Position numbers and translations under genes: made by a program. Below are positions 1-64,000 of a stretch of 64,000 nt of DNA, piece after piece (position 1 is the first letter of the stretch; each line of letters begins with the position of its first letter). The DNA lies in assembly GCA_937906475.1 (NCBI GenBank), contig CALCZA010000047.1, forward strand, positions 1 through 64,000, given 5' to 3'. The notes beneath the pieces were generated by a model, which was not told the origin of the DNA, did not search any database, and worked only from the letters and a program-made list of their open reading frames with translations. The stretch comes from an uncultured bacterium. Its GTDB lineage: Bacteria; Planctomycetota; UBA1135; UBA2386.

Positions 1-721
1 TCTGCTCGGGGTGCTTGCGGCCACCCTGCGGTGGCACATTGGCCGTCGTGCCTTCGAGGATCTTGAGCAGCGCTTGCTGCACGCCTTCGCCACTGACGTC
101 GCGAGTGATCGAGACGTTGCTGGTGGTGCGGCCGATCTTGTCGATCTCGTCGATGTAGATGATGCCTTGTTGGGCGCGCTCGACGTCGAAGTTGGCCTCT
201 TGCAGTAATCGCAGCAGGATGTTCTCGACGTCTTCGCCGACGTAGCCGGCTTCGGTCAGCGTGGTCGCATCGGCGATCGCCAGCGGCACATCGAGGATGC
301 GAGCCAGCGTGCGAGCGAGCAGAGTCTTGCCTGAGCCGGTCGGACCGACGAGCAGGATGTTGCTCTTCTCGAGTTCGAGGTCGGGGTTGTGGTAGCGCGC
401 GTGCAGGCGGCGGTAGTGGCCGTAAACGGCAACCGACAGCACCTTCTTGGCGCGATCCTGGCCGATCACGTATTCGCCCAGTCGATTGACCATGTATTCG
501 GGCGTCGGGACCTTGTCCTTCAGCACGATGTCTTTGACGAACGTTGGTGGGGCGGTGTCGCCCTTATGCTTGCGGTCCTCTTCCTTGAGGATCGTGTTGC
601 AGATCTCGATGCACTCGTTGCAGATGTAGATGCCAGGAGGTCCCGATATCAGCGACTGAACGTGGTGGCGCGATTTCTCGCAGAACGTGCAGCGCTCCAC
701 TGACTTGCCCTTGCCTACCAT
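1..721 (-). CDS. clpX: ClpX, ATP-binding subunit of ClpXP protease (partial, runs off left edge)
   Basis: Unfoldase that recognises substrates and feeds them to ClpP. About 240 N-terminal residues are inside the window; the C-terminal part lies beyond position 1. Reading from the ATG at 721, an N-terminal zinc-binding domain is visible with CTFC near residue 11 and CNEC near residue 34, then the AAA+ domain with Walker A (GPTGSGKT), the [10 protein letters not shown] segment and Walker B (IIYIDEIDK). These are ClpX hallmarks and separate it from ClpA/ClpC. It is downstream of clpP and tig on the same strand, the classic tig-clpP-clpX order, but about 240 bp separate it from clpP, so it may have its own promoter. 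Confidence 0.97.
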
Positions 722-886
722 TACTCGCCTGCCTTTTGCAACCTGCCCGCCATTTCGTATGCCAGCTGGACAGCTGGCTACTTAGTTCGAAGTGGCTCGC
801 ATCTCAGCAGGCTCGGTACGTAGCGAACTCGGTGTTTTTGCAAACACTGGGTTGCCCGTTCCGCCTGCGCCTGTTGTCTCCTTGCG

Positions 887-905
887 GGCACGCGCCAAGC
901 GTGCC
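887..905 (-). terminator. Hairpin between clpP and clpX
   Basis: Perfect 7-bp stem (GGCACGC / GCGTGCC) with a 5-nt loop in the 239-bp clpP-clpX gap. No T-run follows, so it could be an attenuator, a processing site or a weak terminator. I see no CIRCE-type heat-shock element in this gap. Confidence 0.35.
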
Positions 906-960
906 GGAGACGGCCTAAGCCAAGCTCTACTGTAACGCAGAAGGGCCGGACCTTCACGGA

Positions 961-1560
961 TCACTTCGCGGACTCGACGATCTCATCGATGAGTCCGTAA
1001 TCTTTGGCCCCCTGGGCCCCCATGAAGAAGTCCTTGTCGCTGTCCTTGGCGATCTCGTCCGCACTTTTGCCGCAATGCTTCCCGAGGATGCCGTTGAGCG
1101 TTTCCTTCAGGCGCAAGATCTCATCTGCCTGGATCGAGATGTCGAGCGCGGTGCCGCCGACTCCACCCCATGGTTGGTGGATCATGATGCGCGAATTGGG
1201 CAGCGTGTGGCGCTTGCCCTTGGTTCCGGCTGCGAGCAGTACGGCGCCCATCGAGGCGGCCTGGCCGATGCAGTAAGTCGCGATCGGGCACTGCACAAAT
1301 TGCATCGTGTCGTAGATCGCGAGACCCGCCGTCACACTGCCACCAGGAGAGTTCAAGAACAGTTGGATGTCCTGGTTCTTGTTTTCCTTCTGGAGGAATA
1401 GCAATTGGGCAATGACCGCATTGGCGACTCCGTCGTCAATCGGCGTGCCGATGAAGACGATACGGTCTTCCAGCAGGCGGCTGTAGATATCGTAACTGCG
1501 TTCCCCGCGGCCGGTCTTTTCGATGACGTGGGGGATCGTGTACATGTTGGCGTTGGTCAT
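961..1560 (-). CDS. clpP: ClpP, ATP-dependent Clp protease proteolytic subunit
   Basis: Cytoplasmic serine peptidase that forms the double heptameric ring degrading substrates delivered by ClpX. The 199 residues are the normal length. The catalytic triad is Ser103 (in GQAASMGA), His128 (in MIHQP) and Asp177, a uniform +6 offset from the E. coli numbering. The SPGGSV oxyanion/substrate-strand motif is at 71-76. It lies 51 bp downstream of tig and upstream of clpX on the same strand, consistent with a tig-clpP transcript. All key residues are intact. Confidence 0.98.
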
Positions 1561-1611
1561 TAAGATTTTGGCTCCTGAGGGCGCGATCCCGGCGGTGTCA
1601 CCGGTGTCACA

Positions 1612-2922
1612 TCAACTGTCAGTCTTATCGACGGTCTTGCCGTTCTCTCTGAGGAAATCCCGAACCTTGCGCTCTAACAGTGCAAGTTGCAGTTCGCCGA
1701 GGCGATTTTCCGACTGCAGATGCTGGTAGACCTGTTCAGGCGTGACTTGCTGCTCCGGGCTGCTGTTGGCATCGGCAATGTTGGCCAGTTCGACTTGAAC
1801 GTCCGCTTCGGCAACAGACAGCTCTTGTTGATCCGCAACGGCTTCGACCAGGAAGAACAGCTTCACGCGCCGCTCGGCGTCTTCATGGGCCGCTTCCTTG
1901 GACTCATCCAGCTTCTTCTGGATTTCCTCCTCGGGGGTGCCTTCTTGCTGCATCCGCTGTGAGAACGCATTGAGAGAAGCCTGTTCTTGCTCTTCGATGA
2001 GCGACGGCGGCAACGGGATGTCGGCGGCGTTGCTGAGGAACTCGAGCGCCGCTTCTTCTTGGCGCTGCTTGCCGAGACGTTGCTTCTCCGAGCCGATTCG
2101 GACGCGCAAGTCGTCCTTCATCTTGTCGAGGGTCTCAAACTCCATGCCCTTGGCGAGTTCGTCGTCGACCGGCGGCGGCGAGACGCGCAGCACTTCGTGC
2201 ACCGCTACCTTGACCGTACCGTCCTTGCCGCGAACGTCTTCCTTTTCGAAGTTGTCGGGGAACTTGATGGCCATCTCGCGCGCATCGCCGGCCTTGGCGC
2301 CGATCAGAGCTTCGGCGTAGACCGCTTGCTCGACGCCATTGATCGGGATGCGCGTGTTGAGCTGCACGCCGTTGCGGGTGTGAACCTCGCTGTCGCCTTC
2401 GTGGAAGCTGTAGTCACACTTGACGAAGTCGCCGTCCTCGACCGCATCTTCGGTCGGCTGGATCTTGCGCTTCTGGTGCGCAATCTCCTTCAGGGCGTTT
2501 GCGATGTCGTCGTCGTTGGCTTCGTTCTCGAAGGCCGGGATCTCGATGTCCTTGGCACTCGGGATTTCGAAACTCGGCTTGATGTCGAGCTGCGCCGTGA
2601 ACGCGAGTTGCTCGTTGGCCTTGACCTCGAGCGCTTCGACATTGTCGATCTTGATCCGGCCGACCGGCTGGATCTCGTTCTCGCGGCATGCTTCGCCGAA
2701 GTATCGGTTGAGCAGTTGCTCCTTGGCTTCCGCACGGATCGAATCACCGTGCAGCTTTTCGATCATCGCACGCGGGACCTTGCCGGGCCGAAAGCCCTTG
2801 ACCTGAACTTGTTGCGACGCCGACTTGTACATCTCCTCCAGGTGGTCCTGGACCTTGTCAGACGGAATCGTGATTTGCAGGGATCGGCTGCAGGGGCCAG
2901 TTTCGGCTACCTGGACTTCCAT
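1612..2922 (-). CDS. tig: Trigger factor, ribosome-associated chaperone and prolyl isomerase
   Basis: Binds the ribosome near the peptide exit and shields nascent chains. 436 residues, the usual length. The N-terminal ribosome-binding signature GFRPGKVP is near residues 43-50, followed by a peptidyl-prolyl isomerase-like middle domain (about 150-240) and a long helical, charged chaperone domain rich in Glu, Gln and Lys to the end. First gene of the tig-clpP-clpX group. The 247-bp gap upstream holds stacked hairpins and a run of nine G, so the promoter is probably there, but I could not recognise it. Confidence 0.97.
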   Translation of the reverse strand: MEVQVAETGPCSRSLQITIPSDKVQDHLEEMYKSASQQVQVKGFRPGKVPRAMIEKLHGDSIRAEAKEQLLNRYFGEACRENEIQPVGRIKIDNVEALEVKANEQLAFTAQLDIKPSFEIPSAKDIEIPAFENEANDDDIANALKEIAHQKRKIQPTEDAVEDGDFVKCDYSFHEGDSEVHTRNGVQLNTRIPINGVEQAVYAEALIGAKAGDAREMAIKFPDNFEKEDVRGKDGTVKVAVHEVLRVSPPPVDDELAKGMEFETLDKMKDDLRVRIGSEKQRLGKQRQEEAALEFLSNAADIPLPPSLIEEQEQASLNAFSQRMQQEGTPEEEIQKKLDESKEAAHEDAERRVKLFFLVEAVADQQELSVAEADVQVELANIADANSSPEQQVTPEQVYQHLQSENRLGELQLALLERKVRDFLRENGKTVDKTDS

Positions 2923-3058
2923 GTTTTTCGTGCGGGCAGGAGGGCGCGGAAAGCCGGTAACTACCGGCGAAAAGGGCGAGCATCATCCTCCTACTGCCCA
3001 CGCGGGTCAAGGCAGACAAAAGAACTGACGCCCAAGGTCTGCAATTGCCCGGTAATCC

Positions 3059-3067
3059 GGGGGGGGG
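3059..3067. repeat. Nine-G homopolymer
   Basis: Run of nine G between tig and the HEAT-repeat gene. Such runs slip during replication and are also prone to sequencing error. It is not in a coding region. Confidence 0.6.
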
Positions 3068-3108
3068 CGATTGTGCTCAGAACCATTTTCGGCGCACAGG
3101 TCATGGCC

Positions 3109-3166
3109 GGCTGCCGGGTGGCAGCCAGGGTCGCCGGTCGGCGACCTGGGTCGCCGGTCGGCGACC
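3109..3166 (-). terminator. Stacked hairpins after the HEAT-repeat gene
   Basis: Immediately 3' of the TAA stop at 3170-3172 are two 18-bp near-palindromes built on GGTCGCCGGTCGGCGACC (3129-3146 and 3149-3166, period 20 bp), followed by a third hairpin with a perfect 7-bp stem GGCTGCC/GGCAGCC around 3110-3128. Together they can form three consecutive GC-rich hairpins. There is no U-tract, so Rho-independent termination is inferred only from structure and position. Confidence 0.5.
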
Positions 3167-3169
3167 GCC

Positions 3170-4480
3170 TTACTTCGGCTCCCGATCCTTGGCCAGTTGC
3201 TTCAATAGTGACCGAACGCGCTCGTGATCCATGGCGTTGCGGAACTGCTCATCCTGCTCTGCTAACGCATCGAAGTCCTCCTGGGCCATGCCGGAAGCTT
3301 TCATGTGCTTGACCATGCTCTGGATCTTCTTGCGGCGGGACTCGCACTTGAGCACGCCGACGTAGGCGCGGCGAGTCATCGCGGCACCTTCGGAGTAGCT
3401 GAGGATTTTTTCGTAGTCGCTGAGCGCCTCGGTAAAATCGCCGATCGCGAACAGCAGGCTGGCACGTTGCTCGTAGAGCGCGGCGGCGCGCTTGCGGCGG
3501 CGGATCTTGTCGTCGAGCGTGCGCTTGAGTCGCGTGATGCCCTGCTTGTCGCCGAGGCTTCTCAGCGTCACCGCGGCTTGCACCTCAAGTGAACTGGTGT
3601 CGTTGCCGTCGATCAGTTCGTGCAGCTTGCGGATCGTCATCTCGTGCCCTTTCGGCGCGACGGTTGCTAGCGCAGTCACTAGCGTGCGCGTGTCTTGCCA
3701 GTCGATGCGTTCGCGGCTGAGCAGCGGTAGTAGAGCTTCGGTGGCTGCGAGGTGCTGATTGACGCAGCATGCGAAGTAATCGATGAAGCTCGGCAGCAGG
3801 CGATCGTCGCTTTCGGTGCTGAGGGCCTGCGCGACCGTGTCGGCGACGCTGGAGGCTTTTGCCGCGATCAAGTAGCCGAGCACGTCTTCGCGCATTTGGC
3901 GGTCGTTCGTGCCTAAAAGCGCGACGATCTTTGGGGCCGCGGTTGGCGAGCGCAGGCGTCGCAAAGAACGAATGATCAGGACGCGGATCCAACCGTCCGT
4001 AGTCTGAACCATGTCGGTCAGGACTGTCGCCGCTTGCGGCACGTCGGCGTAGCCGAGCAGGATGATCGCTTCGACCCGGGCAATCTCTTGTGAGCCGCGC
4101 GCCATCCCGGTGAGTGCGTCGATAAACGAGCCCGGATCGAGGAGGCTGAGAATGCGGCGGCAGTTGCTGGCCAGGTTGCGCGAGTTCGAGTCACCTGCTG
4201 CCGGCCGCAGTTTCTCAAGCAGCAGTGGCACGACGCTGTCGCCGAGCTTCGATGCCTTCAAGATCGTGTCGTCGAGAACCGACTGGTTGGTGCGGTATTC
4301 GAGTGATAGGTCGGCCCAAAACGGTTCGAGTGCGGCGATCTGTAGTGGCCGTAGCCGTTCGGCACGTCGCCGTGCCAATTCGGGTACATCCCGCAGAGAG
4401 ATCTGGGCAGTTGTCGTGGCCGTCATGAGCAAACATGTCAGGACGGCGAGCAGATGGGTCGAGCGCACGCGCATTCCCAC
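3170..4480 (-). CDS. Secreted HEAT-repeat protein with C-terminal TPR-like segment
   Basis: Unrecognised family. Residues 1-26 form a signal peptide ending in ATTTAQ. The mature part begins with a helical region (about 30-100), then repeated alpha-helical units typical of HEAT/armadillo repeats (about 100-330). A segment near 340-385 looks like a TPR pair (ALYEQRASLLFAIGDFTEAL). Such proteins are usually scaffolds in the periplasm; no enzyme motif is visible. It stands alone, upstream of tig and divergent from mnmG. Two other HEAT proteins occur at 47827-48867 and 48952-50187, but this one is not obviously their paralogue. Confidence 0.85.
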   Translation of the reverse strand: MGMRVRSTHLLAVLTCLLMTATTTAQISLRDVPELARRRAERLRPLQIAALEPFWADLSLEYRTNQSVLDDTILKASKLGDSVVPLLLEKLRPAAGDSNSRNLASNCRRILSLLDPGSFIDALTGMARGSQEIARVEAIILLGYADVPQAATVLTDMVQTTDGWIRVLIIRSLRRLRSPTAAPKIVALLGTNDRQMREDVLGYLIAAKASSVADTVAQALSTESDDRLLPSFIDYFACCVNQHLAATEALLPLLSRERIDWQDTRTLVTALATVAPKGHEMTIRKLHELIDGNDTSSLEVQAAVTLRSLGDKQGITRLKRTLDDKIRRRKRAAALYEQRASLLFAIGDFTEALSDYEKILSYSEGAAMTRRAYVGVLKCESRRKKIQSMVKHMKASGMAQEDFDALAEQDEQFRNAMDHERVRSLLKQLAKDREPK

Positions 4481-4709
4481 AGTCTAGGCCGAACCCCCAG
4501 GGATTCGCTAGCCGCCTTGTCGCTCAGGCCAATCGATGTGCGGTCCATCGAGGAGGTCTGCCCGGGCTTCAGACGTGGCGCGATCTGGCCGATGGGATTT
4601 GCATGTGGAACTACGTTCTTCGTCATCGCTTGCTGCTTCGGGCCATCTACAGGCGTTCCGGGGCGGCATAACCGTCGCCTCGGGCTAGGACCAGTGGCGG
4701 CGCTCGGGT

Positions 4710-6530
4710 ATGCCTACCCGCGTGACCCGCGACTTTGACGTCATCATTGTCGGCGGTGGCCACGCCGGAGTCGAAGCTGCGACTGCCGCAGCTCGCACTG
4801 GCGCGCGCGCGGCAATGATAGTGCTGGACCCGGCCGCCATCGGCCGCATGTCTTGCAACCCCGCCATCGGCGGCCTGGCCAAGGGGCAACTAGTGCGCGA
4901 AGTCGATGCGCTCGGCGGCGAGATGGGGGTGGTCACGGACCAGACCGGCATCCAGTTCCGCATGCTCAACACGAGCAAGGGTCCGGCGGTGCGTTCGCCA
5001 CGCGCCCAATGCGATCGCGAGGGCTACAACCGCGTTATGGCCAAGCGCGTGCTCGGCTATAAGAACGTCACGGTGCTGGCGGGCGAAGTATGCGACTTGG
5101 TCGCTTCGAGCAATGGCAAGTCGGTGGCCGGCGTCGAACTGCAGGACGGCAGCAAGCTGTATGCGCCGGCGGTGGTGTTGACGACGGGCACGTTCTTGGG
5201 CGGCAAGCTGTTCGCTGGCAGCAACCAGAAAGAAGGCGGCCGTCACGGCGAAGCAGCGGCTTCGCGCATCAGCACCGCGCTGCAGAAGTTGGGTATCCAG
5301 TTGGGTCGGCACAAGACGGGCACGCCGCCGCGGCTGCGCATGTCGACGATCGACTTCACTGGCTTGGATACACAGCTCGGCGACGATCCGCCGGTGCCGT
5401 TTTCGTTCCGCACCGAGAAACTCGAAATCGACCAGATGCCTTGCTGGGTGACGCATACGAACGCGAAGACGCATGACATCATTCGTGCGCATGCCCATGA
5501 GTCGCCGATGTTCACCGGTGCGATCACAGGCGCCGGGGCGCGCTACTGTCCGAGTGTCGAAGACAAGGTTGTGCGCTTCGCCGATCGAGGTTCCCATTCG
5601 GTGTTCTTGGAGCCGGAAGGACGCGATTCCGACGAAATCTATCCCAATGGCGTCAGCACGTCGTTGCCGCCAAACGTGCAGATGGAGTTCCTGCGCACGA
5701 TCCCCGGCTTGGAGAATGTCGAACTGCTAGTGCCCGGCTACGCGGTCGAATACGACTACATCCTGACCAAACAGATTCGTGGCGACTTGCACGTTGCGAC
5801 GCTGCGCGGGTTGTTTGCCGCTGGTCAGATCAACGGCACGAGTGGCTACGAAGAAGCGGCTGGTCAAGGTCTCGTAGCTGGTCTGAACGCGGCGCGTTAT
5901 TCGCGCGGTGAGGACCCGGTCGTGATTGATCGCGCTACCGGTTACCTCGGTGTCATGATCGATGACCTGTGCCGCGTGAACCCGACCGAGCCGTACCGCA
6001 TGTTCACCAGTCGCGCCGAGTTCCGCCTGCTGCTGCGCAGCGACAACGCCGACCGTCGTTTGACCCAACTTGGTCGCGAGTGGGGGCTCGTCAGCGACGC
6101 GCAAGCCGATGTGGCGGCGCAGAAAGAAGCGAACATCCGGGCCGCGTTGCGGTGGCTCTCGATGACGCGGCGCGATCAGAAGACCTTGGCCGAGTTGTTG
6201 CGTCGGCCCGAGGTGTCCGTCGCGGACATTGCTTCGTGGGACGAGACGTTCGCCAACATGAACCTGTCGCCGGCCGAGTTGGCCGAGGTCGAGGCTGAGG
6301 TCAAATACGAGGGCTACATCAAGCGGCAGGCGATGGAAGTGGATCGCCTGAAGCGCATGGAACAGCGCCGCATCCCGGACCAGTTTGACTACGAACAGGT
6401 GCCGGGTTTGAGCAGCGAATCGCGTGCGCGGCTGATCGAGCGCCGGCCGTTAACGCTTGGCGAAGCGTCGCGTGTTGCTGGAGTCCGGCCAGCGGACGTG
6501 CAGTTGCTGTTGGTCGTGCTGATTCGTTGA
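4710..6530 (+). CDS. mnmG: MnmG, tRNA uridine-5-carboxymethylaminomethyl modification FAD enzyme
   Basis: With MnmE it installs the (carboxymethyl)aminomethyl group on wobble U34 of certain tRNAs, using FAD and methylene-THF. 606 residues. Rossmann FAD motif GGGHAG at 15-20, then MSCNPAIGG, the RSPRAQCDR segment and YEEAAGQGLVAG, all GidA/MnmG signatures. The C-terminal helical domain that binds MnmE is present (QVPGLSSESR region). mnmE is not in the window. The ATG at 4710 fits the family N-terminus closely. Confidence 0.97.
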   Translation: MPTRVTRDFDVIIVGGGHAGVEAATAAARTGARAAMIVLDPAAIGRMSCNPAIGGLAKGQLVREVDALGGEMGVVTDQTGIQFRMLNTSKGPAVRSPRAQCDREGYNRVMAKRVLGYKNVTVLAGEVCDLVASSNGKSVAGVELQDGSKLYAPAVVLTTGTFLGGKLFAGSNQKEGGRHGEAAASRISTALQKLGIQLGRHKTGTPPRLRMSTIDFTGLDTQLGDDPPVPFSFRTEKLEIDQMPCWVTHTNAKTHDIIRAHAHESPMFTGAITGAGARYCPSVEDKVVRFADRGSHSVFLEPEGRDSDEIYPNGVSTSLPPNVQMEFLRTIPGLENVELLVPGYAVEYDYILTKQIRGDLHVATLRGLFAAGQINGTSGYEEAAGQGLVAGLNAARYSRGEDPVVIDRATGYLGVMIDDLCRVNPTEPYRMFTSRAEFRLLLRSDNADRRLTQLGREWGLVSDAQADVAAQKEANIRAALRWLSMTRRDQKTLAELLRRPEVSVADIASWDETFANMNLSPAELAEVEAEVKYEGYIKRQAMEVDRLKRMEQRRIPDQFDYEQVPGLSSESRARLIERRPLTLGEASRVAGVRPADVQLLLVVLIR

Positions 6531-6596
6531 GGCTGTCCGAACTGTTGCTGCCGTAGCTGGACGTGGTTATTCGTGCGATCGACGGGAGTGATGGTT

Positions 6597-6616
6597 AGCG
6601 CCTTCGCCGGCGCCCA
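6597..6616 (-). terminator. Short hairpin between convergent mnmG and ruvA
   Basis: A GCGCC/GGCGC stem lies just after the ruvA stop, in the 88-bp gap between two convergent genes. It is short (5-bp core) and lacks a T-run, so it is only a possible bidirectional terminator. Confidence 0.3.
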
Positions 6617-6618
6617 AC

Positions 6619-7209
6619 TCACATCTGTAGCACGGCCTTGACGATCGTCTCGGTGTCGCCGTCGATACCCTGCTGCTTGCGGGCCTTGTCGACCTTGTTG
6701 CGAGCGTCGCTTTCCTTGAAGCCAAGGGTGACCAGTGCCGCGATTGCATCGTCATCGTCGGCGGTGATCGAAGCGGTGCCACCAGCAGCGGTCGGCATGC
6801 CCAGGTCGAGTTTGGTGACGACTTCGCGAAGTTCGAGGCAAATGCGTTCGGCGGTTTTTTGGCCGACGCCTTTGACGGCCTTGAGCGCCGCGTCGTCATC
6901 GGCGGAGATGCGCTTCGCCAGGTCGGCGGGGGTGTAGACGCTCAGCAACGCGAGCGCGATCGCCGGGCCAACATTGGTGACGGCAAGTAGTCGCCGCGCC
7001 AATTCCCGTTCCGGCTGGGTTGAGAAGCCGAGCAGTGACGGCATCCCGTCGACCACGTTCAGGATCGTGAATAGCTTCTGCGTCGTGCCAACCTTGAGAC
7101 CGGTGGCCGAGTTTAGGCTGATGCGCACGTCGTAGCCGACACCGGCGCAGCGGACCACGATACGCGATGCGTGCTTCTCGACGATTTCCCCTAGTAGGTG
7201 GTCGTACAT
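6619..7209 (-). CDS. ruvA: RuvA, Holliday junction branch-migration subunit
   Basis: RuvA tetramers bind four-way junctions and load the RuvB motor. 196 residues, standard length. N-terminal OB-fold (1-65, beginning MYDHLLGEI), central tandem helix-hairpin-helix domain (about 70-145, with VGPAIALALL and KGVGQKTAERI), acidic linker with DDDD, and C-terminal domain III (150-196) that contacts RuvB. ruvB and ruvC are not visible nearby, so the operon is split. It lies 170 bp downstream of the TPR/alpha-CTD gene, with a tandem repeat between them. Confidence 0.97.
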   Translation of the reverse strand: MYDHLLGEIVEKHASRIVVRCAGVGYDVRISLNSATGLKVGTTQKLFTILNVVDGMPSLLGFSTQPERELARRLLAVTNVGPAIALALLSVYTPADLAKRISADDDAALKAVKGVGQKTAERICLELREVVTKLDLGMPTAAGGTASITADDDDAIAALVTLGFKESDARNKVDKARKQQGIDGDTETIVKAVLQM

Positions 7210-7240
7210 GCCGAATCAGTCGAGTGGGTGGGGGCGCGCT

Positions 7241-7292
7241 GGCTATCCCGGCTAGGAGACCGCCGGGTAGGAGACGGCCGGGTAGGAGGCGC
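7241..7292. repeat. Imperfect 14-16 bp tandem repeat upstream of ruvA
   Basis: About three and a half copies of a unit resembling ccgggtaggagacgg lie in the gap between ruvA and the TPR/alpha-CTD gene. On the minus strand each copy carries CTCCTA followed by a CCGG core. It is non-coding and its function is unknown. It resembles the stop-proximal tandem repeats elsewhere in the window but does not touch a stop codon. Confidence 0.6.
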
Positions 7293-7379
7293 CGGGCGCA
7301 TGGCGCGCGTCGTTGGCGACGCGCGCGATCAAACGTGCGGCGCAGCGAACGGGTCGCCGCGCCGCGTATTGCAGTTCTA

Positions 7380-8696
7380 CTAGCCGCGCAGCGAGAGTCC
7401 GAACTCGTCGAGCTTCGTCTTGATCTCGTTGAGCGAGGTCTGGCCGAAGTTCGGGCACCCGAGCAGCTCGGCTTCTGTCTTGGATGACAGGTCGCCAATG
7501 CAGCGCAGCTTGAGCAGGTCGACGATACGACGGCTACGAACCGACAGGTCGAGTTCGGCGATCGGGCGACGTGCCGGATCGGGGCTGTTCGGATCGGCGC
7601 TCTCTTCGACTGCGACCGGTGCTTCAGATGCTTCGCCAAGATCGCGATGCATCAGTTCGTCATTCGTCATGCCGAGGCGGAGACCCTTGTTCTTCAAGAT
7701 CTCCTTTATTTCGGTCAACGAGGTCTCTCCGAAGTTCTTGTAGCTGAGCAGCTCAGCTTCGGTCTTCTTGACGAGGTCGCCGAGCGTGCGAATGTTCATC
7801 TTCGCAAGGCAGTTGCGCGAACGAACCGACAGCTCGAAGTCGTTGATGGGGGTGCGTAGGAGCTTGTTGCGCTTGTCGTCGCGACGCTCCTGGTCCTCAT
7901 CGTAGTACATGTTGAGGGCGGCTGCCGCATCACGACGGAACATGCGCGCACGCGCGTTGTCCGGGTGGGCGTGCAGTGCCAAGTCGAAACACTGCATGGC
8001 GCGACGGTAGTTGCCCATGTCCTCATAGAGGATGCCGAGGTTCACCACGCAAGCGATGTTGACCGGCGGGTGCATCAGCGCGCGCTCGTAGAGCTCGCGG
8101 GCTTCTTCGTCTTCGCCGCGCAGGTCGACGTTGAGTGCGAGGCGGAACAGCGCCTGCTTGTGGTTCTCGTCTTGCGCGAGCACTTCGTCGTAGGCTTCGA
8201 TCGAGCCATCGACATCGCGTTGCAGTTCGAGCACGCGACCACGGAAGTACGCTTGGTCGGCCGGGCCGAGCAAGTGGCTGAGCTTGCCGACGGCGTCGGT
8301 GAGCTCTGCGGAGTTTCCGGTGTCGAGCGCGCGTAACCAGGTCAGTGCCTGGGTTGCATCGCTCTCGCGGTTGGGCAGCTTGGACTTGGCCTTGTCGACC
8401 TGACCGAGCGCCGCGTAGCTTTCAGCGAGGCACAGGCTCGCGACCTCACCAGCATCTGCAGCGAGCAGTGGCGCGGCGTCTTCATGACGGCCGAGCGCCC
8501 ACATGGCAATGCCGCGCGCGGTGCCTTGGGCCCGCGGGTCGAACAGCCATTCGCGCAGTTGCTGGAAGGAATCTACTGTCTTGAATGCTGCACTCTTAAA
8601 AGAGGCGAGCCTATCGGGCGTAACATCGCCTTCTAGAAAGACACTAGGGTCGAGCGAAGGTTGCGGTTCGTTCGGGACCAGATCCGTTTCCGTCAT
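7380..8696 (-). CDS. TPR protein with two RNA polymerase alpha C-terminal-like domains
   Basis: 438 residues. Residues 40-260 are TPR-like helices (clearest at 145-260, with AYDEVLAQDENHKQAL and GNYRRAMQCFDLAL). Two RNAP alpha-CTD modules follow, at about 279-343 and 378-436. Each has the FELSVRS or LDLSVRS start, the IGDL/LGDL loop, KTEAELL and the NFG-TSL-EI helix-hairpin-helix. Module 1 keeps the E. coli DNA-contact residues R265, N268 and C269 as R292, N295 and C296. Module 2 keeps only the Arg (R387) and has R390 and I391 instead. There is no alpha N-terminal domain, so this is not the rpoA product. A role in binding DNA or in competing for alpha-CTD contacts is inference; similar fusions occur in planctomycetes as far as I recall. 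Confidence 0.9.
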   Translation of the reverse strand: MTETDLVPNEPQPSLDPSVFLEGDVTPDRLASFKSAAFKTVDSFQQLREWLFDPRAQGTARGIAMWALGRHEDAAPLLAADAGEVASLCLAESYAALGQVDKAKSKLPNRESDATQALTWLRALDTGNSAELTDAVGKLSHLLGPADQAYFRGRVLELQRDVDGSIEAYDEVLAQDENHKQALFRLALNVDLRGEDEEARELYERALMHPPVNIACVVNLGILYEDMGNYRRAMQCFDLALHAHPDNARARMFRRDAAAALNMYYDEDQERRDDKRNKLLRTPINDFELSVRSRNCLAKMNIRTLGDLVKKTEAELLSYKNFGETSLTEIKEILKNKGLRLGMTNDELMHRDLGEASEAPVAVEESADPNSPDPARRPIAELDLSVRSRRIVDLLKLRCIGDLSSKTEAELLGCPNFGQTSLNEIKTKLDEFGLSLRG

Positions 8697-8783
8697 CGTC
8701 GTCTTGCCAATAGGTCGTCGCGCGAGCTATGCGCGAAAAAGCATCGAAAGCGACCGTCGCTTCAAATGCCGGGCCAGAGGTGC

Positions 8784-8797
8784 TTCTGTCCGGACAG
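8784..8797. promoter_or_regulatory. Perfect 14-bp palindrome upstream of the TPR/alpha-CTD gene
   Basis: TCTGTCCGGACAGA is a perfect dyad 88 bp upstream of the ATG at 8696 and within the 157-bp gap to the GT4 gene. Its size and position suit an operator for a dimeric regulator, but I see no second copy in the window. Confidence 0.35.
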
Positions 8798-8853
8798 ATT
8801 GTGTCTAGCCGGAGAAATAGGGCGCATAGACTAGACATTCGCCCCTGGTTTGG

Positions 8854-10155
8854 TCAAGAACGGCCTGGGCCCTCTGCCGCTTCTGCGTAGATAATGCTCA
8901 GATCGTTGGCCATTGCGGCGAATCCGCGGGCCCGACCTCGGGTTTTGGAGATGTATCGCTGCAGCAGGGCGCGGTCCTCGGCAAGCTCGCGGATGGCCGC
9001 GGCCCAGGCATTGACGTCGCCCGGGGGCAGCACCCGGCCCTGGACCCCGTCTGCCACCGCGTCTTGCAGGCCGCCGACCCGGCTGACCAGCACTGGGCGG
9101 GCAGCGGCCAATGCTTCGCGAACGGTTAGACCGAACGCCTCGTGCCACAGGGCCGGCGCCGCCAATACGTCGATGGTCGCGATCCGGCCTGGCATTTCGT
9201 CGAGCGAGTAGGGGCCGTGGTAGGTGACGCCGCTGCCCGGCTGCAGCTGCATAAAGCACTTGGTGAGGTAGCTTTCGTCGCCGTGGTAGGGCACCGAGTT
9301 GCCGTGAATGTGCAGTTCAACCATGCCTTGCGGCAGTTTCTGCACCGCGGCGATCAACACCTCTAGACCCTTACTTGGCATCAGAGTGCCGAAGTAGCCG
9401 AGCCGCAGCGGCCCTGGGCCACCCGTCGGCTTGGGCAGAGCCTCGAGCCGTTCAGTGTCGACGCCATTCTCGACGGTCGTGAACCGCTCGGCCGGCACGC
9501 CAAGGCTGACGAATGCTGGGATTGCGCGCGCGCTCGGCACGATCAGCCGATCGGGAATCGCCAGAACGGCACGTGCTTGCTCCTGTACGGACACGACTTT
9601 CTCCTGACCGTTCTCCTTGAGCCACCAAGGGAACGTCTTGCTGAGGCACTCGGTGCAGCGCTCGATTGGCGCACTTTCGCAGGCTTCACCGCGGTGGTGG
9701 AACATCTGGCCGCGCGGGCAAAACAGCCAGTAATCGTGCAGCGTCATCACCGTCGGCAGGCCGAACTCGCGCAGTTTGGCCAGCGAATCGACCGACATGC
9801 CGGTCAGGTGGTGGACGTGCGCCACGTCATAGGTGATCCCGTCGGCCTTCCGCGCGGCCAAGAAAGAGGCCATGGCTTCAGCCATCGGCGCACTCGTGTA
9901 CATGGCCGCCAACGAATCGCAGCCCTGCCACCGGTAGGCGACCCGAAACACCGTCGGATTGGCACCTGCGGCACTGGTGGCTACGAATTGCCCCTGGTCG
10001 CGTTCGGGCCCGTTTTCGCGTGCGAAGATCTCGACGTCATGGCCCGCAGCGACCAACGCCCCGGCGAGACCGTTGACGTGCTGTTCGACCCCGCCGACGC
10101 TGTCTGGGGGCAATCCGTGGCTGACCAGCAGAATGCGCATGTGCGAACCATGCAC
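8854..10155 (-). CDS. GT4-family glycosyltransferase with Cys-rich insertion
   Basis: Retaining, GT-B fold glycosyltransferase of family GT4, probably acting on an envelope glycan or glycolipid; donor and acceptor are unknown. The N-terminal Rossmann domain starts MRILLVSHGLPP and contains the glycine-rich GGVEQHVNGLA. The C-terminal donor domain has LGYFGTLMPSKGLEVLI and the E-x7-E signature in ALWHEAFGLTVREALAA. A Cys/His segment near residues 145-175 (CPRG, HHRGEAC, CTECLS) could bind a metal and is seen in some GT4 members. The true start may be the inner ATG at 10140. It is divergent from rpmH. Confidence 0.9.
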   Translation of the reverse strand: MHGSHMRILLVSHGLPPDSVGGVEQHVNGLAGALVAAGHDVEIFARENGPERDQGQFVATSAAGANPTVFRVAYRWQGCDSLAAMYTSAPMAEAMASFLAARKADGITYDVAHVHHLTGMSVDSLAKLREFGLPTVMTLHDYWLFCPRGQMFHHRGEACESAPIERCTECLSKTFPWWLKENGQEKVVSVQEQARAVLAIPDRLIVPSARAIPAFVSLGVPAERFTTVENGVDTERLEALPKPTGGPGPLRLGYFGTLMPSKGLEVLIAAVQKLPQGMVELHIHGNSVPYHGDESYLTKCFMQLQPGSGVTYHGPYSLDEMPGRIATIDVLAAPALWHEAFGLTVREALAAARPVLVSRVGGLQDAVADGVQGRVLPPGDVNAWAAAIRELAEDRALLQRYISKTRGRARGFAAMANDLSIIYAEAAEGPGRS

Positions 10156-10219
10156 GGCCCCGGCTCCGGGCGCAATCCAGGCGTTTGCAGATCGGTGTCA
10201 TCAAAGGCCAGTTCTCCAT

Positions 10220-10248
10220 TTGACGAAGCCCTTGCTCGCCGCTAGCCT
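10220..10248 (+). promoter_or_regulatory. Candidate sigma70-type promoter of rpmH
   Basis: TTGACG (10220-10225) is one base off the -35 consensus and is followed after exactly 17 bp by TAGCCT (10243-10248), which matches the key T, A and final T of the -10 box. The ATG of rpmH is 26 nt further on, leaving a very short leader. Confidence 0.45.
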
Positions 10249-10274
10249 GCTTCGCCCTCCAACCCGACCCTGCT

Positions 10275-10409
10275 ATGAAACTCAAGGTATCAACCTCTAA
10301 GTCCAAGCGCCTGAAGAAGGTCGGCTTCCGTACCCGAAGCAAGACCGTCGGCGGCCGCAAGATCATCAAGCGCAAGATCCGACGAAGCGGCAAGTTCCGC
10401 GTCGGGTAA
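10275..10409 (+). CDS. rpmH: 50S ribosomal protein L34
   Basis: 44-residue, very basic protein of the large ribosomal subunit. The sequence has the L34 pattern of Lys-rich start, KSKRLKKVGFRTR, a short turn, GGRKIIKRKIRR and a basic tail, matching the family's HGFRxRM...GRxVLxxRRxKGR layout. The usual His before GFR is Val, and the N-terminus is not the common MKRTFQP, so it is divergent. It is too short for ordinary ORF filters. No rnpA is detectable in the 430 bp downstream, although rpmH-rnpA is the normal order. Its last codons and stop are part of a 32-bp tandem duplication. Confidence 0.9.
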   Translation: MKLKVSTSKSKRLKKVGFRTRSKTVGGRKIIKRKIRRSGKFRVG

Positions 10410-10475
10410 CTCGAGCGATTCGGGTAATCCGCGTCGGGTAACTCGAGCGATTCGGGTAACTCGAGCTATTCGGGG
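10397..10475. repeat. 32-bp tandem duplication spanning the rpmH stop codon
   Basis: Unit CCGCGTCGGGTAACTCGAGC plus 12 more bases at 10397-10428 is repeated at 10429-10460 with one difference in 32; a partial third copy runs to 10475. Inside each unit the motif CGGGTAA occurs twice. The first copy contains the last codons of rpmH and its TAA, so the array duplicates the gene's 3' end and supplies several extra TAA triplets. Confidence 0.85.
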
Positions 10476-10831
10476 CCGCGCGCAGCGACGCTGCATGCTG
10501 CGATATCCTCGGCTGGCCCAGCTGTTCAACAGCAGAGGCCGCCTGCGTTGCGCTTCTTGGCTGCAACGCCGCTGTCCACATCTCGGACACACCGTGGGCT
10601 CACAGCGCCTATCCCCCGTGGGCATCTGCTGTGAACTTTGCCCGGGCGGACTTGTGCTGCTGATGGAGATTGCCATCGATCCTTGTGCTTCGGCGATTTG
10701 ATTCGACCGCACAGGATGCGCCGTCCAGCCAGTTGCTTCGTCGCCGATGCATGTCGTTAGCAGCACCGTTTCCAGCAGTAGCGACGAAGAAGCTTCTTAG
10801 AGGCAGTCGCCAGGCAAATGAGCCTAGCTCG
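10476..10831. other. Non-coding stretch between rpmH and the STAS gene
   Basis: I looked here for rnpA, which normally follows rpmH, and for RNA genes. No frame shows the RnpA RNR motif, no open frame has a convincing start or composition, and I see no tRNA-like cloverleaf. Short open frames exist on both strands but match nothing I recognise. Confidence 0.5.
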
Positions 10832-10851
10832 GCCGGGCCTACTGGCCCGGC
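10832..10851 (-). terminator. Perfect 8-bp hairpin overlapping the STAS gene stop
   Basis: GCCGGGCC and GGCCCGGC pair perfectly around the 4-nt loop TACT. The TAG stop (10839-10841) spans the base of the loop. This is a strong GC hairpin at the end of the gene without a clear U-tract. Confidence 0.45.
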
Positions 10852-11606
10852 AGTTGCGTCTTCAAAAACGCCATGTCGTTCGCGAACTGCCCAAGGGCTT
10901 CGCGATCGCCGTCACTGATCTTGGAATACTTTGCGGTGACGCGCACGGTGTCGTTGTCGCCGGCTGGCTCGACGCCGCTACCGGTCGCGGTGATCTCGAA
11001 GAAGCTCTTCTTGATCATCTTGACCTGGAACTTCATGTTCATCTCGCCGCCATCGAAGAACAGGGCTTTGGCCTGATCGGCGTTGAAGCCGGCTTTTGAG
11101 CCGTTCCAGAGGAACTGCATCTTGTTGCCGTCAACGTTGGCAATCTTGCCAACTAGCACCATCTTCTTCTTGCTGCCCAGCATCTGGTTGCGGGTGTCAT
11201 CGGGGAACGTGACTAGCACCTTTTCCTGATCGACGGCCGCTTCGGCGGTTAGCTCCTTCTTGTTGAGGTGCTTGATCATCGCCTTGGTTGCTGCTGCTTC
11301 GTCGTCGTGCAGCACGACCAACTTATCGATGCCAACCTTGGTCATGACGTCGCGGACGAACGGCGAAGGTTGCGCGATCACCAAGTCGCCATCCTCGGCG
11401 CGGCAGCGCTTGTGGGCCTTGATCACGGCACCGAGGGCGGTCGAGTTGATGAACTTGACCAGGCGCATGTCGAGGATGAGGTGATTGACACCGCGGTCGA
11501 GCAAGTCCTCGACTTCGGTCATCAGCGCGGGGCAGTAGAACGTGTCGAACTCGCCCTTGAGGGTCAGGGTCGCGTAGTCGTCGTAAAGTGACTTGTCGAT
11601 CTTCAT
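10839..11606 (-). CDS. STAS-domain anti-sigma-factor-antagonist-like protein with C-terminal PilZ-like domain
   Basis: 255 residues. Residues 1-110 form a STAS domain of the SpoIIAA/RsbV type; FINSTALG puts Ser55 where the regulatory phosphoserine of SpoIIAA lies (after the LDM strand). Residues about 125-235 look like a beta-rich PilZ-like domain (VLVTFPDD, FFDGGEMNMKFQVKM), but I do not see a clear RxxxR plus DxSxxG c-di-GMP motif, so nucleotide binding is uncertain. It is divergent from a GAF-SpoIIE phosphatase, which would be its natural activator. A cognate anti-sigma kinase is not in the window. Confidence 0.85.
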   Translation of the reverse strand: MKIDKSLYDDYATLTLKGEFDTFYCPALMTEVEDLLDRGVNHLILDMRLVKFINSTALGAVIKAHKRCRAEDGDLVIAQPSPFVRDVMTKVGIDKLVVLHDDEAAATKAMIKHLNKKELTAEAAVDQEKVLVTFPDDTRNQMLGSKKKMVLVGKIANVDGNKMQFLWNGSKAGFNADQAKALFFDGGEMNMKFQVKMIKKSFFEITATGSGVEPAGDNDTVRVTAKYSKISDGDREALGQFANDMAFLKTQLPGQ

Positions 11607-11763
11607 GGCATCAGGTGGACTGTTGAGAGATTCCAGTCCTTAAGGGGTACCTGGATTCTGTCGGTTCGGGGGCCTCGGCGCAACGTGACTCATGGCATTC
11701 CGTGTCCCAAGGTCGCCATGGTATGGCGCGGCGCGCTGCTTGCTTCTAGAGTTCCGGTGGCAG

Positions 11764-13113
11764 ATGAAATGGCCTTGGCAAAAGACTCCTGAATCCGCAC
11801 CACCTCCGGTGGCGCGCCAGCCAGTTAAGGATGCGATGTCCGCTTCGACGATCCTCACCGGGGACGCGATGCAGGATTCGCGCTCCCTGGAGATCCTTTT
11901 GGACACGATAGCGGCCGTTACGGCCAATATCGATCTGGACAGCGTGCTGCGTGACATCGTCGACCGTTCACTGCAGGTGACCAACGCCGAGCGGGCAATT
12001 CTGCTGCTGGGCGATGATCCAGACCACTTGACGGTGCGAATTGCTCAGGACAAGGAGCGCCAGACGCTGTCAGGCGAACTCCAGTGGAGTCGCAGCCTGG
12101 TGCGGCGCTGCCTGGAAGAGCATGTAGCTGTTCGTTCCGTGGTGCAGTCTGATCAGGAAGCGCTCGAACTCGGGCGTTCCGTATACGACCTCAAGCTGCG
12201 GGCGGTGATGTGTGCGCCGATGCGATCCAAGGGCCGTACGGTTGGAGTGATCTACGTTGACTCGCGGGCGGTGCGTCGCGAGTTCTCCGCGCGTGACTTG
12301 GCGTTGTTTGGCGCCATCTCGGCTCAGTTGGCCATCTCGGTGGAGAACGCACGCCTGCACGCTGACTCGCTCGAGAAGGTGAAACTGCAGAAGGACGTCG
12401 AGATCGCCCGCCGCATCCAGCAACACCTGTTGCCTACTGTGCCGCGCGATTGGGGTGGGTTTGAAATCGGCATCCGCTACGAAGCGGCGGAGCAAGCCTC
12501 GGGCGACACCTATGATTGCGTCGAAATGCCGGACGGTCGCTATGCGATCATGATCGGCGACGTAACCGGCCACGGGATCGGAGCGGCCTTGCTGACCCAC
12601 GCCGTGCAAGCCGCGCTGCGCAGCTACCTCGAACTGATCGATGATGCCGCGACGGTCATCACCAAGGTCAACCAGCGACTCGTCGACAGTGTCGAGACCG
12701 GCAACTTCATGTCGCTGCTGTTGATCATCCTCGATCCAAAGAAGGGCACGCTCGAATACGTCAACGCTGGCCATCCAGGCTTGGTGGTCTGCCAGCAGAA
12801 TGGCATCCAGGTGCTGGAAAAGACCGGCATGGTGCTCGGAGTCGTGGGCGATCAGGTCTACGAAGCGAGCCCAACGGTCAAACTCGAGCCTGGCGACGTC
12901 CTGTTCTTGCACACCGATGGCGTGGATGAGGCGATGTCGCCGGACCGCGCGGTCTTCGGCGTCGAGCGGTTGCAGCAACTCGTGGGCAAGCAGCGTCGTA
13001 CGGGCGCCGCTGCCAACGATATCCTGGTTGAAGTCGAGCGGCAGATCCGAAATCACGTCGGTAGCGATCTGCTTGAGGACGATTTCACGATGATCGCCGT
13101 CAAACTGACGTGA
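11764..13113 (+). CDS. GAF-domain PP2C/SpoIIE serine phosphatase (RsbU-like)
   Basis: 449 residues from the ATG at 11764; an upstream ATG at 11692 would add 24 residues that do not look like family sequence. The GAF sensor domain spans about residues 50-200, a coiled linker (KVKLQKDVEIARRIQQHLLP) leads into the SpoIIE-type PP2C domain at about 225-449. Metal-binding motifs are visible: ASGDTYD, GDVTGHGIGAAL and LHTDGVDEAM, and the terminal EDDFTMIAVKL. The predicted job is to dephosphorylate a STAS antagonist, very likely the divergent neighbour. The stop overlaps the next gene's GTG, so the two are translationally coupled. Confidence 0.93.
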   Translation: MKWPWQKTPESAPPPVARQPVKDAMSASTILTGDAMQDSRSLEILLDTIAAVTANIDLDSVLRDIVDRSLQVTNAERAILLLGDDPDHLTVRIAQDKERQTLSGELQWSRSLVRRCLEEHVAVRSVVQSDQEALELGRSVYDLKLRAVMCAPMRSKGRTVGVIYVDSRAVRREFSARDLALFGAISAQLAISVENARLHADSLEKVKLQKDVEIARRIQQHLLPTVPRDWGGFEIGIRYEAAEQASGDTYDCVEMPDGRYAIMIGDVTGHGIGAALLTHAVQAALRSYLELIDDAATVITKVNQRLVDSVETGNFMSLLLIILDPKKGTLEYVNAGHPGLVVCQQNGIQVLEKTGMVLGVVGDQVYEASPTVKLEPGDVLFLHTDGVDEAMSPDRAVFGVERLQQLVGKQRRTGAAANDILVEVERQIRNHVGSDLLEDDFTMIAVKLT

Positions 13114-14105
13114 GCAAACGCATGGCCTCCAGCCCTATAACCGGCCCCGCGGGGAAACCCGCCGGCAAGCCGTCCCCGTTCGCCGATCGGCGCATCAATA
13201 TTCTGATCGCGCTGGTGGTCGGGATTGTCGGTTTCTACGGCTTCCAGTCCTGGCGGGTGGGCGCTGATCGGGATGCGGCCCGCAGTAAGTTGCTGTCGGA
13301 TACCGCAACCGAATTGGCCAAGGAAACGCCCGATCGCGACGTGTTGTCGCAGCTGATGGCCCGAATTGGGCGGCTGCCCGATGCCTCGATGTCGGCCGAG
13401 TTGTTGGCGCCTCAGGCAGAGATCGAGTTGGTCCGGGGCCGCCCAGAACGTGCCGACGCGTTGTTTGGCTCGATCGCCAGCAGTCCGGATGCACTGCCCT
13501 CAGACCTTCGCTTGGGTTCGCGCATTCTGTTGGCCAAGCACGCGGGCTTCGGCGGTGATGTTGTCGAAGCCAATACGATGCTGCAACAGGTGCAATCGAT
13601 GGCCGAGGTGGCCTATAGCGACAGCCGTGACGTCAAGGATCTGTTCCGTGCCTGGCAGGCTTCGGTCCGGCTGTGGGATTCGCGTGCGGCGGACTTCGCC
13701 AAGCAGTTGAAGGCCAATCACGGCGAGGCTCCCGAGAGTCGTTTGGCGCAGCTCAACGAAGACTTCGTGGTCAAGCGCGACGAGCAACTCGTCGCCGATT
13801 TGCTGATCGACTTCGCCAAGGCTCCGGATGAATTGCGTGCGATCCAGACCATCGTATTGTTGCAGGGTGGCGACGTGCCCAGTGCCCGCAAGGCGGCGGA
13901 GCGACATGTCATCGAGGCTCCCGGTGTGCAAGGTGTTCGTTTGGTGGCGGCCGTCGTGTTGCACGCATGTGCGCTTGGTAGCGCGCCTGAGTCGGCGGAC
14001 CGCGCGGTGTTCGTGAAGCGACGCAACGGGCACCTTGATTGGCTCGATAAGCGCGTGCCCGCGGGTCAGGTGAAGAACTGGGATTCGATGCGCCAGCTGC
14101 GCTGA
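13110..14105 (+). CDS. Single-pass membrane protein with helical repeats, unknown function
   Basis: 331 residues from a GTG that overlaps the phosphatase stop (GTGA); an ATG at 13122 is possible. A short Pro/Lys-rich cytoplasmic tail, one transmembrane helix (about 30-47, INILIALVVGIVGFYGFQSW), then a helical domain with TPR-like spacing (80-330; ERADALFGSIASS, SARKAAERH). Coupling to the SpoIIE-type phosphatase suggests a link to that signalling module, but this is inference. I do not recognise the family. Its last codons (QLR-stop) are copied in a 21-bp tandem repeat. Confidence 0.8.
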   Translation: MSKRMASSPITGPAGKPAGKPSPFADRRINILIALVVGIVGFYGFQSWRVGADRDAARSKLLSDTATELAKETPDRDVLSQLMARIGRLPDASMSAELLAPQAEIELVRGRPERADALFGSIASSPDALPSDLRLGSRILLAKHAGFGGDVVEANTMLQQVQSMAEVAYSDSRDVKDLFRAWQASVRLWDSRAADFAKQLKANHGEAPESRLAQLNEDFVVKRDEQLVADLLIDFAKAPDELRAIQTIVLLQGGDVPSARKAAERHVIEAPGVQGVRLVAAVVLHACALGSAPESADRAVFVKRRNGHLDWLDKRVPAGQVKNWDSMRQLR

Positions 14106-14150
14106 GCTGGGTCTTAGCTGCGCTGATCTGGGTCTTAGCTGCGCTGATTT
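14095..14150. repeat. 21-bp tandem repeat spanning a stop codon
   Basis: Unit AGCTGCGCTGAGCTGGGTCT plus T at 14095-14115, repeated at 14116-14136 with one change, and partly again at 14137-14148. The first copy holds the final codons and TGA of the preceding gene, so the same CTGCGCTGA string occurs three times. Confidence 0.85.
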
Positions 14151-14166
14151 TCGTTGCGCAGGTCGA

Positions 14167-15027
14167 CTAGCGCGACCATACCGCGAGCAGTCCCAGGCCG
14201 ATTGCGAGTAGCGCGAAGATCGGTGCGACGACCATCTTCGCCACCCCGGCGTTGTGCAGGACGTGCGTCAGGTGGCGGCGGTCGCCGACCCACGGCGGAT
14301 GCGCAAGCCAAACCCGCGCCGCGACGACTTGCGCGAAGTCGATGAGCGGCACAGCAACCGCGAGCAACAGCAGCGGTTCGTCGCGCATCGTATGCACGAT
14401 GGCAAAACTGCAGCTGAGTCCGAGCGCATAGGCACCACCATCACCGAGGAACAGTCGCGCTCGCGGCCAGTTCCACGGCAAGAACCCGATGGCGGCAAAC
14501 CCTGCCGCGGTCACCCAGCTTTGGCTGGGGGCGCCAATCCCGAGGCACAATAGTGAACTGCCGGCGAGGCTCGCCGCGACACCGTCGGTGTTGTCTAGAA
14601 AGTTGACCGCGTTGGTCAGCACGAACGTCAAGCAGAACGCGGCGGCGAAGAACCACGGTTCGGCGATCGGGTCGGCGGCGGTGCTCGCGATCAAGCCGGC
14701 TGCGATCGCGAGGCCAACGGCCTTGATGCGCCAGTCGAGTCCGCCGTCTTCGAGCGGTTCTGCGCGTTCCTTGCGGCGGTCATCTTCGAAGCCGGTCGCA
14801 GTTGCGATGACAATCGCGGCGAGCGCCAGCCAGGCGTGGTCAGCGATGCACCAAGCGAGGATCGTTGGCACGATCAGCACGCCGGCTAGTGGGATCGGGC
14901 GGGCGTGTAATTTGCGGCCCGGCCGCGGCGGATCGTCGGGCAACCAGCCAAGTAACCGCCTATTGATGAAGTCCCCGATCGCGATGGTGGCGCACGCGAT
15001 CAGCAATGCCCAATACGGCTCGATCAT
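14167..15027 (-). CDS. Polyprenyl-phosphate sugar-1-phosphate transferase (MraY/WecA/PNPT family)
   Basis: Integral membrane enzyme that moves a sugar-1-phosphate from a UDP-sugar to a polyprenyl phosphate, the first step of a lipid-linked glycan. 286 residues with about nine hydrophobic helices. Family motifs: GRKLHARPIPLAGV near the N-terminus, NAVNFLDNTDGVA (the catalytic Asp and substrate loop), FLGDGGAYALG, and a basic His-containing loop GDRRHLTHVLH. It is short for WecA and lacks MraY-specific features, so the sugar is uncertain. It overlaps nadD by 4 bp (ATGA). Confidence 0.9.
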   Translation of the reverse strand: MIEPYWALLIACATIAIGDFINRRLLGWLPDDPPRPGRKLHARPIPLAGVLIVPTILAWCIADHAWLALAAIVIATATGFEDDRRKERAEPLEDGGLDWRIKAVGLAIAAGLIASTAADPIAEPWFFAAAFCLTFVLTNAVNFLDNTDGVAASLAGSSLLCLGIGAPSQSWVTAAGFAAIGFLPWNWPRARLFLGDGGAYALGLSCSFAIVHTMRDEPLLLLAVAVPLIDFAQVVAARVWLAHPPWVGDRRHLTHVLHNAGVAKMVVAPIFALLAIGLGLLAVWSR

Positions 15028-15671
15028 CTGTAGAGATCGTGCCTCGCTAGATAGTCAGCGACGGCCTCCGGCAGTTCAGCCGGATTCCGTTCTCCAGCCC
15101 GCCACCTGGTGCGCAGGTCGCTGGCGGAGACATCGTCGGCCGGCATGTCGAGCACGTTCGCCAGTAGCGAGGCCCGTTCGGCTGCGTTCAGATCGAGTCC
15201 CTCAAGATCGCTCGCCAGAATCGGGTAGCCCTGGCGCGGGAAGGTCACGACGGTCGCCAACTCGAGCAAGCGGTGATGCTGGTGCCACGTGGGCAGCAAG
15301 CGGAGATTGTCGCTGCCGATCAGGAAAAATAGCGGGATGCCAGGTGCCTCAGCCGCCAACTCGGCCAGAGTATCGACGGTAAACGAGGGCCCGGAGCGGT
15401 GCAGTTCGCGATCGTCGACAACGACATGCGGAAGATTCGCGAAGGCCAGGCTCGCCATCGCACATCGATTTGGTGCTGGAGCCATGTCCCGGCCCTGCTT
15501 GTGCGGGTGGTCTCCGGACGGAATCGCACGCAACTCGTGAATTGGTAACCGCGCGAGAGCCTGCTCCGCCAGCGTCACGTGTGTGCGGTGCGGGGGATTA
15601 AAGGAACCGCCCAGCACAGCCGTTCCCCTGGGGGAATGGTCGAAAATAGAGGTGTCCACAGCCGGTTGCAT
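15024..15671 (-). CDS. nadD: NadD, nicotinate-nucleotide adenylyltransferase
   Basis: Converts nicotinate mononucleotide and ATP to deamido-NAD in NAD synthesis. 215 residues, typical length. N-terminal nucleotidyltransferase signature GGSFNPPHRTH near residue 21-31 with the (H/T)xGH-type histidines, SGDHPHKQ in the nicotinate pocket region, FFLIGSDNL, and a late SASDLRTRWRAGE that corresponds to the family's SSTxIR motif. It overlaps the downstream PNPT transferase, an unusual partner; the usual neighbours rsfS and proA are absent. Confidence 0.94.
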   Translation of the reverse strand: MQPAVDTSIFDHSPRGTAVLGGSFNPPHRTHVTLAEQALARLPIHELRAIPSGDHPHKQGRDMAPAPNRCAMASLAFANLPHVVVDDRELHRSGPSFTVDTLAELAAEAPGIPLFFLIGSDNLRLLPTWHQHHRLLELATVVTFPRQGYPILASDLEGLDLNAAERASLLANVLDMPADDVSASDLRTRWRAGERNPAELPEAVADYLARHDLYR

Positions 15672-15876
15672 GTCTCGCCGGAGCGTAGGGGGCGAGGGGA
15701 TGCGGGAAAAGCCTGGGCCTCGGATGCTGTCGGACTCGGAATTGACGGTTGCGTCGTCTTTTCGAGATCGCTAGTTTCTGCCTGCTCGTGCTTTCTCCCG
15801 GCGCGAGAGACCCCAATCGCTACTCCCTCCTGACGGCCGCTCGGCCTGATGAGCTCCCCAATCAATGGGCTATCCA

Positions 15877-16251
15877 ATGCGTAAAATCGCACTCGTCCTT
15901 GCTCTGCTTCCTATGGCTGCTTGCTCGACCTTCGGCTGGGAAGGCCAAGGCACTAGCCTGACCAAGGAGCAGCGCCAGCGTGGCATCAAGGATGTCACCG
16001 CTCTCGCAAACCAATACGAAACGCAGACGTTCTTCCGGAGCGTGCGCCGTCGCAGCGATGGCCGTAACAATGCTTTCGGTCGTGATCTGATGGATATCAC
16101 GAACTTCCTCGATCGCCATCTCTGGAACTACGACGCCAGCGACCCGTACATCAACTTCCCGTCAAACACGACGAAGCTTGAGCACGTTGGTCGCTTCGGA
16201 CTGAACACGGTGAGCGCGTTGCCGCTCGTCGACGAAGTCACGACGCGCTGA
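15877..16251 (+). CDS. Small lipoprotein of unknown function
   Basis: 124 residues from the ATG at 15877 (an in-frame ATG at 15865 adds four residues). The signal peptide MRKIALVLALLPMAAC ends in a lipobox with Cys at position 16, so it should be diacylated by Lgt and anchored in an envelope membrane. The mature part is soluble and helical, with no recognised domain; it contains RGIKDVTALANQYE and a Trp/Tyr-rich stretch LDRHLWNYDASDPY. It stands alone between nadD (divergent) and rsmG (convergent). Confidence 0.8.
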   Translation: MRKIALVLALLPMAACSTFGWEGQGTSLTKEQRQRGIKDVTALANQYETQTFFRSVRRRSDGRNNAFGRDLMDITNFLDRHLWNYDASDPYINFPSNTTKLEHVGRFGLNTVSALPLVDEVTTR

Positions 16252-16266
16252 GTCGCGACGCGCTGC
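16237..16266. repeat. 15-bp tandem duplication spanning a stop codon
   Basis: GTCACGACGCGCTGA (16237-16251), which ends with the lipoprotein's TGA, is followed directly by GTCGCGACGCGCTGC (13 of 15 identical). Confidence 0.6.
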
Positions 16267-16316
16267 ACTGGCGCTGGATCGTCAGTAAGCTAGGCCTGCG
16301 AAGCGGGCCAAACAGG

Positions 16317-16342
16317 GCTCGCCCGAAGGGGCGGGCTCGCGT
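16317..16342. terminator. Hairpin between convergent lipoprotein and rsmG genes
   Basis: GCTCGCCC and GGGCGGGC can pair (one G-T) with a short GAAG-type loop. Placed about 70 bp after the lipoprotein stop and 100 bp before the rsmG 3' end, it may terminate the lipoprotein transcript. No T-run. Confidence 0.4.
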
Positions 16343-16441
16343 TATGTACGCGTGGCGCTTCTGGTTGCCGCGGCCGGGCGGAGCGGGTTCTGACCTCAGA
16401 CTCCCCTTAAAAACTGTTCGCCGAGTGTTTGCCCGCGGCGT

Positions 16442-17098
16442 TTAGACGCGCTCCCAGATCGCGAGCTTGCGGGTGCGAGCAGCCGGCTCGGGCAGTTCAT
16501 ACGTAATGATCTGCGTGCGACGGAATCGGCCGAGCTTCTCGGGCATGTCCGCGTCCTCCTCGAGCCAAAGCGCCATGTGGCCGCCTGGGCGAACTAGCGG
16601 TTGCGCCATCGTGGCGAGCAGGCTTGGGCGAGCGACGGCGCGCGCGGTCAGCAGGTCAAAGCCGTGCCGGAAGTCCTTGCGCAGGGTCGGAGCTTGCGAG
16701 GCATCCATTTGGATGGTTTCGATGCGGGCCAGTTCGGCGCTGACCAGGCAGGTGCCGATTGCGCGCACTTTTTTGCCGGTCTTGTCCATCAAGGTGACGG
16801 TCGCGTGCGGGTGAAGTGCGGCGACGCCGACCCCGGGGAAGCCGTTGCCGGTGCCCAGGTCGAGAACATGGTGAGGCGTCAAGTTGGCTAGGCCAAACGC
16901 GAGGCTGTCCAGCGCGTGCAGCACGACCGCCGCCTCTGGATCGCGCACCCCCGTCAAGTTGATGTGCTCGTTGGTCTGCAGCATCGCGTCGAGGTAGTCG
17001 AGCACTTCGTCAGCTTGCTGTTCGTTGATCTCGACACCCAGAGCCTTGGCTTTGCGGACGAGTGCGGCGGGATCGGTTTGTTCTGGCTCGGAAGTCAC
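16442..17098 (-). CDS. rsmG: RsmG, 16S rRNA (guanine-527-N7)-methyltransferase
   Basis: SAM-dependent enzyme that methylates G527 of 16S rRNA. I chose the GTG at 17098, giving 218 residues, close to the family length; the ATG at 17302 would add 68 residues of low-complexity sequence with no family resemblance. Visible motifs are NLTGVRDPE, the SAM-binding DLGTGNGFPGVGVA, KKVRAIG with TLMDKTGKK before it, and LTARAVA in the active-site region. mnmG (gidA) is 10 kb away rather than adjacent. Confidence 0.93.
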   Translation of the reverse strand: MTSEPEQTDPAALVRKAKALGVEINEQQADEVLDYLDAMLQTNEHINLTGVRDPEAAVVLHALDSLAFGLANLTPHHVLDLGTGNGFPGVGVAALHPHATVTLMDKTGKKVRAIGTCLVSAELARIETIQMDASQAPTLRKDFRHGFDLLTARAVARPSLLATMAQPLVRPGGHMALWLEEDADMPEKLGRFRRTQIITYELPEPAARTRKLAIWERV

Positions 17099-17345
17099 GG
17101 CGGCGATCTTCGGGCCTTTTGCGCCGGGCGCAACAGTGATCAGAGCGATGGCGTCGTTGGCAAGCCATCGAGCGGCGCCCCAGCAGGGGGTTCGGTCCGG
17201 CCGGCAACCGGCTACCGGTTGCGGCGGCGGTGATGATGTGCCAGAGCACTTGGATTGCCACTGGCAAGTCAATCGATTAGGTCGAGACCGGCCAAGTCGC
17301 ACATGGGGTCAACGCAAGCCGGGGTGGGGGTCGAACTTGTCGGGA

Positions 17346-18296
17346 TCACTCGCCCGGGACTGGTGCTTCGAGGGCCTGCGTCAAGCCGTCGACACCGCTG
17401 TCGGGCCGGACCAGAACTATCTCAGCAAGTCGGCGCAGCCACGATGTTTGTCTACGGATCAGCTTGTGGGTGTTGCGACGGATGCGGTTGCGCAGTTCGG
17501 TGCGATCCTTGTAGCGACCGCGTAGAAAATCACGGCATTCCGCGTAGCCGATGGCGGCACCTGCAGTTCGCGAAAACCCACAGTCGTGCTCGATGGTTTC
17601 GGTTTCTTGGACCAGTCCCTGGTCGAGCATGCGTTCGGTGCGTTGTTTGACGCGGTCGTGCAACTCCTCGCGCCCGCGGCTGACCATCGCAATCCGGCAA
17701 TCTCGCAGCCAGCCTTTTTGTTCGAAGTGCGCTTGCTGGCTGGTGATCGTCTCGCCGGTTACCTCCAGCACCTCGAGGGCGCGAACCAAGCGTCGCAGAT
17801 CTCGCCGGTGGATGCGTTCGGCGGCCTCGGGGTCACGCCGCTGCAGTTCTTCGTGCAGGCAGCCAGGCTCGGCCTTTTCCCGGGCTTCGAGCGCCGCGCG
17901 GAGTTCGGGTTGTGCCTCCGGGCCGTCCATCAGGCCCTTGAAGAATGCCATCAGGTAGAGCGGGGTGCCCCCGACGAACAGCGCCTGCCGGCCGGTGGCC
18001 CGCAGTTCCGTCAGTTTTTCGTCGGCAAGTCGGCACCAGCGAGCGGTGTCGAAGGTTTCGTTGGGATCGACGATGTTGACCAAGTGGTGGGGCACGCGGG
18101 CCAGTTCCTCCTGGGTCGGTTTCGCTGTGCCGATGTCCATGCGCCGGTAAATCGCCATGGAGTCCATGGACAGGATCTCACGGCCGGTGCGTTCGGCCAG
18201 TTCGATGGCCAAAGCGGTCTTGCCGGAGGCCGTTGGCCCGGTCACGACCCACAATGGGGAGTCGCTGCCGCCTTCTGACTGATTCTGGGTGCTCAA
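17346..18296 (-). CDS. miaA: MiaA, tRNA dimethylallyltransferase
   Basis: Transfers a dimethylallyl group to N6 of A37 in tRNAs reading U-starting codons. 316 residues. P-loop GPTASGKT at about 20-27, DSMAIYRRMDIGTAKP (the family's DS(M/A)QVYRGMDIGTAKP), GGTPLYLMAFFKGL, RRDLRRLVRALEV and AIGYAECRDFL. All the regular substrate-binding elements are present. The extreme C-terminus is Pro/Glu-rich. It is divergent from the metallophosphoesterase, with 72 bp between the starts. Confidence 0.97.
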   Translation of the reverse strand: MSTQNQSEGGSDSPLWVVTGPTASGKTALAIELAERTGREILSMDSMAIYRRMDIGTAKPTQEELARVPHHLVNIVDPNETFDTARWCRLADEKLTELRATGRQALFVGGTPLYLMAFFKGLMDGPEAQPELRAALEAREKAEPGCLHEELQRRDPEAAERIHRRDLRRLVRALEVLEVTGETITSQQAHFEQKGWLRDCRIAMVSRGREELHDRVKQRTERMLDQGLVQETETIEHDCGFSRTAGAAIGYAECRDFLRGRYKDRTELRNRIRRNTHKLIRRQTSWLRRLAEIVLVRPDSGVDGLTQALEAPVPGE

Positions 18297-18368
18297 CGCA
18301 GTCGAAGTTACCGGCTCTACCCTTCCGCGTCGCGCTCTTGCCCGGTACGTTGCTCCGCTAACTTTCCG

Positions 18369-19133
18369 ATGATTGCGCTTATCTCAGATATCCACAGCAA
18401 CATCGAGGCCCTTACCAACTGCCTGGCAGAAGTGGAGGGCCTTGGTGCCGACCGCCTGATCTGCCTCGGCGATGTCATTGGTTATGGGCCTCAGCCACGC
18501 GACACACTGCGCACGATCATGGATCGTTGTGAGTTCTCGCTGCTCGGTAACCACGAGCACGGCGCGATGTTCTACGCCTCTGACTTCAATCCGCGCGCCC
18601 GCGCCGCGATCGACTGGACTCGAGACCAGCTCAATCGTCGAGACTGCCCGCGCGAGGAGAACATGCAGTTCTGGAACTACCTCGACGGCATGAAGAAGGA
18701 ACACCGCGAGTCGAGCATGCTGTTTGTGCATGGTTCACCGCGTGATCCGGTGCGCGAGTACATGGTGCCGCGCGATATCCAGGACCAGCAAAAGATGGAC
18801 GAGTGCTTCGCCAAAATGGGCGAGGCTAAGCTCTGCTTCATCGGCCATAGCCACGTGCCGGGCGTCTACACGCAGTCCGGCAAGTTCTTGATGCCGAGCG
18901 AAATCGGCATGGAGTGGCAGGTCGACGAACCGGCGATCGTCAACGTCGGCTCGGTTGGCCAGCCGCGCGATGGCGATGTTCGCTCGTCGTTTGTGACCTA
19001 CGATGGCGACGGCACCAACGGAACTGTGCGCTTTCACCGCGTTGCCTACGATCACGAGGCGACCAGTGGAAAGATTCGCGCGATTGAAGAGTTGCCCGAC
19101 TATTTGGCTGACCGCCTCGCACAGGGTCGCTGA
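18369..19133 (+). CDS. Calcineurin-like metallophosphoesterase
   Basis: 254-residue soluble phosphoesterase with the full dimetal site: DIH (SDIHSN, residues 6-11), GDVIGYGP, GNHEHG and GHSHVPG. It belongs to the YfcE/ApaH-like group often annotated as protein or diadenosine phosphatases; the substrate cannot be told from sequence. The ATG at 18369 starts directly with the metal-binding strand MIALISDIHSN. Downstream it runs into four short repeats that copy its final codons and stop. Confidence 0.93.
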   Translation: MIALISDIHSNIEALTNCLAEVEGLGADRLICLGDVIGYGPQPRDTLRTIMDRCEFSLLGNHEHGAMFYASDFNPRARAAIDWTRDQLNRRDCPREENMQFWNYLDGMKKEHRESSMLFVHGSPRDPVREYMVPRDIQDQQKMDECFAKMGEAKLCFIGHSHVPGVYTQSGKFLMPSEIGMEWQVDEPAIVNVGSVGQPRDGDVRSSFVTYDGDGTNGTVRFHRVAYDHEATSGKIRAIEELPDYLADRLAQGR

Positions 19134-19182
19134 TCAACTGTGTCGCTGATTCCTGTGTCGCTGAGCATCTGTGCCGCTGACC
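19123..19182. repeat. 15-16 bp tandem array spanning a stop codon
   Basis: Four imperfect copies of a unit centred on GTCGCTGA (GGGTCGCTGA, GTGTCGCTGA, GTGTCGCTGA, GTGCCGCTGA). The first includes the metallophosphoesterase's final codons and TGA (19131-19133). Confidence 0.8.
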
Positions 19183-19262
19183 CCAACGGCATTGCGTTGG
19201 GCCGCCACCCCCTAATTTGTCTGAACTGTCGCCCGCGCACCGACGCGGGCACCTGACTCCTC

Positions 19263-20927
19263 ATGTCGAACGTGCTTCGCATTCTATTCCTGGTGCTGGC
19301 CTTGCCGTCGCTGCTATTGGCGCAAGGCGAGACCGGGATCACCATGTCCTTTGGACAGCCCGGCGAAGTCGGCAGCTTCGAGGCTCGCTTCTCCCGGCTA
19401 ACCGCTGGCATCGTCTGGTTGCAGGCCAAAGACCACTACGTGTCGGTCGAGGCAGCCAACCACGAAGTCCACGAGAGCGGCGACTACTTGTTGCTGATCG
19501 AAGGCTCCAACCACGCGATGAGCGTGTACCCGGGCGGGGCCGGACCGTTCGCCGTGAACCCGGGCAGCACCAACTGGGAAATGCAGGAGTTGCCGAACGG
19601 CGACGGCGTGAAGTTCACGCTCGCAGACGGCAAGGGATTGGTGCTCGAGAAGACCTTCCAATACAACCAGGAGGCCCGCGGCTTCACCGTCATGCTGACG
19701 CTGCGCAACGCCACATCGGACGTCGGCGGCACCCAGGACTTCTGGCTCGCCGGCCCCGCCTTGGTGTCGCCGAAGCAAGCGTCGCTGTTCGGTGATGTGT
19801 CGGTGTCGATTGCCGCGCCGCTCGAAGGCGATGCGATTACCAAGGCCCCGGACCCGACCTTCGCGGAACAACCGCTCGAAGTGCCGACCTCTGTGCTGTC
19901 GTTCGCCGGCAGTTCCAATCGCTTCTTCGGTGCGTTCGTCTACCCGATAGACGATGCGTCGCGCAACGCCTTGACGAGCCTGCGGGTCGGGACCGTGCCA
20001 CCGCGCGCCGGTGTTGAACCGGCTGACAACCCGTCGACGCGCGTGTTGTTTGGCATGCAGTTGGCGGTGCCTGGCAAGGGCCAGGCGACGACCGTCAGCT
20101 ACGGTCTCTACATCGGCCCGAAGTCCCACCGCGTGTTCGAGACGTTGCCGGATCCAGGCCGCTTCGAACCGATCCTCGTGCACGACCTCGAGCCGCCGTG
20201 CTGTGGCATGTCGGTGCCGGGCGGTCGCTTCATGGCGACGACGCTGCTCAGCTTGCTCGGTTGGTTCTATGGGATCTTCGACAACTGGGGCGTCGCGATC
20301 ATCTTCCTAACCGTGCTAGTTCGCGGCGCGATGTTCCCGCTCAACTTCAAGATGCAGAAATCGATGCGCCTATACGGCGCAAAGATGAGCAAGTTGAAGC
20401 CGAAGATGGACGAGATGAAGAAGAAGTATGCCGACGATCAAAAGGCATACCAGCAGGCCATGATGGCCTTCAATCGAGAGAACAAGGTCATGCCGCCGAT
20501 CGGTGGGTGCCTGCCGATCTTCCTGACGATGCCGATTTACATCGGCTTGTTCACAGCGCTGCGCACGGCCTACGACCTTCGTCACGCGTCGTTCTTTAGT
20601 TGGATCAACGACCTCAGCAGTAGCGATCAGTTGTTCGAGTTGGGCTTCTGGCCGGACGACTTCAACTTGCTGCCGTTGATCTGGATCGTGTTGCTGGTGT
20701 TCCAAATGTCGCGTCAGCCGTTGCCGACCGATCCGCAGCAACGCCAGACGCAGAAGATCATGCGCTTCATGCCGATGATGTTCGGTGTCATGCTCTACTC
20801 GTATGCGTCGGCCCTGTTGCTCTACATGGTGACGTCGATGCTGTGGTCGCTGGTCGAGAGCGCCATCGTCAAGAAGATCCTCGGCCCGGCCGATCCGAAC
20901 TCCGGGATGATGCCGACGCCGATGTAG
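19263..20927 (+). CDS. yidC: YidC, membrane protein insertase
   Basis: Inserts and folds inner-membrane proteins alone or with Sec. 554 residues. Residues 1-21 are an N-terminal hydrophobic segment, 22-315 a large periplasmic beta-rich domain as in Gram-negative YidC (VEAANHEVHESGDYLLL), then five transmembrane helices from about 320. The groove arginine is in FLTVLVRGAMFPL; the cytoplasmic hairpin is KMSKLKPKMDEMKKKYADD. MPPIGGCLPIFLTMPIYIGL and the C-terminal TM pair with SYASALLLYMVTS are classic. rnpA and yidD are not next to it, nor is jag. Confidence 0.97.
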   Translation: MSNVLRILFLVLALPSLLLAQGETGITMSFGQPGEVGSFEARFSRLTAGIVWLQAKDHYVSVEAANHEVHESGDYLLLIEGSNHAMSVYPGGAGPFAVNPGSTNWEMQELPNGDGVKFTLADGKGLVLEKTFQYNQEARGFTVMLTLRNATSDVGGTQDFWLAGPALVSPKQASLFGDVSVSIAAPLEGDAITKAPDPTFAEQPLEVPTSVLSFAGSSNRFFGAFVYPIDDASRNALTSLRVGTVPPRAGVEPADNPSTRVLFGMQLAVPGKGQATTVSYGLYIGPKSHRVFETLPDPGRFEPILVHDLEPPCCGMSVPGGRFMATTLLSLLGWFYGIFDNWGVAIIFLTVLVRGAMFPLNFKMQKSMRLYGAKMSKLKPKMDEMKKKYADDQKAYQQAMMAFNRENKVMPPIGGCLPIFLTMPIYIGLFTALRTAYDLRHASFFSWINDLSSSDQLFELGFWPDDFNLLPLIWIVLLVFQMSRQPLPTDPQQRQTQKIMRFMPMMFGVMLYSYASALLLYMVTSMLWSLVESAIVKKILGPADPNSGMMPTPM

Positions 20928-20980
20928 TTGCATCTGCTTGCGCAGCCGTCCTGGTTGCCGGCACTCGCCGGTGACCGGGC

Positions 20981-22102
20981 CTACTTTGGCAGCAAGAAGT
21001 CCAACTGCAGCGCGCCGTCTTGTAGGCGGCGCACGGTTGCCTGGCCGCGGTGACCCAGCACCACAGTTTGCGCCAGGAACAACCCCAAACCTTGGCTGTG
21101 ACTGCGCAGCAATCGCTGCGGGTAGAACGGCTCGAACGTGTTGGGTAGTTGCCACATCGCCAGGCCGGGACCGCGTGCGACGACCCGCAAGCGGTGCGCG
21201 TCGTCGGTTGAGGACAGTTGCAAATGGCTATCTGTGACGACTTGCGCGAGTTCGTCGGCGAACCGCACGATCGCCGTCACGGCCAGTGCCAATTGCTCGC
21301 GATCGCCCTTGACCAATTGCGGCCCGGGTGGCGTTGTCACGCTGGCCGCATCTGCTTCGTGGTGGCGTTCAGAAACCGCGTGGGAAATCAGTGCGGTGAG
21401 GTCAACGGTCTCGCTGCGGTTAGGACCGTTCGCCGCTTGTGACAGCAGGCGCAGCCGATCGACGGCCGCTTGGATGCGTTTCAATCCGGTTAGCGCCGCA
21501 TCGACCTGATCCCGGTGACCTTGTTCCTTTTGCCCTTCCAGCGTCGCGCGCAGCAACTGGAGGTGGCCGGAGACGAACAGCAGCGGGTTGTTGATCTCGT
21601 CTGCGAGCCCGTGCGCGAGGTCGACGAACATCTCGGGTCGGGGCCGATCGCCGCCGTGCAGCATTTGCTCGAGCACCGCAGCCAACTGTCCGGGTGTGTC
21701 GGGGTAGGCGATTAGGCGCGCTGCCAACCGGGTCGCGACTGGAGCGGTCGCTAGTTCCTTGCCAGTCGACGTGACTACGGCAACCCGGAGCGATGGCCAC
21801 AGTCGTTGCAGCAACCGCACCGCGCCGATGTCTTCCTCTGGCGCCTCGCAAAACTGCACCAGCAGCAGGTCGGGCTGGAAGCGCGTCAAGATTTCGGTGT
21901 CATCGACGAGCGATGAGACGTGGCGAACCTCGGGCCGCAGCGGCAATTGACGAAGGTCGCCGACGAGTTTCTCGTCGACGGGGCCGACGACAGCGATGCG
22001 AACAGGCCGATCCATTGCTTGAGAATGCCTGCGCAGGCCCGTGGTCGGGCTCGGTAGAGGCGGAGCGGATAGAATAGGCGAGATTGCGTCCGGTGTCACC
22101 AT
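20981..22102 (-). CDS. Receiver plus histidine-kinase-like protein with degenerate catalytic residues
   Basis: 373 residues (an inner ATG at 22015 would give 344). Residues 33-148 look like a response-regulator receiver, but the phospho-Asp strand reads PDLLLVQF, putting Gln83 where Asp is expected. Residues 160-225 are a HisKA-like helical hairpin; the H-box reads GLADEINNPL, with Asp168 in place of the phosphoacceptor His (an upstream His164 is out of register). Residues 260-373 resemble the ATPase domain, with FEPFY and GLGLFLA retained, but the N-box Asn and the DxGxG box are not evident. It is probably a non-catalytic scaffold or ligand sensor. No partner regulator is adjacent. Confidence 0.85.
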   Translation of the reverse strand: MVTPDAISPILSAPPLPSPTTGLRRHSQAMDRPVRIAVVGPVDEKLVGDLRQLPLRPEVRHVSSLVDDTEILTRFQPDLLLVQFCEAPEEDIGAVRLLQRLWPSLRVAVVTSTGKELATAPVATRLAARLIAYPDTPGQLAAVLEQMLHGGDRPRPEMFVDLAHGLADEINNPLLFVSGHLQLLRATLEGQKEQGHRDQVDAALTGLKRIQAAVDRLRLLSQAANGPNRSETVDLTALISHAVSERHHEADAASVTTPPGPQLVKGDREQLALAVTAIVRFADELAQVVTDSHLQLSSTDDAHRLRVVARGPGLAMWQLPNTFEPFYPQRLLRSHSQGLGLFLAQTVVLGHRGQATVRRLQDGALQLDFLLPK

Positions 22103-22178
22103 ACTTGGCTAGCGGGAGTTCATCTGACATTCAGCATAACTCCAGAGTGGGGGCGATTCTGGACGATACCAAGCCCAC

Positions 22179-22565
22179 GTGACTAGTGAGAAGAACGAGA
22201 CCGAGCAGACTGGTGATTCCGATGCGAAGGCACCTTCGCATCTTCGTGTCGTTTCGGGGCCAGTGGCGGCCGCCGACGTGCTTGAGCAAGCGCCACCAGT
22301 TCGGCTACGCCGAGAATTTAAAGGGCTGACAGTTGCTGATTTGCACCGCGACGAGGTCGCGAACCGTTTGCCCGGTCAGGTGCGTTCGGCGCTCAACCAC
22401 ATTGAGCACGGTGACCTCGATGCTGCCGAGCGCGCGCTGCCTGGCCAGTTCGCCAAAGTGCTCGCGGGGCCTGGCTATCGTCGGCGCTATCGTTGGCCTG
22501 AGTTCGCTATCGTCGCGGTGCTTGCTGTGCTTACCGGTAGTGCCATCGCAAGTTGGTTGACCTAG
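22179..22565 (+). CDS. Small tail-anchored protein of unknown function
   Basis: 128 residues from a GTG start. A polar Glu/Asp/Thr-rich N-terminus, a helical middle (residues 55-95, DEVANRLPGQVRSAL and DLDAAERALPGQF), and a single C-terminal transmembrane helix (FAIVAVLAVLTGSAIASWL) ending two residues before the stop, as in tail-anchored proteins. It is 37 bp upstream of the GT2 gene on the same strand, so it may be the first gene of that cluster. Family not recognised. Confidence 0.65.
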   Translation: MTSEKNETEQTGDSDAKAPSHLRVVSGPVAAADVLEQAPPVRLRREFKGLTVADLHRDEVANRLPGQVRSALNHIEHGDLDAAERALPGQFAKVLAGPGYRRRYRWPEFAIVAVLAVLTGSAIASWLT

Positions 22566-22602
22566 AGATTGCCACTCGCAGAAGCGTCGCTCGCGGCGCA
22601 CT

Positions 22603-23664
22603 ATGTTGCCGCCAAAAACTGTGAGTCATTCGACCGAACAACCCCTCAGTTCGACAGTCGCCACAGCCGTGGTCGAGGGACCGGCGTGTGAGGTGCCTAG
22701 CCTCAGCGTCTGCGTGCCGATCTACAACGAACGGGACAGCGTCGAGCGACTACACGAATCGCTGAGCTACGCGTTACGCGCGTTGGATCGCGCCTACGAG
22801 ATTGTGTTCGTCGACGATGGTAGTTCGGATGGCACCCAGGACGTGATGCGCCGGCTCGCCGCTAACGACCGCCATCTGCGGCTGGTGTTCTTCCGTCGTA
22901 ATTATGGCCAGACGGCTGCGATGGCGGCTGGCTTCCGGGCGTGTCGAGGCCGCACGATCGTGTCGATGGACGGCGATCTGCAGAATGATCCAGCGGACAT
23001 CGGTCGACTCGTCGAAAAGCTCGAAGAGGGATACGATGTCGTGTGTGGATGGCGCCGCAGTCGCCAGGATCGTGTCTCGACGCGCTTGTTGCCATCGCGC
23101 ATCGCCAACTTCCTGATCTCACGCGTCACCGGCGCCCGTATTCACGACACCGGTTGCTCGTTGAAGGTCTATCGCAGCTGGGTGGTTCGCAGTCTGCATC
23201 TCTACTCGGACATGCATCGCTTCCTAGCCGCTCTCGGTGTTGGGCTCGGCGCACGCATTACCGAACTGCCGGTGCGTCACCACGCCCGTCAGGCAGGCGT
23301 TTCCAAATACGGTCTCGGCCGCGTGTTTCGCGTCTTGGCAGACCTAGTCGGCATCAAGATGCTGATCCAGTTCGCGGCGCATCCGATCCGCTGGTTCTCT
23401 TTGTTGGCCCTGCCATTGTTCTTGATGTCGCCGCTGATGTTTCTGCTCGGGTTCGTCAAGAAAACACGTAACCCCATCGCCGGGGAGCCGCACTTGTGGG
23501 TCTGGTTTGGTGACTTTGACATGGCTGCGGTGGCTGCTGGTTCCGTGGCGTTGTTGGTCGCGATGAATGTGTTCTTGCTTGGCTTCCTTGCCGAATTACA
23601 GGTCAAGGTTTCGAAGTTCTTCCGCCAGCGCATTTCGGTAACGGCGCGGGAGGCCATCCGATGA
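22603..23664 (+). CDS. GT2 dolichyl/undecaprenyl-phosphate sugar transferase (GtrB/DPMS-like)
   Basis: 353 residues. The GT-A catalytic domain (33-255) has FVDDGSSDGT (DDGS at 71-74) and SMDGDLQNDP (DGDLQ at 123-127) intact, with GCSLKVYR following. Two transmembrane helices (about 265-290 and 312-337) anchor it in the inner membrane. Proteins of this type move a hexose onto a polyprenyl phosphate to give a lipid-linked donor used outside the membrane; the sugar is not deducible. The stop overlaps the next gene by 4 bp (ATGA), so the intact and degenerate glycosyltransferases are co-translated. Confidence 0.92.
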   Translation: MLPPKTVSHSTEQPLSSTVATAVVEGPACEVPSLSVCVPIYNERDSVERLHESLSYALRALDRAYEIVFVDDGSSDGTQDVMRRLAANDRHLRLVFFRRNYGQTAAMAAGFRACRGRTIVSMDGDLQNDPADIGRLVEKLEEGYDVVCGWRRSRQDRVSTRLLPSRIANFLISRVTGARIHDTGCSLKVYRSWVVRSLHLYSDMHRFLAALGVGLGARITELPVRHHARQAGVSKYGLGRVFRVLADLVGIKMLIQFAAHPIRWFSLLALPLFLMSPLMFLLGFVKKTRNPIAGEPHLWVWFGDFDMAAVAAGSVALLVAMNVFLLGFLAELQVKVSKFFRQRISVTAREAIR

Positions 23665-25937
23665 GTTCCGACAAAATGACGCCTGTGGTTGTGTCCGCAA
23701 CGAGCCAACCGCTCGTGTCCATTGTCATCGCGATCACGGGCAGCGATGCGCAACCGCGCACGGTGATTGAGGGCTTTGCCGCGGCGCTGACAACCGCAGG
23801 CTATCCGTGCGAGTTCGTCGTCGTTATCGATGGTCCAATTACTCGCTTTGACGACGAATTGGCCGAACTCAGTGCGTCCTGGCCGGTCTTTATCGTGTCG
23901 CTGGAAGGAAGTGGACTCGGCGAATCGATCGCGTTGTCTGCGGGCGTAGCCAAAGCCCATGGCGAACTGATTGTCAACGCGCCGCCATATCTGCAAATTG
24001 AACCGGCCGATGTTGTCGACGTCGTCAAGGCACTCGAAGCGGGCGCCGACTGCGTTGCAACGTGGCGCGATCGCCGCGTCGACCCGTGGCTCAATCAACT
24101 GCAATCGCGTCTGTTCAACGGCATGCTGCGGGTGATCATGAAGGCGCCGTTCCACGACTTGAACTCGGGCACGCGTGGCTTCCGTAGTCACCTGCTCGAA
24201 GAAGTCGCCGTCTACGGTGAACTATACCGATTCTTGCCGGTGCTCGCTGCGCGCCAAGGCTTCCGCGTCGTCGAAGTTCGTGTCGGTCACCGCGAAGAGA
24301 AAGGCCGCTCGGGCTTCTATGGCGTTGGCGTCTACCTGCGCCGCCTGCTCGATATCGTCGCGATCACGTTCCTGACGCGGTTCACGCAGAGGCCGTTGCG
24401 CTTCTTCGGCTACGTCGGGTTCTCTGCTGGTCTGCTCGGTGTGTTGCTGACTCTGTTCCCGCTCTACGACAAGATTTTCTTGGACGAGAGTTTGTCTAAT
24501 CGTCCGTTGTTCGTGGTCGGTGCAATCTTGGCTGCGTTCGGTGTGCAGTTGATCGGCTTCGGGCTAGTCGGCGAGATCATCATCTTTACGCAGGCGCCCA
24601 ACCTCCGCGACTACAAGGTTAGCGAGGAGATCGATGGCGCGGACGATGTCGAAGGCGCCGGTCATGGTTCCGAAGGCGAGATCGGATATCTGCATGAGCC
24701 AGTGCCTGTGGACTTGTCCGCCGGCGAAGATGTGGCGGAAAGTGCTGCTGCGGATGGTGTCGTTGCCGACCGGGCCGTGGATGCCAACCGCGCGTCCGCA
24801 ATTGGTGCCAAGGCTGTGCCCGGCCCAATCGCGGTGAAGGCAAGCGATGTTGCGATCCCCGAAGAACTGCCCCTTCGTATTCGCGCGTTGCTGCCCGGTG
24901 AGGATGCTCGCTGGGATGCCTACGTCAGTCGCCACCCCCAGGGCACGTTCTTCCACCGGACCGGTTGGTCCCGTGCGGTGCAGGAGATGTTCCGACACCA
25001 GTCGCATCACCTCGTGGTCGAACAAGGTCGCCGCTGGCTTGGCGTGTTACCGATGTTCTTGGTCAATGGCCCGTTCCTCGGCAAGAACCTTGTCAGCGTG
25101 CCTTATTCGGTCTACGGCGGGATCCTCGCGAGCGATGATCGTGCCCATGAAGCGCTGATTGCGAAGGCTGGCGAACTCGGCAAGGAACTCGGCATTGGCT
25201 TCGTCGAGATGCGAAACCTTGAGAAGCGCACCGGTGAGTACCCGCAGTCGGAACTCTATGTGACGTTCCGCTGTGATCTGCCGGAAGATCCCGCCGAGGT
25301 CATGGCGCGCATTCCCAAGAAGCGTCGTGCCGAGATCCGTGCCTCGCGTGAGCCCAAGGCTGCTGCGACCAAGAATACGCGTGAGTCGTTCGGGATCACG
25401 GTCACCGACGATGGCACCGTCGACGAACTGTTCCGGTTGTTCTCCGCCAACAAGCGTCGTCTCGGTTCACCAACGTTGCCGAAGAAGTGGTTCCAGGCGT
25501 TGCGTGACGAGTTCGGCAAAGCGGCGGTGATCCATCGCGCGGTCGATCCGTCCGGTCGCACGATTGCGGCGGTGATGTCATTCACGTTCAAGGACACTGT
25601 CTACGCCTACTACTCGGGTTCGCTGCCGGAAGTGAATCACACCGGCGTCAACAACTTCATCTACTGCGCGATCATGGAATGGGCAGTGGCGAACGGCTAC
25701 CGCCGCTTTGACTTCGGTCGTAGCCGTGCGAACTCGGGTCCAGCCAAGTTCAAGCAGAACATGGGCTTCGTCGCCGAGCAGTTGCACTACGAGTATCTGC
25801 TCGTTGGGTCTGGGGCCAAGTTGCCGGAGTTCCATCCCAGTAATCCGAAGCTCGCGATGCCGCGCCGCATCTGGTCGAAGTTGCCGCTTTGGCTTTGCAA
25901 CCGCCTTGGTGGCCGGTTGTCGCGGTACCTGCCGTAG
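23661..25937 (+). CDS. GT2-like (DxD-less) / membrane / FemAB-like acyl-aminoacyl transferase fusion
   Basis: 758 residues. Residues 18-240 have the GtrB/DPMS-like GT2 fold, but DDG(S) is IDGP (56-59) and the DxD site reads PPYLQ (108-112) where the upstream gene has DGDLQ, so sugar transfer by this domain is doubtful. Two transmembrane helices follow (248-268 and 283-310), then an acidic/Ala linker (320-400). Residues 403-758 form a FemAB/GNAT-like domain with HPQGTFFHRTGWSRAV, KKRRAEIRAS and YRRFDFGRSRANSGPAKFKQN, as in the FemAB proteins linked to exosortase systems. No exosortase is in the window. The fusion and the loss of DxD suggest a membrane-bound transferase that modifies a lipid-linked product of the upstream GT2; this is inference. 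Confidence 0.88.
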   Translation: MSSDKMTPVVVSATSQPLVSIVIAITGSDAQPRTVIEGFAAALTTAGYPCEFVVVIDGPITRFDDELAELSASWPVFIVSLEGSGLGESIALSAGVAKAHGELIVNAPPYLQIEPADVVDVVKALEAGADCVATWRDRRVDPWLNQLQSRLFNGMLRVIMKAPFHDLNSGTRGFRSHLLEEVAVYGELYRFLPVLAARQGFRVVEVRVGHREEKGRSGFYGVGVYLRRLLDIVAITFLTRFTQRPLRFFGYVGFSAGLLGVLLTLFPLYDKIFLDESLSNRPLFVVGAILAAFGVQLIGFGLVGEIIIFTQAPNLRDYKVSEEIDGADDVEGAGHGSEGEIGYLHEPVPVDLSAGEDVAESAAADGVVADRAVDANRASAIGAKAVPGPIAVKASDVAIPEELPLRIRALLPGEDARWDAYVSRHPQGTFFHRTGWSRAVQEMFRHQSHHLVVEQGRRWLGVLPMFLVNGPFLGKNLVSVPYSVYGGILASDDRAHEALIAKAGELGKELGIGFVEMRNLEKRTGEYPQSELYVTFRCDLPEDPAEVMARIPKKRRAEIRASREPKAAATKNTRESFGITVTDDGTVDELFRLFSANKRRLGSPTLPKKWFQALRDEFGKAAVIHRAVDPSGRTIAAVMSFTFKDTVYAYYSGSLPEVNHTGVNNFIYCAIMEWAVANGYRRFDFGRSRANSGPAKFKQNMGFVAEQLHYEYLLVGSGAKLPEFHPSNPKLAMPRRIWSKLPLWLCNRLGGRLSRYLP

Positions 25938-25981
25938 CGCTAGCTCGCGGCTTGCGGCTCGAACCGCTACTGTGCAGCACG

Positions 25982-27817
25982 ATGGCGATCGTCGTGTTGT
26001 TGGATCCAGATGCTTCCGTTCCGCTACAGGTGGGGTGGGCGATGTGGTTCGCGCGCGCCCGCGAGTTTGGCTTGACGATGCTGCTGCCGGAGTCGAGTGC
26101 GTCGCGTGCCAGCGATGTGGTCAAGAAGCAGGTCGAGTCGCTGGTCGTGCAAGACGAACAGTTCTACATCGCCAATGGCTCGGAGCGAGAGGTCGCCGAC
26201 GAGCGGTTGCTGTGTCAGTTACAGTTCGCGGACGTTGAGTCGAATGGCGATGTCGTCGCGGCCGTCGTCAAGGCACAGCCCGAACTGTTCGTCGTATTGC
26301 TGGCCAAAGTCGAAGCCACTGACACGCGGGCGTCACTCATCGGTCGTGAGGTCTTGCCGCGCATCTCTTGTGCGGTCGCGGTGGTGCATCTCGGTGACGA
26401 GCGCTGGCCAGTCCAGCATCTGATGGTTGCAGCGAGTCGCGGTGCGCACCCGCGCGCGGCGTTGCATTTGGCGCGTCAGCTTGGTCGTGTCACGGAAGGT
26501 GGTCGGCTTACCGCAGCCTATGTTGAACCGGACATTGGCCGCGATGCGCAATCGGTTGGTCGACATGTACTCGATCGTGTTGTCAATGCCGCAATCGTTG
26601 ACGAAGCAACCAGCGTCGATCGCCGAGTTGTCGTCGCAGCGAGCGTCGAACTCGGCCTTGCCAAAGCCGCCGAAGTCGTCGAACCGGATGTCATCGTGCT
26701 CGGTCTGCCGCGCCCCGGATTGTTGGGCCCTCGCTTTTTTGGCTCGACGCCAGCTCGTTTGTGCAAGCGCGTCGAAGTGCCGGTCGTGATCCTGCGAGAG
26801 GCGATGCCGCTGGGCAATCGTATGCGGCGCGGGTTGCTCGACATGATGCAACGTTGGGTTCCGCAAGTGGAACGACAGACGCGAGTCGAGTTGGCCGCGC
26901 GCGTGCAATCGAGTTCGGCCTGGAACTTTGACTTCGTCGCTCTGATCAGCTTGTCGACTATCATCGCGGCACTTGGGCTGCTGCAGGATTCTTCAGCGGT
27001 CATCATTGGCGCGATGCTGATTGCGCCGTTGATGACGCCGATCTTGGGAGTCGGCCTCGCGCTTGCACAAGGCAATGCGGTGTTGGCCAGCATGGCACTT
27101 CGTTCGATTGCCTTCGGAGTAGGAACGTCGTTTGTGTTGGCGGTCGTCGTTGGCCTCGTCGGCAGGGCATACGAACCGCTCACGATTACCGAGCAAATGC
27201 TGGGGCGTGGTTGGCCTGACTTGATCGACTTGATGGTCGCGTTTGTCTCGGGCCTCGCTGCGGCCTATGCGAACTCGCGCCCGGGTTTGGTCGCGGCGTT
27301 ACCGGGCGTGGCGATCGCTGCCGCATTGGTGCCCCCAATCGCGACTTCGGGCTTGGCCTTTGCTGCCGGCGACTTCCGACTCGTCTACGGCTCGTTCCTA
27401 TTGTTCTTCGCCAATATGGTTGCGATCGTGCTCGCTGCCGCTTTTAGCATGTGGGCGGTTGGCGTGCGGCGGCAGAAGGACACTGGTTGGATCCGGCACA
27501 TCGGCACTGGCTTCGTTGTTATGGCCTTGGTGTTGAGCGTCTACTTGACGCAACGCACGCAACTTGGTGTGACGGTGTTGGAGCGTGGCGTGCGAGCAGC
27601 GATCGTGTCGAAGCTGCCAGATACTCTGAGCTTGTTTGATGTGACCGGCAGGCGCACTAACGAAGCGCTTGTCGTCACCGTGCACGTCGGTGGCCAAGCT
27701 CCGCCGGCAAGTGGGCTTGCAGAGCAGTTGCGTAAGGTCGTGGCAGTGGTCGTGGCTGAGCCCGTCGCCGTGCACGTGTCGTATGTTTTGGTGGCGCCGG
27801 TGAAGCGGGATCAATGA
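25982..27817 (+). CDS. UspA-UspA-DUF389 membrane protein
   Basis: 611 residues from the ATG at 25982 (MAIVVLLDPD); the upstream in-frame ATG at 25889 overlaps the previous gene and adds atypical sequence. Residues 1-140 and 145-285 are two universal-stress-protein-like Rossmann domains (the second ends VPVVILREAM). Residues 320-540 form the DUF389 hydrophobic domain, with about six transmembrane helices and the signature SSAVIIGAMLIAPLMTPILG. The C-terminal 70 residues are soluble. DUF389 function is not established; the UspA parts suggest nucleotide or stress sensing. It lies 44 bp after the FemAB fusion and probably shares its transcript. Confidence 0.9.
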   Translation: MAIVVLLDPDASVPLQVGWAMWFARAREFGLTMLLPESSASRASDVVKKQVESLVVQDEQFYIANGSEREVADERLLCQLQFADVESNGDVVAAVVKAQPELFVVLLAKVEATDTRASLIGREVLPRISCAVAVVHLGDERWPVQHLMVAASRGAHPRAALHLARQLGRVTEGGRLTAAYVEPDIGRDAQSVGRHVLDRVVNAAIVDEATSVDRRVVVAASVELGLAKAAEVVEPDVIVLGLPRPGLLGPRFFGSTPARLCKRVEVPVVILREAMPLGNRMRRGLLDMMQRWVPQVERQTRVELAARVQSSSAWNFDFVALISLSTIIAALGLLQDSSAVIIGAMLIAPLMTPILGVGLALAQGNAVLASMALRSIAFGVGTSFVLAVVVGLVGRAYEPLTITEQMLGRGWPDLIDLMVAFVSGLAAAYANSRPGLVAALPGVAIAAALVPPIATSGLAFAAGDFRLVYGSFLLFFANMVAIVLAAAFSMWAVGVRRQKDTGWIRHIGTGFVVMALVLSVYLTQRTQLGVTVLERGVRAAIVSKLPDTLSLFDVTGRRTNEALVVTVHVGGQAPPASGLAEQLRKVVAVVVAEPVAVHVSYVLVAPVKRDQ

Positions 27818-28114
27818 CTTCGGTTTCGGCGCGGTTGAGTAGGTCAACCCGGCGCTGCGATTGAAGCTCCCCATGAGAACCCCGCCTTGACCATCGCGAG
27901 GCGCCACTGCCAGCGGGTGTCGATAGCGCCGTGCCGCGACCCGAGGCCGGTGGTGACACGCAGGACCTGCAGCGCTTGCAATGAAGGCTTGGCGCTGTTC
28001 CCGTCGCATCAAGACCGCCAGCAGCACAGTGACGCCAATCGCTAGCGCTGGCCCAACAACCCGCGGCATCAGAAAACTGGTTCGAACAGCAAACCTTGCT
28101 ACCCTGTTGCCGCG

Positions 28115-28345
28115 ATGTCGCAAAGTCCGTCTCCCCAAACCGAACACAAGCGCTGGACGTTTGGCCTGATCGGCTTCTACCTCAGTTGCGCGGGCGCCTC
28201 ACTTGGTGCAGCCATTGCGTTCGGCGGACACTTCTTCTTCGAGTCCCAAGGCGCGCTGATCTTTGGTCTGGTGGTGTCGATTAGCAGTTGCGTGACGTGC
28301 TACTTCTCGCTGAGTTCGGCGCGTCGAGTTTCTGGCAAGTCGTAA
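28115..28345 (+). CDS. Small two-helix membrane protein
   Basis: 76 residues: a polar 14-residue N-terminus, two transmembrane helices (about 16-40 and 47-69) and a short basic tail (SSARRVSGKS). No family recognised. The 297 bp upstream (27818-28114) carry nothing else I can support. It is convergent with gmhB. Coding status rests on hydrophobic pattern and isolation, so confidence is moderate. Confidence 0.5.
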   Translation: MSQSPSPQTEHKRWTFGLIGFYLSCAGASLGAAIAFGGHFFFESQGALIFGLVVSISSCVTCYFSLSSARRVSGKS

Positions 28346-28414
28346 CGCCAGGTGTCCAGAAGACGCGAGGTCGCATCGAGCCTCGCTCGGCGACGGTAAG
28401 CAAAGCTCCCCGGC

Positions 28415-28987
28415 CTACCTCAGTAGCCAGTCGACTGCCGCGCCGAGGTCCGCAGCTTCGTGATCGGGCGCGCACCCGGCATCTGCCAGCTTGCACCGTT
28501 GATCTTCGATTGGTTTGCCACTCGCGACCAAAATCTTGGTGATCGGTAGGTCGTTCGCCATCAGCAGATCGCGTGCGCTGTCACCGATGACGGTGGCGCC
28601 GTCGAGCGTCACGCCGAAGTCCTTGAGCATTGTGCACGCCTCGTGCAGCAAACCTGGGTTCGGCTTGCGGCAATTGCAATCACGGTGGTAGCCCGGATCG
28701 TTGCCAGGTCCGGGCTCGGGGTGGTGCGGGCAGTGCAGGTAGGCCAGCGGCAGACCGTCGACCAATTCGTGCAAGCGCGAGTGTACCGCGGTCAGGTCGC
28801 GTTCGCTGTAGAGGCCGCGCGCGATGCCGCTTTGGTTGGTGGTGATGATGAGGCGGTAGCCCGCGTCATGCAATCGGTGCATCGCCGTCCGAACACCCGG
28901 CAGCAGTTCGAGTCGGTTCGGATCGCCGAAGAAGCCGATTTCGCGATTTAGCGTGCCGTCGCGGTCGAGGAAGACCGTCTTGCTCAC
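28415..28987 (-). CDS. gmhB: GmhB-type D,D-heptose 1,7-bisphosphate phosphatase (HAD superfamily)
   Basis: Removes the C7 phosphate of D-glycero-D-manno-heptose 1,7-bisphosphate in nucleotide-heptose synthesis for LPS-type cores. 190 residues. HAD motif I is FLDRDGTLN (nucleophile Asp8 and acid Asp10), motif II TTNQSG, motif III CRKPNPG and motif IV GDSARDL. The GmhB/HisB-type zinc loop CPHHPEPGPGNDPGYHRDCNC is complete except that its spacing is slightly expanded. Related histidinol or GDP-heptose branch enzymes are alternatives. It overlaps the PEGA lipoprotein stop by 4 bp. Confidence 0.9.
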   Translation of the reverse strand: MSKTVFLDRDGTLNREIGFFGDPNRLELLPGVRTAMHRLHDAGYRLIITTNQSGIARGLYSERDLTAVHSRLHELVDGLPLAYLHCPHHPEPGPGNDPGYHRDCNCRKPNPGLLHEACTMLKDFGVTLDGATVIGDSARDLLMANDLPITKILVASGKPIEDQRCKLADAGCAPDHEAADLGAAVDWLLR

Positions 28988-29514
28988 GGAGTTTGCTTGG
29001 CCGGGGCAGTGCTGTTTGAGGCGCCGTCGCTCGGGTCTGAGCCGTTGGGCTTTGGTGTCAGCGCTGTGGCGCGCGCGGTCAATAGATCGAAGCCAAGCAG
29101 TGGTGCATCTTCCGTTTCGAGTTGCACATACAATTCAGCTGGTAGCAGCGCTCCACGCACGCCGAATGGGAACATTATGTCGCCGGGCGTCCAGAACAAC
29201 GGCAGCGGCGGCATCGCGAGATCATAGACGCCGTTATTCCACTGAGACGTGTATCCCTCGGTGTGCTGGTAGAGGCGGCGCCGCGCTGTGCGGTAACCCC
29301 GCTTCTCCAGCTCAAGCAGATGGTCGGAGCCGAAGTTGCCGCCGATTTTCAGCCGGTGCGGCGTCGTTTCGCCGGTGTCCCGGCCATCGATGACAATCCG
29401 GGCCCCGAGAGGCTCGCTGGAGATCAGCACGTTCTCGCCACTTTGCCACCAAGTACAGGCGGGCAGGCAAGTTGCCAGGCAGACCAGGAGTGGCATTAGT
29501 GAGTGTTGGCGCAT
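28984..29514 (-). CDS. PEGA-domain lipoprotein
   Basis: 176 residues. A signal peptide with a lipobox ending LPAC (Cys20) implies membrane anchoring. Residues 28-80 fit a PEGA domain (ISSEPLGARIVIDGRDTGETTP), a small surface beta-domain. The Trp/Pro-rich middle (LFWTPGDIMFPFG) resembles other Gram-negative outer-membrane PEGA lipoproteins. The C-terminus is Ser/Thr/Pro-rich. Its stop overlaps the start of gmhB (ATGA), suggesting co-translation with an LPS-precursor enzyme, an odd but informative pairing. Confidence 0.82.
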   Translation of the reverse strand: MRQHSLMPLLVCLATCLPACTWWQSGENVLISSEPLGARIVIDGRDTGETTPHRLKIGGNFGSDHLLELEKRGYRTARRRLYQHTEGYTSQWNNGVYDLAMPPLPLFWTPGDIMFPFGVRGALLPAELYVQLETEDAPLLGFDLLTARATALTPKPNGSDPSDGASNSTAPAKQTP

Positions 29515-29710
29515 GGTCTAGATCCTATCGGCTGTTCGGCCCTCGGAAACCCAGCACTACCTGCGAGTCTGGGGCTTCGTTCTTGCGGGTCCATCCGGTA
29601 GCATCGTGCCCATGTTGCCGGCGCCGTGTGAACGGGGTCGCTGCAGCCTGCGTTGCGTTTGGTCACGTGACGCGTCAGATGAATCCGGTCAATCAAAGAT
29701 TAGGTCACAA

Positions 29711-30916
29711 ATGGTCAGTCGTTGCGACGTGGGGGGGCCCGCGCCCCGTTTCTCTCTTTTCTTGGCATTGGCACTGTCGAGTGCTGTGGTGGCGCAGGCG
29801 CCGTCGCCAAAGCCGTCATCCATATTGCCTGGTGGGGTTGTGCCGCCGAAGGTGATGGCGGCAGCCACAGCTCCAACCGATAAGCCGCAAGATGCGGCGC
29901 CGGTCTACGGCCGAATTGTCGCCGAGTCCGCGCCACTGCGTTGCTGGGCGAGTGCCGTCGCGACGCCGCCCGCTTACGAAGACGTTCTCAAGAAAGGTCA
30001 GGTCGTTCGGCTTGGTCGGAGCGAGAACGGCTTCCGCGAAGTGATGCTGCCGCTCGGGCCGATGGGCTACGTCAGTAAGCGCTTCACTAAAGCTGGCGAT
30101 GACGGTGTGGTTGTTACCATGGGCACCAAGGTTGCGTTCCGTTACCGCCCGCGCACCAGCGAAGCTCCGGTTGCGCAGATGCCTGACGCTACCCATCTGC
30201 ACGTGGTTGCTTTGGAAGACGGTTGGTACAAGGCTCGCATCCAAGGCGTCGAAGCCTGGGTTGCCGAGTCCGAAGTGCAAGTCGTGCCGAGCGATCCCGC
30301 TGTCGTTGCTGCAAACGGCGAGTTGGTCAAGCTCATGCAAGCTGCGGTGCAGGTGCGTCTTGACGCGATCGCCGCTGAGCAGAAGCGGAAGCAGCAGGAT
30401 CACATCGATCTCGAGGCCGTCAAGGTAGTCGAGATGGCGTTCAAGAAGGAGATGGCCAAGTCCATCGACGAGCAGCAGTTCGCGCCGTTGCAGGCGACGC
30501 TCGCCAAGGTCATCGATGATTTGACGACGGATGGTGTGGCGCGCATCGCGTGTGCCGCGCTGCAAAAGCGACTCGAAACCCAACAGTGGATTGTGGAAGC
30601 CACGGCTGCTCGCAATGAGAAGCCGCCGGCCAGCAACCCCGCGCCAGCCAAGCCGGTGAGCAAGGATCGCCTTGAGCGTCTCGAGTCGATTGGCTGGTTA
30701 CGTTACGAGAGCCGTTTGGCCGGCCCCGGCATCTACTACATCGAGAAGGGCGGTCGTCGTCAGCACCTGTTGTCGTGCAACACTGGTCGCTTCGATTTGT
30801 CGTTGTTCGTGGGCCGCGAAGTTGGCGTGATTGGCCCGCGCCGCCGCCCGATCGCCGCATCGCTGAGCGTGCTCGATGTCGAGCGCATCGAAGTGCTCGG
30901 CGCAATGCGTCGCTAA
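29711..30916 (+). CDS. Secreted protein with two SH3-like domains
   Basis: 401 residues from the ATG at 29711; the upstream ATG at 29606 adds 35 residues before a signal peptide that otherwise starts correctly (cleavage near VVAQAPS). Residues about 65-135 and 137-200 are two bacterial SH3-type domains (AESAPLRCWASA, GTKVAFRYRPRTSEAP, WYKARIQGVEAWVAES). A helical, charged middle (210-320) and a C-terminal globular domain (330-401, GIYYIEKGGRRQHLLSC) follow. Likely periplasmic and glycan- or wall-associated by analogy. No catalytic residues seen. Confidence 0.85.
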   Translation: MVSRCDVGGPAPRFSLFLALALSSAVVAQAPSPKPSSILPGGVVPPKVMAAATAPTDKPQDAAPVYGRIVAESAPLRCWASAVATPPAYEDVLKKGQVVRLGRSENGFREVMLPLGPMGYVSKRFTKAGDDGVVVTMGTKVAFRYRPRTSEAPVAQMPDATHLHVVALEDGWYKARIQGVEAWVAESEVQVVPSDPAVVAANGELVKLMQAAVQVRLDAIAAEQKRKQQDHIDLEAVKVVEMAFKKEMAKSIDEQQFAPLQATLAKVIDDLTTDGVARIACAALQKRLETQQWIVEATAARNEKPPASNPAPAKPVSKDRLERLESIGWLRYESRLAGPGIYYIEKGGRRQHLLSCNTGRFDLSLFVGREVGVIGPRRRPIAASLSVLDVERIEVLGAMRR

Positions 30917-31035
30917 TCTTGTCGTGAACCGCCGCTGCGAACGGGAGTTCGCAGCGATTGTTGGTGCGGCACAGGGCCCGCCGGGCCTGATGCCGAAAAG
31001 GTGGGAGAACCCGCTGTTGTGGCGGGGCCCTCCCG

Positions 31036-32646
31036 ATGCCGCCGACTCCCCGACTGTTGCCTATACGCATGATCGCCGTCGCACTAATTGGTGCGACGTG
31101 GCTGTCGGCGCAAGTGGGCGAACGGGCCGCAATAGGCGGTCCTACTAGCAATTCGAGCGCGACTCAGAATCCCGCGCCGTCGGTCGAAACGGTCAAGATC
31201 TACCGCCCATCGTGGCTCGAGCGCGGATCCGCGTTGTTAGACGCCGAAGATCCGGTTCGCGCTTGGCAGGCATTCATCGTTGCGACAGCCATCGGGCCAA
31301 CCGCCGTCGATCGCTCGATCGGTCTGGGCCATTCGCACCTGATGCTTGGCCACAGCAAGTTCGCCACGGCCTACGGAGAGCACGCAGTCGCTGCTGCGCC
31401 GGGGCGTCAGGACGCTATGGCGTTGACGATTCGCGCGCTGATTCGCGGTCGTGAGTTTGATGAGGCCGTGCGTCGTTCACGTGCCTTCACCACGCGGGTC
31501 ACAGTGTTGTCGCCGGAGTTGTTGGCTGCGCGAGGTTCGGCGTTGTTCAGGGTCCAGCGTACCTCGGACTCGGCGAAGGCCTACCGGCAGACCGTGCTCT
31601 TGGACCAACACCACGCCGAAGCGCATCTGCGGTTGGGGTCGGGCTTGCTCGATCCAGTCAAGGTCGTCATCCCTGCCGAGTTGCGGTTGGCAGTCGGCGC
31701 GTTGGCGGCGGGCGAACGGGCGCGCGCGATCGAGTTGATGGAACGGGTGTTGCGGAAGCAGCCTGGTCATCCGATTGCGCACCGCTTGCTGGGAGAGACT
31801 CTCTACGCGAAGCGTACGGCACAAAGCATGGCGCTGCAGGATGAGGCGTTCCTGGCGTTGCGCAAGGCGATGCCGCAGCCGGATACGCGCGGGTTGCCGG
31901 TTGCCGAGTTCGTCGCTGGCTATGAGGCCCTGTCGCCGCAGCGGCGCATGATTGTCGATCGCACCGCGGCGTTGTTTCGCAAACAACTCAGCAAGTTGGT
32001 AACGGTTGGCGGTCGCCACGACTTGCTCGCCGAACTCGAACGCACGACCGATGCCAAAGCGCGCGCTAACTTGCGCGGCCGGCGCACATTTGATGGGCGG
32101 GTCTGGGACGATGTGCGCGGCGTCGGTGGCATGCAGGCGGCGACTGGTATCGAGGCACTCGATGAAGCGGCGACGTTTGGCTTCGATACGTTCGCGCATG
32201 AAGTCGCGCATCAGGTTCACTTCTACACGTTTTCACCGCTGCAGCGCGTGCAAGTGCGTTCGTTGTATCGCGCCGCGATGCAGCAACGATGTTGCCTCGA
32301 CTACTACGCCGCGAGCAATGAGGCGGAGTACTTCGGCCAGGGTGTCGAAGCGTTTGTCAATTTGGCTAAACGGCCGGGTGGTGAGACCACGCATGGCCAT
32401 ACGCGATTTGAGTTGTTGCGTATTGACCCCATGCTGCACGAGTTCATCGCGACGTTGGTCAGTTTCGATCCGTTGGCGGATCCCAAGCACCGCGAGGTGT
32501 TGTTGGCGGCGTCGGTGGCGGTCGCAATTCGTTGCGGACGCTGTGACGATGCGGTCGTTGCGGCCGAAATGATGTCTCCTGGCGCGAATCGGCAGGATTT
32601 GCTGATGGATGCCCACGAAGCGCGCCGCACGCAGCGCAGTTACTGA
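31036..32646 (+). CDS. Secreted TPR protein with C-terminal HExxH zinc-peptidase-like domain
   Basis: 536 residues. A short hydrophobic leader (about 1-26, or from the inner ATG at residue 12) suggests export. TPR-like repeats occupy about 55-270. The C-terminal domain has HEVAH (His388, Glu389, His392) and, 37 residues on, NEAEYFGQ with Glu429/Glu431 as the third zinc ligand, the arrangement of gluzincins such as anthrax-lethal-factor-like peptidases. Substrate unknown. It is separated from the SH3 gene by 119 bp and followed by radC after 62 bp. Confidence 0.82.
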   Translation: MPPTPRLLPIRMIAVALIGATWLSAQVGERAAIGGPTSNSSATQNPAPSVETVKIYRPSWLERGSALLDAEDPVRAWQAFIVATAIGPTAVDRSIGLGHSHLMLGHSKFATAYGEHAVAAAPGRQDAMALTIRALIRGREFDEAVRRSRAFTTRVTVLSPELLAARGSALFRVQRTSDSAKAYRQTVLLDQHHAEAHLRLGSGLLDPVKVVIPAELRLAVGALAAGERARAIELMERVLRKQPGHPIAHRLLGETLYAKRTAQSMALQDEAFLALRKAMPQPDTRGLPVAEFVAGYEALSPQRRMIVDRTAALFRKQLSKLVTVGGRHDLLAELERTTDAKARANLRGRRTFDGRVWDDVRGVGGMQAATGIEALDEAATFGFDTFAHEVAHQVHFYTFSPLQRVQVRSLYRAAMQQRCCLDYYAASNEAEYFGQGVEAFVNLAKRPGGETTHGHTRFELLRIDPMLHEFIATLVSFDPLADPKHREVLLAASVAVAIRCGRCDDAVVAAEMMSPGANRQDLLMDAHEARRTQRSY

Positions 32647-32708
32647 GTCGCGGGCCTTGCCGGTGAGATTCTCTGTCACCGCGTGGCACTCCGGCACCCT
32701 TACATAGT

Positions 32709-33395
32709 ATGGGAGATCGCAGTGGCTCGGTGCTTATGGTTGCGGGGCCGCGCGAGCGGGTCCTGCAGTTGGGGGAAGCTCGCCTGAGTGACGCTGAGTG
32801 CCTGGCGCTGGTGTTGCGAACTGGCACCAAGGGCGAACCCGTCGTGCAGATGGCGCAGCGCTTACTACACCAGTTTGGTGGCTTGTCCGGATTGGCGGTG
32901 CGCAGCGTTCGTGAACTCGCGCGGCATGGAGTGGGACCGGTGCGGTCGGCCGCGGTGTTGGCTGCGTTTGGTTTGGCGCGGCGTCTGTCGGAGGAAGTCT
33001 TTCGTCCGGGGACCTTGGTGCGGCATGGCGGAGATGTGGCACAAGTCGTACGCCACACGGCGCGAGGGTCACGCCGCGAGAACTTCTTTGTGGTGCTGTT
33101 GGACGTGCGTAGCCGGGTTATGGCGCTGCATCAGGTCAGCACGGGAGTCGTTGATTCGGCGCCTGTGCATCCGCGCGAGGTCTTTGGCCCGGCTGTGCGG
33201 GAGGCTGCGGTTGCGGTTGTGATCGCCCACAATCATCCGTCTGGCGATCCCAGTCCGAGTAAGCAGGACCATGACGTGACTGACCGGCTCAAGTCCGCAG
33301 GTGCGTTGTTGGGCATTGATGTGCTCGATCACGTCGTTGTCGGTACAGATCGCTATTACAGCTTTGCGGACGAGGCATTCTTCTCATACGGCTGA
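32709..33395 (+). CDS. radC: RadC-family JAB/MPN protein
   Basis: 228 residues. N-terminal helix-hairpin-helix-like region (20-95, LGEARLSDAECLALVLRTGT), then the RadC MPN/JAB1 domain (110-228) with the metal site Glu (REVFGPA), HNHPSGDPSPSKQD. The RadC name is historical; its role in recombination is doubtful and the enzymatic activity is not settled. It is a chromosomal stand-alone copy, with no mobile-element genes near it. The ATG at 32709 is the only reasonable start. Confidence 0.92.
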   Translation: MGDRSGSVLMVAGPRERVLQLGEARLSDAECLALVLRTGTKGEPVVQMAQRLLHQFGGLSGLAVRSVRELARHGVGPVRSAAVLAAFGLARRLSEEVFRPGTLVRHGGDVAQVVRHTARGSRRENFFVVLLDVRSRVMALHQVSTGVVDSAPVHPREVFGPAVREAAVAVVIAHNHPSGDPSPSKQDHDVTDRLKSAGALLGIDVLDHVVVGTDRYYSFADEAFFSYG

Positions 33396-33783
33396 CGCAC
33401 TTTCTTGAGGTTTCCCGGGAACGTCGCTGGCGGCCGGATTTCTCCCGTGCAGCCGTTGAAGATCCCGTGCACTCACATCGACCGCGCCAATCGCGCCGTT
33501 CGGCACCCGGGGATCGCCAGCCGGAAACCTCCCGCTGCCGTGCTGAGTCGGTCGCTGACCGCTGGTTTGCCTGCGGCACGGTCGGAAACTCGTGCGGCCA
33601 AGGGGGGGGGCACCCGGTCGGCTTGAACCCCCGGTAGCCAGTTTCATTTGTGGTCAGGATGGCTCGCGTGGCAGACCACCTGACCATTGCGCTTTGAGCG
33701 GCGTCGATCAGCTTCTAGTGTAGGCACGTCAGGGTCCTGCCCAATTTGTTCGGACCACCGCTTTCTGCCTGCACCGCGACTCG
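33396..33783. other. Non-coding stretch between radC and the ArnT-like gene
   Basis: No convincing open frame, tRNA or other RNA gene seen. It contains a nine-G run at 33602-33610 and a stretch that superficially resembles a T-arm (GGGTTCAAGCC on the minus strand) but does not fold into a tRNA. Confidence 0.5.
33602..33610. repeat. Nine-G homopolymer
   Basis: Second nine-G run of the window, again between genes. Same comment as for 3059-3067: either slippage-prone or an assembly artefact. Confidence 0.6.
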
Positions 33784-35358
33784 ATGACTTCCGGTTACGT
33801 TCCAGATCCCGAACAGAAGAGCCTGTCATTTTCGCGCCAGCAATGGCTGTTGATCTTGGCTGTGACGTTGCTCGCCGGGGCGCTGCGCCTGCTGCAGTTG
33901 GGGGAGTGGTCGTTCTGGATTGATGAGGCCCACACCTGGCGAGATGCGACCATGCAACTCGACGGCGAGGGCAGCTTCATGTCGACGCAGCGGCGGATGT
34001 ATCCGCTGCCATTCCTGTTGCTGCGCTTTCTGCTCAGTGTTGGCGTGCTTGGCCATGACGAGTGGTCGTTGCGTTTGCCGTTCGCGCTGATCGGGATCGT
34101 CACCGTACCGTTGCTCGCAGTCTGTGGCCGGCGGCTCGTCGGGACCTGGCCGGCCGTGCTTGCAGCGTGTCTGTTGGCATTGAGTCCGTGGCATATCTTC
34201 TGGAGTCAGAACGCCCGCGGCTACGGCCTGGTTGTGCTCGGTTCGGTGCTGTTGATGCACCGGATGCATGTGCTGTTTTGTAATGGCCGCGGCAGTGACT
34301 TGCTGCTGACTGCGCTGTTTGCGGTCCTTGCGATTGGCAGCCATCCAGGCTCAGCGACCTTGCTGCTAGCGTTCGCTGGGTTCTTGGTGTTGCGATACGC
34401 GTTTCGCACCCGGTTTGGCTTTGTTGTGGTGGTGATCTTGGCGCTGCTCCTGGCCGTGCCACTGCCGTGGCTCGTGAAGCACTACGGGCTATTCTCAATG
34501 TTCATTGCGGCCAAGAGCGACATCTCTCCGCTGCACTGGTTTCAAACGGTTGCCTACTACTTTCGGCCTTCGTTGCTGGTGACGATCTTGTTGGCCATGG
34601 TGTGTGCGCCCAAGCTGATAGGGCGCACGCGCACGCTCTACCTCGTGTGCCTGCTGGTGGTGCCGATGTTTGTGTTCACGGCAGTCGGCAGCCAACTAGT
34701 CAAGGTCACTGCGCGCTACGCAATCTGCACGTTGCCGGTGGTGATGCTGCTTGCCAGTTTCATAATCATAGAAGTAGCCCGTCAGGTTGGCCAGTTGCCC
34801 GGCCTGCCGCGAGGTCGTCGTTGGTTGTTGGCTGGAGTCTTGCCCGCGCTGGTGGTGGGAGACTTCCTGAAGTTGGACGTGTCGTACTTCACTGACCAGA
34901 ACGGCCAGCGTGGCCTTTGGCGCGACGCGGCGATGTTCATCCGTGAGCAGGTCGAGCGACGCGATCGTGTGGGGGTTCGGCTGTTGTCGGTCAACCATCC
35001 GACGATGCTCTATTACCTGCGGCCGTGGCATTGGCTGCCCGGTGAGATCGACCCTTACCCCAATACGGAAGTGTCCGCGGTGGTTCACTGGCTGTTTGAG
35101 GGAGGCGTCGACCACCATGGCTACAAACTGCATGAGCCGGGGGTCGAGGCGCACTTCGAATGGCACATGAGGAGTGCGGAGCGCAAGGGCCAGATGTTTG
35201 CGGTCGTGGTCACGCTACCGGAACTTCGTGAACACGATCGGACAGGCAAGTTTGAGGAGGTGTTGAAGCGCGACTTCGAATTGGCGCTCTATTTGCCGAC
35301 GTGGGTGGGCCCGAAGGATCAGAGCATCTACGTCTACCTGCCGAAGAAGACTGAGTAG
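33784..35358 (+). CDS. ArnT/PMT-like (GT-C) membrane glycosyltransferase
   Basis: 524 residues with about nine to ten transmembrane helices and a soluble periplasmic tail after residue 390. The first periplasmic loop has WIDEAHTWRD, whose acidic pair corresponds to the catalytic motif of GT39/GT83-type enzymes that use polyprenyl-phosphate sugars. The next loop contains LPFLLLRFLL and SLRLPFALIG, common in the same superfamily (PF13231). It could use the lipid-linked sugar made by the GT2 at 22603-23664, but that is inference; the acceptor is unknown. Confidence 0.85.
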   Translation: MTSGYVPDPEQKSLSFSRQQWLLILAVTLLAGALRLLQLGEWSFWIDEAHTWRDATMQLDGEGSFMSTQRRMYPLPFLLLRFLLSVGVLGHDEWSLRLPFALIGIVTVPLLAVCGRRLVGTWPAVLAACLLALSPWHIFWSQNARGYGLVVLGSVLLMHRMHVLFCNGRGSDLLLTALFAVLAIGSHPGSATLLLAFAGFLVLRYAFRTRFGFVVVVILALLLAVPLPWLVKHYGLFSMFIAAKSDISPLHWFQTVAYYFRPSLLVTILLAMVCAPKLIGRTRTLYLVCLLVVPMFVFTAVGSQLVKVTARYAICTLPVVMLLASFIIIEVARQVGQLPGLPRGRRWLLAGVLPALVVGDFLKLDVSYFTDQNGQRGLWRDAAMFIREQVERRDRVGVRLLSVNHPTMLYYLRPWHWLPGEIDPYPNTEVSAVVHWLFEGGVDHHGYKLHEPGVEAHFEWHMRSAERKGQMFAVVVTLPELREHDRTGKFEEVLKRDFELALYLPTWVGPKDQSIYVYLPKKTE

Positions 35359-35440
35359 TTTTTGTCGTTTTGACGGCCTGGATTGGTCGCAAGCGAACGC
35401 TCATCTTGAGATGTGCAGCCGTTAGGCCGATCATGTTTGC

Positions 35441-36691
35441 ATGCGCATGCTTCCGATCGCGGCCCTGTCGATGTTACCGGTGCTCTCTTGGCCCGCTGTT
35501 GCCCAAGAGGCGCGTGGCACTGATCGTGGGCAGGACATCGATGCGACCCAGGGGCAGGATCCGGTTCTGGACGATGGCCAAACGCAGGTGCCGAGTGACT
35601 TCGTTCGCTTCGTCAAGGTTGGCGATGGCGGTCACCTCGACACGGCGGTCACGACCTACGAGAAGGATGGCGTCAAAGTCATTTTCTACGGCGCTGTTCA
35701 CATCGCTGACCGTGCGATCTACCAGGAGATGAACAAGCGGTTCAAGACCTGTGATGCGTTGCTCTATGAGTTGGTGGGGCCAGAAGATTATCGACCGACC
35801 AAGGATCGTGAGTCGACTGGTTTCAATCCGATTGCGATGTTGCAACTCGGCATGAAGCAGAGCTTGGGGTTGACGTTCCAGCTTGATGAAGTGGACTATC
35901 AGCCAGAGAACTTCGTGCATGCGGACATGACTCCTGAGGAGTTTCAGTCGAGCATGCTGGAGCACGGCGAGAGCTTGATGTCGATCATGTTCGACATGAT
36001 GGTCAACGGCATGCAGACGCAGCTCGAGCAGCAAGATGCGGATGAACAGTCGGGCAAGCCGGAGGCCGCGTTCGACCTGGTTAAGGCGTTCCGTAGTCGC
36101 GAAGGCCAACACTTAATGCGCGTCACGTTCGCGGCTCAACTTGAGCAAATGGAGATGATGGCTGCCGGTGGTGACGGGTCGACGTTGCTGGAAGGCCGCA
36201 ATGAGAAATGCCTGAAGGTGCTGCGTCGTGAGATTGGCAAGGGCAAGAAGCGCCTTGGTATCTACTATGGCGCCGCGCACCTGCCGCACATGGAGCAGCG
36301 CCTGGTCGAAGACATGGGCTTCAAGAAGGTGGCGCAGGAGTGGCTAGTTGCGTGGGACTGTAAGAAGCGCCTGGATCCGAAGAAGGACATGAAACTCGCC
36401 AAGCTGATTCGCACCTGCAAGCGCGACCTCGGCAAGTTGGCGAAGGTTGGCAAGGAATACCGCAAGGTGCACGCAACGGATCTGAAGGCTCTGCCGGAGT
36501 CCGTGCGAGCGCTTAAGAAATTTGGCGTTGAAGCTGGCCAAAGCTACGACGGACCGTTCACTGATCCGTGGGGCAGCGACTTCCGCATTACCGGGCGCAA
36601 GTGGGGTAACCGTTGGAAACTGATCAGCAATGGACCCGACAAGAAGCCGGATACCGACGATGACATTAAGGTCGACGAACCGCGCCGCTAA
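35441..36691 (+). CDS. TraB/GumN-like secreted protein with pseudopilin-like C-terminus
   Basis: 416 residues. Signal peptide ends near AVAQEA. Residues 65-310 match the TraB/GumN/Tiki fold: FYGAVHIADRAIY (G84xxH87), LLYELVGPE and a late IYYGAAHLPHME with the second GxxH. The last 60 residues (FTDPWGSDFRI, then WKLISNGPDKKPDTDDDI) copy the C-terminal domain of type II secretion major pseudopilins (GspG), including the Ca-loop-like acidic end. I do not know this pairing as a described family. GumN proteins are proposed metal-dependent proteases; function here is open. Confidence 0.82.
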   Translation: MRMLPIAALSMLPVLSWPAVAQEARGTDRGQDIDATQGQDPVLDDGQTQVPSDFVRFVKVGDGGHLDTAVTTYEKDGVKVIFYGAVHIADRAIYQEMNKRFKTCDALLYELVGPEDYRPTKDRESTGFNPIAMLQLGMKQSLGLTFQLDEVDYQPENFVHADMTPEEFQSSMLEHGESLMSIMFDMMVNGMQTQLEQQDADEQSGKPEAAFDLVKAFRSREGQHLMRVTFAAQLEQMEMMAAGGDGSTLLEGRNEKCLKVLRREIGKGKKRLGIYYGAAHLPHMEQRLVEDMGFKKVAQEWLVAWDCKKRLDPKKDMKLAKLIRTCKRDLGKLAKVGKEYRKVHATDLKALPESVRALKKFGVEAGQSYDGPFTDPWGSDFRITGRKWGNRWKLISNGPDKKPDTDDDIKVDEPRR

Positions 36692-36715
36692 CGCGTGCGA
36701 TTGTCGATTTGGTAG

Positions 36716-38302
36716 TTACCAGCCTGGCTGCTTACCCAGTTCTTTAGGCTTGTCCTTGGCGTCGGCTGTCTGCCACGCGGTCCAGTAGGCGAGCCGAACG
36801 ATCGCCTCCATGCCCACGTAGTCGAGTTTGTCGGCGTGGTCGGTGACCTTGTGGTAGTCCGGATGTTCGCCATCGCAGAAGAACACCACGGGGATGCCCT
36901 TCTTGGCAAAGTTGTAGTGATCGCTGCGCCGGTAGTAGGTGTCGCCGTTGCCGAACACGATGCCGAACTTTTGGCCGAGTGTGACGGCGTCGCGCACGAT
37001 CGACGAATACTTGCCGTGTTGGTGGCTCGGCGTGATCTGCATCAGGATGTCCTGATCTTTGCGGCCGGCGCGTCCGATCATGTCGATGTTGATGTTGGCG
37101 GTGATCCGGTCTTTCGGCCACGTCGGGTGGTCGGCATACCAGGCCGAACCCCACAGGCCGAGTTCTTCGCCGCTGACCGATAAGAATATGATCGATCGCG
37201 CCGGGCGTTTGTCTGCCTTGGCGAAGGCTTCGGCAAGCTCCAGCAATCCGGAGGTGCCGCTGGCGTTGTCGTCGGCGCCGTTGAAGCGGTCGCCGTCGAG
37301 TCGCGTGCCGACGTGGTCGTGGTGTGCCGAGATAACGATTGCCTGAGATTTCTTGTTGGTGCCCTCGAGTACCGCGATGACGTTGCTGGCGCGGGCCTTT
37401 TTGACGGCCTTCACTTGCAGTGTCAGCTTGGCCTTGGCTTTGACGTTGAGGTTGTCGATGCCGAGCGCTTCGTTCCCGTCGATCGTGATGCCCATGTGGG
37501 TGAGCAGTTTTTTGCTCGCCTCGGTTGATAGCACCATCAGCGGCAGGCGAACTACTGGCCTGGCGAACTTGCTATAGGCCATCACTCCGTGGTCGCGCAG
37601 TAGGCCGCGGTAGTTGAGCGTGTTCGCGAGCGAGCCCTTGTCGTCCAGCAGGCACACGATGCCTGCCTTGGCGCCCGTCTTGTCGAGCTTGCTAGCGATT
37701 GCCGTGTAGCGCTGGATTGCCTGCAGGTCGCCGCCGACACCGCCACGGGATGTGCCGCTCAGCACGATCACCGGAATGCGGCCCTTCATTGAATCGCGAA
37801 TGTCGGTGCCGTTGCCGCAGAACGTCAGCGTATTTGAGGCGCTGACCTTGTCCTTCTCGCTCGCATGCAGCACCGCGAACCCATCCGTGAGGTTTGTCTT
37901 GCCAAATCGCAGTCCGGTTGACTTGCTGATCTCCAAACGTTCGATCGGGTAGTGCTGCAAGAACCCGCGCTTGTCGCCGAGTGGCTTGAGGCCGAGTGCC
38001 TTGAAGTGCTTGGCGACGTAGTCCGCCGTTTCGAGTTGGCCGGAACTCGCGGTTTGCCTGCCGTTGCGCGCATCGTCAGCCAACCAATAGGCATGGTCGC
38101 GAAGGCTATTACGTTCGATGAGTTGCATGCCCGGTGGGGCGCCATCGGGGACTGCCGCCGGGTCGCCAAGATCGGGTCGGGTTGGCGTAGATTGCGCCTG
38201 CAGCAAGCCGGGCAGCAGTGCGGTCAGGAGCAGTGCGAACGCGAAGGGGCGCGGCTTGCCGGGCGGGCGAGTGCGGTGAGGTTGCAGAACGGAGCGACGC
38301 AT
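36716..38302 (-). CDS. M28-family zinc aminopeptidase, secreted
   Basis: 528 residues with a long basic, Pro-rich N-terminus before the hydrophobic signal core (ALLLTALLPGLLQAQS). The peptidase domain (from about 300) carries both zinc ligand clusters: SAHHDHVG, GADDNASG, SVSGEELGL (catalytic Glu), NIDMIGRAG and a late His in SDHYNFAKKG. A PA-like insertion lies at about 140-290 (PVIVLSGTSRG). Likely periplasmic or extracellular peptide degradation. Convergent with the TraB-like gene, with 24 bp between the two stops. Confidence 0.93.
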   Translation of the reverse strand: MRRSVLQPHRTRPPGKPRPFAFALLLTALLPGLLQAQSTPTRPDLGDPAAVPDGAPPGMQLIERNSLRDHAYWLADDARNGRQTASSGQLETADYVAKHFKALGLKPLGDKRGFLQHYPIERLEISKSTGLRFGKTNLTDGFAVLHASEKDKVSASNTLTFCGNGTDIRDSMKGRIPVIVLSGTSRGGVGGDLQAIQRYTAIASKLDKTGAKAGIVCLLDDKGSLANTLNYRGLLRDHGVMAYSKFARPVVRLPLMVLSTEASKKLLTHMGITIDGNEALGIDNLNVKAKAKLTLQVKAVKKARASNVIAVLEGTNKKSQAIVISAHHDHVGTRLDGDRFNGADDNASGTSGLLELAEAFAKADKRPARSIIFLSVSGEELGLWGSAWYADHPTWPKDRITANINIDMIGRAGRKDQDILMQITPSHQHGKYSSIVRDAVTLGQKFGIVFGNGDTYYRRSDHYNFAKKGIPVVFFCDGEHPDYHKVTDHADKLDYVGMEAIVRLAYWTAWQTADAKDKPKELGKQPGW

Positions 38303-38356
38303 ATCGCAAAGCTTAGCGCGTGACGCCGCGCAGCAGGTTGCGCACTGCGCGATACG

Positions 38357-39874
38357 TCAATCCTGTGACGTTGCCGACGTCGCCAGCAACCGGCTCAGCC
38401 GTTGCTTGTCCGCCAGTACGGTCACCGTCTTCGTGTGCGCCGGAACCACCGCGCCCGCTGGCAGACCCTTGGGCTTCTTGATGTGCTTCTTGAAGGTATA
38501 AATCACTTCGATGCGCGGCTCGCCTCGCGACTTCGAGTAGTAGACCGCTAGCGTCGCCGCATCGAGCAGCGTCTCGAGGCTCGCCGTCTTCTGCTTCGGG
38601 AGGCGAACGACCACGTGCGATCCGGGCCGGCCGCCGCCGACGTGCAGCCATAGATCATTGCCTTTGGCATACCGCATCGTCAGTTCGTCGTTCTGGTTGT
38701 TGTTGCGACCGACGAAAATCGGGTAGCCCTCGGTCGACGAGAACCGCCGGAACGGCACGGCTTCGTCGCCCTTATTACGCGACTTGCCAGGCGTTTTCTT
38801 TGTGCCCAGCTTTGGCTTCGGCATCAGGCCCAGGGCCTGCAACCGTTCGCCAATGGTCTCGAGGTTTGCTTCGCTCGGTTCTTTGAGCAACTCCGCGATC
38901 GATTGCAGTTCCGTGCACTCGGTCTGCGCTGTAGCCAGCCGCTTTTCGGTCATCGCGCGGCCTTCTTCCTGCCGCCGCGCCTTGTCGTAGAGCTTGTTCG
39001 CTTGGATCGCGACCGGCTTGCTTGGGTCGAGCGGGATCTTCACGGTGCTATCGCCGTCGAGGCTCGGCACTTCCATGTTGTCGGCACCGCGCGCGACGCT
39101 GTGTGCATAAGCCAGCATCAGATCGGCTGTCGAACGCATTTGTTGCACGCGCTCGACGTTGTCGAGTTGCCGCTGCATGCCTTGCACCTTGTTCTCGGAC
39201 CTCTTGCGATTGCGTTCGACGAGCAGTCGCAGCGTGCCTTCTGCGTGCGCCTGTTCCTTGTCGAGGTCGAGAGGAGTGAAGTGCGCGTCGATGCTGTCGA
39301 GCACAGGCTTTGTGAAGCGATCAGGAAGTGGCGACTTGCTTGACGATGCGACTGCGGGCGTGGGGGGCGGAGGCACGTAGATGTCACCACGCCGCAACGT
39401 GCGCACCGCGGTTTCGACCGCGCGCGACATCGTCATTGCTTCGCCATTTTCATTGCCGAGCAGCCACAACCCGCGGGCGCCGAACAGTTCGATGACGAGT
39501 TGGCGCTGTCCGTTACTGGTGTCGAATAGGAACGTGCACCGACGTTCGCCTTGCACCGCTTCGATCGCTGCGAAGGTCGCGTCTTGCAGTTCGCGCAGGA
39601 GCATGTCCGCGCCGGGGCCGCGAGCACGCGCATCACGCCCGAAGCGTCGCTGTGTCGTCGTGATGCGTGCGCGTGGGCCGCCGAGGGCGACGTGCACAAA
39701 GACCTTTCGCGCGCCATCGCCCGAGGGTTGCAGTACCAACAGCACGTCGTTGTGACCGTCAGTACCTTGCAAGGCCACCGCGTCGAGCACGGTGGCTTCG
39801 CTGTAGGCCCGCAGTTCCTCGATGGCGAGGTTGAGTTCGGCGGCCGTCAGGCCGCGCGCTGCGGGTGTCTGCAT
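38357..39874 (-). CDS. RqcH-like NFACT protein of ribosome quality control
   Basis: 505 residues. Homologous to Rqc2/RqcH, which binds stalled 50S-peptidyl-tRNA and adds alanine tails. N-terminal NFACT-N like domain (1-180), coiled-coil middle (215-355, EQAHAEGTLRLLVERNRKR), and the NFACT-R/DUF814 domain at about 385-480, with VGRNNNQNDELTMRYA and DLWLHVGGGRPGSHVV intact. Some RqcH residues of the N-terminal domain diverge. It is followed by ndk after 3 bp, suggesting an operon read ndk-rqcH. Confidence 0.9.
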   Translation of the reverse strand: MQTPAARGLTAAELNLAIEELRAYSEATVLDAVALQGTDGHNDVLLVLQPSGDGARKVFVHVALGGPRARITTTQRRFGRDARARGPGADMLLRELQDATFAAIEAVQGERRCTFLFDTSNGQRQLVIELFGARGLWLLGNENGEAMTMSRAVETAVRTLRRGDIYVPPPPTPAVASSSKSPLPDRFTKPVLDSIDAHFTPLDLDKEQAHAEGTLRLLVERNRKRSENKVQGMQRQLDNVERVQQMRSTADLMLAYAHSVARGADNMEVPSLDGDSTVKIPLDPSKPVAIQANKLYDKARRQEEGRAMTEKRLATAQTECTELQSIAELLKEPSEANLETIGERLQALGLMPKPKLGTKKTPGKSRNKGDEAVPFRRFSSTEGYPIFVGRNNNQNDELTMRYAKGNDLWLHVGGGRPGSHVVVRLPKQKTASLETLLDAATLAVYYSKSRGEPRIEVIYTFKKHIKKPKGLPAGAVVPAHTKTVTVLADKQRLSRLLATSATSQD

Positions 39875-39877
39875 GCG

Positions 39878-40345
39878 TTATTTCTTCAGTTCTTCAACCG
39901 GATCGTAGATCCAATTGTAGGCGGCGTAGTCGTAATCGACGAGGCCTTCCGGGAAGAACAGGCCGAGTTCGCGCTCCGCGGCTTCCGGGGAGTCACTGCC
40001 GTGCACCAGGTTGAAGCTACGGCTGACGCCGTAGTCGCCTCGGATCGTGCCGGCTTCGGCATCCGAGCCAAACGTCGCACCCATCAGCTTGCGGCAGGTG
40101 GCGATGGCGCCGATGCCTTCGAGGGCGAGGGCCACGACCGGCGAACTGGTCATGAATTGCACTAGACCCGGGTAGAACGGGCGCTCCTTGTGGGCTTCGT
40201 AGTGCTTCGCTGCGAGCTCTTGCGAGATCTGCATGAGCTTCATGCCAGCGATCTTGAGGCCCTTCCTTTCGAAGCGGCTGAGAATTTCTCCCGAGAGGCC
40301 GCGTTGGACGGCGTCGGGCTTGAACAGAATGAGAGTGCGTTCCAT
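39878..40345 (-). CDS. ndk: Ndk, nucleoside diphosphate kinase
   Basis: Transfers the gamma phosphate between nucleoside triphosphates and diphosphates through a phosphohistidine. 155 residues. TLILFKPDAVQRGL start, KERPFYPGLV, and NLVHGSDSPEAAERE with the catalytic His115. All family residues for nucleotide binding appear present. It is upstream of rqcH (3-bp gap) and divergent from a coiled-coil lipoprotein with only 28 bp between starts, so the two promoters must overlap the coding starts. Confidence 0.97.
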   Translation of the reverse strand: MERTLILFKPDAVQRGLSGEILSRFERKGLKIAGMKLMQISQELAAKHYEAHKERPFYPGLVQFMTSSPVVALALEGIGAIATCRKLMGATFGSDAEAGTIRGDYGVSRSFNLVHGSDSPEAAERELGLFFPEGLVDYDYAAYNWIYDPVEELKK

Positions 40346-40373
40346 TGGTCGTTTGGTGGGTATTCGTGCTTGA

Positions 40374-41045
40374 ATGAGCGCAAAGATGATAGCCAGCTAC
40401 CACCAACAACGGTCATGGTTTTCGCGCCCGGCGTGCCTCGGTTCTGTTCTCCTCGTGCTCGCAGTGCCATTTTTGGCCGGCTGCGCGATCGATCGTGAGA
40501 ACACCCTGATGCGCTCCAGTCGGGCCCGTGACGTTGGGGTTCTGCGTGCTGAGCGTCTGGAACAGGAACGTGAACTAGAACTTTGGGAGGCGACCCTCGA
40601 TCAGGCCAATAAGGATATTGGCGTGGCTCGGTTCGAATCGGTGCGCACCAGTTCGCAACTTCGCGGCGTGAGATCGGCCTTGTTGCGTGAGTTGCAGGAC
40701 CTAGCCGCTTCTGAGTTGGAGTTGCTTGGCGCGAAGCTACGTGCCGCCGAGATCGAGGTCGAACTCAAACCGCTGCGCGCGTTGGAACTGCAACTAGTCG
40801 ATCAGCAGAAGGCGATCGCTGGGGCTAAGGAAAAGGTCGAGTCACTGTCCAAGGAAGTCGACAAAGCGACTGCCGAAGCTGCGAAGCAGGAGGCCGTGCT
40901 CCAGCCGAAGTTGGTCGCGTTGCAAAAACGGCTGGCGGATCTGAATGTCGCGGGCCTGCGCATTGCCGAGACGGAGGCGAAGATTGCTGCAGCGCAAAAC
41001 GTGTTGGTTAAGCCTGCTCCCAAGAAGCCTCCCGCCAAGAAGTGA
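40374..41045 (+). CDS. Coiled-coil lipoprotein
   Basis: 223 residues (an inner ATG at 40386 is also possible). Basic N-terminus, hydrophobic core LGSVLLVLAVPFLAGC with the lipobox Cys37, then a long charged coiled coil (about 60-200) rich in Leu, Glu, Lys and Ala, and a Lys/Pro-rich tail (PAPKKPPAKK). It resembles lipoprotein coiled coils that bridge envelope layers, but no family is recognised. It is 65 bp upstream of the PVC dehydrogenase on the same strand. Confidence 0.78.
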   Translation: MSAKMIASYHQQRSWFSRPACLGSVLLVLAVPFLAGCAIDRENTLMRSSRARDVGVLRAERLEQERELELWEATLDQANKDIGVARFESVRTSSQLRGVRSALLRELQDLAASELELLGAKLRAAEIEVELKPLRALELQLVDQQKAIAGAKEKVESLSKEVDKATAEAAKQEAVLQPKLVALQKRLADLNVAGLRIAETEAKIAAAQNVLVKPAPKKPPAKK

Positions 41046-41110
41046 CGGCGAAGAACTGATCGAGTTACTGACCGAGACGAGCATCAACCGAGACCATCCA
41101 CCAGACCCGT

Positions 41111-43723
41111 ATGCCACGCTTCCTGATCTGCATCGCCTTTTTCGCCACTTCGCTGTTCGCCCAAGAGAAAGACACGCCGGCGCGTGAGCCAGATCCAACC
41201 AAGTTGGCCGGCGCGCAACCGTTGTCGCCAGCTGAAGCGATGGCTGCCATCGAGTTGCCGGCCGGCTACCACCTCGAGTTGGTTGCCAGCGAACCGATGA
41301 TCCATGAACCGGCGGTCATCGCGTGGGACGGCAACGGTCGCATGTATGTCGCCGAAATGCGCACCTACATGCAGGATATTGATGGTTCCGGCGCGCACGA
41401 TCCGGTGAGTCGGGTCAGCCTGCTCGAAGACACCGACGGCGACGGTCGCATGGACAAGCATTCGGTGTTCATCGATAAACTGGTGCTGCCGCGCATGATC
41501 CTGCCGCTGCAAGACAGCATCTTGGTTCGCGAGACCAATACGCTCGATCTGCACGAATACCGCGATACCGATGGCGATGGCACAGCCGACGAGAAGACAC
41601 TGGTCTACAAGGGCGGTTCCCGCGGCGGCAACCTCGAGCATCAACCGAGCGGCCTCGACTGGAACGTCGACAACTTCCTCTACGTCACCTACACGAACAA
41701 GCGCTACCGCTACGAGAACGGCAAGGTCACGGCGCACGCAATGCCAGCGGGCGATGGCCAGTGGGGAATAACCCACGGTGATTGGGGTCAGTGCTACTAC
41801 TCGCGCGCTGGCGGCGAAGTCGTTGCCACCGCGTTCCAGCAGAACATGCAATACGGCAAGCTCGACTTGCCAGGTCAGTTGGCCAAGGGCTTCAACGAGT
41901 GCTGGCCGATTGACGATATTCCTGATGTGCAGGGCGGCACTGGGCGGGTGCGCGACGATGGCTCGCTCAATCACTTCACCGGGTGCTGTGGCCAAGTGGT
42001 GTTTCGTGGCGACCGTTTGCCACGCGAACTCTACGGCAACCTGTTTGTGCCGGAACCCGTCGGCCGCCTGATCCGTCGCGCCATCGTGCACGATGATCGT
42101 GGCACGCGCGTTCTGACCAATGCCCACGAAGGCAGTGAGTTCCTGCGCACCAAGGACGCCAACTTTCGTCCGATCAATATGTACACGGCGCCGGACGGCA
42201 CGATGTACATCGTCGACATGTATCGCGGCATCATCCAGGAAGGCAACTGGGTGCGGAAGGGCAGTTACCTGCGCTCTGTGGTGCAGGAGTATGGTCTCGA
42301 TCGCAATGTCGGTCGCGGCCGCGTCTACCGCTTGGTGCACGATGACTTTAAACCTGGTCCGAAGCCGCGCATGCTCGATGAGTCGACGGCCGAGTTGGTG
42401 GCGCATCTTGCGCACCCGAACGGTTGGTGGCGTGACACCGCACAGAAGTTGATCGTGCTACGCGGCGATCGCAGTGTCCTACCGGCTTTGCGCCAGGTGA
42501 TGACGACGCATGCGTCGGCGTTGGCTCGAAACCACGCCATGTGGACGCTCGATGGCATGCACGAACTGACGCACCGTGATGTGTTGGCTCGCTTCATCGA
42601 TAGCGACGCACGCGTGCGCGCGTCGGCGATTCGCGCTGGCGAGCAGTTCTTGTTAGGCAAGCAGCAGGCTGAGTTCGTCGCGGGCTTTCGTGCCATGGCT
42701 GACGATCCGGATGCGGGCGTGTTGTTGCAGGTTGTGCGAAGCGCAATCTACACCGAACTACCAGCGCGCGGCCGGCTGGTCGAAGGCATCGTCAACGCTC
42801 ACGAGGGCAACGATGCGATCGCGATGACCGCCAAGCGCTACTTCGATCGCCTCGCGAAGGAGAAGGCCGATGCTGCGCGTCGCGCGGAGATCGCTAAGGC
42901 CAACGCGGCGCTGGCTGCTTCGGTGACGCGCGGCGCGACGATCTACAAGTCCTTGTGCTTCTCGTGTCACGGCAATAATGGCGAAGGCATGCCGGTACCT
43001 GGCGCCGAGCACACGACGCTGGCGCCGACGTTGATTGGGTCGCCGCGCGTGCTCGGCTCGAAAGAACGAGTCGCCCGCATCGTGCTGCAAGGCTTGACGG
43101 GGCCGGTCGATGGCAAGACCTATCCAGGTGCCATGGCCGCGATGGCGAGCAACGACGATGAGTGGATTGCAGATGCGCTGACCTACATCCGCAACAGTTG
43201 GGGCAACGAAGCTGAGTTGGTGTCCAAGCAGGAAGTCGAGACGGTCCGCAGTCAGATGAAGCGTCGCCGTCAGCCGTGGACGCTCTCACAGTTGCGTCGC
43301 TTCGATCCACCGGTGAAGTCGCGTCTGAGTTGGAAGCTGACTTCGAATCGTTCGAAGGGGCAATTGAAGCACGCCATCGATGGCAAGCCTGCGACGCGCT
43401 GGACGAGCAACCGTCCGCAGCAAAAGGGCACCTGGATCCAGATCGAGTTGGGCGAGGCGGCGCAGGTCACCGGGGTTTCGCTCAGTACCGCGGGGTCGCC
43501 CGGCGACTTCCCGGCGAACTATGAAGTGCGTACTTCGCTGGACGGCAAGACTTGGGGCGAGCCGATTGCTGTGGGCAAGGGGTCGCGCGCTGACCCGATC
43601 ATTCGCTGGGAACCACTGCAGGCCAAGTTCGTGAAGATCACGCAGACCGGCAAGAAGCAGGGCCTGTATTGGTCCATCCACGATTTGAAACTGTTTGGCG
43701 AGGGCCATCCGCTCCCCAAATAG
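41111..43723 (+). CDS. PVC-type membrane-bound dehydrogenase / HEAT / cytochrome c / F5-8-type domain protein
   Basis: 870 residues, secreted (signal peptide 1-17). Residues 35-415 form the six-bladed propeller 'putative membrane-bound dehydrogenase' domain (GNGRMYVAEMRTYMQD, DTDGDG calcium-like loops, MYTAPDGTMYIVDMYRG). HEAT-like repeats at 430-600 (SARVRASAIRAG type). A class I cytochrome c domain near 610-700 has the heme-binding CFSCH at about 617-621 and an axial-Met region. The last 140 residues form an F5/8-type discoidin-like domain (HAIDGKPATRWTSN). This architecture is typical of planctomycetes and verrucomicrobia and is thought to oxidise sugars in the periplasm. Confidence 0.93.
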   Translation: MPRFLICIAFFATSLFAQEKDTPAREPDPTKLAGAQPLSPAEAMAAIELPAGYHLELVASEPMIHEPAVIAWDGNGRMYVAEMRTYMQDIDGSGAHDPVSRVSLLEDTDGDGRMDKHSVFIDKLVLPRMILPLQDSILVRETNTLDLHEYRDTDGDGTADEKTLVYKGGSRGGNLEHQPSGLDWNVDNFLYVTYTNKRYRYENGKVTAHAMPAGDGQWGITHGDWGQCYYSRAGGEVVATAFQQNMQYGKLDLPGQLAKGFNECWPIDDIPDVQGGTGRVRDDGSLNHFTGCCGQVVFRGDRLPRELYGNLFVPEPVGRLIRRAIVHDDRGTRVLTNAHEGSEFLRTKDANFRPINMYTAPDGTMYIVDMYRGIIQEGNWVRKGSYLRSVVQEYGLDRNVGRGRVYRLVHDDFKPGPKPRMLDESTAELVAHLAHPNGWWRDTAQKLIVLRGDRSVLPALRQVMTTHASALARNHAMWTLDGMHELTHRDVLARFIDSDARVRASAIRAGEQFLLGKQQAEFVAGFRAMADDPDAGVLLQVVRSAIYTELPARGRLVEGIVNAHEGNDAIAMTAKRYFDRLAKEKADAARRAEIAKANAALAASVTRGATIYKSLCFSCHGNNGEGMPVPGAEHTTLAPTLIGSPRVLGSKERVARIVLQGLTGPVDGKTYPGAMAAMASNDDEWIADALTYIRNSWGNEAELVSKQEVETVRSQMKRRRQPWTLSQLRRFDPPVKSRLSWKLTSNRSKGQLKHAIDGKPATRWTSNRPQQKGTWIQIELGEAAQVTGVSLSTAGSPGDFPANYEVRTSLDGKTWGEPIAVGKGSRADPIIRWEPLQAKFVKITQTGKKQGLYWSIHDLKLFGEGHPLPK

Positions 43724-44017
43724 CGATTCGAGGCTATTGCGCTTGCTCGCCCAACTTCGCCATGTTCGGCGTGGTTCAGTCGTTGGCAATGGCCATTGCG
43801 GCCCGGGTTCGCGCCAAGTGCACGCCGATTTCAGGGCTGCTGGTTCTGTTCGCAAACGCCAGAGTTGTGTGCGCCGCTGCCTATGAGATCGACTTCTCCG
43901 GCTTCGCCGGCGGCGGGCACTCGCGGCGGGCACTGGCGACCGAGGGCGCGCGATCTACATTTCGGGGCCTCGGGGCCATAGCCAACGGCTGGGTAAATCT
44001 GCATACTGTTCGCCCCA

Positions 44018-45961
44018 ATGTTGACCCTGTCAGGAGTTTCGAAGTCGTACGGTGACCGCACCCTATTTGCGGATGCGGCTCTACAGGTCAATCGTGGCGA
44101 TCGCATCGGCCTGGTTGGTCCCAACGGCGCTGGCAAGTCGACGTTGTTCTCGCTGATCTTGAAGAATGAACCGGCCGACGATGGCCAGATCGCGTTCGAG
44201 CGCGATGCCCAGATTGGCTACCTGCCACAAGAGAGCGCGCCGATCGGTGATGAGACGGTGCTCGAGATTGCCTGTGCGATCACCGACGACTTTCTCGAGT
44301 TGCATCGCACGATCAAGTCGTGGGAAGAAGGTGACTACGAAGAACTGAGCGCCGGTCAAGAAGATGTGCACGAGCGCTACAACGAGCTCAATGGCTACCT
44401 CATTGAGGCCAAGGCCAAGCAGATCCTGGCGGGCTTGGGCTTCCGCGATTCCGATCTCGATCGACCGGCGAAGGAACTTAGTGGTGGTTGGGTCATGCGC
44501 GCGCACTTGGCGCGACTGCTGACGCAAGAGCCGGATCTGTTGATGCTCGATGAGCCGACTAACCACCTCGACCTCGAGTCGTTGATGTGGTTCCAGGGCT
44601 ACTTGATCGGTTACTCAGGTGCGATCCTAGTGATCTCGCACGACCGTGAGTTCCTCAACGCGTTGGTGACGGCGATCGTCGAAATCCGTCAACGCGGCCT
44701 GACCCGCTACACCGGCACCTACAGCAAGTTCTTGATGCTGCGGGATGCGGCCGATGCGCAGTTGATGGCGTCCTACAAGACGCAGCAGAAAGAGATCGCG
44801 CACCTGCAAGCGTTCGCCGATCGCTTCAAGGCGAAGGCCAGTAAGGCGACGCAGGCGCAGAGTAAACTGCGTCAGATCGAGCGCATGGACAAGATCGAAG
44901 CGCCGCTCGGTGACGACAAGAAGATGGGTGGGTTCCGGTTTCCCCAGCCGATCCGCAGCGGTGTGCGAGTGACGTGGCTCGATCAGGTGCACTTTGCATA
45001 CGGCGACAATGTCGTCTACCGCGGTGCCGACCTTGAAGTCGAACGCGGCGAACGCATCGTGTTGGTCGGTCCCAATGGCGCCGGCAAGTCGACGTTGCTG
45101 AAGTTGCTCGGTCAGAAGTTGGAGCCAGGTCAAGGCGAGCACGGCCTCGGCCACAACGTCACCGCCGGCTACTACTCGCAGTATCGCATCGAGATGCTCG
45201 AGCCGAAGCGCTCGGTGCTCGAGGAAGCGCTCGACACCGATGCCAAGGTCACCGAGCAAGCGGTGCGCACGCTGCTCGGCTCATTCTTGTTCTCCGGGGA
45301 GTCGGTGTTCAAGAAGGTGTCGGTGCTCAGTGGTGGCGAGAAGAGTCGTTTGGCCTTGGTCAAACTGCTGCTCAATCCGCCAAACCTACTGTTGATGGAC
45401 GAGCCGACTACGCACCTCGACATCGCCAGCATCGATGCGCTGGTCGAAGCGTTGAAGCAGTTCGAAGGCACTCTGGTGTTCATCAGTCACGACGTGCACT
45501 TCATCAAGGCGCTCGGCAACAAGGTCATTCATGTCGCGGACGGCAAGTTGACGCACTACATGGGGGACTACGAGTTCTACCTGCACAAGACGGCGTCGAC
45601 GTCGGCGCGCGCCGCGTTGACGGCCGGTGGCACCAAGCAGTCGAAGAAGGCTGCCAAGGAAGCTAAGAAGAAGGCGAAGGCGCTGGCCCAGAGTAATAAT
45701 GTCCAGAGCAATAGCGGCCAGTCGCCGCGCGCCATGATGCAGAAGCAGCAGAAGGTCGTTAAGAAGCTCGAAGACCAGATCGAGTCGGCCGAACGCAGGC
45801 AGGCAGAACTCACTGCTGAGCTGGAGCTTCCGGCTACGTGGGACGATCAAAAGCGCGCCGCCGACCTCAACAATCAGTTGGCTGCGAGCAAGCAACGCAG
45901 CGCCGAGTTGACGGCCAAGTGGGAGACCGAAGCGGCTCGCCTCGAAGAGGTGACCGTTTGA
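44018..45961 (+). CDS. ABC-F family ATPase (EttA/Uup-like)
   Basis: 647-residue soluble protein with two ABC domains and no membrane part. Walker A GPNGAGKST occurs twice (near 34-42 and 352-360), signatures LSGGWVMRA and LSGGEKSRL, Walker B LLMLDEPTNHLD and LLMDEPTTHLD. The interdomain P-site-tRNA linker (about 240-310) is basic and helical, and the C-terminus (540-640) is a Lys-rich coiled coil as in Uup. ABC-F proteins act on the ribosome, relieving stalls or antibiotic block. Its stop overlaps the TTG of the next small gene. Confidence 0.95.
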   Translation: MLTLSGVSKSYGDRTLFADAALQVNRGDRIGLVGPNGAGKSTLFSLILKNEPADDGQIAFERDAQIGYLPQESAPIGDETVLEIACAITDDFLELHRTIKSWEEGDYEELSAGQEDVHERYNELNGYLIEAKAKQILAGLGFRDSDLDRPAKELSGGWVMRAHLARLLTQEPDLLMLDEPTNHLDLESLMWFQGYLIGYSGAILVISHDREFLNALVTAIVEIRQRGLTRYTGTYSKFLMLRDAADAQLMASYKTQQKEIAHLQAFADRFKAKASKATQAQSKLRQIERMDKIEAPLGDDKKMGGFRFPQPIRSGVRVTWLDQVHFAYGDNVVYRGADLEVERGERIVLVGPNGAGKSTLLKLLGQKLEPGQGEHGLGHNVTAGYYSQYRIEMLEPKRSVLEEALDTDAKVTEQAVRTLLGSFLFSGESVFKKVSVLSGGEKSRLALVKLLLNPPNLLLMDEPTTHLDIASIDALVEALKQFEGTLVFISHDVHFIKALGNKVIHVADGKLTHYMGDYEFYLHKTASTSARAALTAGGTKQSKKAAKEAKKKAKALAQSNNVQSNSGQSPRAMMQKQQKVVKKLEDQIESAERRQAELTAELELPATWDDQKRAADLNNQLAASKQRSAELTAKWETEAARLEEVTV

Positions 45962-46185
45962 ACAATCAGCCCAACAACCCGCTGCACGGCGTGACGCTCA
46001 AGATGATTCTTGAGTACCTGGTCGAGAACATCGGCTGGGCCGAGATGGCGCACAACATCCCCATCAACTGCTTCCAGAACGACCCGTCGATCAACTCGTC
46101 GCTGAAGTTCTTGCGAACGGTAAATTGGGCGCGCACCAAGGTCGAGAAGCTCTACATGCGCGTGCGTCGCCACATCGGCGACTAA
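45958..46185 (+). CDS. VF530/DUF2132-family DNA-binding protein
   Basis: 75 residues from a TTG at 45958 that overlaps the ABC-F stop (TTGA). The sequence NPLHGVTLKMILEYLVE, NCFQNDPSINSSLKFLR and ARTKVEKLYMRVRR matches the VF530 family (DUF2132), small helical DNA-binding proteins known by structure only. An upstream ATG would extend the frame inside the ABC-F gene with unrelated sequence. The 4-bp overlap implies translational coupling to the ABC-F ATPase. Confidence 0.85.
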   Translation: MNNQPNNPLHGVTLKMILEYLVENIGWAEMAHNIPINCFQNDPSINSSLKFLRTVNWARTKVEKLYMRVRRHIGD

Positions 46186-46323
46186 AGCCTGCTAGCGTGT
46201 GGGCCGAAGGCGACAGCTTCGGGCCATGAACACATCCCTAGTCCTGGCTGCGTTGCTTGGCGTTTTGCTGAGCACCTCGCATGGCTCCCTTGCTTCGCCC
46301 TGCTCGCGCAAGCGGCTCGTGAC

Positions 46324-47742
<1,419 letters not shown>

Positions 47743-47826
47743 CTCAGGCGAGCCGAATGGTAGCTAAAGCCGCGGTCGCCCCCGAGTGCTTTGTTGAGTC
47801 AACGGGTATGGCACCTCGGATGCAGG

Positions 47827-48867
47827 CTACTTGCGAGCCTGGTTCATTTTCTGGGCCCACTTGGTGACGTCGCGCCCCGGGTCTTTGCCGGACAACTGCC
47901 TCAGTGCTCGTTGGTAGTAACGGCGAATCGTGCGTTGCTGCTGCATGCTCATGACCGTTGCGTCGAGCACCGCCCCTTCTTGCATGACATCGACTTGCGG
48001 GTCGGCAACGAACGCTGCGGAGGCTACCTCAACATTAAAGTCGCGGATGTAGCTGGTCTGCGTCAAGAACGCGACGTGGCCGCGCGTCTTGGTGCCGCCT
48101 GAATCACTTGCCAAGCCAGCGGCGGCAACGGGCCCCGCCTTGACCAATAGGTCGATGGCGCTCTTTCTGCCGAGGCTGCCGAGCGCGTCCGCGGTGCGCA
48201 TGCGCACCCTTGCAGACCTGTGACCCAAGCCTGATGCGACGTAAAGCACATCGTTGTCGGTAGCGTTTGTGCGCACGAGGTCGATGACCTTCTTGCGGAC
48301 ATGCTCGCTGCGATCGACGACGGCGGTGCGAAGCACGAAGTGGTGGTTGCTCTCGCCAGAGCGACGATCGATCGCCGCGAGGGCCATCAGCCTGCGCGTG
48401 TGACTGGCGTTCTTGCGGGCGTGCTCGCGCAGCACAGCATCCGCGCGCGGTTCACGAACCAGCAGTTCTTGGATTGCGGCGGCTTTGCTGCGTTGTTGGC
48501 CGACCTTTACCGGTTTCAGCAGTGCCTTGACGCGCGTTTTGGTGCGGGCTTGATGCAACTTGCTGTCGAGTAGCAGCGGCTCTAGTTGCGCCAGGAAGTT
48601 GCGCAATTGTCCAGAGATCGGTGTGTCCTGGTCGGCGGGGAGTTTCTTGAGGCAGAGGTCTAGGTGCTGCCACATCACGGCGTGCTGGCCCATCTTGTGC
48701 GCGGCCTTCGCGAGTTGCAGTTGGGTGAAAGCCGGGTTGGTCGAGGCGGCGCGGGTCTGATTGGCAGCCGGTTGCGTTGCCATCGTCTGGTGCCTCGACG
48801 GCGCTTGGGCTGTCGAGATGGCTGACATCGCAGTCAGCGTGATCGCTACTAGCAGGGGGTATTTCAT
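47827..48867 (-). CDS. Secreted HEAT-repeat protein, paralogue A
   Basis: 346 residues from the ATG at 48867, which begins the signal peptide MKYPLLVAITLTAMSA (an ATG at 48903 adds 12 residues). The rest is helical HEAT-like (LQLAKAAHKMGQHAVMW, SKAAAIQELLVREPRADA, SARVRMRTADALGSLG), ending in a beta-rich segment (SYIRDFNVEVASAAFVADP) and a charged tail. It is clearly homologous to the next gene over nearly the whole length, but lacks that gene's N-terminal beta domain. Unknown function, probably periplasmic. Confidence 0.82.
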   Translation of the reverse strand: MKYPLLVAITLTAMSAISTAQAPSRHQTMATQPAANQTRAASTNPAFTQLQLAKAAHKMGQHAVMWQHLDLCLKKLPADQDTPISGQLRNFLAQLEPLLLDSKLHQARTKTRVKALLKPVKVGQQRSKAAAIQELLVREPRADAVLREHARKNASHTRRLMALAAIDRRSGESNHHFVLRTAVVDRSEHVRKKVIDLVRTNATDNDVLYVASGLGHRSARVRMRTADALGSLGRKSAIDLLVKAGPVAAAGLASDSGGTKTRGHVAFLTQTSYIRDFNVEVASAAFVADPQVDVMQEGAVLDATVMSMQQQRTIRRYYQRALRQLSGKDPGRDVTKWAQKMNQARK

Positions 48868-48951
48868 GTGACTTGGGTTCTCGGGCAAATTGGTAGCTGC
48901 CAAATGGGTAGAGCGGTGGCTACGAACGGGTGGTGAGTGGGAGGGGCAGCG

Positions 48952-50187
48952 TTAGCGCTTACCGGTTTCGACGGGCTTGGGTTCCGGCTGCAGCTTGGCC
49001 AGCCATTCGCCCCACAATCGTGGATCCTTACCGGGATCCTTCTTGGTCAGTTGCTTCAGCGCAGTTCGATACGACTTGACGATCGTGCGTATCTCGTAGA
49101 CGCCGACAACTGTGACGTCGAGCACGCTGCCGCTTTGTACGACGTCGACCATTGGATCGGCAATGAACGCGGCCTGCGCGACTTCAACATCGAAGTCGCG
49201 GATGTAGGCCTGCTGGTGGAGGAAGGCGACGTGGGCGCGCGTTCTCGAGCCATCGCCACCGGTTGCTGCGAGGCCACTGGCCGCATGTGGGCCGGCCTTG
49301 ACGAGCAAGTTGACGGCTGCACGGTGGCCTAGATCGGCGAGTGCTTCCGCAGTGCGCACACGCACTTTGGCGTGCTTGTTGGCGAGGCCGCCGGCCATAT
49401 ATACGATGTTGCTGGCCTCTATGGTCGGCTTGCTGATGTTGATCGCTGCCTCTCGCACGCGGTTGCTGCGGTCAAACACCGTGGTGCGTAGCACGAAGCG
49501 ATCGTTGCCAGCAACCTTGCGGCGCTGCAGTGAGGCAAGCGCGGCGATGCGCTGACGTTCGTTGGAGTTGCGGCGACCTTGCACGCGCAGGTATTGGTCG
49601 GCGCCTGGCTCACGCACGAGTAGTTCTTCGATGGCGGCCGAACGGCTGACGATGACGTTCTTTGGCACGAGGCGAAGCAGATACTGGACTCGCTTCTCAA
49701 GTGGTGCCTGGCGCAGCTTGTGCGGCATGAGTTCGGGTTCTAGCTGCGCCAAGAAGTCTCGCAGGCGTTTGTGGACCGGGCTGCTCTTGTTGTTGGCGGT
49801 TTGCTGCGACAGCTTTTTGATGGCCTTGTCGAGGAGCCGCCACATCTCACTGGTCAGTCCGTATTCGCGGGCAATCTTGGCGAGATTGAGGTGGACGAAC
49901 GCGCTGTCGCCGCTGGTCTTCGCCTTTTTCCTGAGCTTCTCGAGGAGGCTTGCGCGGGGGTGTCTGTCGACGACGTCGAGCTTGGCGACGGTGACTCTGC
50001 CGTCGTATGTGGTGACTTCGTAGTTATCACCCTTGGATGCGACCTTGCCGACCAGCACACGCCCGTCCTTGAGACGCAACTGCATGACTTCTTGGGCAGC
50101 GATCGGCAAGGCCAGGATTAGGGCTGCCGAGCAGAGTGCTAGTAGGCGGGTTGGGCGAAGGACTTGGGTAGCCATGCAAAAAGCCAT
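48952..50187 (-). CDS. Secreted HEAT-repeat protein, paralogue B with N-terminal beta domain
   Basis: 411 residues from the ATG at 50187 (an ATG at 50175 is equally possible; the open frame extends to 50301 into sequence without family resemblance). The signal peptide ends near ALPIAAQ. A short beta domain follows (LRLKDGRVLVGKV, DGRVTVAKLDVVDRH), as in small SH3-like modules. The HEAT part (AALASLQRRKVAGND, HAKVRVRTAEALADLG) and the C-terminal YIRDFDVEVAQAAFIADP strongly match paralogue A. The pair probably arose by tandem duplication with loss or gain of the N-terminal module. Confidence 0.82.
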   Translation of the reverse strand: MAFCMATQVLRPTRLLALCSAALILALPIAAQEVMQLRLKDGRVLVGKVASKGDNYEVTTYDGRVTVAKLDVVDRHPRASLLEKLRKKAKTSGDSAFVHLNLAKIAREYGLTSEMWRLLDKAIKKLSQQTANNKSSPVHKRLRDFLAQLEPELMPHKLRQAPLEKRVQYLLRLVPKNVIVSRSAAIEELLVREPGADQYLRVQGRRNSNERQRIAALASLQRRKVAGNDRFVLRTTVFDRSNRVREAAINISKPTIEASNIVYMAGGLANKHAKVRVRTAEALADLGHRAAVNLLVKAGPHAASGLAATGGDGSRTRAHVAFLHQQAYIRDFDVEVAQAAFIADPMVDVVQSGSVLDVTVVGVYEIRTIVKSYRTALKQLTKKDPGKDPRLWGEWLAKLQPEPKPVETGKR

Positions 50188-50261
50188 GGGAAGTCTCGTT
50201 GGTCGCAGACGACAGAATGGGTGGGGCGAGGGGCACTCCCCGGTATGATGGCGAACCGAGC

Positions 50262-51230
50262 ATGAACCGTACCACCGCGAACGTCTTGTTCTGCCTTGCA
50301 TCCCTGATCGGGACGGTTGCCGCCCAGGCGCCGGGCACGGAATCGGCTGAAAAGCCGCAAGTCCATCCTGTTAACGACCTTGTGGCGGTGGTCGCCAGTG
50401 CCGAGGCTGCCCTGACGAGCCTGCGAATGACGATGGCCACGACCGGCAAGCTGCCGGGCGGCCTCGATGTGACGACGCGCGGCGAGCTACGTGTCCTGCG
50501 TGGGACACAGGCCAAGCCGGGGGATCAGCAGTTTAGCGCACTGCAATATTCGTTCGGCGACGGCCTGGAGGGTCGCATGGAAACGGCCCGCACCAAGGAA
50601 GGCATCCTGATCTTCGAAGAGGATCCGGCGTTTGGCGCGGTGTTCGTGCACATTCCGGCGGATGTTGTCGCGGACCTCGAATGGGCGTCCGTCATCCTGA
50701 AGAAGACAGATCTGCCGGGCATGGTCGATGGTCGGGCGCAGTCGCCGCTGGGCAGCGGCATGATCACGGACTTGATGCGTACCTTCGATCTGGCGATTGC
50801 CAAGGAGAAGGAGCACGAAGGCGACCAGGGCATCTGGTTACGTGGGGCACGCCGGGCAGGACTCGATGCGCAGGATCCCGATTTGCCGTTGGCCGATCGC
50901 GTCGAAGTGTTTGTTCGCGACCGCGACCATGCCGTGTTGCTGGCTCGCTACTTCGTCGGTGTTGATGTTGTGCAGCAAGTCACTGTGGAGAACGTCGAAG
51001 TCGACGCCAAGTTTGCGGAGGCTGACTTCAAGGTCGATGGCCACGGCGAACGCGTTCGCGACGTGCGCGACTACCAGCCGCTTTGGGAGCAGGTACTTGA
51101 GGCCGTGACTGGTGCTGAAGCCAAGGCGAAGGAAGGGGACATTCGGCCGAGTAAGCGCGTGCGCCAGGGCGACAAGAAGCCGGCGCCGTCCGAAGGCAAA
51201 GATCCAGCGAAGGCTAGCGGCGGCAAGTAG
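50262..51230 (+). CDS. Secreted protein, LolA-like fold suspected
   Basis: 322 residues from the ATG at 50262, which starts a signal peptide (MNRTTANVLFCLASLIGTVAAQA); the upstream ATG at 50199 is in sequence lacking a signal. The mature part has the alternating beta pattern and helix (LVAVVASAEAALTSLRMTM) of LolA/LppX-like carriers, with VRDRDHAVLLARYF near the end, and a Lys/Ser-rich tail (PAPSEGKDPAKASGGK). The fold assignment is a guess from pattern. Divergent from HEAT paralogue B by 74 bp. Confidence 0.7.
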   Translation: MNRTTANVLFCLASLIGTVAAQAPGTESAEKPQVHPVNDLVAVVASAEAALTSLRMTMATTGKLPGGLDVTTRGELRVLRGTQAKPGDQQFSALQYSFGDGLEGRMETARTKEGILIFEEDPAFGAVFVHIPADVVADLEWASVILKKTDLPGMVDGRAQSPLGSGMITDLMRTFDLAIAKEKEHEGDQGIWLRGARRAGLDAQDPDLPLADRVEVFVRDRDHAVLLARYFVGVDVVQQVTVENVEVDAKFAEADFKVDGHGERVRDVRDYQPLWEQVLEAVTGAEAKAKEGDIRPSKRVRQGDKKPAPSEGKDPAKASGGK

Positions 51231-51279
51231 CCGCCCGGATCTTTGGTGCTTCAGGGTGCCTGCGCTATTGCGGGTGCCT

Positions 51280-51299
51280 GCGCGGCAGGATCGCCGCGC
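51280..51299 (-). terminator. Perfect 7-bp hairpin at the prfC stop
   Basis: GCGCGGC / GCCGCGC around a 6-nt loop; the outer base of the stem is the last base of the prfC stop codon. Two 12-bp direct repeats (GGGTGCCTGCGC) flank it at 51254-51284. It is between convergent genes and could serve both strands; no T-run. Confidence 0.5.
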
Positions 51300-52888
51300 T
51301 ATTCGCCGAGGTCTTCTTCGCTCGGCGGCGTTTCGAGCAACTCGAGGCCTTCGTAGCGAGATTTGGCGTAGTTGATCTCGAACTCCGAGTTGAACAACGC
51401 GACGTAGCGACCCGCTTCGTCCTTGACGACCATCGGCAGGATTTCGAGCACTTCCTCGGTGACGTCCTTGATCCAGCGCGCTCGCGACCATCCCTTGCGC
51501 TCGAGGCGCAGGTCGACGTTGTATTCGGATTCCAAGCGAGCTTGGAAAACCTGTAGCTGTAGCTCGCCAACGGCACCGAGAACAGGTTCGCGCGCGCCGT
51601 GGCGCGGCCAGAAGATCTGCACAACGCCTTCTTCGCCAAGCTGGGTTAGACCCTTGCCGAAGCCCTTGGCCATCGAAGGTTCACGTGGAGCGACCTGCGC
51701 GAAGATCTCTGGCGCGAACCGTGGGAAGTTGCGCACGTCAAACGATGGGCCGGAACTGAGTGCGTCGCCGACGCGGAACATGCCGGGGTTGATCAACCCG
51801 ATGACATCGCCGGGGAACGCTTCTTCGATCGAAACGCGTTCTTGCCCGAAGAAGCGGTGTGGGTGGGAGAGGCGCACGTCGCGGCCCATGCGCAAGTGCT
51901 TGGCGGCCATGCCGCGCTCGAATCGCCCGGACGTGACGCGCAAGAACGCGATGCGGTCGCGGTGCATCTTGTCCATGTTGGCGGCGACTTTGTAGACGAA
52001 GCCCGAGAAGAACGGCTCGTTCGGCGCGATCTCACCACTCATGGTGGGCAACGGGCCCGGTGGTGGCGCGATCTCGATGAAGCTCTTCAGGATCTCTTCG
52101 ACGCCGAAGTTCGATAGCGCACTGCAGAAGAACATCGGGCTGATCTTCTGCTCCATGAAGTCTTGGAGCGCGAAGGGCTGCACGCAGTTTTGGACCATCT
52201 CGAGGTCTTCGATCAGCTTGTTGTGCGCGCGGTCGCCGAGCGCTTCCCGCAAGGCGGGGTCTTCTGGTCCGGTGGTCTCTACCGCAGCGCGCGTTGCGTT
52301 GTGCGCGGTGCGCTCATAGAGCAGCACGTTCTTTTCGCGCAGCGAGTAGACGCCACGGAAGCCGTCGCCCGAACCAATCGGCCACGATGCCGGAACGATC
52401 GTGATGCCGAGCGTCTTCTCTACTTCGTCCATCAAGTCGAGCGGGTCGCGCGACGGCCGGTCCATCTTGTTGACGACGGTGACGATTGGAATGCCGCGAT
52501 CGCGACACACCTTGAACAACTTGATTGTCTGCGGCTCGACGCCCTTGGCACCATCGATCAGCATCAGCGCTGCATCGGCAGCGACCAACGTGCGGTAGGT
52601 GTCTTCGGAGAAGTCTTGGTGGCCAGGCGTGTCGAGTAGGTTGACGCAGTAGCCCTCGTATTCGAACTGCAGCGCGGAACTGCTGATCGAAATGCCACGC
52701 TTCTTCTCGATGTCCATCCAGTCGGACGTCGCGCTCTGGCCGCCTCGACGAGCCTTGACGGAACCAGCCTGACGGATGGCGCCGCCGTAGAGCAGCAACT
52801 TCTCGGTTAGAGTCGTCTTGCCGGCATCAGGATGCGAGATGATCGCAAACGTGCGGCGGCGTTGGATTTCGTGATTAAGGTCGGACAT
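51299..52888 (-). CDS. prfC: PrfC, peptide chain release factor 3
   Basis: GTPase that recycles RF1/RF2 from the ribosome after peptide release. 529 residues, normal length. G1 SHPDAGKTT, the RF3-specific switch region KKRGISISSSALQF, G3 DTPGHQDFSEDTYRTL, G4 NKMDR, and the later RF3 domains II-III (RVTSGRFERGMAAKHLRMG, VGELQLQVFQARLESEYNV). The Ser-rich ISISSS and absence of EF-G domains IV-V separate it from EF-G. Encoded alone, upstream of the site-2 protease locus. Confidence 0.96.
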   Translation of the reverse strand: MSDLNHEIQRRRTFAIISHPDAGKTTLTEKLLLYGGAIRQAGSVKARRGGQSATSDWMDIEKKRGISISSSALQFEYEGYCVNLLDTPGHQDFSEDTYRTLVAADAALMLIDGAKGVEPQTIKLFKVCRDRGIPIVTVVNKMDRPSRDPLDLMDEVEKTLGITIVPASWPIGSGDGFRGVYSLREKNVLLYERTAHNATRAAVETTGPEDPALREALGDRAHNKLIEDLEMVQNCVQPFALQDFMEQKISPMFFCSALSNFGVEEILKSFIEIAPPPGPLPTMSGEIAPNEPFFSGFVYKVAANMDKMHRDRIAFLRVTSGRFERGMAAKHLRMGRDVRLSHPHRFFGQERVSIEEAFPGDVIGLINPGMFRVGDALSSGPSFDVRNFPRFAPEIFAQVAPREPSMAKGFGKGLTQLGEEGVVQIFWPRHGAREPVLGAVGELQLQVFQARLESEYNVDLRLERKGWSRARWIKDVTEEVLEILPMVVKDEAGRYVALFNSEFEINYAKSRYEGLELLETPPSEEDLGE

Positions 52889-52990
52889 CGCGGGTTTCGG
52901 CGCGAACAGCGTAGCGGCGCGGCGCGGGAATGCGAGTTCCGCCCGGTGCGGGTGGGCTCGATGCGGGGGCGCTCGGCTCCCGTCAATCTC

Positions 52991-53650
52991 TCACGCGAGG
53001 ACCGAAACGACCCAACGCACGTAGGGGTTGGCGATCCCGCCGGCGAGTTTGTAGAGGTGGTAGTCGTTCGACGACAGGACCATGAACACCACGACAAACG
53101 CGATCAGGAAGACTCGCGGGTCCTGGACCCTGCGAAGCATGCGGGCATAGCCCTTGTGCAGATTCGCCAGCACACTCGCGCCATCCAGCGGTGGCACCGG
53201 GATCAGATTGAACAAGAATAGCGCGATATTGCTGACCCCGAAGACCCACAGGAACTGCAGTAGGTTTTCGCTCATCACGGACATTTCAGTCGAGCCGCCG
53301 ATGGTGACCCGCCAGACGCTGAGTCCCGTGAGCGCCAGGAACGCGAGTAGCAGGTTCATCAGCGGTCCCGCCGCCGACACGAGCGCGTCGCCATAGCGAC
53401 TGCGAAACCGCGTCCGGTCGACCGGCATGGCGCCATAGCACATGCCCATCAGCGCCAACATGATCAGCGAGATCGCCCCCATGTGCACGCGCGGGTCGAC
53501 GGTCATGTGACCGGTTTCAATCGGCGTGCGGTCCCCTTGCCAAATCGCGGCCCAGCCATGAGCCAATTCGTGCAGCACGACGCTGAACACCATCGTGACC
53601 ACGACGTAGACGAAGAAGGCAGGATTGGCGCTGATGTTCTCGATGAACAT
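52991..53650 (-). CDS. Site-2 protease (M50) family membrane metallopeptidase
   Basis: 219 residues with about five to six transmembrane helices. HELAH (SVVLHELAHGW, zinc ligands plus catalytic Glu) and NLIPVPPLDGAS, the NxxPxxxLDG third-ligand motif, identify a rhomboid-unrelated intramembrane zinc protease of the small SREBP-like M50 group, usually without PDZ domains, as here. Substrate unknown; this class commonly cleaves anti-sigma factors or signal peptides in the membrane. The ATG at 53650 fits the hydrophobic first helix. Confidence 0.92.
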   Translation of the reverse strand: MFIENISANPAFFVYVVVTMVFSVVLHELAHGWAAIWQGDRTPIETGHMTVDPRVHMGAISLIMLALMGMCYGAMPVDRTRFRSRYGDALVSAAGPLMNLLLAFLALTGLSVWRVTIGGSTEMSVMSENLLQFLWVFGVSNIALFLFNLIPVPPLDGASVLANLHKGYARMLRRVQDPRVFLIAFVVVFMVLSSNDYHLYKLAGGIANPYVRWVVSVLA

Positions 53651-53689
53651 GAGCGCGCGAGCCTACTGGTTTGCGGCTCGAATTGGCAC

Positions 53690-54095
53690 GTGTTGCCGCC
53701 TTCCGGCCACTCGAGCAAGCGACCAGACTTCTTGGTCTTTGCTTTGAGGAACTTGCTCCACTCGGCGGGCCATTGCTCTTGGCGTTGTCAGCATCGCCCG
53801 TCGCTGCCGGCTGCTGCGGCCATCACCCGATCTCTCTCTTTCGCGTTGCTGTTGATGTGCACGAAGATGACGCCGTCCTTCGCATGCTCGCGCGGCAACG
53901 TCGCATGGTAATCGTCCGCATCGCAGTGGTTGGTGGGGCTGCGTTGAGTGGCAGTTGATGACGGCTACCTTGCTTAGCAACTCTTGCAGTTCGCACGGCT
54001 TACCGCCGAGTTTGACGACAACGGCGTTGTCATCGAGGCGTTGGCCCAGTGCTAACTCCGCAACTGCGCTGGTCTGCTGGGGGGGCTGGCATCAT
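53690..54095 (-). pseudogene. Decayed gene with frameshifts, family unknown
   Basis: Three pieces on the minus strand look coding but are in different frames. Piece one (about 54080 to 53965) reads TSAVAELALGQRLDDNAVVV and continues through GGKPCELQELLSKVAVIN. Piece two (53923-53788) reads DADDYHATLPREHAKD and then GVIFVHINSNAKERDRVMAAA before a TGA. Piece three (about 53770-53690) reads EWSKFLKAKTKKSGRLLEWP. A seven-G run at 54080-54086 precedes the first. The pattern fits a recently broken ORF. I cannot name the protein; the first piece could be thioredoxin- or ExbD-like. Confidence 0.35.
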
Positions 54096-54170
54096 CAAGC
54101 TTGCCGGCACGATCCGGTGCACTCCGGCCTTCCTGGTCGACTGTTTACGGGTCCGAAGCGAACTAGGCCC

Positions 54171-55376
54171 ATGATTGTGTCTTTTTGGGCAATCGCTGCC
54201 GGTATCCTGTTCGCCCCCAAAGTTTCCTCGTTCGCACCTGCCGCCCCAAGTCCCTTGCCGTCCTTCTCCGACTATCCGCTTCTTCCGTCCCTCAAAGCCA
54301 GCCTTACCGAACAGGAGCTGACGACCCCGACGGATATCCAGGCGCGCGCGATTCCCGAGCTGCTAAAGAAGCGCTCGATGGTGGGCGTTGCCGAGACTGG
54401 TAGTGGCAAGACGCTCGCGTATGTGCTGCCGATGCTACACCTCATCAAGGAGCTCGAGTCCGCTGAGGAACCGGTATCTGATTCGGGTCGACCGCGCGGC
54501 ATCGTGCTGGTTCCAGGTCGCGAACTTGGCGAGCAAGTCGGGCGCGTATTCAAGGGCTTGACGCACGGCACGCGCTTGCGCGTTCGCTATGCGATTGGTG
54601 GTTCGGCCAAGCAAGTTGCGCGGATGAACATCAACTCTGACTTTGAGATCCTGGTCGCGACGCCTGGGCGCTTGCTGCAACTGCTGACTCAGAAGCGAGT
54701 GCGGCTCGACGACGCGCGCATGCTGGTGTTTGACGAGGCGGATCAGTTGCTCGATCAAGGCTTCTTGCCAGTCGCCTCCAGGGTCGCGCGCGATTGCCCT
54801 GCCGCCGTGCAGATGGTGATGTTTTCGGCAACGATGCCGGAGACGTTGCGCGCCGTCGTCAAGGACATCTTCGGTGAGAAACCGTTGCAGATTGAGACGC
54901 ACGGTAGCCACAAGGTTGTGCGCACGTTGCGCACCGACAATCGCAGGGTCGAGCACGGTCGCCGCACCGATGTGTTGCGTCAGGTCCTGCGCGAGAAGCC
55001 GGATTCGGGCACGGTGCTGTTTGCCAATACACGCGCGCAATGTGAAGTGTTGGCTGAGTGGCTCGACGAAGTAGATGTTGGGTTCGTGCGCTACATGGGC
55101 GAGATGGATCGCGCCGAGCGCCGGCGCAACCTGGCGAGCTTCCGCGATGGCGATGTGTCGGTGCTTTTGACTACCGACCTCGGCGGCCGCGGCCTCGATA
55201 TCGAGCGCGTCGACCGCGTCGTCAACGTGCACCTGCCGAAGGACGTTGACAACTACCTGCACCGCGTTGGCCGCACGGCGCGCGCTGGCCGCAAGGGCCT
55301 TGTCGTCAACCTCGTGACCGAGCGCGACAACCCGCTGATGGTCAAACTGAAGAAGCGCGAATACAAGCCGCACTGA
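54171..55376 (+). CDS. DEAD-box RNA helicase
   Basis: 401 residues from the ATG at 54171. Q-motif Gln in TPTDIQARAIPEL, Walker A AETGSGKT (near residue 72), motif Ia PGRELG, TPGRLL, motif II as DEAD in VFDEADQLLDQ, motif III SAT, and motif VI HRVGRTARAG with the RecA-2 domain complete. The N-terminal 30 residues (MIVSFWAIAAGILFAPKV) are hydrophobic, unusual for a helicase, so the true start may be a TTG further in; the upstream frame to 53955 is not family-like. Role probably in RNA remodelling or decay; a partner is not evident. Confidence 0.93.
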   Translation: MIVSFWAIAAGILFAPKVSSFAPAAPSPLPSFSDYPLLPSLKASLTEQELTTPTDIQARAIPELLKKRSMVGVAETGSGKTLAYVLPMLHLIKELESAEEPVSDSGRPRGIVLVPGRELGEQVGRVFKGLTHGTRLRVRYAIGGSAKQVARMNINSDFEILVATPGRLLQLLTQKRVRLDDARMLVFDEADQLLDQGFLPVASRVARDCPAAVQMVMFSATMPETLRAVVKDIFGEKPLQIETHGSHKVVRTLRTDNRRVEHGRRTDVLRQVLREKPDSGTVLFANTRAQCEVLAEWLDEVDVGFVRYMGEMDRAERRRNLASFRDGDVSVLLTTDLGGRGLDIERVDRVVNVHLPKDVDNYLHRVGRTARAGRKGLVVNLVTERDNPLMVKLKKREYKPH

Positions 55377-55495
55377 TCGGGCCAGGTGTCGCTGGGACGA
55401 TTGCCTACGGAATCAGGCCTTGGCGAGGTGTTGCTTGCTGGCGGCTTCACGATGATCCCGCTCTGCGAGATCACCGTGGAGTAGCGACCGGTTCG

Positions 55496-56377
55496 CTACA
55501 TCTTGTCAGGATCCTGACCGCGCAACACCGAGTTGCCATCGAACGTCTCGCGCAGGTTGGCACTCGCCGGTTGCGCCAGCATCTCCGCGTTGATGCGGCC
55601 ACTCTGGGCGAAGAAGTCGATTGGATTGTTCCAGACCAACTGTTCGACCTTTTCGCGCGGCACGCCGGCTTGCTCAAGCTTGACGCAGGTGCGTGGCACC
55701 ATCATCGGGTCGCTGACGCCCCAGTCGGCGGCACTGTTGATGACGAAGCGTTCGATGCCGTACTCGAGCACGATCGAAACCATGCGCGCCGGATCCATCT
55801 TGGTGTTCGGGTAGATCGAGAAGCCTGACCAGCAACCGAGGTCGCGGGTGATCTTGATCGTCTCCTCGTTGCCGTGGTCGAGCAGTACGCGTTCCATCGG
55901 GAAGTTGGCTTCCTTGACGATCGCAATGCAGCGCTGGAAGCCCTTCATCTTGTCGCGGTGGGGCGTGTGCACCAACACCGGCAGGTCATGGTTGCGGGCC
56001 AGCTCAAGCTGCTCCGACATCATGATCTCTTCGGTCTTGGTCTGGTCGTCGAGACCGATTTCGCCAACGCCGATGCACGAGTCCTTTTCGCAGTAGCGCG
56101 GCAGGATCGCGAGCACATCACGGTTGATGCTGTTGTCGTTGGCTTCGCGCGGGTTGAGGCCCATCGTGCAGAAGTGATGGATGCCGAATTGCTGCGCGCG
56201 ATGGCGCTCCCAGCCGATCAGCGTTTCGTAGTAGTCGATGAAGGTGCCGACTGATGTGCGGTTCTGGCCGAGCCAAAAAGCTGGCTCGAGCAAGGCGCGC
56301 ACGCCGGCAAGACTCAGTTGCTCGTAGTCGTCGGTGACCCGACTGAACATGTGGATGTGCGGTTCGAAGATGAGCAT
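55496..56377 (-). CDS. EboB-type TatD-like metal-dependent hydrolase
   Basis: 293 residues from the ATG at 56377 (the longer frame to 56569 adds 64 unrelated residues). TatD/amidohydrolase TIM barrel: EPHIHM with the first metal His pair, GVGEIGLDD with the bridging Glu, LVHTPHRDK and LLDHGNEETI His ligands, and the late NSAADWGVSD Asp. It is adjacent to and downstream of eboA (31-bp gap), matching the first two genes of the ebo cluster known from scytonemin-type pathways. Substrate unknown. Confidence 0.85.
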   Translation of the reverse strand: MLIFEPHIHMFSRVTDDYEQLSLAGVRALLEPAFWLGQNRTSVGTFIDYYETLIGWERHRAQQFGIHHFCTMGLNPREANDNSINRDVLAILPRYCEKDSCIGVGEIGLDDQTKTEEIMMSEQLELARNHDLPVLVHTPHRDKMKGFQRCIAIVKEANFPMERVLLDHGNEETIKITRDLGCWSGFSIYPNTKMDPARMVSIVLEYGIERFVINSAADWGVSDPMMVPRTCVKLEQAGVPREKVEQLVWNNPIDFFAQSGRINAEMLAQPASANLRETFDGNSVLRGQDPDKM

Positions 56378-56408
56378 CGCGATTCGTCTGGGGCCTAATT
56401 GTCGGGGG

Positions 56409-57245
56409 CTAGTTGGTAGCGAGTTGTTGCAGCAGTTCGCGAACGGTTTCACGCGGTTCACGCGGCAGTCGTTCTTGGGCGAACTGGGCAAGGAGGGGTT
56501 GTAGCTTTGAGTCGTTGTTGCGCATCGCGAGCAAACCATCGGCGGCTGCGTGGCGCACGCCATCGTCACCGTGCTCGAGGCCGCCGATCAAGCGACCGAG
56601 CGCGCCGGGGCAGACCGCATGGCCGAGCATGCGATAGGTGTGCTTCCAGACCGAGCGGCCGGCGGCTTCACGTTCGGTCGCGAGGTCTTGCAGCATGGTC
56701 GACAGGGTGGCGTTCGCGTGGCTCTCGATGTTGAGTGCGCGCGTCAGGTCCATGCCGATGAACGCGAACTTCAGTAGCAAGCGGTTGCCAGTGTCAGCGT
56801 CGATGGTCCCGCTTTTGAGGGTGCGCGCCAGCAGGTCGCTATCACACATCGCCGCTTCGAGGTGCAGCACGATGTTGGTGCGCAAGGCCTCGCCAAACAG
56901 GCGGCTGGTGGTGCTGCTGAGGGGCATGAAGTTCAGGCAACGGAACAGCATGGCCCGCTCTTCGATGTCGCCATGAGCAAAAACATCGAGGACTTCTTCT
57001 TCGGTCGCATCGAGCGACGTGACCAGATACGCGGCCACGAGATCGCAAGTGCGGAAAGCATCGAGGTCGACGGTCGCTTCGCCGAAGAGCCGCTGGCCGC
57101 CGCCCGCCACGGCCTTGCCGAATCGGCGGGGGAGACCTGGGAAAGCTACGGGCAAACGACTTCGGTTGGTTCTCAGGGTGGCGAGAATCTCGTCAGCCTG
57201 CTCGGCCGCGGGGCCCAGGAGAGCGCGCAGTTCTGCTGTAGACAT
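56409..57245 (-). CDS. EboA-domain protein
   Basis: 278 residues from the ATG at 57245. Helical protein matching EboA: FRTCDLVAAYLVTSL, HGDIEERAMLFRCLNFMPLS, EALRTNIVLHLEAAMCDSD and NRLLLKFAFIGMDLTRALNIESHAN, then ANATLSTMLQDLATEREAAGRS. The C-terminal 80 residues add HEAT-like sequence. eboA-eboB is the leading pair of the ebo operon in cyanobacteria and a few other phyla; the prenyltransferase (eboC), the sugar-phosphate cyclase-like (eboD) and the others are not in this window, where the next gene upstream is divergent. Role inferred only by analogy. Confidence 0.78.
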   Translation of the reverse strand: MSTAELRALLGPAAEQADEILATLRTNRSRLPVAFPGLPRRFGKAVAGGGQRLFGEATVDLDAFRTCDLVAAYLVTSLDATEEEVLDVFAHGDIEERAMLFRCLNFMPLSSTTSRLFGEALRTNIVLHLEAAMCDSDLLARTLKSGTIDADTGNRLLLKFAFIGMDLTRALNIESHANATLSTMLQDLATEREAAGRSVWKHTYRMLGHAVCPGALGRLIGGLEHGDDGVRHAAADGLLAMRNNDSKLQPLLAQFAQERLPREPRETVRELLQQLATN

Positions 57246-57355
57246 TGGGGCGAACACCATACTGGGTCGTTGGAGCTGCGTCATGTGACAGCAAGCGAAC
57301 CCTGTCATTGGGGGGAGCGGGGAGGGTGCAGGCTGCAGCGGCCGATGGTCCCAGC

Positions 57356-57739
57356 ATGGAGGGCGGCGTCGTAGGCTGCCATCGCGCGGTGCCCGACCGG
57401 CATCTGCCGATTGCGCTCCAGCTGACCCTCAATAGTGCGGAAGGGCTGGCCATGCTGCAAGTACAGATGGAATGCGGTTGCACCGACGAGCTGCTGATCC
57501 TGCTTGGCCTGGATTTGCCCGATGATGCCGCCGTGAAGTTCTTGGTGGAGCTTCGTCGCAACGAGCAGTTAGTCGAGAGTGCCGTCGCCGGCTACATGTC
57601 CGACTTGCCGCCATTCGGAGAACATGTCGCGAGCGATCGCGCCTTGGACTTGTGCCTGCATCTGAGCGCCGAAGGTGAGCATATTACTGCGGCCATCCTG
57701 GTTGCGTTCGCCGCGAGCCACCGGCATCTTCGAGTTTGA
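57356..57739 (+). CDS. Small soluble protein of unknown function
   Basis: 127 residues from the ATG at 57356; the frame is open from 57245 but the extra sequence overlaps the divergent eboA start and looks non-coding. It contains no signal peptide or membrane segment. Regular helix-strand pattern with DLPDDAAVKFLVELRRNEQL and two Cys near MECGCTDEL. No family is recognised. It sits between divergent eboA and lgt and could be part of the lgt transcript (115 bp upstream). Confidence 0.5.
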   Translation: MEGGVVGCHRAVPDRHLPIALQLTLNSAEGLAMLQVQMECGCTDELLILLGLDLPDDAAVKFLVELRRNEQLVESAVAGYMSDLPPFGEHVASDRALDLCLHLSAEGEHITAAILVAFAASHRHLRV

Positions 57740-57854
57740 GATTCGCTAAGGATTCGATCTCACTGGCTGTGCAGTTGCCGCCGATCGCCGCTAGGCCAAA
57801 TTGCGTGGTTTCGTGGTGCGACTTAGCGAAACATCCAGGCTAGGGTGCTACGCG

Positions 57855-59006
57855 ATGGACTTCCCCGCCTGGGACCCGGTTCTGTTCGACATCCCCTATC
57901 TGCCGATCGCTATTCGGTGGTATGGCATGATGTACGTCGTTGGCTTCATCTTCGCGCAGTGGATTTTTGTGCGCCTGGCGCGACGCGGGTTTTTCCCGGT
58001 CTCGCCAGAGGTAGCGCCCGACTTGATCTTCTACTGCGTGTTTGGCGTGATGCTGGGCGGCCGAATGGGCTATGCGCTGTTCTATGACCATTCGCTGCTG
58101 AACCCGCTGAACTTCGTGCAGGTGTGGAAGGGCGGCTTGTCGTTCCACGGTGGTCTGGCGGGCGTGTGTGTTTCGATGTGGCTGTTCTGTCGTCACCACA
58201 AGATTGGCTGGGGGCGGGTTGCCGATGCGACGGCCCTTGCCGGGACGCTGGGCATCTTCTTCGTGCGCATGGCCAACTTCATCAACGGCGAGCTGTATGG
58301 CCGGGTGACCGAGGCCACCACGTGGGGCGCGATGCAGTTCCCTACCGATCCGGCGGCGGCGGCATTGTTCAAATTGCCCCCCGGCCTCTCGATGCGCGAC
58401 CGCGAGCTGTGTATCCAGGTCGCCTATGGCAAGCTTGAGTTTGCTGATGTCAAAGATCGCCTGAGTGATGACGCAGTGAGCCGCTGGGATACAATCGAGC
58501 CCTACCTCGATTGGTCGCGTGTAAGCGGTCTGACCGGGGCTGACTGCGACCCGATCAACACGAGCAGCACGTTCATAGACTACAAGCGCTGGTTGGACCG
58601 CGAAGGAATGCCTGCCCCGGAGTCGGACGAATACCTGGTTCCGTTCCGTCACCCGTCGCAGCTCTACGAAGGCTTCGGTGAGGGACTGTTGCTCGGGCTG
58701 GTGCTGTTGGTCGTCTACCTGATGACGCGCAACAAACCGCTGCGAACGGGCCGTTACGCCGCGATTTTCCTGCTGGGCTACGCGATCATCCGCGGTTCGC
58801 TTGAGATGGTTCGCCAGTGGGATCCGCAGTTCCCGCCCGAAGGCGTTCTGTTTGGCATGACGATGGGGCAGACGCTGAGCGTGGCCATGGTCGTGGGGGC
58901 GTTGATGATCCTGTTCTGGCCGAGAAAGCCCGAGCCGGAAAAGACAGAACTCCCACCTGTAAAGGGCCAACCGGACTCGAATCAGGCTAGTTCGCCGAAG
59001 TCCTGA
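57855..59006 (+). CDS. lgt: Lgt, prolipoprotein diacylglyceryltransferase, with central insertion
   Basis: Adds diacylglycerol to the lipobox Cys of prolipoproteins in the inner membrane; the lipoproteins of this window would be substrates. 383 residues from the ATG at 57855 (the ATG at 57801 gives 401). Seven transmembrane helices; YGxxY-like start RWYGMMYVVGF, SFHGGLAG with the essential His, RMANFINGELYGR with the catalytic Arg, and HPSQLYEG. Between NGELYGR and HPSQ there is an insert of about 80 residues (roughly 175-262, with DRLSDDAVSRW) absent from the 291-residue E. coli enzyme. The C-terminus is Pro/Glu-rich. Confidence 0.96.
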   Translation: MDFPAWDPVLFDIPYLPIAIRWYGMMYVVGFIFAQWIFVRLARRGFFPVSPEVAPDLIFYCVFGVMLGGRMGYALFYDHSLLNPLNFVQVWKGGLSFHGGLAGVCVSMWLFCRHHKIGWGRVADATALAGTLGIFFVRMANFINGELYGRVTEATTWGAMQFPTDPAAAALFKLPPGLSMRDRELCIQVAYGKLEFADVKDRLSDDAVSRWDTIEPYLDWSRVSGLTGADCDPINTSSTFIDYKRWLDREGMPAPESDEYLVPFRHPSQLYEGFGEGLLLGLVLLVVYLMTRNKPLRTGRYAAIFLLGYAIIRGSLEMVRQWDPQFPPEGVLFGMTMGQTLSVAMVVGALMILFWPRKPEPEKTELPPVKGQPDSNQASSPKS

Positions 59007-59159
59007 GTGGGTTTGGGTTCTGGCGGCTCGCCCGCCCGATTCCAGAATCCTACGCAGATCACCAGGAAGGCCATCGTAACCCTGGTTGCCGCGGTGGTTC
59101 GCGGGGATAATGCGAACCGCCGCTGCGTGCAGAATGGGCCCGCTAGGCAGTGATTTCCT

Positions 59160-62078
59160 ATGCTGTGTAACCGACCTCTGTCTCTCCTGCTGCTAATTAG
59201 CGTGGCTGTCGCGGCCACCGCTTGCGACAACGTCGGCCGCGCGTTCGACCCCGACGTCGATCCGCCCGATCCCGGCGGTGAGTTTGGAATCTCGACGATC
59301 CAGGTCGTCCCGGTTGGTGGCGATGCCAGGTCTGGTCGTCCGACGGTGCGGGCGACGTATCCTGAAGGTTCGGGCTGGCCTTCGTCGGTGCCTATTGTGG
59401 TCGAGTTCAGCGAGAGCCTCAATGAGGAGACGATCTTGCCGACCACCGCGACCGGCACCGATGCGCGCATTGGTGTGCGGGTGCAGGGCTCGGCGCAGTT
59501 GCTGCCAGCGCAATACGACTTCCTCGGCAACGGTCGTTTGTTGGTTATCCGCCCAATCAACGGGCTGCAGGACCAAGGCGGCTTGGTCTATGAGGTCGTG
59601 CTGTTCCCCGAAGGTCGTGATGTTGATGGCTTGCGCTTCCAGGTTGGTGACGGCGAGACCATTCTGAGTGATTTCCAGGTCAATCAGGATGAATCGATCA
59701 CCGATGGTTCGATCGTCGCGACGTATCCGCGCGATAACTTCTCGGACCAGGCGCGCGAAGGCGACTTCCTCGTCGTGTTCGATCGGCCAGTCAATGTCAG
59801 TTCGCTGGAAGCCGTCGACATCTTCCTGCAGCCAGAGGGTGGTCCGCCAATTGACGCTACGATTCGAAGGCCGCTCTCGACGCTCGGCGTTGAGGATCCG
59901 CGAGTCGTCAGTCTTGAGCCTGACTCGGCACTGCTCGCATCACAGGGCTACGAGTTCACGGTTACCGCCAACATCACGTTTGGCCAGGAGGGCAACCTCG
60001 ACTTCAACGGCAGAACGCCGTTCACGCGCTTCACGTCGATTAGCCCGTCGGCACCGACGTCGATTGAACTCGGCAGTGCAGCGCCCGGGTTCCCCAACAA
60101 GATCAATCGCCAGAACGTGCTCAGTGTCATGCTGGACGTCGAAGTGCCGGCCGACACGCTCGCTGGCGATCTTGTCATCGGTCGTATCTATGGCGGCGAT
60201 AAAGAGACCAGCGAGACCTTTGATTTGACGTTCTTTGAGAGCACCGCGTCCGCACCCGTCGCCGGCGCGCAAACCATCATGCTCGACTTCGGCGCGCAGT
60301 TGGGCACGATGACTGTGCCGCTGCTCGACGATGGCGATATCGTGTTCGCCGCACAGATCCAGCGCGGTAGCCAGTCGACCGGCTTTATCCACGAAGCCAG
60401 CAATGCCGATCCGAGCTTCGACATCACTCCGCCGACGCTGGTGCGAGCTGGTCCTCCAGGAAGTGGCAGCGTCATCTTCACTGAGTCGGAGTCGCTGTCC
60501 TACTACGGTGAAGCTAGCGAAGGCCTTGCAGATGCGACGCTGGTCGATGGCGTGAGTCCGACCGCGGTGATGTTCGGCTCAAGCAACTCCGGTCGCTTCC
60601 TGCTGCTGCCAGTGGGGCTCGGTCGCATAATTGCTGCGCGCAACTACACCATCACGTTAACGGACCTTTCTGGCAATCTGTCGGAGACGGCCGTGTCCGG
60701 GGCGATTCAGCAGCGCGGCATGGTCACGGGAGCACTCGCGGGATTCCTGACGGTTGAGGCCTACGACCACGCGACTCTAGAGCCGATTGTTGGTGCGACG
60801 GTGCTCGTCGATCCGCCAACCCCGACCGTTCCAGCGACGTCGCAGTTGATCGGGACGACCGATCTCACTGGTCGCGTCACCTTCGATATTGGCACGGGGT
60901 CGGCGCATACGATCACGATCGTTCGTGATGAATACGACTTGGTCACGATCGCCGATACGCGGGCAGCATTCGTCAGCTTGCCGTTGAAGCCGGTTCTCGA
61001 CTACACCGCTGTCTTTGGCGGTTCGGCCTTTTCGCAGCCGACGGCTAGTGCGCCCATCATTCCAGGAAGTACGGTCATCGTTGGGAATACAGCATTCGCT
61101 GACCAATCGGTCATAGGCAGAAAAACTTCGAGCGCGATGCCGACAGCAATCCCATCGACGCCGATCCTGCCCAACCGCGTGCAGATCGTGACGGCGTTTG
61201 GCGGTCCTTTTGAGCCGACTGTGTTACCGACCTTTGGGTTCCAGGCTTGCCAGATTTGTGGCACGGGGCTGGCTTCTCGGACGGCTCCGCCAGCGCCGGC
61301 TGAGCCAGGCGGGGCGACGGCTGTGACGATGGTCTTGACGCCGGTCGTTACGACTCTTGGTAGCCCGATCGGAGCTCATTCCGAGGACTTTGGCCTAGCT
61401 GTTGGACTCGATACCGCGAACCTGATCACCGATTCGCCTAAGGCACGCATCACGTCGTCGCTCACCGGCTTCGACCAGCAGGCGTTGACTGGCATCGGAA
61501 TGGTTACGCTGCAGGCGGGCGCGGTCTATGACGTGGCCGCCAACTTCTCGCTGCCGGTTCTTGCTGCGTTGGCTGGTTTCGATCCGGTGTCGTGGTTGGT
61601 GACGGAAGCTGAAGACAATGACGGGCGCATCAGCCGTGTACGCGGGCTCCTCAATACGACTACCGGAGTGATCTTTGCTGGCAGTGGCCCGCCGGCGATT
61701 CCGACGATCACCGCTCCCGGTGGAGCATTCAGTGGTTCACCGCTGGTCAGCGTTACCGACGTACTCGATGCCTCGGTTGCGCCGATGGGGGCTTTTGTAG
61801 CGTTCCTCGAACTCACCGCGACCGATTCAGGAGGGCGTCGTTGGCACGTGATCAGGCCGGACCGAGACGCGAATGTCGGCACCGATACAATGCAGTTTCC
61901 CGACTTGTCCACGCCTAACGTCGCTGGTCTAGCTGCCGGTGCTTGGGAAATGGTGGCCGAGGCTCGCATAGCTGTCTCGGTCACGCTGTCGGACGCCGAT
62001 AACTTCGTGTTGACCGAGCGCTTCCGCCAGGAAGTGAACTACTCGCGCGCCGCGCCGGTCACGTTCACGGTTAACTGA
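59160..62078 (+). CDS. Large lipoprotein with bacterial Ig-like (Big_5) domains
   Basis: 972 residues. The signal peptide ends in a lipobox ATAC with Cys22. The mature chain is almost all beta: repeated SbsA-type Ig-like modules (for example ATYPEGSGWPSSVPIVVEFS and IVATYPRDNFSDQAREGDFL, about 60-330), then a carboxypeptidase-regulatory-like module around 520-600 (LEPIVGATVLVDPPTPTVPA). Probably an outer-membrane or surface adhesin-like scaffold. It is placed 4 bp upstream of queC on the same strand, a functionally odd pairing. Confidence 0.85.
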   Translation: MLCNRPLSLLLLISVAVAATACDNVGRAFDPDVDPPDPGGEFGISTIQVVPVGGDARSGRPTVRATYPEGSGWPSSVPIVVEFSESLNEETILPTTATGTDARIGVRVQGSAQLLPAQYDFLGNGRLLVIRPINGLQDQGGLVYEVVLFPEGRDVDGLRFQVGDGETILSDFQVNQDESITDGSIVATYPRDNFSDQAREGDFLVVFDRPVNVSSLEAVDIFLQPEGGPPIDATIRRPLSTLGVEDPRVVSLEPDSALLASQGYEFTVTANITFGQEGNLDFNGRTPFTRFTSISPSAPTSIELGSAAPGFPNKINRQNVLSVMLDVEVPADTLAGDLVIGRIYGGDKETSETFDLTFFESTASAPVAGAQTIMLDFGAQLGTMTVPLLDDGDIVFAAQIQRGSQSTGFIHEASNADPSFDITPPTLVRAGPPGSGSVIFTESESLSYYGEASEGLADATLVDGVSPTAVMFGSSNSGRFLLLPVGLGRIIAARNYTITLTDLSGNLSETAVSGAIQQRGMVTGALAGFLTVEAYDHATLEPIVGATVLVDPPTPTVPATSQLIGTTDLTGRVTFDIGTGSAHTITIVRDEYDLVTIADTRAAFVSLPLKPVLDYTAVFGGSAFSQPTASAPIIPGSTVIVGNTAFADQSVIGRKTSSAMPTAIPSTPILPNRVQIVTAFGGPFEPTVLPTFGFQACQICGTGLASRTAPPAPAEPGGATAVTMVLTPVVTTLGSPIGAHSEDFGLAVGLDTANLITDSPKARITSSLTGFDQQALTGIGMVTLQAGAVYDVAANFSLPVLAALAGFDPVSWLVTEAEDNDGRISRVRGLLNTTTGVIFAGSGPPAIPTITAPGGAFSGSPLVSVTDVLDASVAPMGAFVAFLELTATDSGGRRWHVIRPDRDANVGTDTMQFPDLSTPNVAGLAAGAWEMVAEARIAVSVTLSDADNFVLTERFRQEVNYSRAAPVTFTVN

Positions 62079-62082
62079 TCGC

Positions 62083-62727
62083 GTGATCGGTGTTGCGCTG
62101 TTGTCTGGTGGGCTCGATTCTGGAGTCGCGGTGGCATGCTTCGTGGCTGAGCCCGAGAACCAGTTGCGCGCCGCAGTCTTTTGCGATTACGGCCAGCGGG
62201 CAAGGGATCGCGAGTTCGCGGCCGCGCAGGCATTGGCCGAACGGTTCTCGGTCGACCTGCAACGCTACGAGCTTCCGTGGCTGGCTGACTTGTCGCGCAC
62301 GGCGGGCTCGCGCTTGCTAGATGGCACGGGCGATCTGCCAACCGCTACGGCGCAGGCACCCGGTGACGAAACCAGCGCCAGAGCTGTCTGGGTGCCCGCT
62401 CGCAACGCCGTGTTTGTCAGTATCGCCGCTGCCGCTGCCGAGGCGTTGTCTGCCGACTGTGTCGTCACGGGCTTCAACCGCGAAGAAGCAGCGACCTTCC
62501 CCGACAACTCTCAGGCGTTTTTGACGGCTGCCAGCGCCTTCCTGCAGTTGGGCACGAGATCCGGCATGGAAGTCGTCAGCCCGACGATTACTTGGGACAA
62601 GGGCGAGATCGTTGCCGCTGCCCAGCGCCTAGGCTTCTCCCAGGATGACTTCTGGTCGTGCTATGAAGGTGGCGCCGTTCCCTGCCGGCAATGTGAGTCG
62701 TGCGTTCGTAGCCGCTGGCAGCGATAA
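62083..62727 (+). CDS. queC: QueC, 7-cyano-7-deazaguanine synthase
   Basis: ATP-dependent conversion of 7-carboxy-7-deazaguanine to preQ0 for queuosine. 214 residues from a GTG. PP-loop SGGLDSG (8-14), FCDYGQRARDRE, WVPARNAVFVSIAAAAAEA, VVTGFNREEAATFPDN, and the zinc site with Cys193, Cys201, Cys204 and Cys207 (CYEGGAVPCRQCESC). queD, queE and folE are not in the window. It begins 4 bp after the large lipoprotein and is followed by folP after 10 bp, so queC-folP is likely one transcript sharing the GTP-derived pterin/deazapurine theme. Confidence 0.94.
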   Translation: MIGVALLSGGLDSGVAVACFVAEPENQLRAAVFCDYGQRARDREFAAAQALAERFSVDLQRYELPWLADLSRTAGSRLLDGTGDLPTATAQAPGDETSARAVWVPARNAVFVSIAAAAAEALSADCVVTGFNREEAATFPDNSQAFLTAASAFLQLGTRSGMEVVSPTITWDKGEIVAAAQRLGFSQDDFWSCYEGGAVPCRQCESCVRSRWQR

Positions 62728-62737
62728 TGCGTGCAGT

Positions 62738-63553
62738 ATGGCGCTCCCCAGCATCTTCGGCATCGTCAACGTCACGATTGATTCGTTCAGCGACGGTGGT
62801 CGCTACTACAACGCCGAAAAGGCCGTAGCTCACGCCGAACGTCTGCGCCTCGCCGGTGCCGATGTGCTCGATCTCGGCGCGGAGTCGACGCACCCCGACG
62901 CCGAAGATGTCGCGGCAAGCGAAGAGATCCGTCGGCTCGAGCCAGTAGTTAGCGCGCTGATCGAACAAGGCGCTGTTGTCAGCATCGATACTACCAAGGC
63001 GGAGGTCATGCGCGAGATGGTTGGCCTTGGTGCGACCTGGCTTAACGACGTCAATGGCTTCCGCGACCCCGAGGCGCTGCGTGTTGCTAGCGATTGTGCG
63101 AAGGATGTTCGTTTTGTCGTGATGTATTCGCGCAGCAACAAGCCGCGCGCCGACCGTTCTGCTTCCGGAGCATCTGGTCTCCTCGACGAGTTGCGCGCGT
63201 TCTTCGACGAACGAAGGGCTGCATTTGCATCGGTCGGCGTCGCTGTTGATCGCATCGTGTTCGATCCGGGCATGGGCTTCTTCCTTGGCCGTGACGCAAA
63301 TCCCAGCTTGACTGTATTGCATCACCTCGCCGAACTGAGCGAGGCTGCTGGGCCGATGTTGATCTCGGTGTCGCGCAAGTCGTTCCTCGGCGAAGTGACC
63401 GGTAGCGCCGTCGCGCAACGTGGGCCAGGCACATTAGCTGCTGAGTTGTGGGCGGCGCGACATGGCGCTGGTTACCTACGCACGCACGACGTGTTGGCGC
63501 TACGCGATGCATTGCGAGTCCAAGAAGCGATCCAGCAAGCCCTCGATCGCTAG
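62738..63553 (+). CDS. folP: Dihydropteroate synthase, Sul1/Sul2-like
   Basis: Condenses p-aminobenzoate with 6-hydroxymethyl-dihydropterin pyrophosphate in folate synthesis; the target of sulfonamides. 271 residues from the ATG at 62738 (the open frame to 62645 overlaps queC). GIVNVTIDSFSDGGRY, AESTHPDAEDV, SIDTTKAEV, WLNDVNGF and a terminal SVSRKSFLG plus RTH are all present. The DPGMGFFLG strand (176-184), VVMYS in place of the usual MHMxG, and LAAELWAA align with the mobile sulfonamide-resistance enzymes Sul1 and Sul2 better than with E. coli FolP, while the DTTK loop is still the ordinary one. Insensitivity to sulfonamides is therefore likely but unproven. Confidence 0.9.
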   Translation: MALPSIFGIVNVTIDSFSDGGRYYNAEKAVAHAERLRLAGADVLDLGAESTHPDAEDVAASEEIRRLEPVVSALIEQGAVVSIDTTKAEVMREMVGLGATWLNDVNGFRDPEALRVASDCAKDVRFVVMYSRSNKPRADRSASGASGLLDELRAFFDERRAAFASVGVAVDRIVFDPGMGFFLGRDANPSLTVLHHLAELSEAAGPMLISVSRKSFLGEVTGSAVAQRGPGTLAAELWAARHGAGYLRTHDVLALRDALRVQEAIQQALDR

Positions 63554-63817
63554 TTTTCGAAGTCTGCACGCGATTGCTGCGTGGTTGGCCAGATCGTCGG
63601 CCCGAGTCTTCGAATCTGCTTGCTGTGAAAGGAGTTACAGCCGCGTCTTCTCCGGCGTGAGGTGTTCAAGTTTGCATCACTTGCCACGCCCTCGGGGGCA
63701 ACATGGGACCCGTCCCGAATTGGGGCATCACCAATGGCTGGCGGCTCTCAAGTTAAGTCCTCAGAGATTCGAAGAGACTGCTGTCGACCGCCGCAATTCG
63801 GTGTCGGCGCGAGGCCA

Positions 63818-64000
63818 ATGGAATCTGTCAACGAGATCAAAGAAGCACTGTCAGCGCGTTCGCGTACCGCGACGCTCGACCAGTTGCGTAGTGAAGGGCG
63901 CAGACGCGTTCGTCTGATCAGCGCCAAGCATATCGCGCAGATGATCAGCGAGGCCGTGCACGCTGCAATCGAGCACTCCGCGCTGCTGGCCCCGAATGAA
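63818..64000 (+). CDS. Partial gene at right edge, unknown function
   Basis: From the ATG at 63818 the frame is open to the window end (61 codons). The start is polar and helical (MESVNEIKEALSARSRTA), followed by basic and then amphipathic helical sequence. No motif, signal peptide or membrane segment seen so far. The 264 bp before it (63554-63817) hold no other gene I can support. Confidence 0.5.
   Translation, partial: MESVNEIKEALSARSRTATLDQLRSEGRRRVRLISAKHIAQMISEAVHAAIEHSALLAPNE

What the first reader, a model, noticed from the sequence alone, without database searches (positions are those of the whole stretch)
7380..8696. TPR protein carrying two alpha-CTD-like domains without an alpha N-terminal domain
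Seen: two complete alpha-CTD modules after a TPR scaffold; the first keeps the DNA-contact Arg, Asn and Cys, the second only the Arg. Established: alpha-CTD binds UP elements and activators as part of rpoA. Inference: the protein may bind UP-like DNA or activators independently of RNA polymerase, acting as a decoy or bridging factor, with the second module specialised for protein contact.
Basis: partly seen in the sequence, partly recalled or inferred. Interest (0 to 1): 0.7.

Follow-up and report, generated by a model that had tools for sequence, protein, structure and literature searches.

The report
Planctomycete TPR protein with two alpha-CTDs
Almost every planctomycete carries one copy of an unstudied protein in which a TPR scaffold is joined to two copies of the DNA- and activator-binding domain of RNA polymerase's alpha subunit; its first copy is as well conserved as the polymerase's own, which suggests a core but uncharacterised DNA-binding transcription or genome-maintenance factor.

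Summary
The 438-aa ORF at 7380-8696(-) has TPR repeats followed by two bona fide RNA polymerase alpha-CTD domains (PF03118, 85 and 57 bits against a cut-off of 23.8) and no alpha-NTD; the genome has a separate rpoA. It is not a local oddity: orthologues occur, usually once per genome, in 282 of 294 sampled genomes of the phylum (Planctomycetota, by names of relatives). CTD1 and CTD2 are each one clade across the phylum and together separate from all rpoA CTDs sampled: one ancient capture plus a tandem duplication. The gene heads a likely ancestral operon (TPR-CTD-ruvA-ruvB-queH-spoIID-tgt-yajC-secD), intact in one complete genome; ruvA adjoins it in 57 of 76 loci. Most likely a cytoplasmic DNA-binding adaptor that uses CTD1 as RNAP does, partner held by the TPRs (inference). 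A recombination role with RuvAB is a serious rival. No description found in the papers searched.

The parts
7380..8696 (-). whole gene: TPR-alphaCTD-alphaCTD protein, 438 aa (protein 1-438)
8277..8696 (-). N-terminal helical/TPR-like part, residues 1-140; least conserved domain (19% mean pairwise identity), absent in some orthologues
7911..8261 (-). conserved TPR core, residues 146-262
7848..7910 (-). conserved charged hinge helix, residues 263-283 (MYYDEDQERRDDKRNKLLRTP)
7668..7847 (-). alpha-CTD module 1, residues 284-343; R292, N295, C296, N321, G323, S326, E329 = E. coli R265, N268, C269, N294, G296, S299, E302; E324 = K297
7569..7667 (-). variable flexible linker, residues 344-376
7383..7568 (-). 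alpha-CTD module 2, residues 377-438; R387 = R265, R390 = N268, I391 = C269, N416, G418, S421, E424 kept
6619..7209 (-). ruvA, downstream on the same strand; conserved neighbour in the phylum

Best explanation
A vertically inherited core protein of Planctomycetota, made by one ancient capture of an RNA polymerase alpha-CTD behind a TPR scaffold and an early tandem duplication of that domain (supported by the tree). It has no signal peptide or membrane segment that I could see by eye, so it is presumably cytoplasmic. CTD1 most likely binds the minor groove of A/T-rich DNA through its helix-hairpin-helix face, as the polymerase's alpha-CTD does, without being part of RNA polymerase. The TPR domain holds a protein partner, and CTD2 adds a second, divergent nucleic-acid or protein contact across a flexible linker. 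It would thus recruit a partner to, or shape, promoter or nucleoid DNA. The DNA-binding and recruitment steps are inferred, not shown.
For: Two PF03118 domains above cut-off. Predicted fold: best match is C. crescentus alpha-CTD bound to AT-rich DNA, 0.7 A rmsd, 54% identity. In 77 orthologues CTD1 keeps the equivalents of R265 76/77, N268 73, C269 72, N294 75, G296 77, S299 74, E302 77/77; R265 and N268 are key DNA-binding residues in E. coli (PMC11434276). CTD1 mean pairwise identity 0.67, against 0.61 for 31 rpoA CTDs of the phylum. Present in 282/294 genomes. CTD1 and CTD2 are separate orthologous clades (support 98/80 and 99/92), jointly separated from all rpoA CTDs sampled (100/95).
Against: Signature changes of CTD1 relative to the phylum's rpoA CTD lie on or beside the DNA face: K297 to E/D in 74/77 (rpoA K 28/31) and K291 to S/A, only partly offset by R at 267 and K at 272. 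So the surface may have been retuned for another ligand. Gene context is ruvAB and tgt/Sec, not transcription. No binding or expression data exist here. The Tn-seq paper on P. limnophila gives no per-gene result for it in its main text.
Confidence: 0.45

Rival explanations
1. Alpha-CTD mimic for protein contact: the modules contact sigma region 4, NusA or alpha-CTD-dependent activators, so that the TPR protein competes with or bridges to RNA polymerase rather than binding DNA itself.
For: The D259 and E261 equivalents (sigma-facing determinant, from general knowledge) are kept in CTD1 (D286 73/77, E288 69/77) and the TE.EL turn of the 287 determinant is kept; the K297E charge reversal weakens the case for unchanged DNA affinity; alpha-CTD is known to contact Crp and other activators (PMC11434276).
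Against: All other DNA-contact residues are under strong constraint too, which a purely protein-binding role would not require.
Confidence: 0.25
2. Recombination/repair accessory protein: an HhH DNA binder that works with RuvA-RuvB at Holliday junctions or other DNA structures.
For: ruvA adjoins on the same strand in 57 of 76 full-length loci, across many families and including divergent ones; TPR-CTD heads a ruvA-ruvB-queH-spoIID-tgt-yajC-secD run in a complete genome; ruvC is unlinked in the genomes where I compared places.
Against: The ruvAB-tgt-yajC-secDF run is itself a widespread bacterial gene order (general knowledge), so adjacency may be inherited rather than functional; in the Phycisphaerae type the gene stays with spoIID-tgt-secDF without ruvA next to it; the domain is alpha-CTD, not a repair HhH.
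Confidence: 0.17
3. The alpha-CTD modules serve as structural adaptors with no DNA or RNAP role, for example in the translation/export processes of the linked tgt-yajC-secDF genes.
For: Linkage with tgt, yajC and secDF.
Against: The nucleic-acid face is among the most conserved parts of the protein.
Confidence: 0.1

Closest known systems
C-terminal domain of RNA polymerase alpha subunit (RpoA; E. coli R265/N268 domain)
   Same: Fold (0.7-0.9 A rmsd), 52-55% identity for CTD1, most DNA-contact residues
   Different: No alpha-NTD, so it cannot assemble into RNAP as alpha; fused to TPR; two copies in one chain; K297E signature in CTD1, N268R/K in CTD2
PglW of BREX (alpha-CTD-like stretch inside a kinase)
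   Same: Alpha-CTD-like segment outside rpoA; P0001 matches that segment (E 4.5e-7)
   Different: No kinase domain, not in a defence locus, core gene of a phylum
Alpha-CTD x3 / sigma-70 region 4 / HARE-HTH proteins seen in a few planctomycetes (L236, L237, L245)
   Same: Several alpha-CTDs in one non-RpoA chain
   Different: TPR instead of sigma region 4 and winged helices; near-universal instead of sporadic
Small stand-alone alpha-CTD proteins (L238, L241, L244, L246; compare NCBIfam PRK07758)
   Same: Alpha-CTD without NTD; also carry E at the K297 position (NFGEKTL)
   Different: Single domain, no TPR, sporadic

Membership tests
RNA polymerase alpha subunit (RpoA) | alpha N-terminal domain for dimerisation and assembly | tested here: not met
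   No alpha-NTD family in the Pfam scan; rpoA equivalog models far below cut-off; separate rpoA on contig C127
RNA polymerase alpha subunit (RpoA) | groups with rpoA CTDs in a tree | tested here: not met
   CTD1+CTD2 separate from all rpoA CTDs, including E. coli, Azospirillum, Streptomyces and an Enterococcus-type one, support 100/95
RNA_pol_A_CTD domain (PF03118) | score above curated cut-off | tested here: met
   85.3 and 57.1 bits vs 23.8
RNA_pol_A_CTD domain (PF03118) | alpha-CTD fold | tested here: met
   Foldseek best hits are all RNAP alpha-CTD, 0.7-0.9 A over 66-67 columns; these alignments cover one module, evidently CTD1; CTD2 rests on sequence and its predicted helices
RNA_pol_A_CTD domain (PF03118) | DNA-contact residues of E. 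coli alpha-CTD | tested here: met
   CTD1 meets all but K298 (Thr, as in the phylum's own rpoA) across 77 orthologues; CTD2 lacks N268 and mostly C269
RNA_pol_A_CTD domain (PF03118) | binds A/T-rich UP-element DNA | not testable with these tools
   needs EMSA or footprinting
TPR proteins | TPR repeats above cut-off and TPR superhelix | tested here: met
   TPR_2 E 2e-14; Foldseek to designed and natural TPR proteins
RuvABC accessory proteins | genetic linkage to ruvA/ruvB | tested here: met
   57 of 76 loci with ruvA adjoining; ruvB nearby in L260 and L253
RuvABC accessory proteins | physical or genetic interaction with RuvAB | not testable with these tools
   needs co-purification or epistasis
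PglW (BREX) | full-length kinase model match | tested here: not met
   Only the alpha-CTD segment matches, 26 bits

The most novel reading that the evidence does not exclude
Planctomycetota possess a phylum-wide detached set of alpha-CTDs: a TPR-borne factor that occupies UP-like elements or the alpha-CTD-binding faces of sigma and activators at many promoters and so sets basal transcription, a general factor with no counterpart known to me in other bacteria.
Probability: 0.25. Interest if true: 0.85.

Novelty: new variant of a known kind. Interest (0 to 1): 0.6.

Why it matters
Alpha-CTD is usually regarded as a part of RNA polymerase. Here a whole bacterial phylum with unusual cell biology has kept a second pair on a separate TPR protein since before its radiation, and has guarded the DNA face of the first copy at least as strictly as the polymerase's own. 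If it binds DNA or activators, models of promoter recognition in Planctomycetota lack a core component; if it works with RuvAB, a phylum-wide recombination accessory has been overlooked. Either way it is a tractable single-copy target.

Tried and rejected
(1) Chance HhH resemblance: rejected. (2) Phage or plasmid decoy: tblastn of the two-CTD part against 50,697 phage and 72,556 plasmid records found no place covering 80% of the query; listed hits are rpoA where annotated, otherwise unannotated stretches matching mainly one CTD; PHROGs gave nothing informative. (3) TPR-CTD as a replacement for a missing ruvC: rejected for most of the phylum, ruvC is present in 92 of 98 genomes. (5) Essentiality: per-gene Tn-seq data of P. 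limnophila are in supplements that could not be opened. (6) Promoter scan upstream of the gene found no sigma-70-like site; upstream DNA in the family is not A/T-rich. (7) Viral fold search: TPR look-alikes and one weak phage alpha-CTD hit. (8) Literature searches found no description of the architecture.

Full report
OBSERVATION. The window holds a 438-codon ORF at 7380-8696 on the minus strand. Pfam assigns TPR repeats and two RNA_pol_A_CTD domains; in a six-frame search of the whole genome the two modules score 85.3 and 57.1 bits against a cut-off of 23.8, and the only third hit is the genome's rpoA on another contig. No alpha-NTD is present, and the rpoA models of NCBIfam match only through their C-terminal part, far below cut-off. 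Against a congener dN is 0.071 and dS 0.586, so the reading frame is under selection.

FOLD. AlphaFold2 on 45 orthologues gives mean pLDDT 90 with a continuous alpha-helical (TPR) solenoid, a hinge helix, CTD1, a disordered linker and CTD2; pTM is only 0.62, so the relative placement of domains is not known. The whole model matches TPR structures. The C-terminal 176 residues match RNAP alpha-CTD structures, best a Caulobacter alpha-CTD bound to A/T-rich DNA (0.7 A over 67 columns, 54% identity) and E. coli alpha-CTD (52-53%). These alignments cover one module, evidently CTD1 from the identity; CTD2 rests on its Pfam score and matching helices.

DISTRIBUTION. Orthologues exist in 40 of 41 close relatives (the exception, G002, is 85% complete and gave only an rpoA-like match), and in 282 of 294 genomes sampled evenly from the phylum, 201 of 210 genera, including all 155 genomes at least 90% complete. 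A few of these matches are fragments or rpoA only (e.g. G070, G092), so 'nearly all' is the right wording. Most genomes have exactly three PF03118 hits, that is rpoA plus this protein. Eighty named records from a scan of 84,980 species are Planctomycetota, apart from a few titled just 'bacterium'; this identifies the phylum but does not prove absence elsewhere.

EVOLUTION OF THE MODULES. In a tree of 85 CTDs, CTD1 (98/80) and CTD2 (99/92) are each one group, and together are separated from all rpoA CTDs, including those of E. coli, Azospirillum, Streptomyces and an Enterococcus-type record, by a branch with support 100/95. With 62 columns the deeper order is uncertain, but one capture followed by an early tandem duplication is the simplest reading. 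Some lineages have lost or degraded CTD2 (L112, L115, L260).

RESIDUES. Over 77 orthologues CTD1 keeps the equivalents of E. coli R265 (76), N268 (73), C269 (72), N294 (75), G296 (77), S299 (74) and E302 (77), and of D259 (73) and E261 (69). K298 is Thr, but so it is in the phylum's own rpoA (28 of 31). What sets CTD1 apart is E or D at position 297 (74 of 77) where rpoA has Lys (28 of 31), with R at 267, K at 272, S at 291 and Y at 292. CTD2 keeps R265 (75/76), N294, G296 (72), S299 (69) and E302 (75), has R or K at 268 (64/76) and a mixed 269. Mean pairwise identity among 49 non-redundant orthologues is 0.19 for the N-terminal part, 0.37 for the TPR core, 0.43 for the hinge, 0.67 for CTD1, 0.14 for the linker and 0.45 for CTD2; for 31 rpoA CTDs of the phylum it is 0.61 (the two genome samples differ, so read this as 'at least as conserved').

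CONTEXT. In the window ruvA follows 170 bp downstream on the same strand. ruvA adjoins the gene on the same strand in 57 of 76 full-length loci, spoIID in 7 and neither in 12, with at most 1.5 kb searched (counted by hand from its output, duplicates left out). In Phycisphaerae-type genomes the order is TPR-CTD, spoIID, tgt, yajC, secDF. One complete genome (L260) carries TPR-CTD, ruvA, ruvB, queH, spoIID, tgt, yajC, secD in one run with short gaps, apart from about 240 bp before ruvA. That joins both arrangements and makes it the likely ancestral operon. ruvC is present in 92 of 98 genomes and lies elsewhere in the genome in the window's own assembly and in that of L260. The linkage shows vertical inheritance and probable co-transcription; since ruvAB-tgt-yajC-secDF runs are widespread in bacteria (general knowledge), it is only moderate evidence for a shared function with RuvAB.

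MECHANISM. Shown: architecture, fold by prediction, orthology, selection on the DNA face, conserved gene run. Inferred: CTD1 binds A/T-rich minor grooves or the usual alpha-CTD partners; the TPRs hold a partner; CTD2 adds a divergent contact. I rate DNA-binding adaptor 0.45, alpha-CTD mimic for protein contacts 0.25, RuvAB accessory 0.17, structural adaptor 0.10.

NOVELTY. Domain databases already recognise both parts, and alpha-CTD outside RpoA is not new as such (PglW, small stand-alone proteins and others). A phylum-wide, single-copy TPR-alphaCTD-alphaCTD protein with its own near-invariant signature was not described in the papers I could search; many subscription papers are not held, and automatic annotation of such proteins surely exists.

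Noticed in passing
L236:2093-4558, L237:3-2459, L245:328-2904, L240:1538-3640: 700-860 aa frames in a few planctomycete genomes with two or three N-terminal alpha-CTDs, a sigma-70 region 4 and HARE-HTH winged helices: a possible promoter-recognition chimera.
   Followed up: partly
L238:402-740, L241:507-833, L244:436-900, L246:647-1057: Small 109-155 aa frames with a single alpha-CTD and an NFGEKTL-like motif, i.e. the same E at the K297 position as CTD1 of the TPR protein (the motif in L244 is NFGEKTL too).
   Followed up: partly
L243:328-1758: YhcG/DUF1016 PD-(D/E)XK nuclease with a C-terminal alpha-CTD.
   Followed up: no
L239:1985-6253: PglW of a BREX system with an alpha-CTD-like stretch at residues 821-873.
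   Followed up: no
L260:1-8089: Apparently intact ancestral gene run TPR-CTD, ruvA, ruvB, queH, spoIID, tgt, yajC, secD in a complete genome.
   Followed up: yes
family f17 genomes (G049, G079, G098, G163, G290) and G044: No RuvC found by PF02075 although most other genomes of the phylum have it; five of the six negatives are in one family.
   Followed up: no
window 10839-11606 (-) and 11692-13113 (+): STAS-domain protein divergent from a GAF-SpoIIE phosphatase: a likely partner-switching regulatory pair.
   Followed up: no
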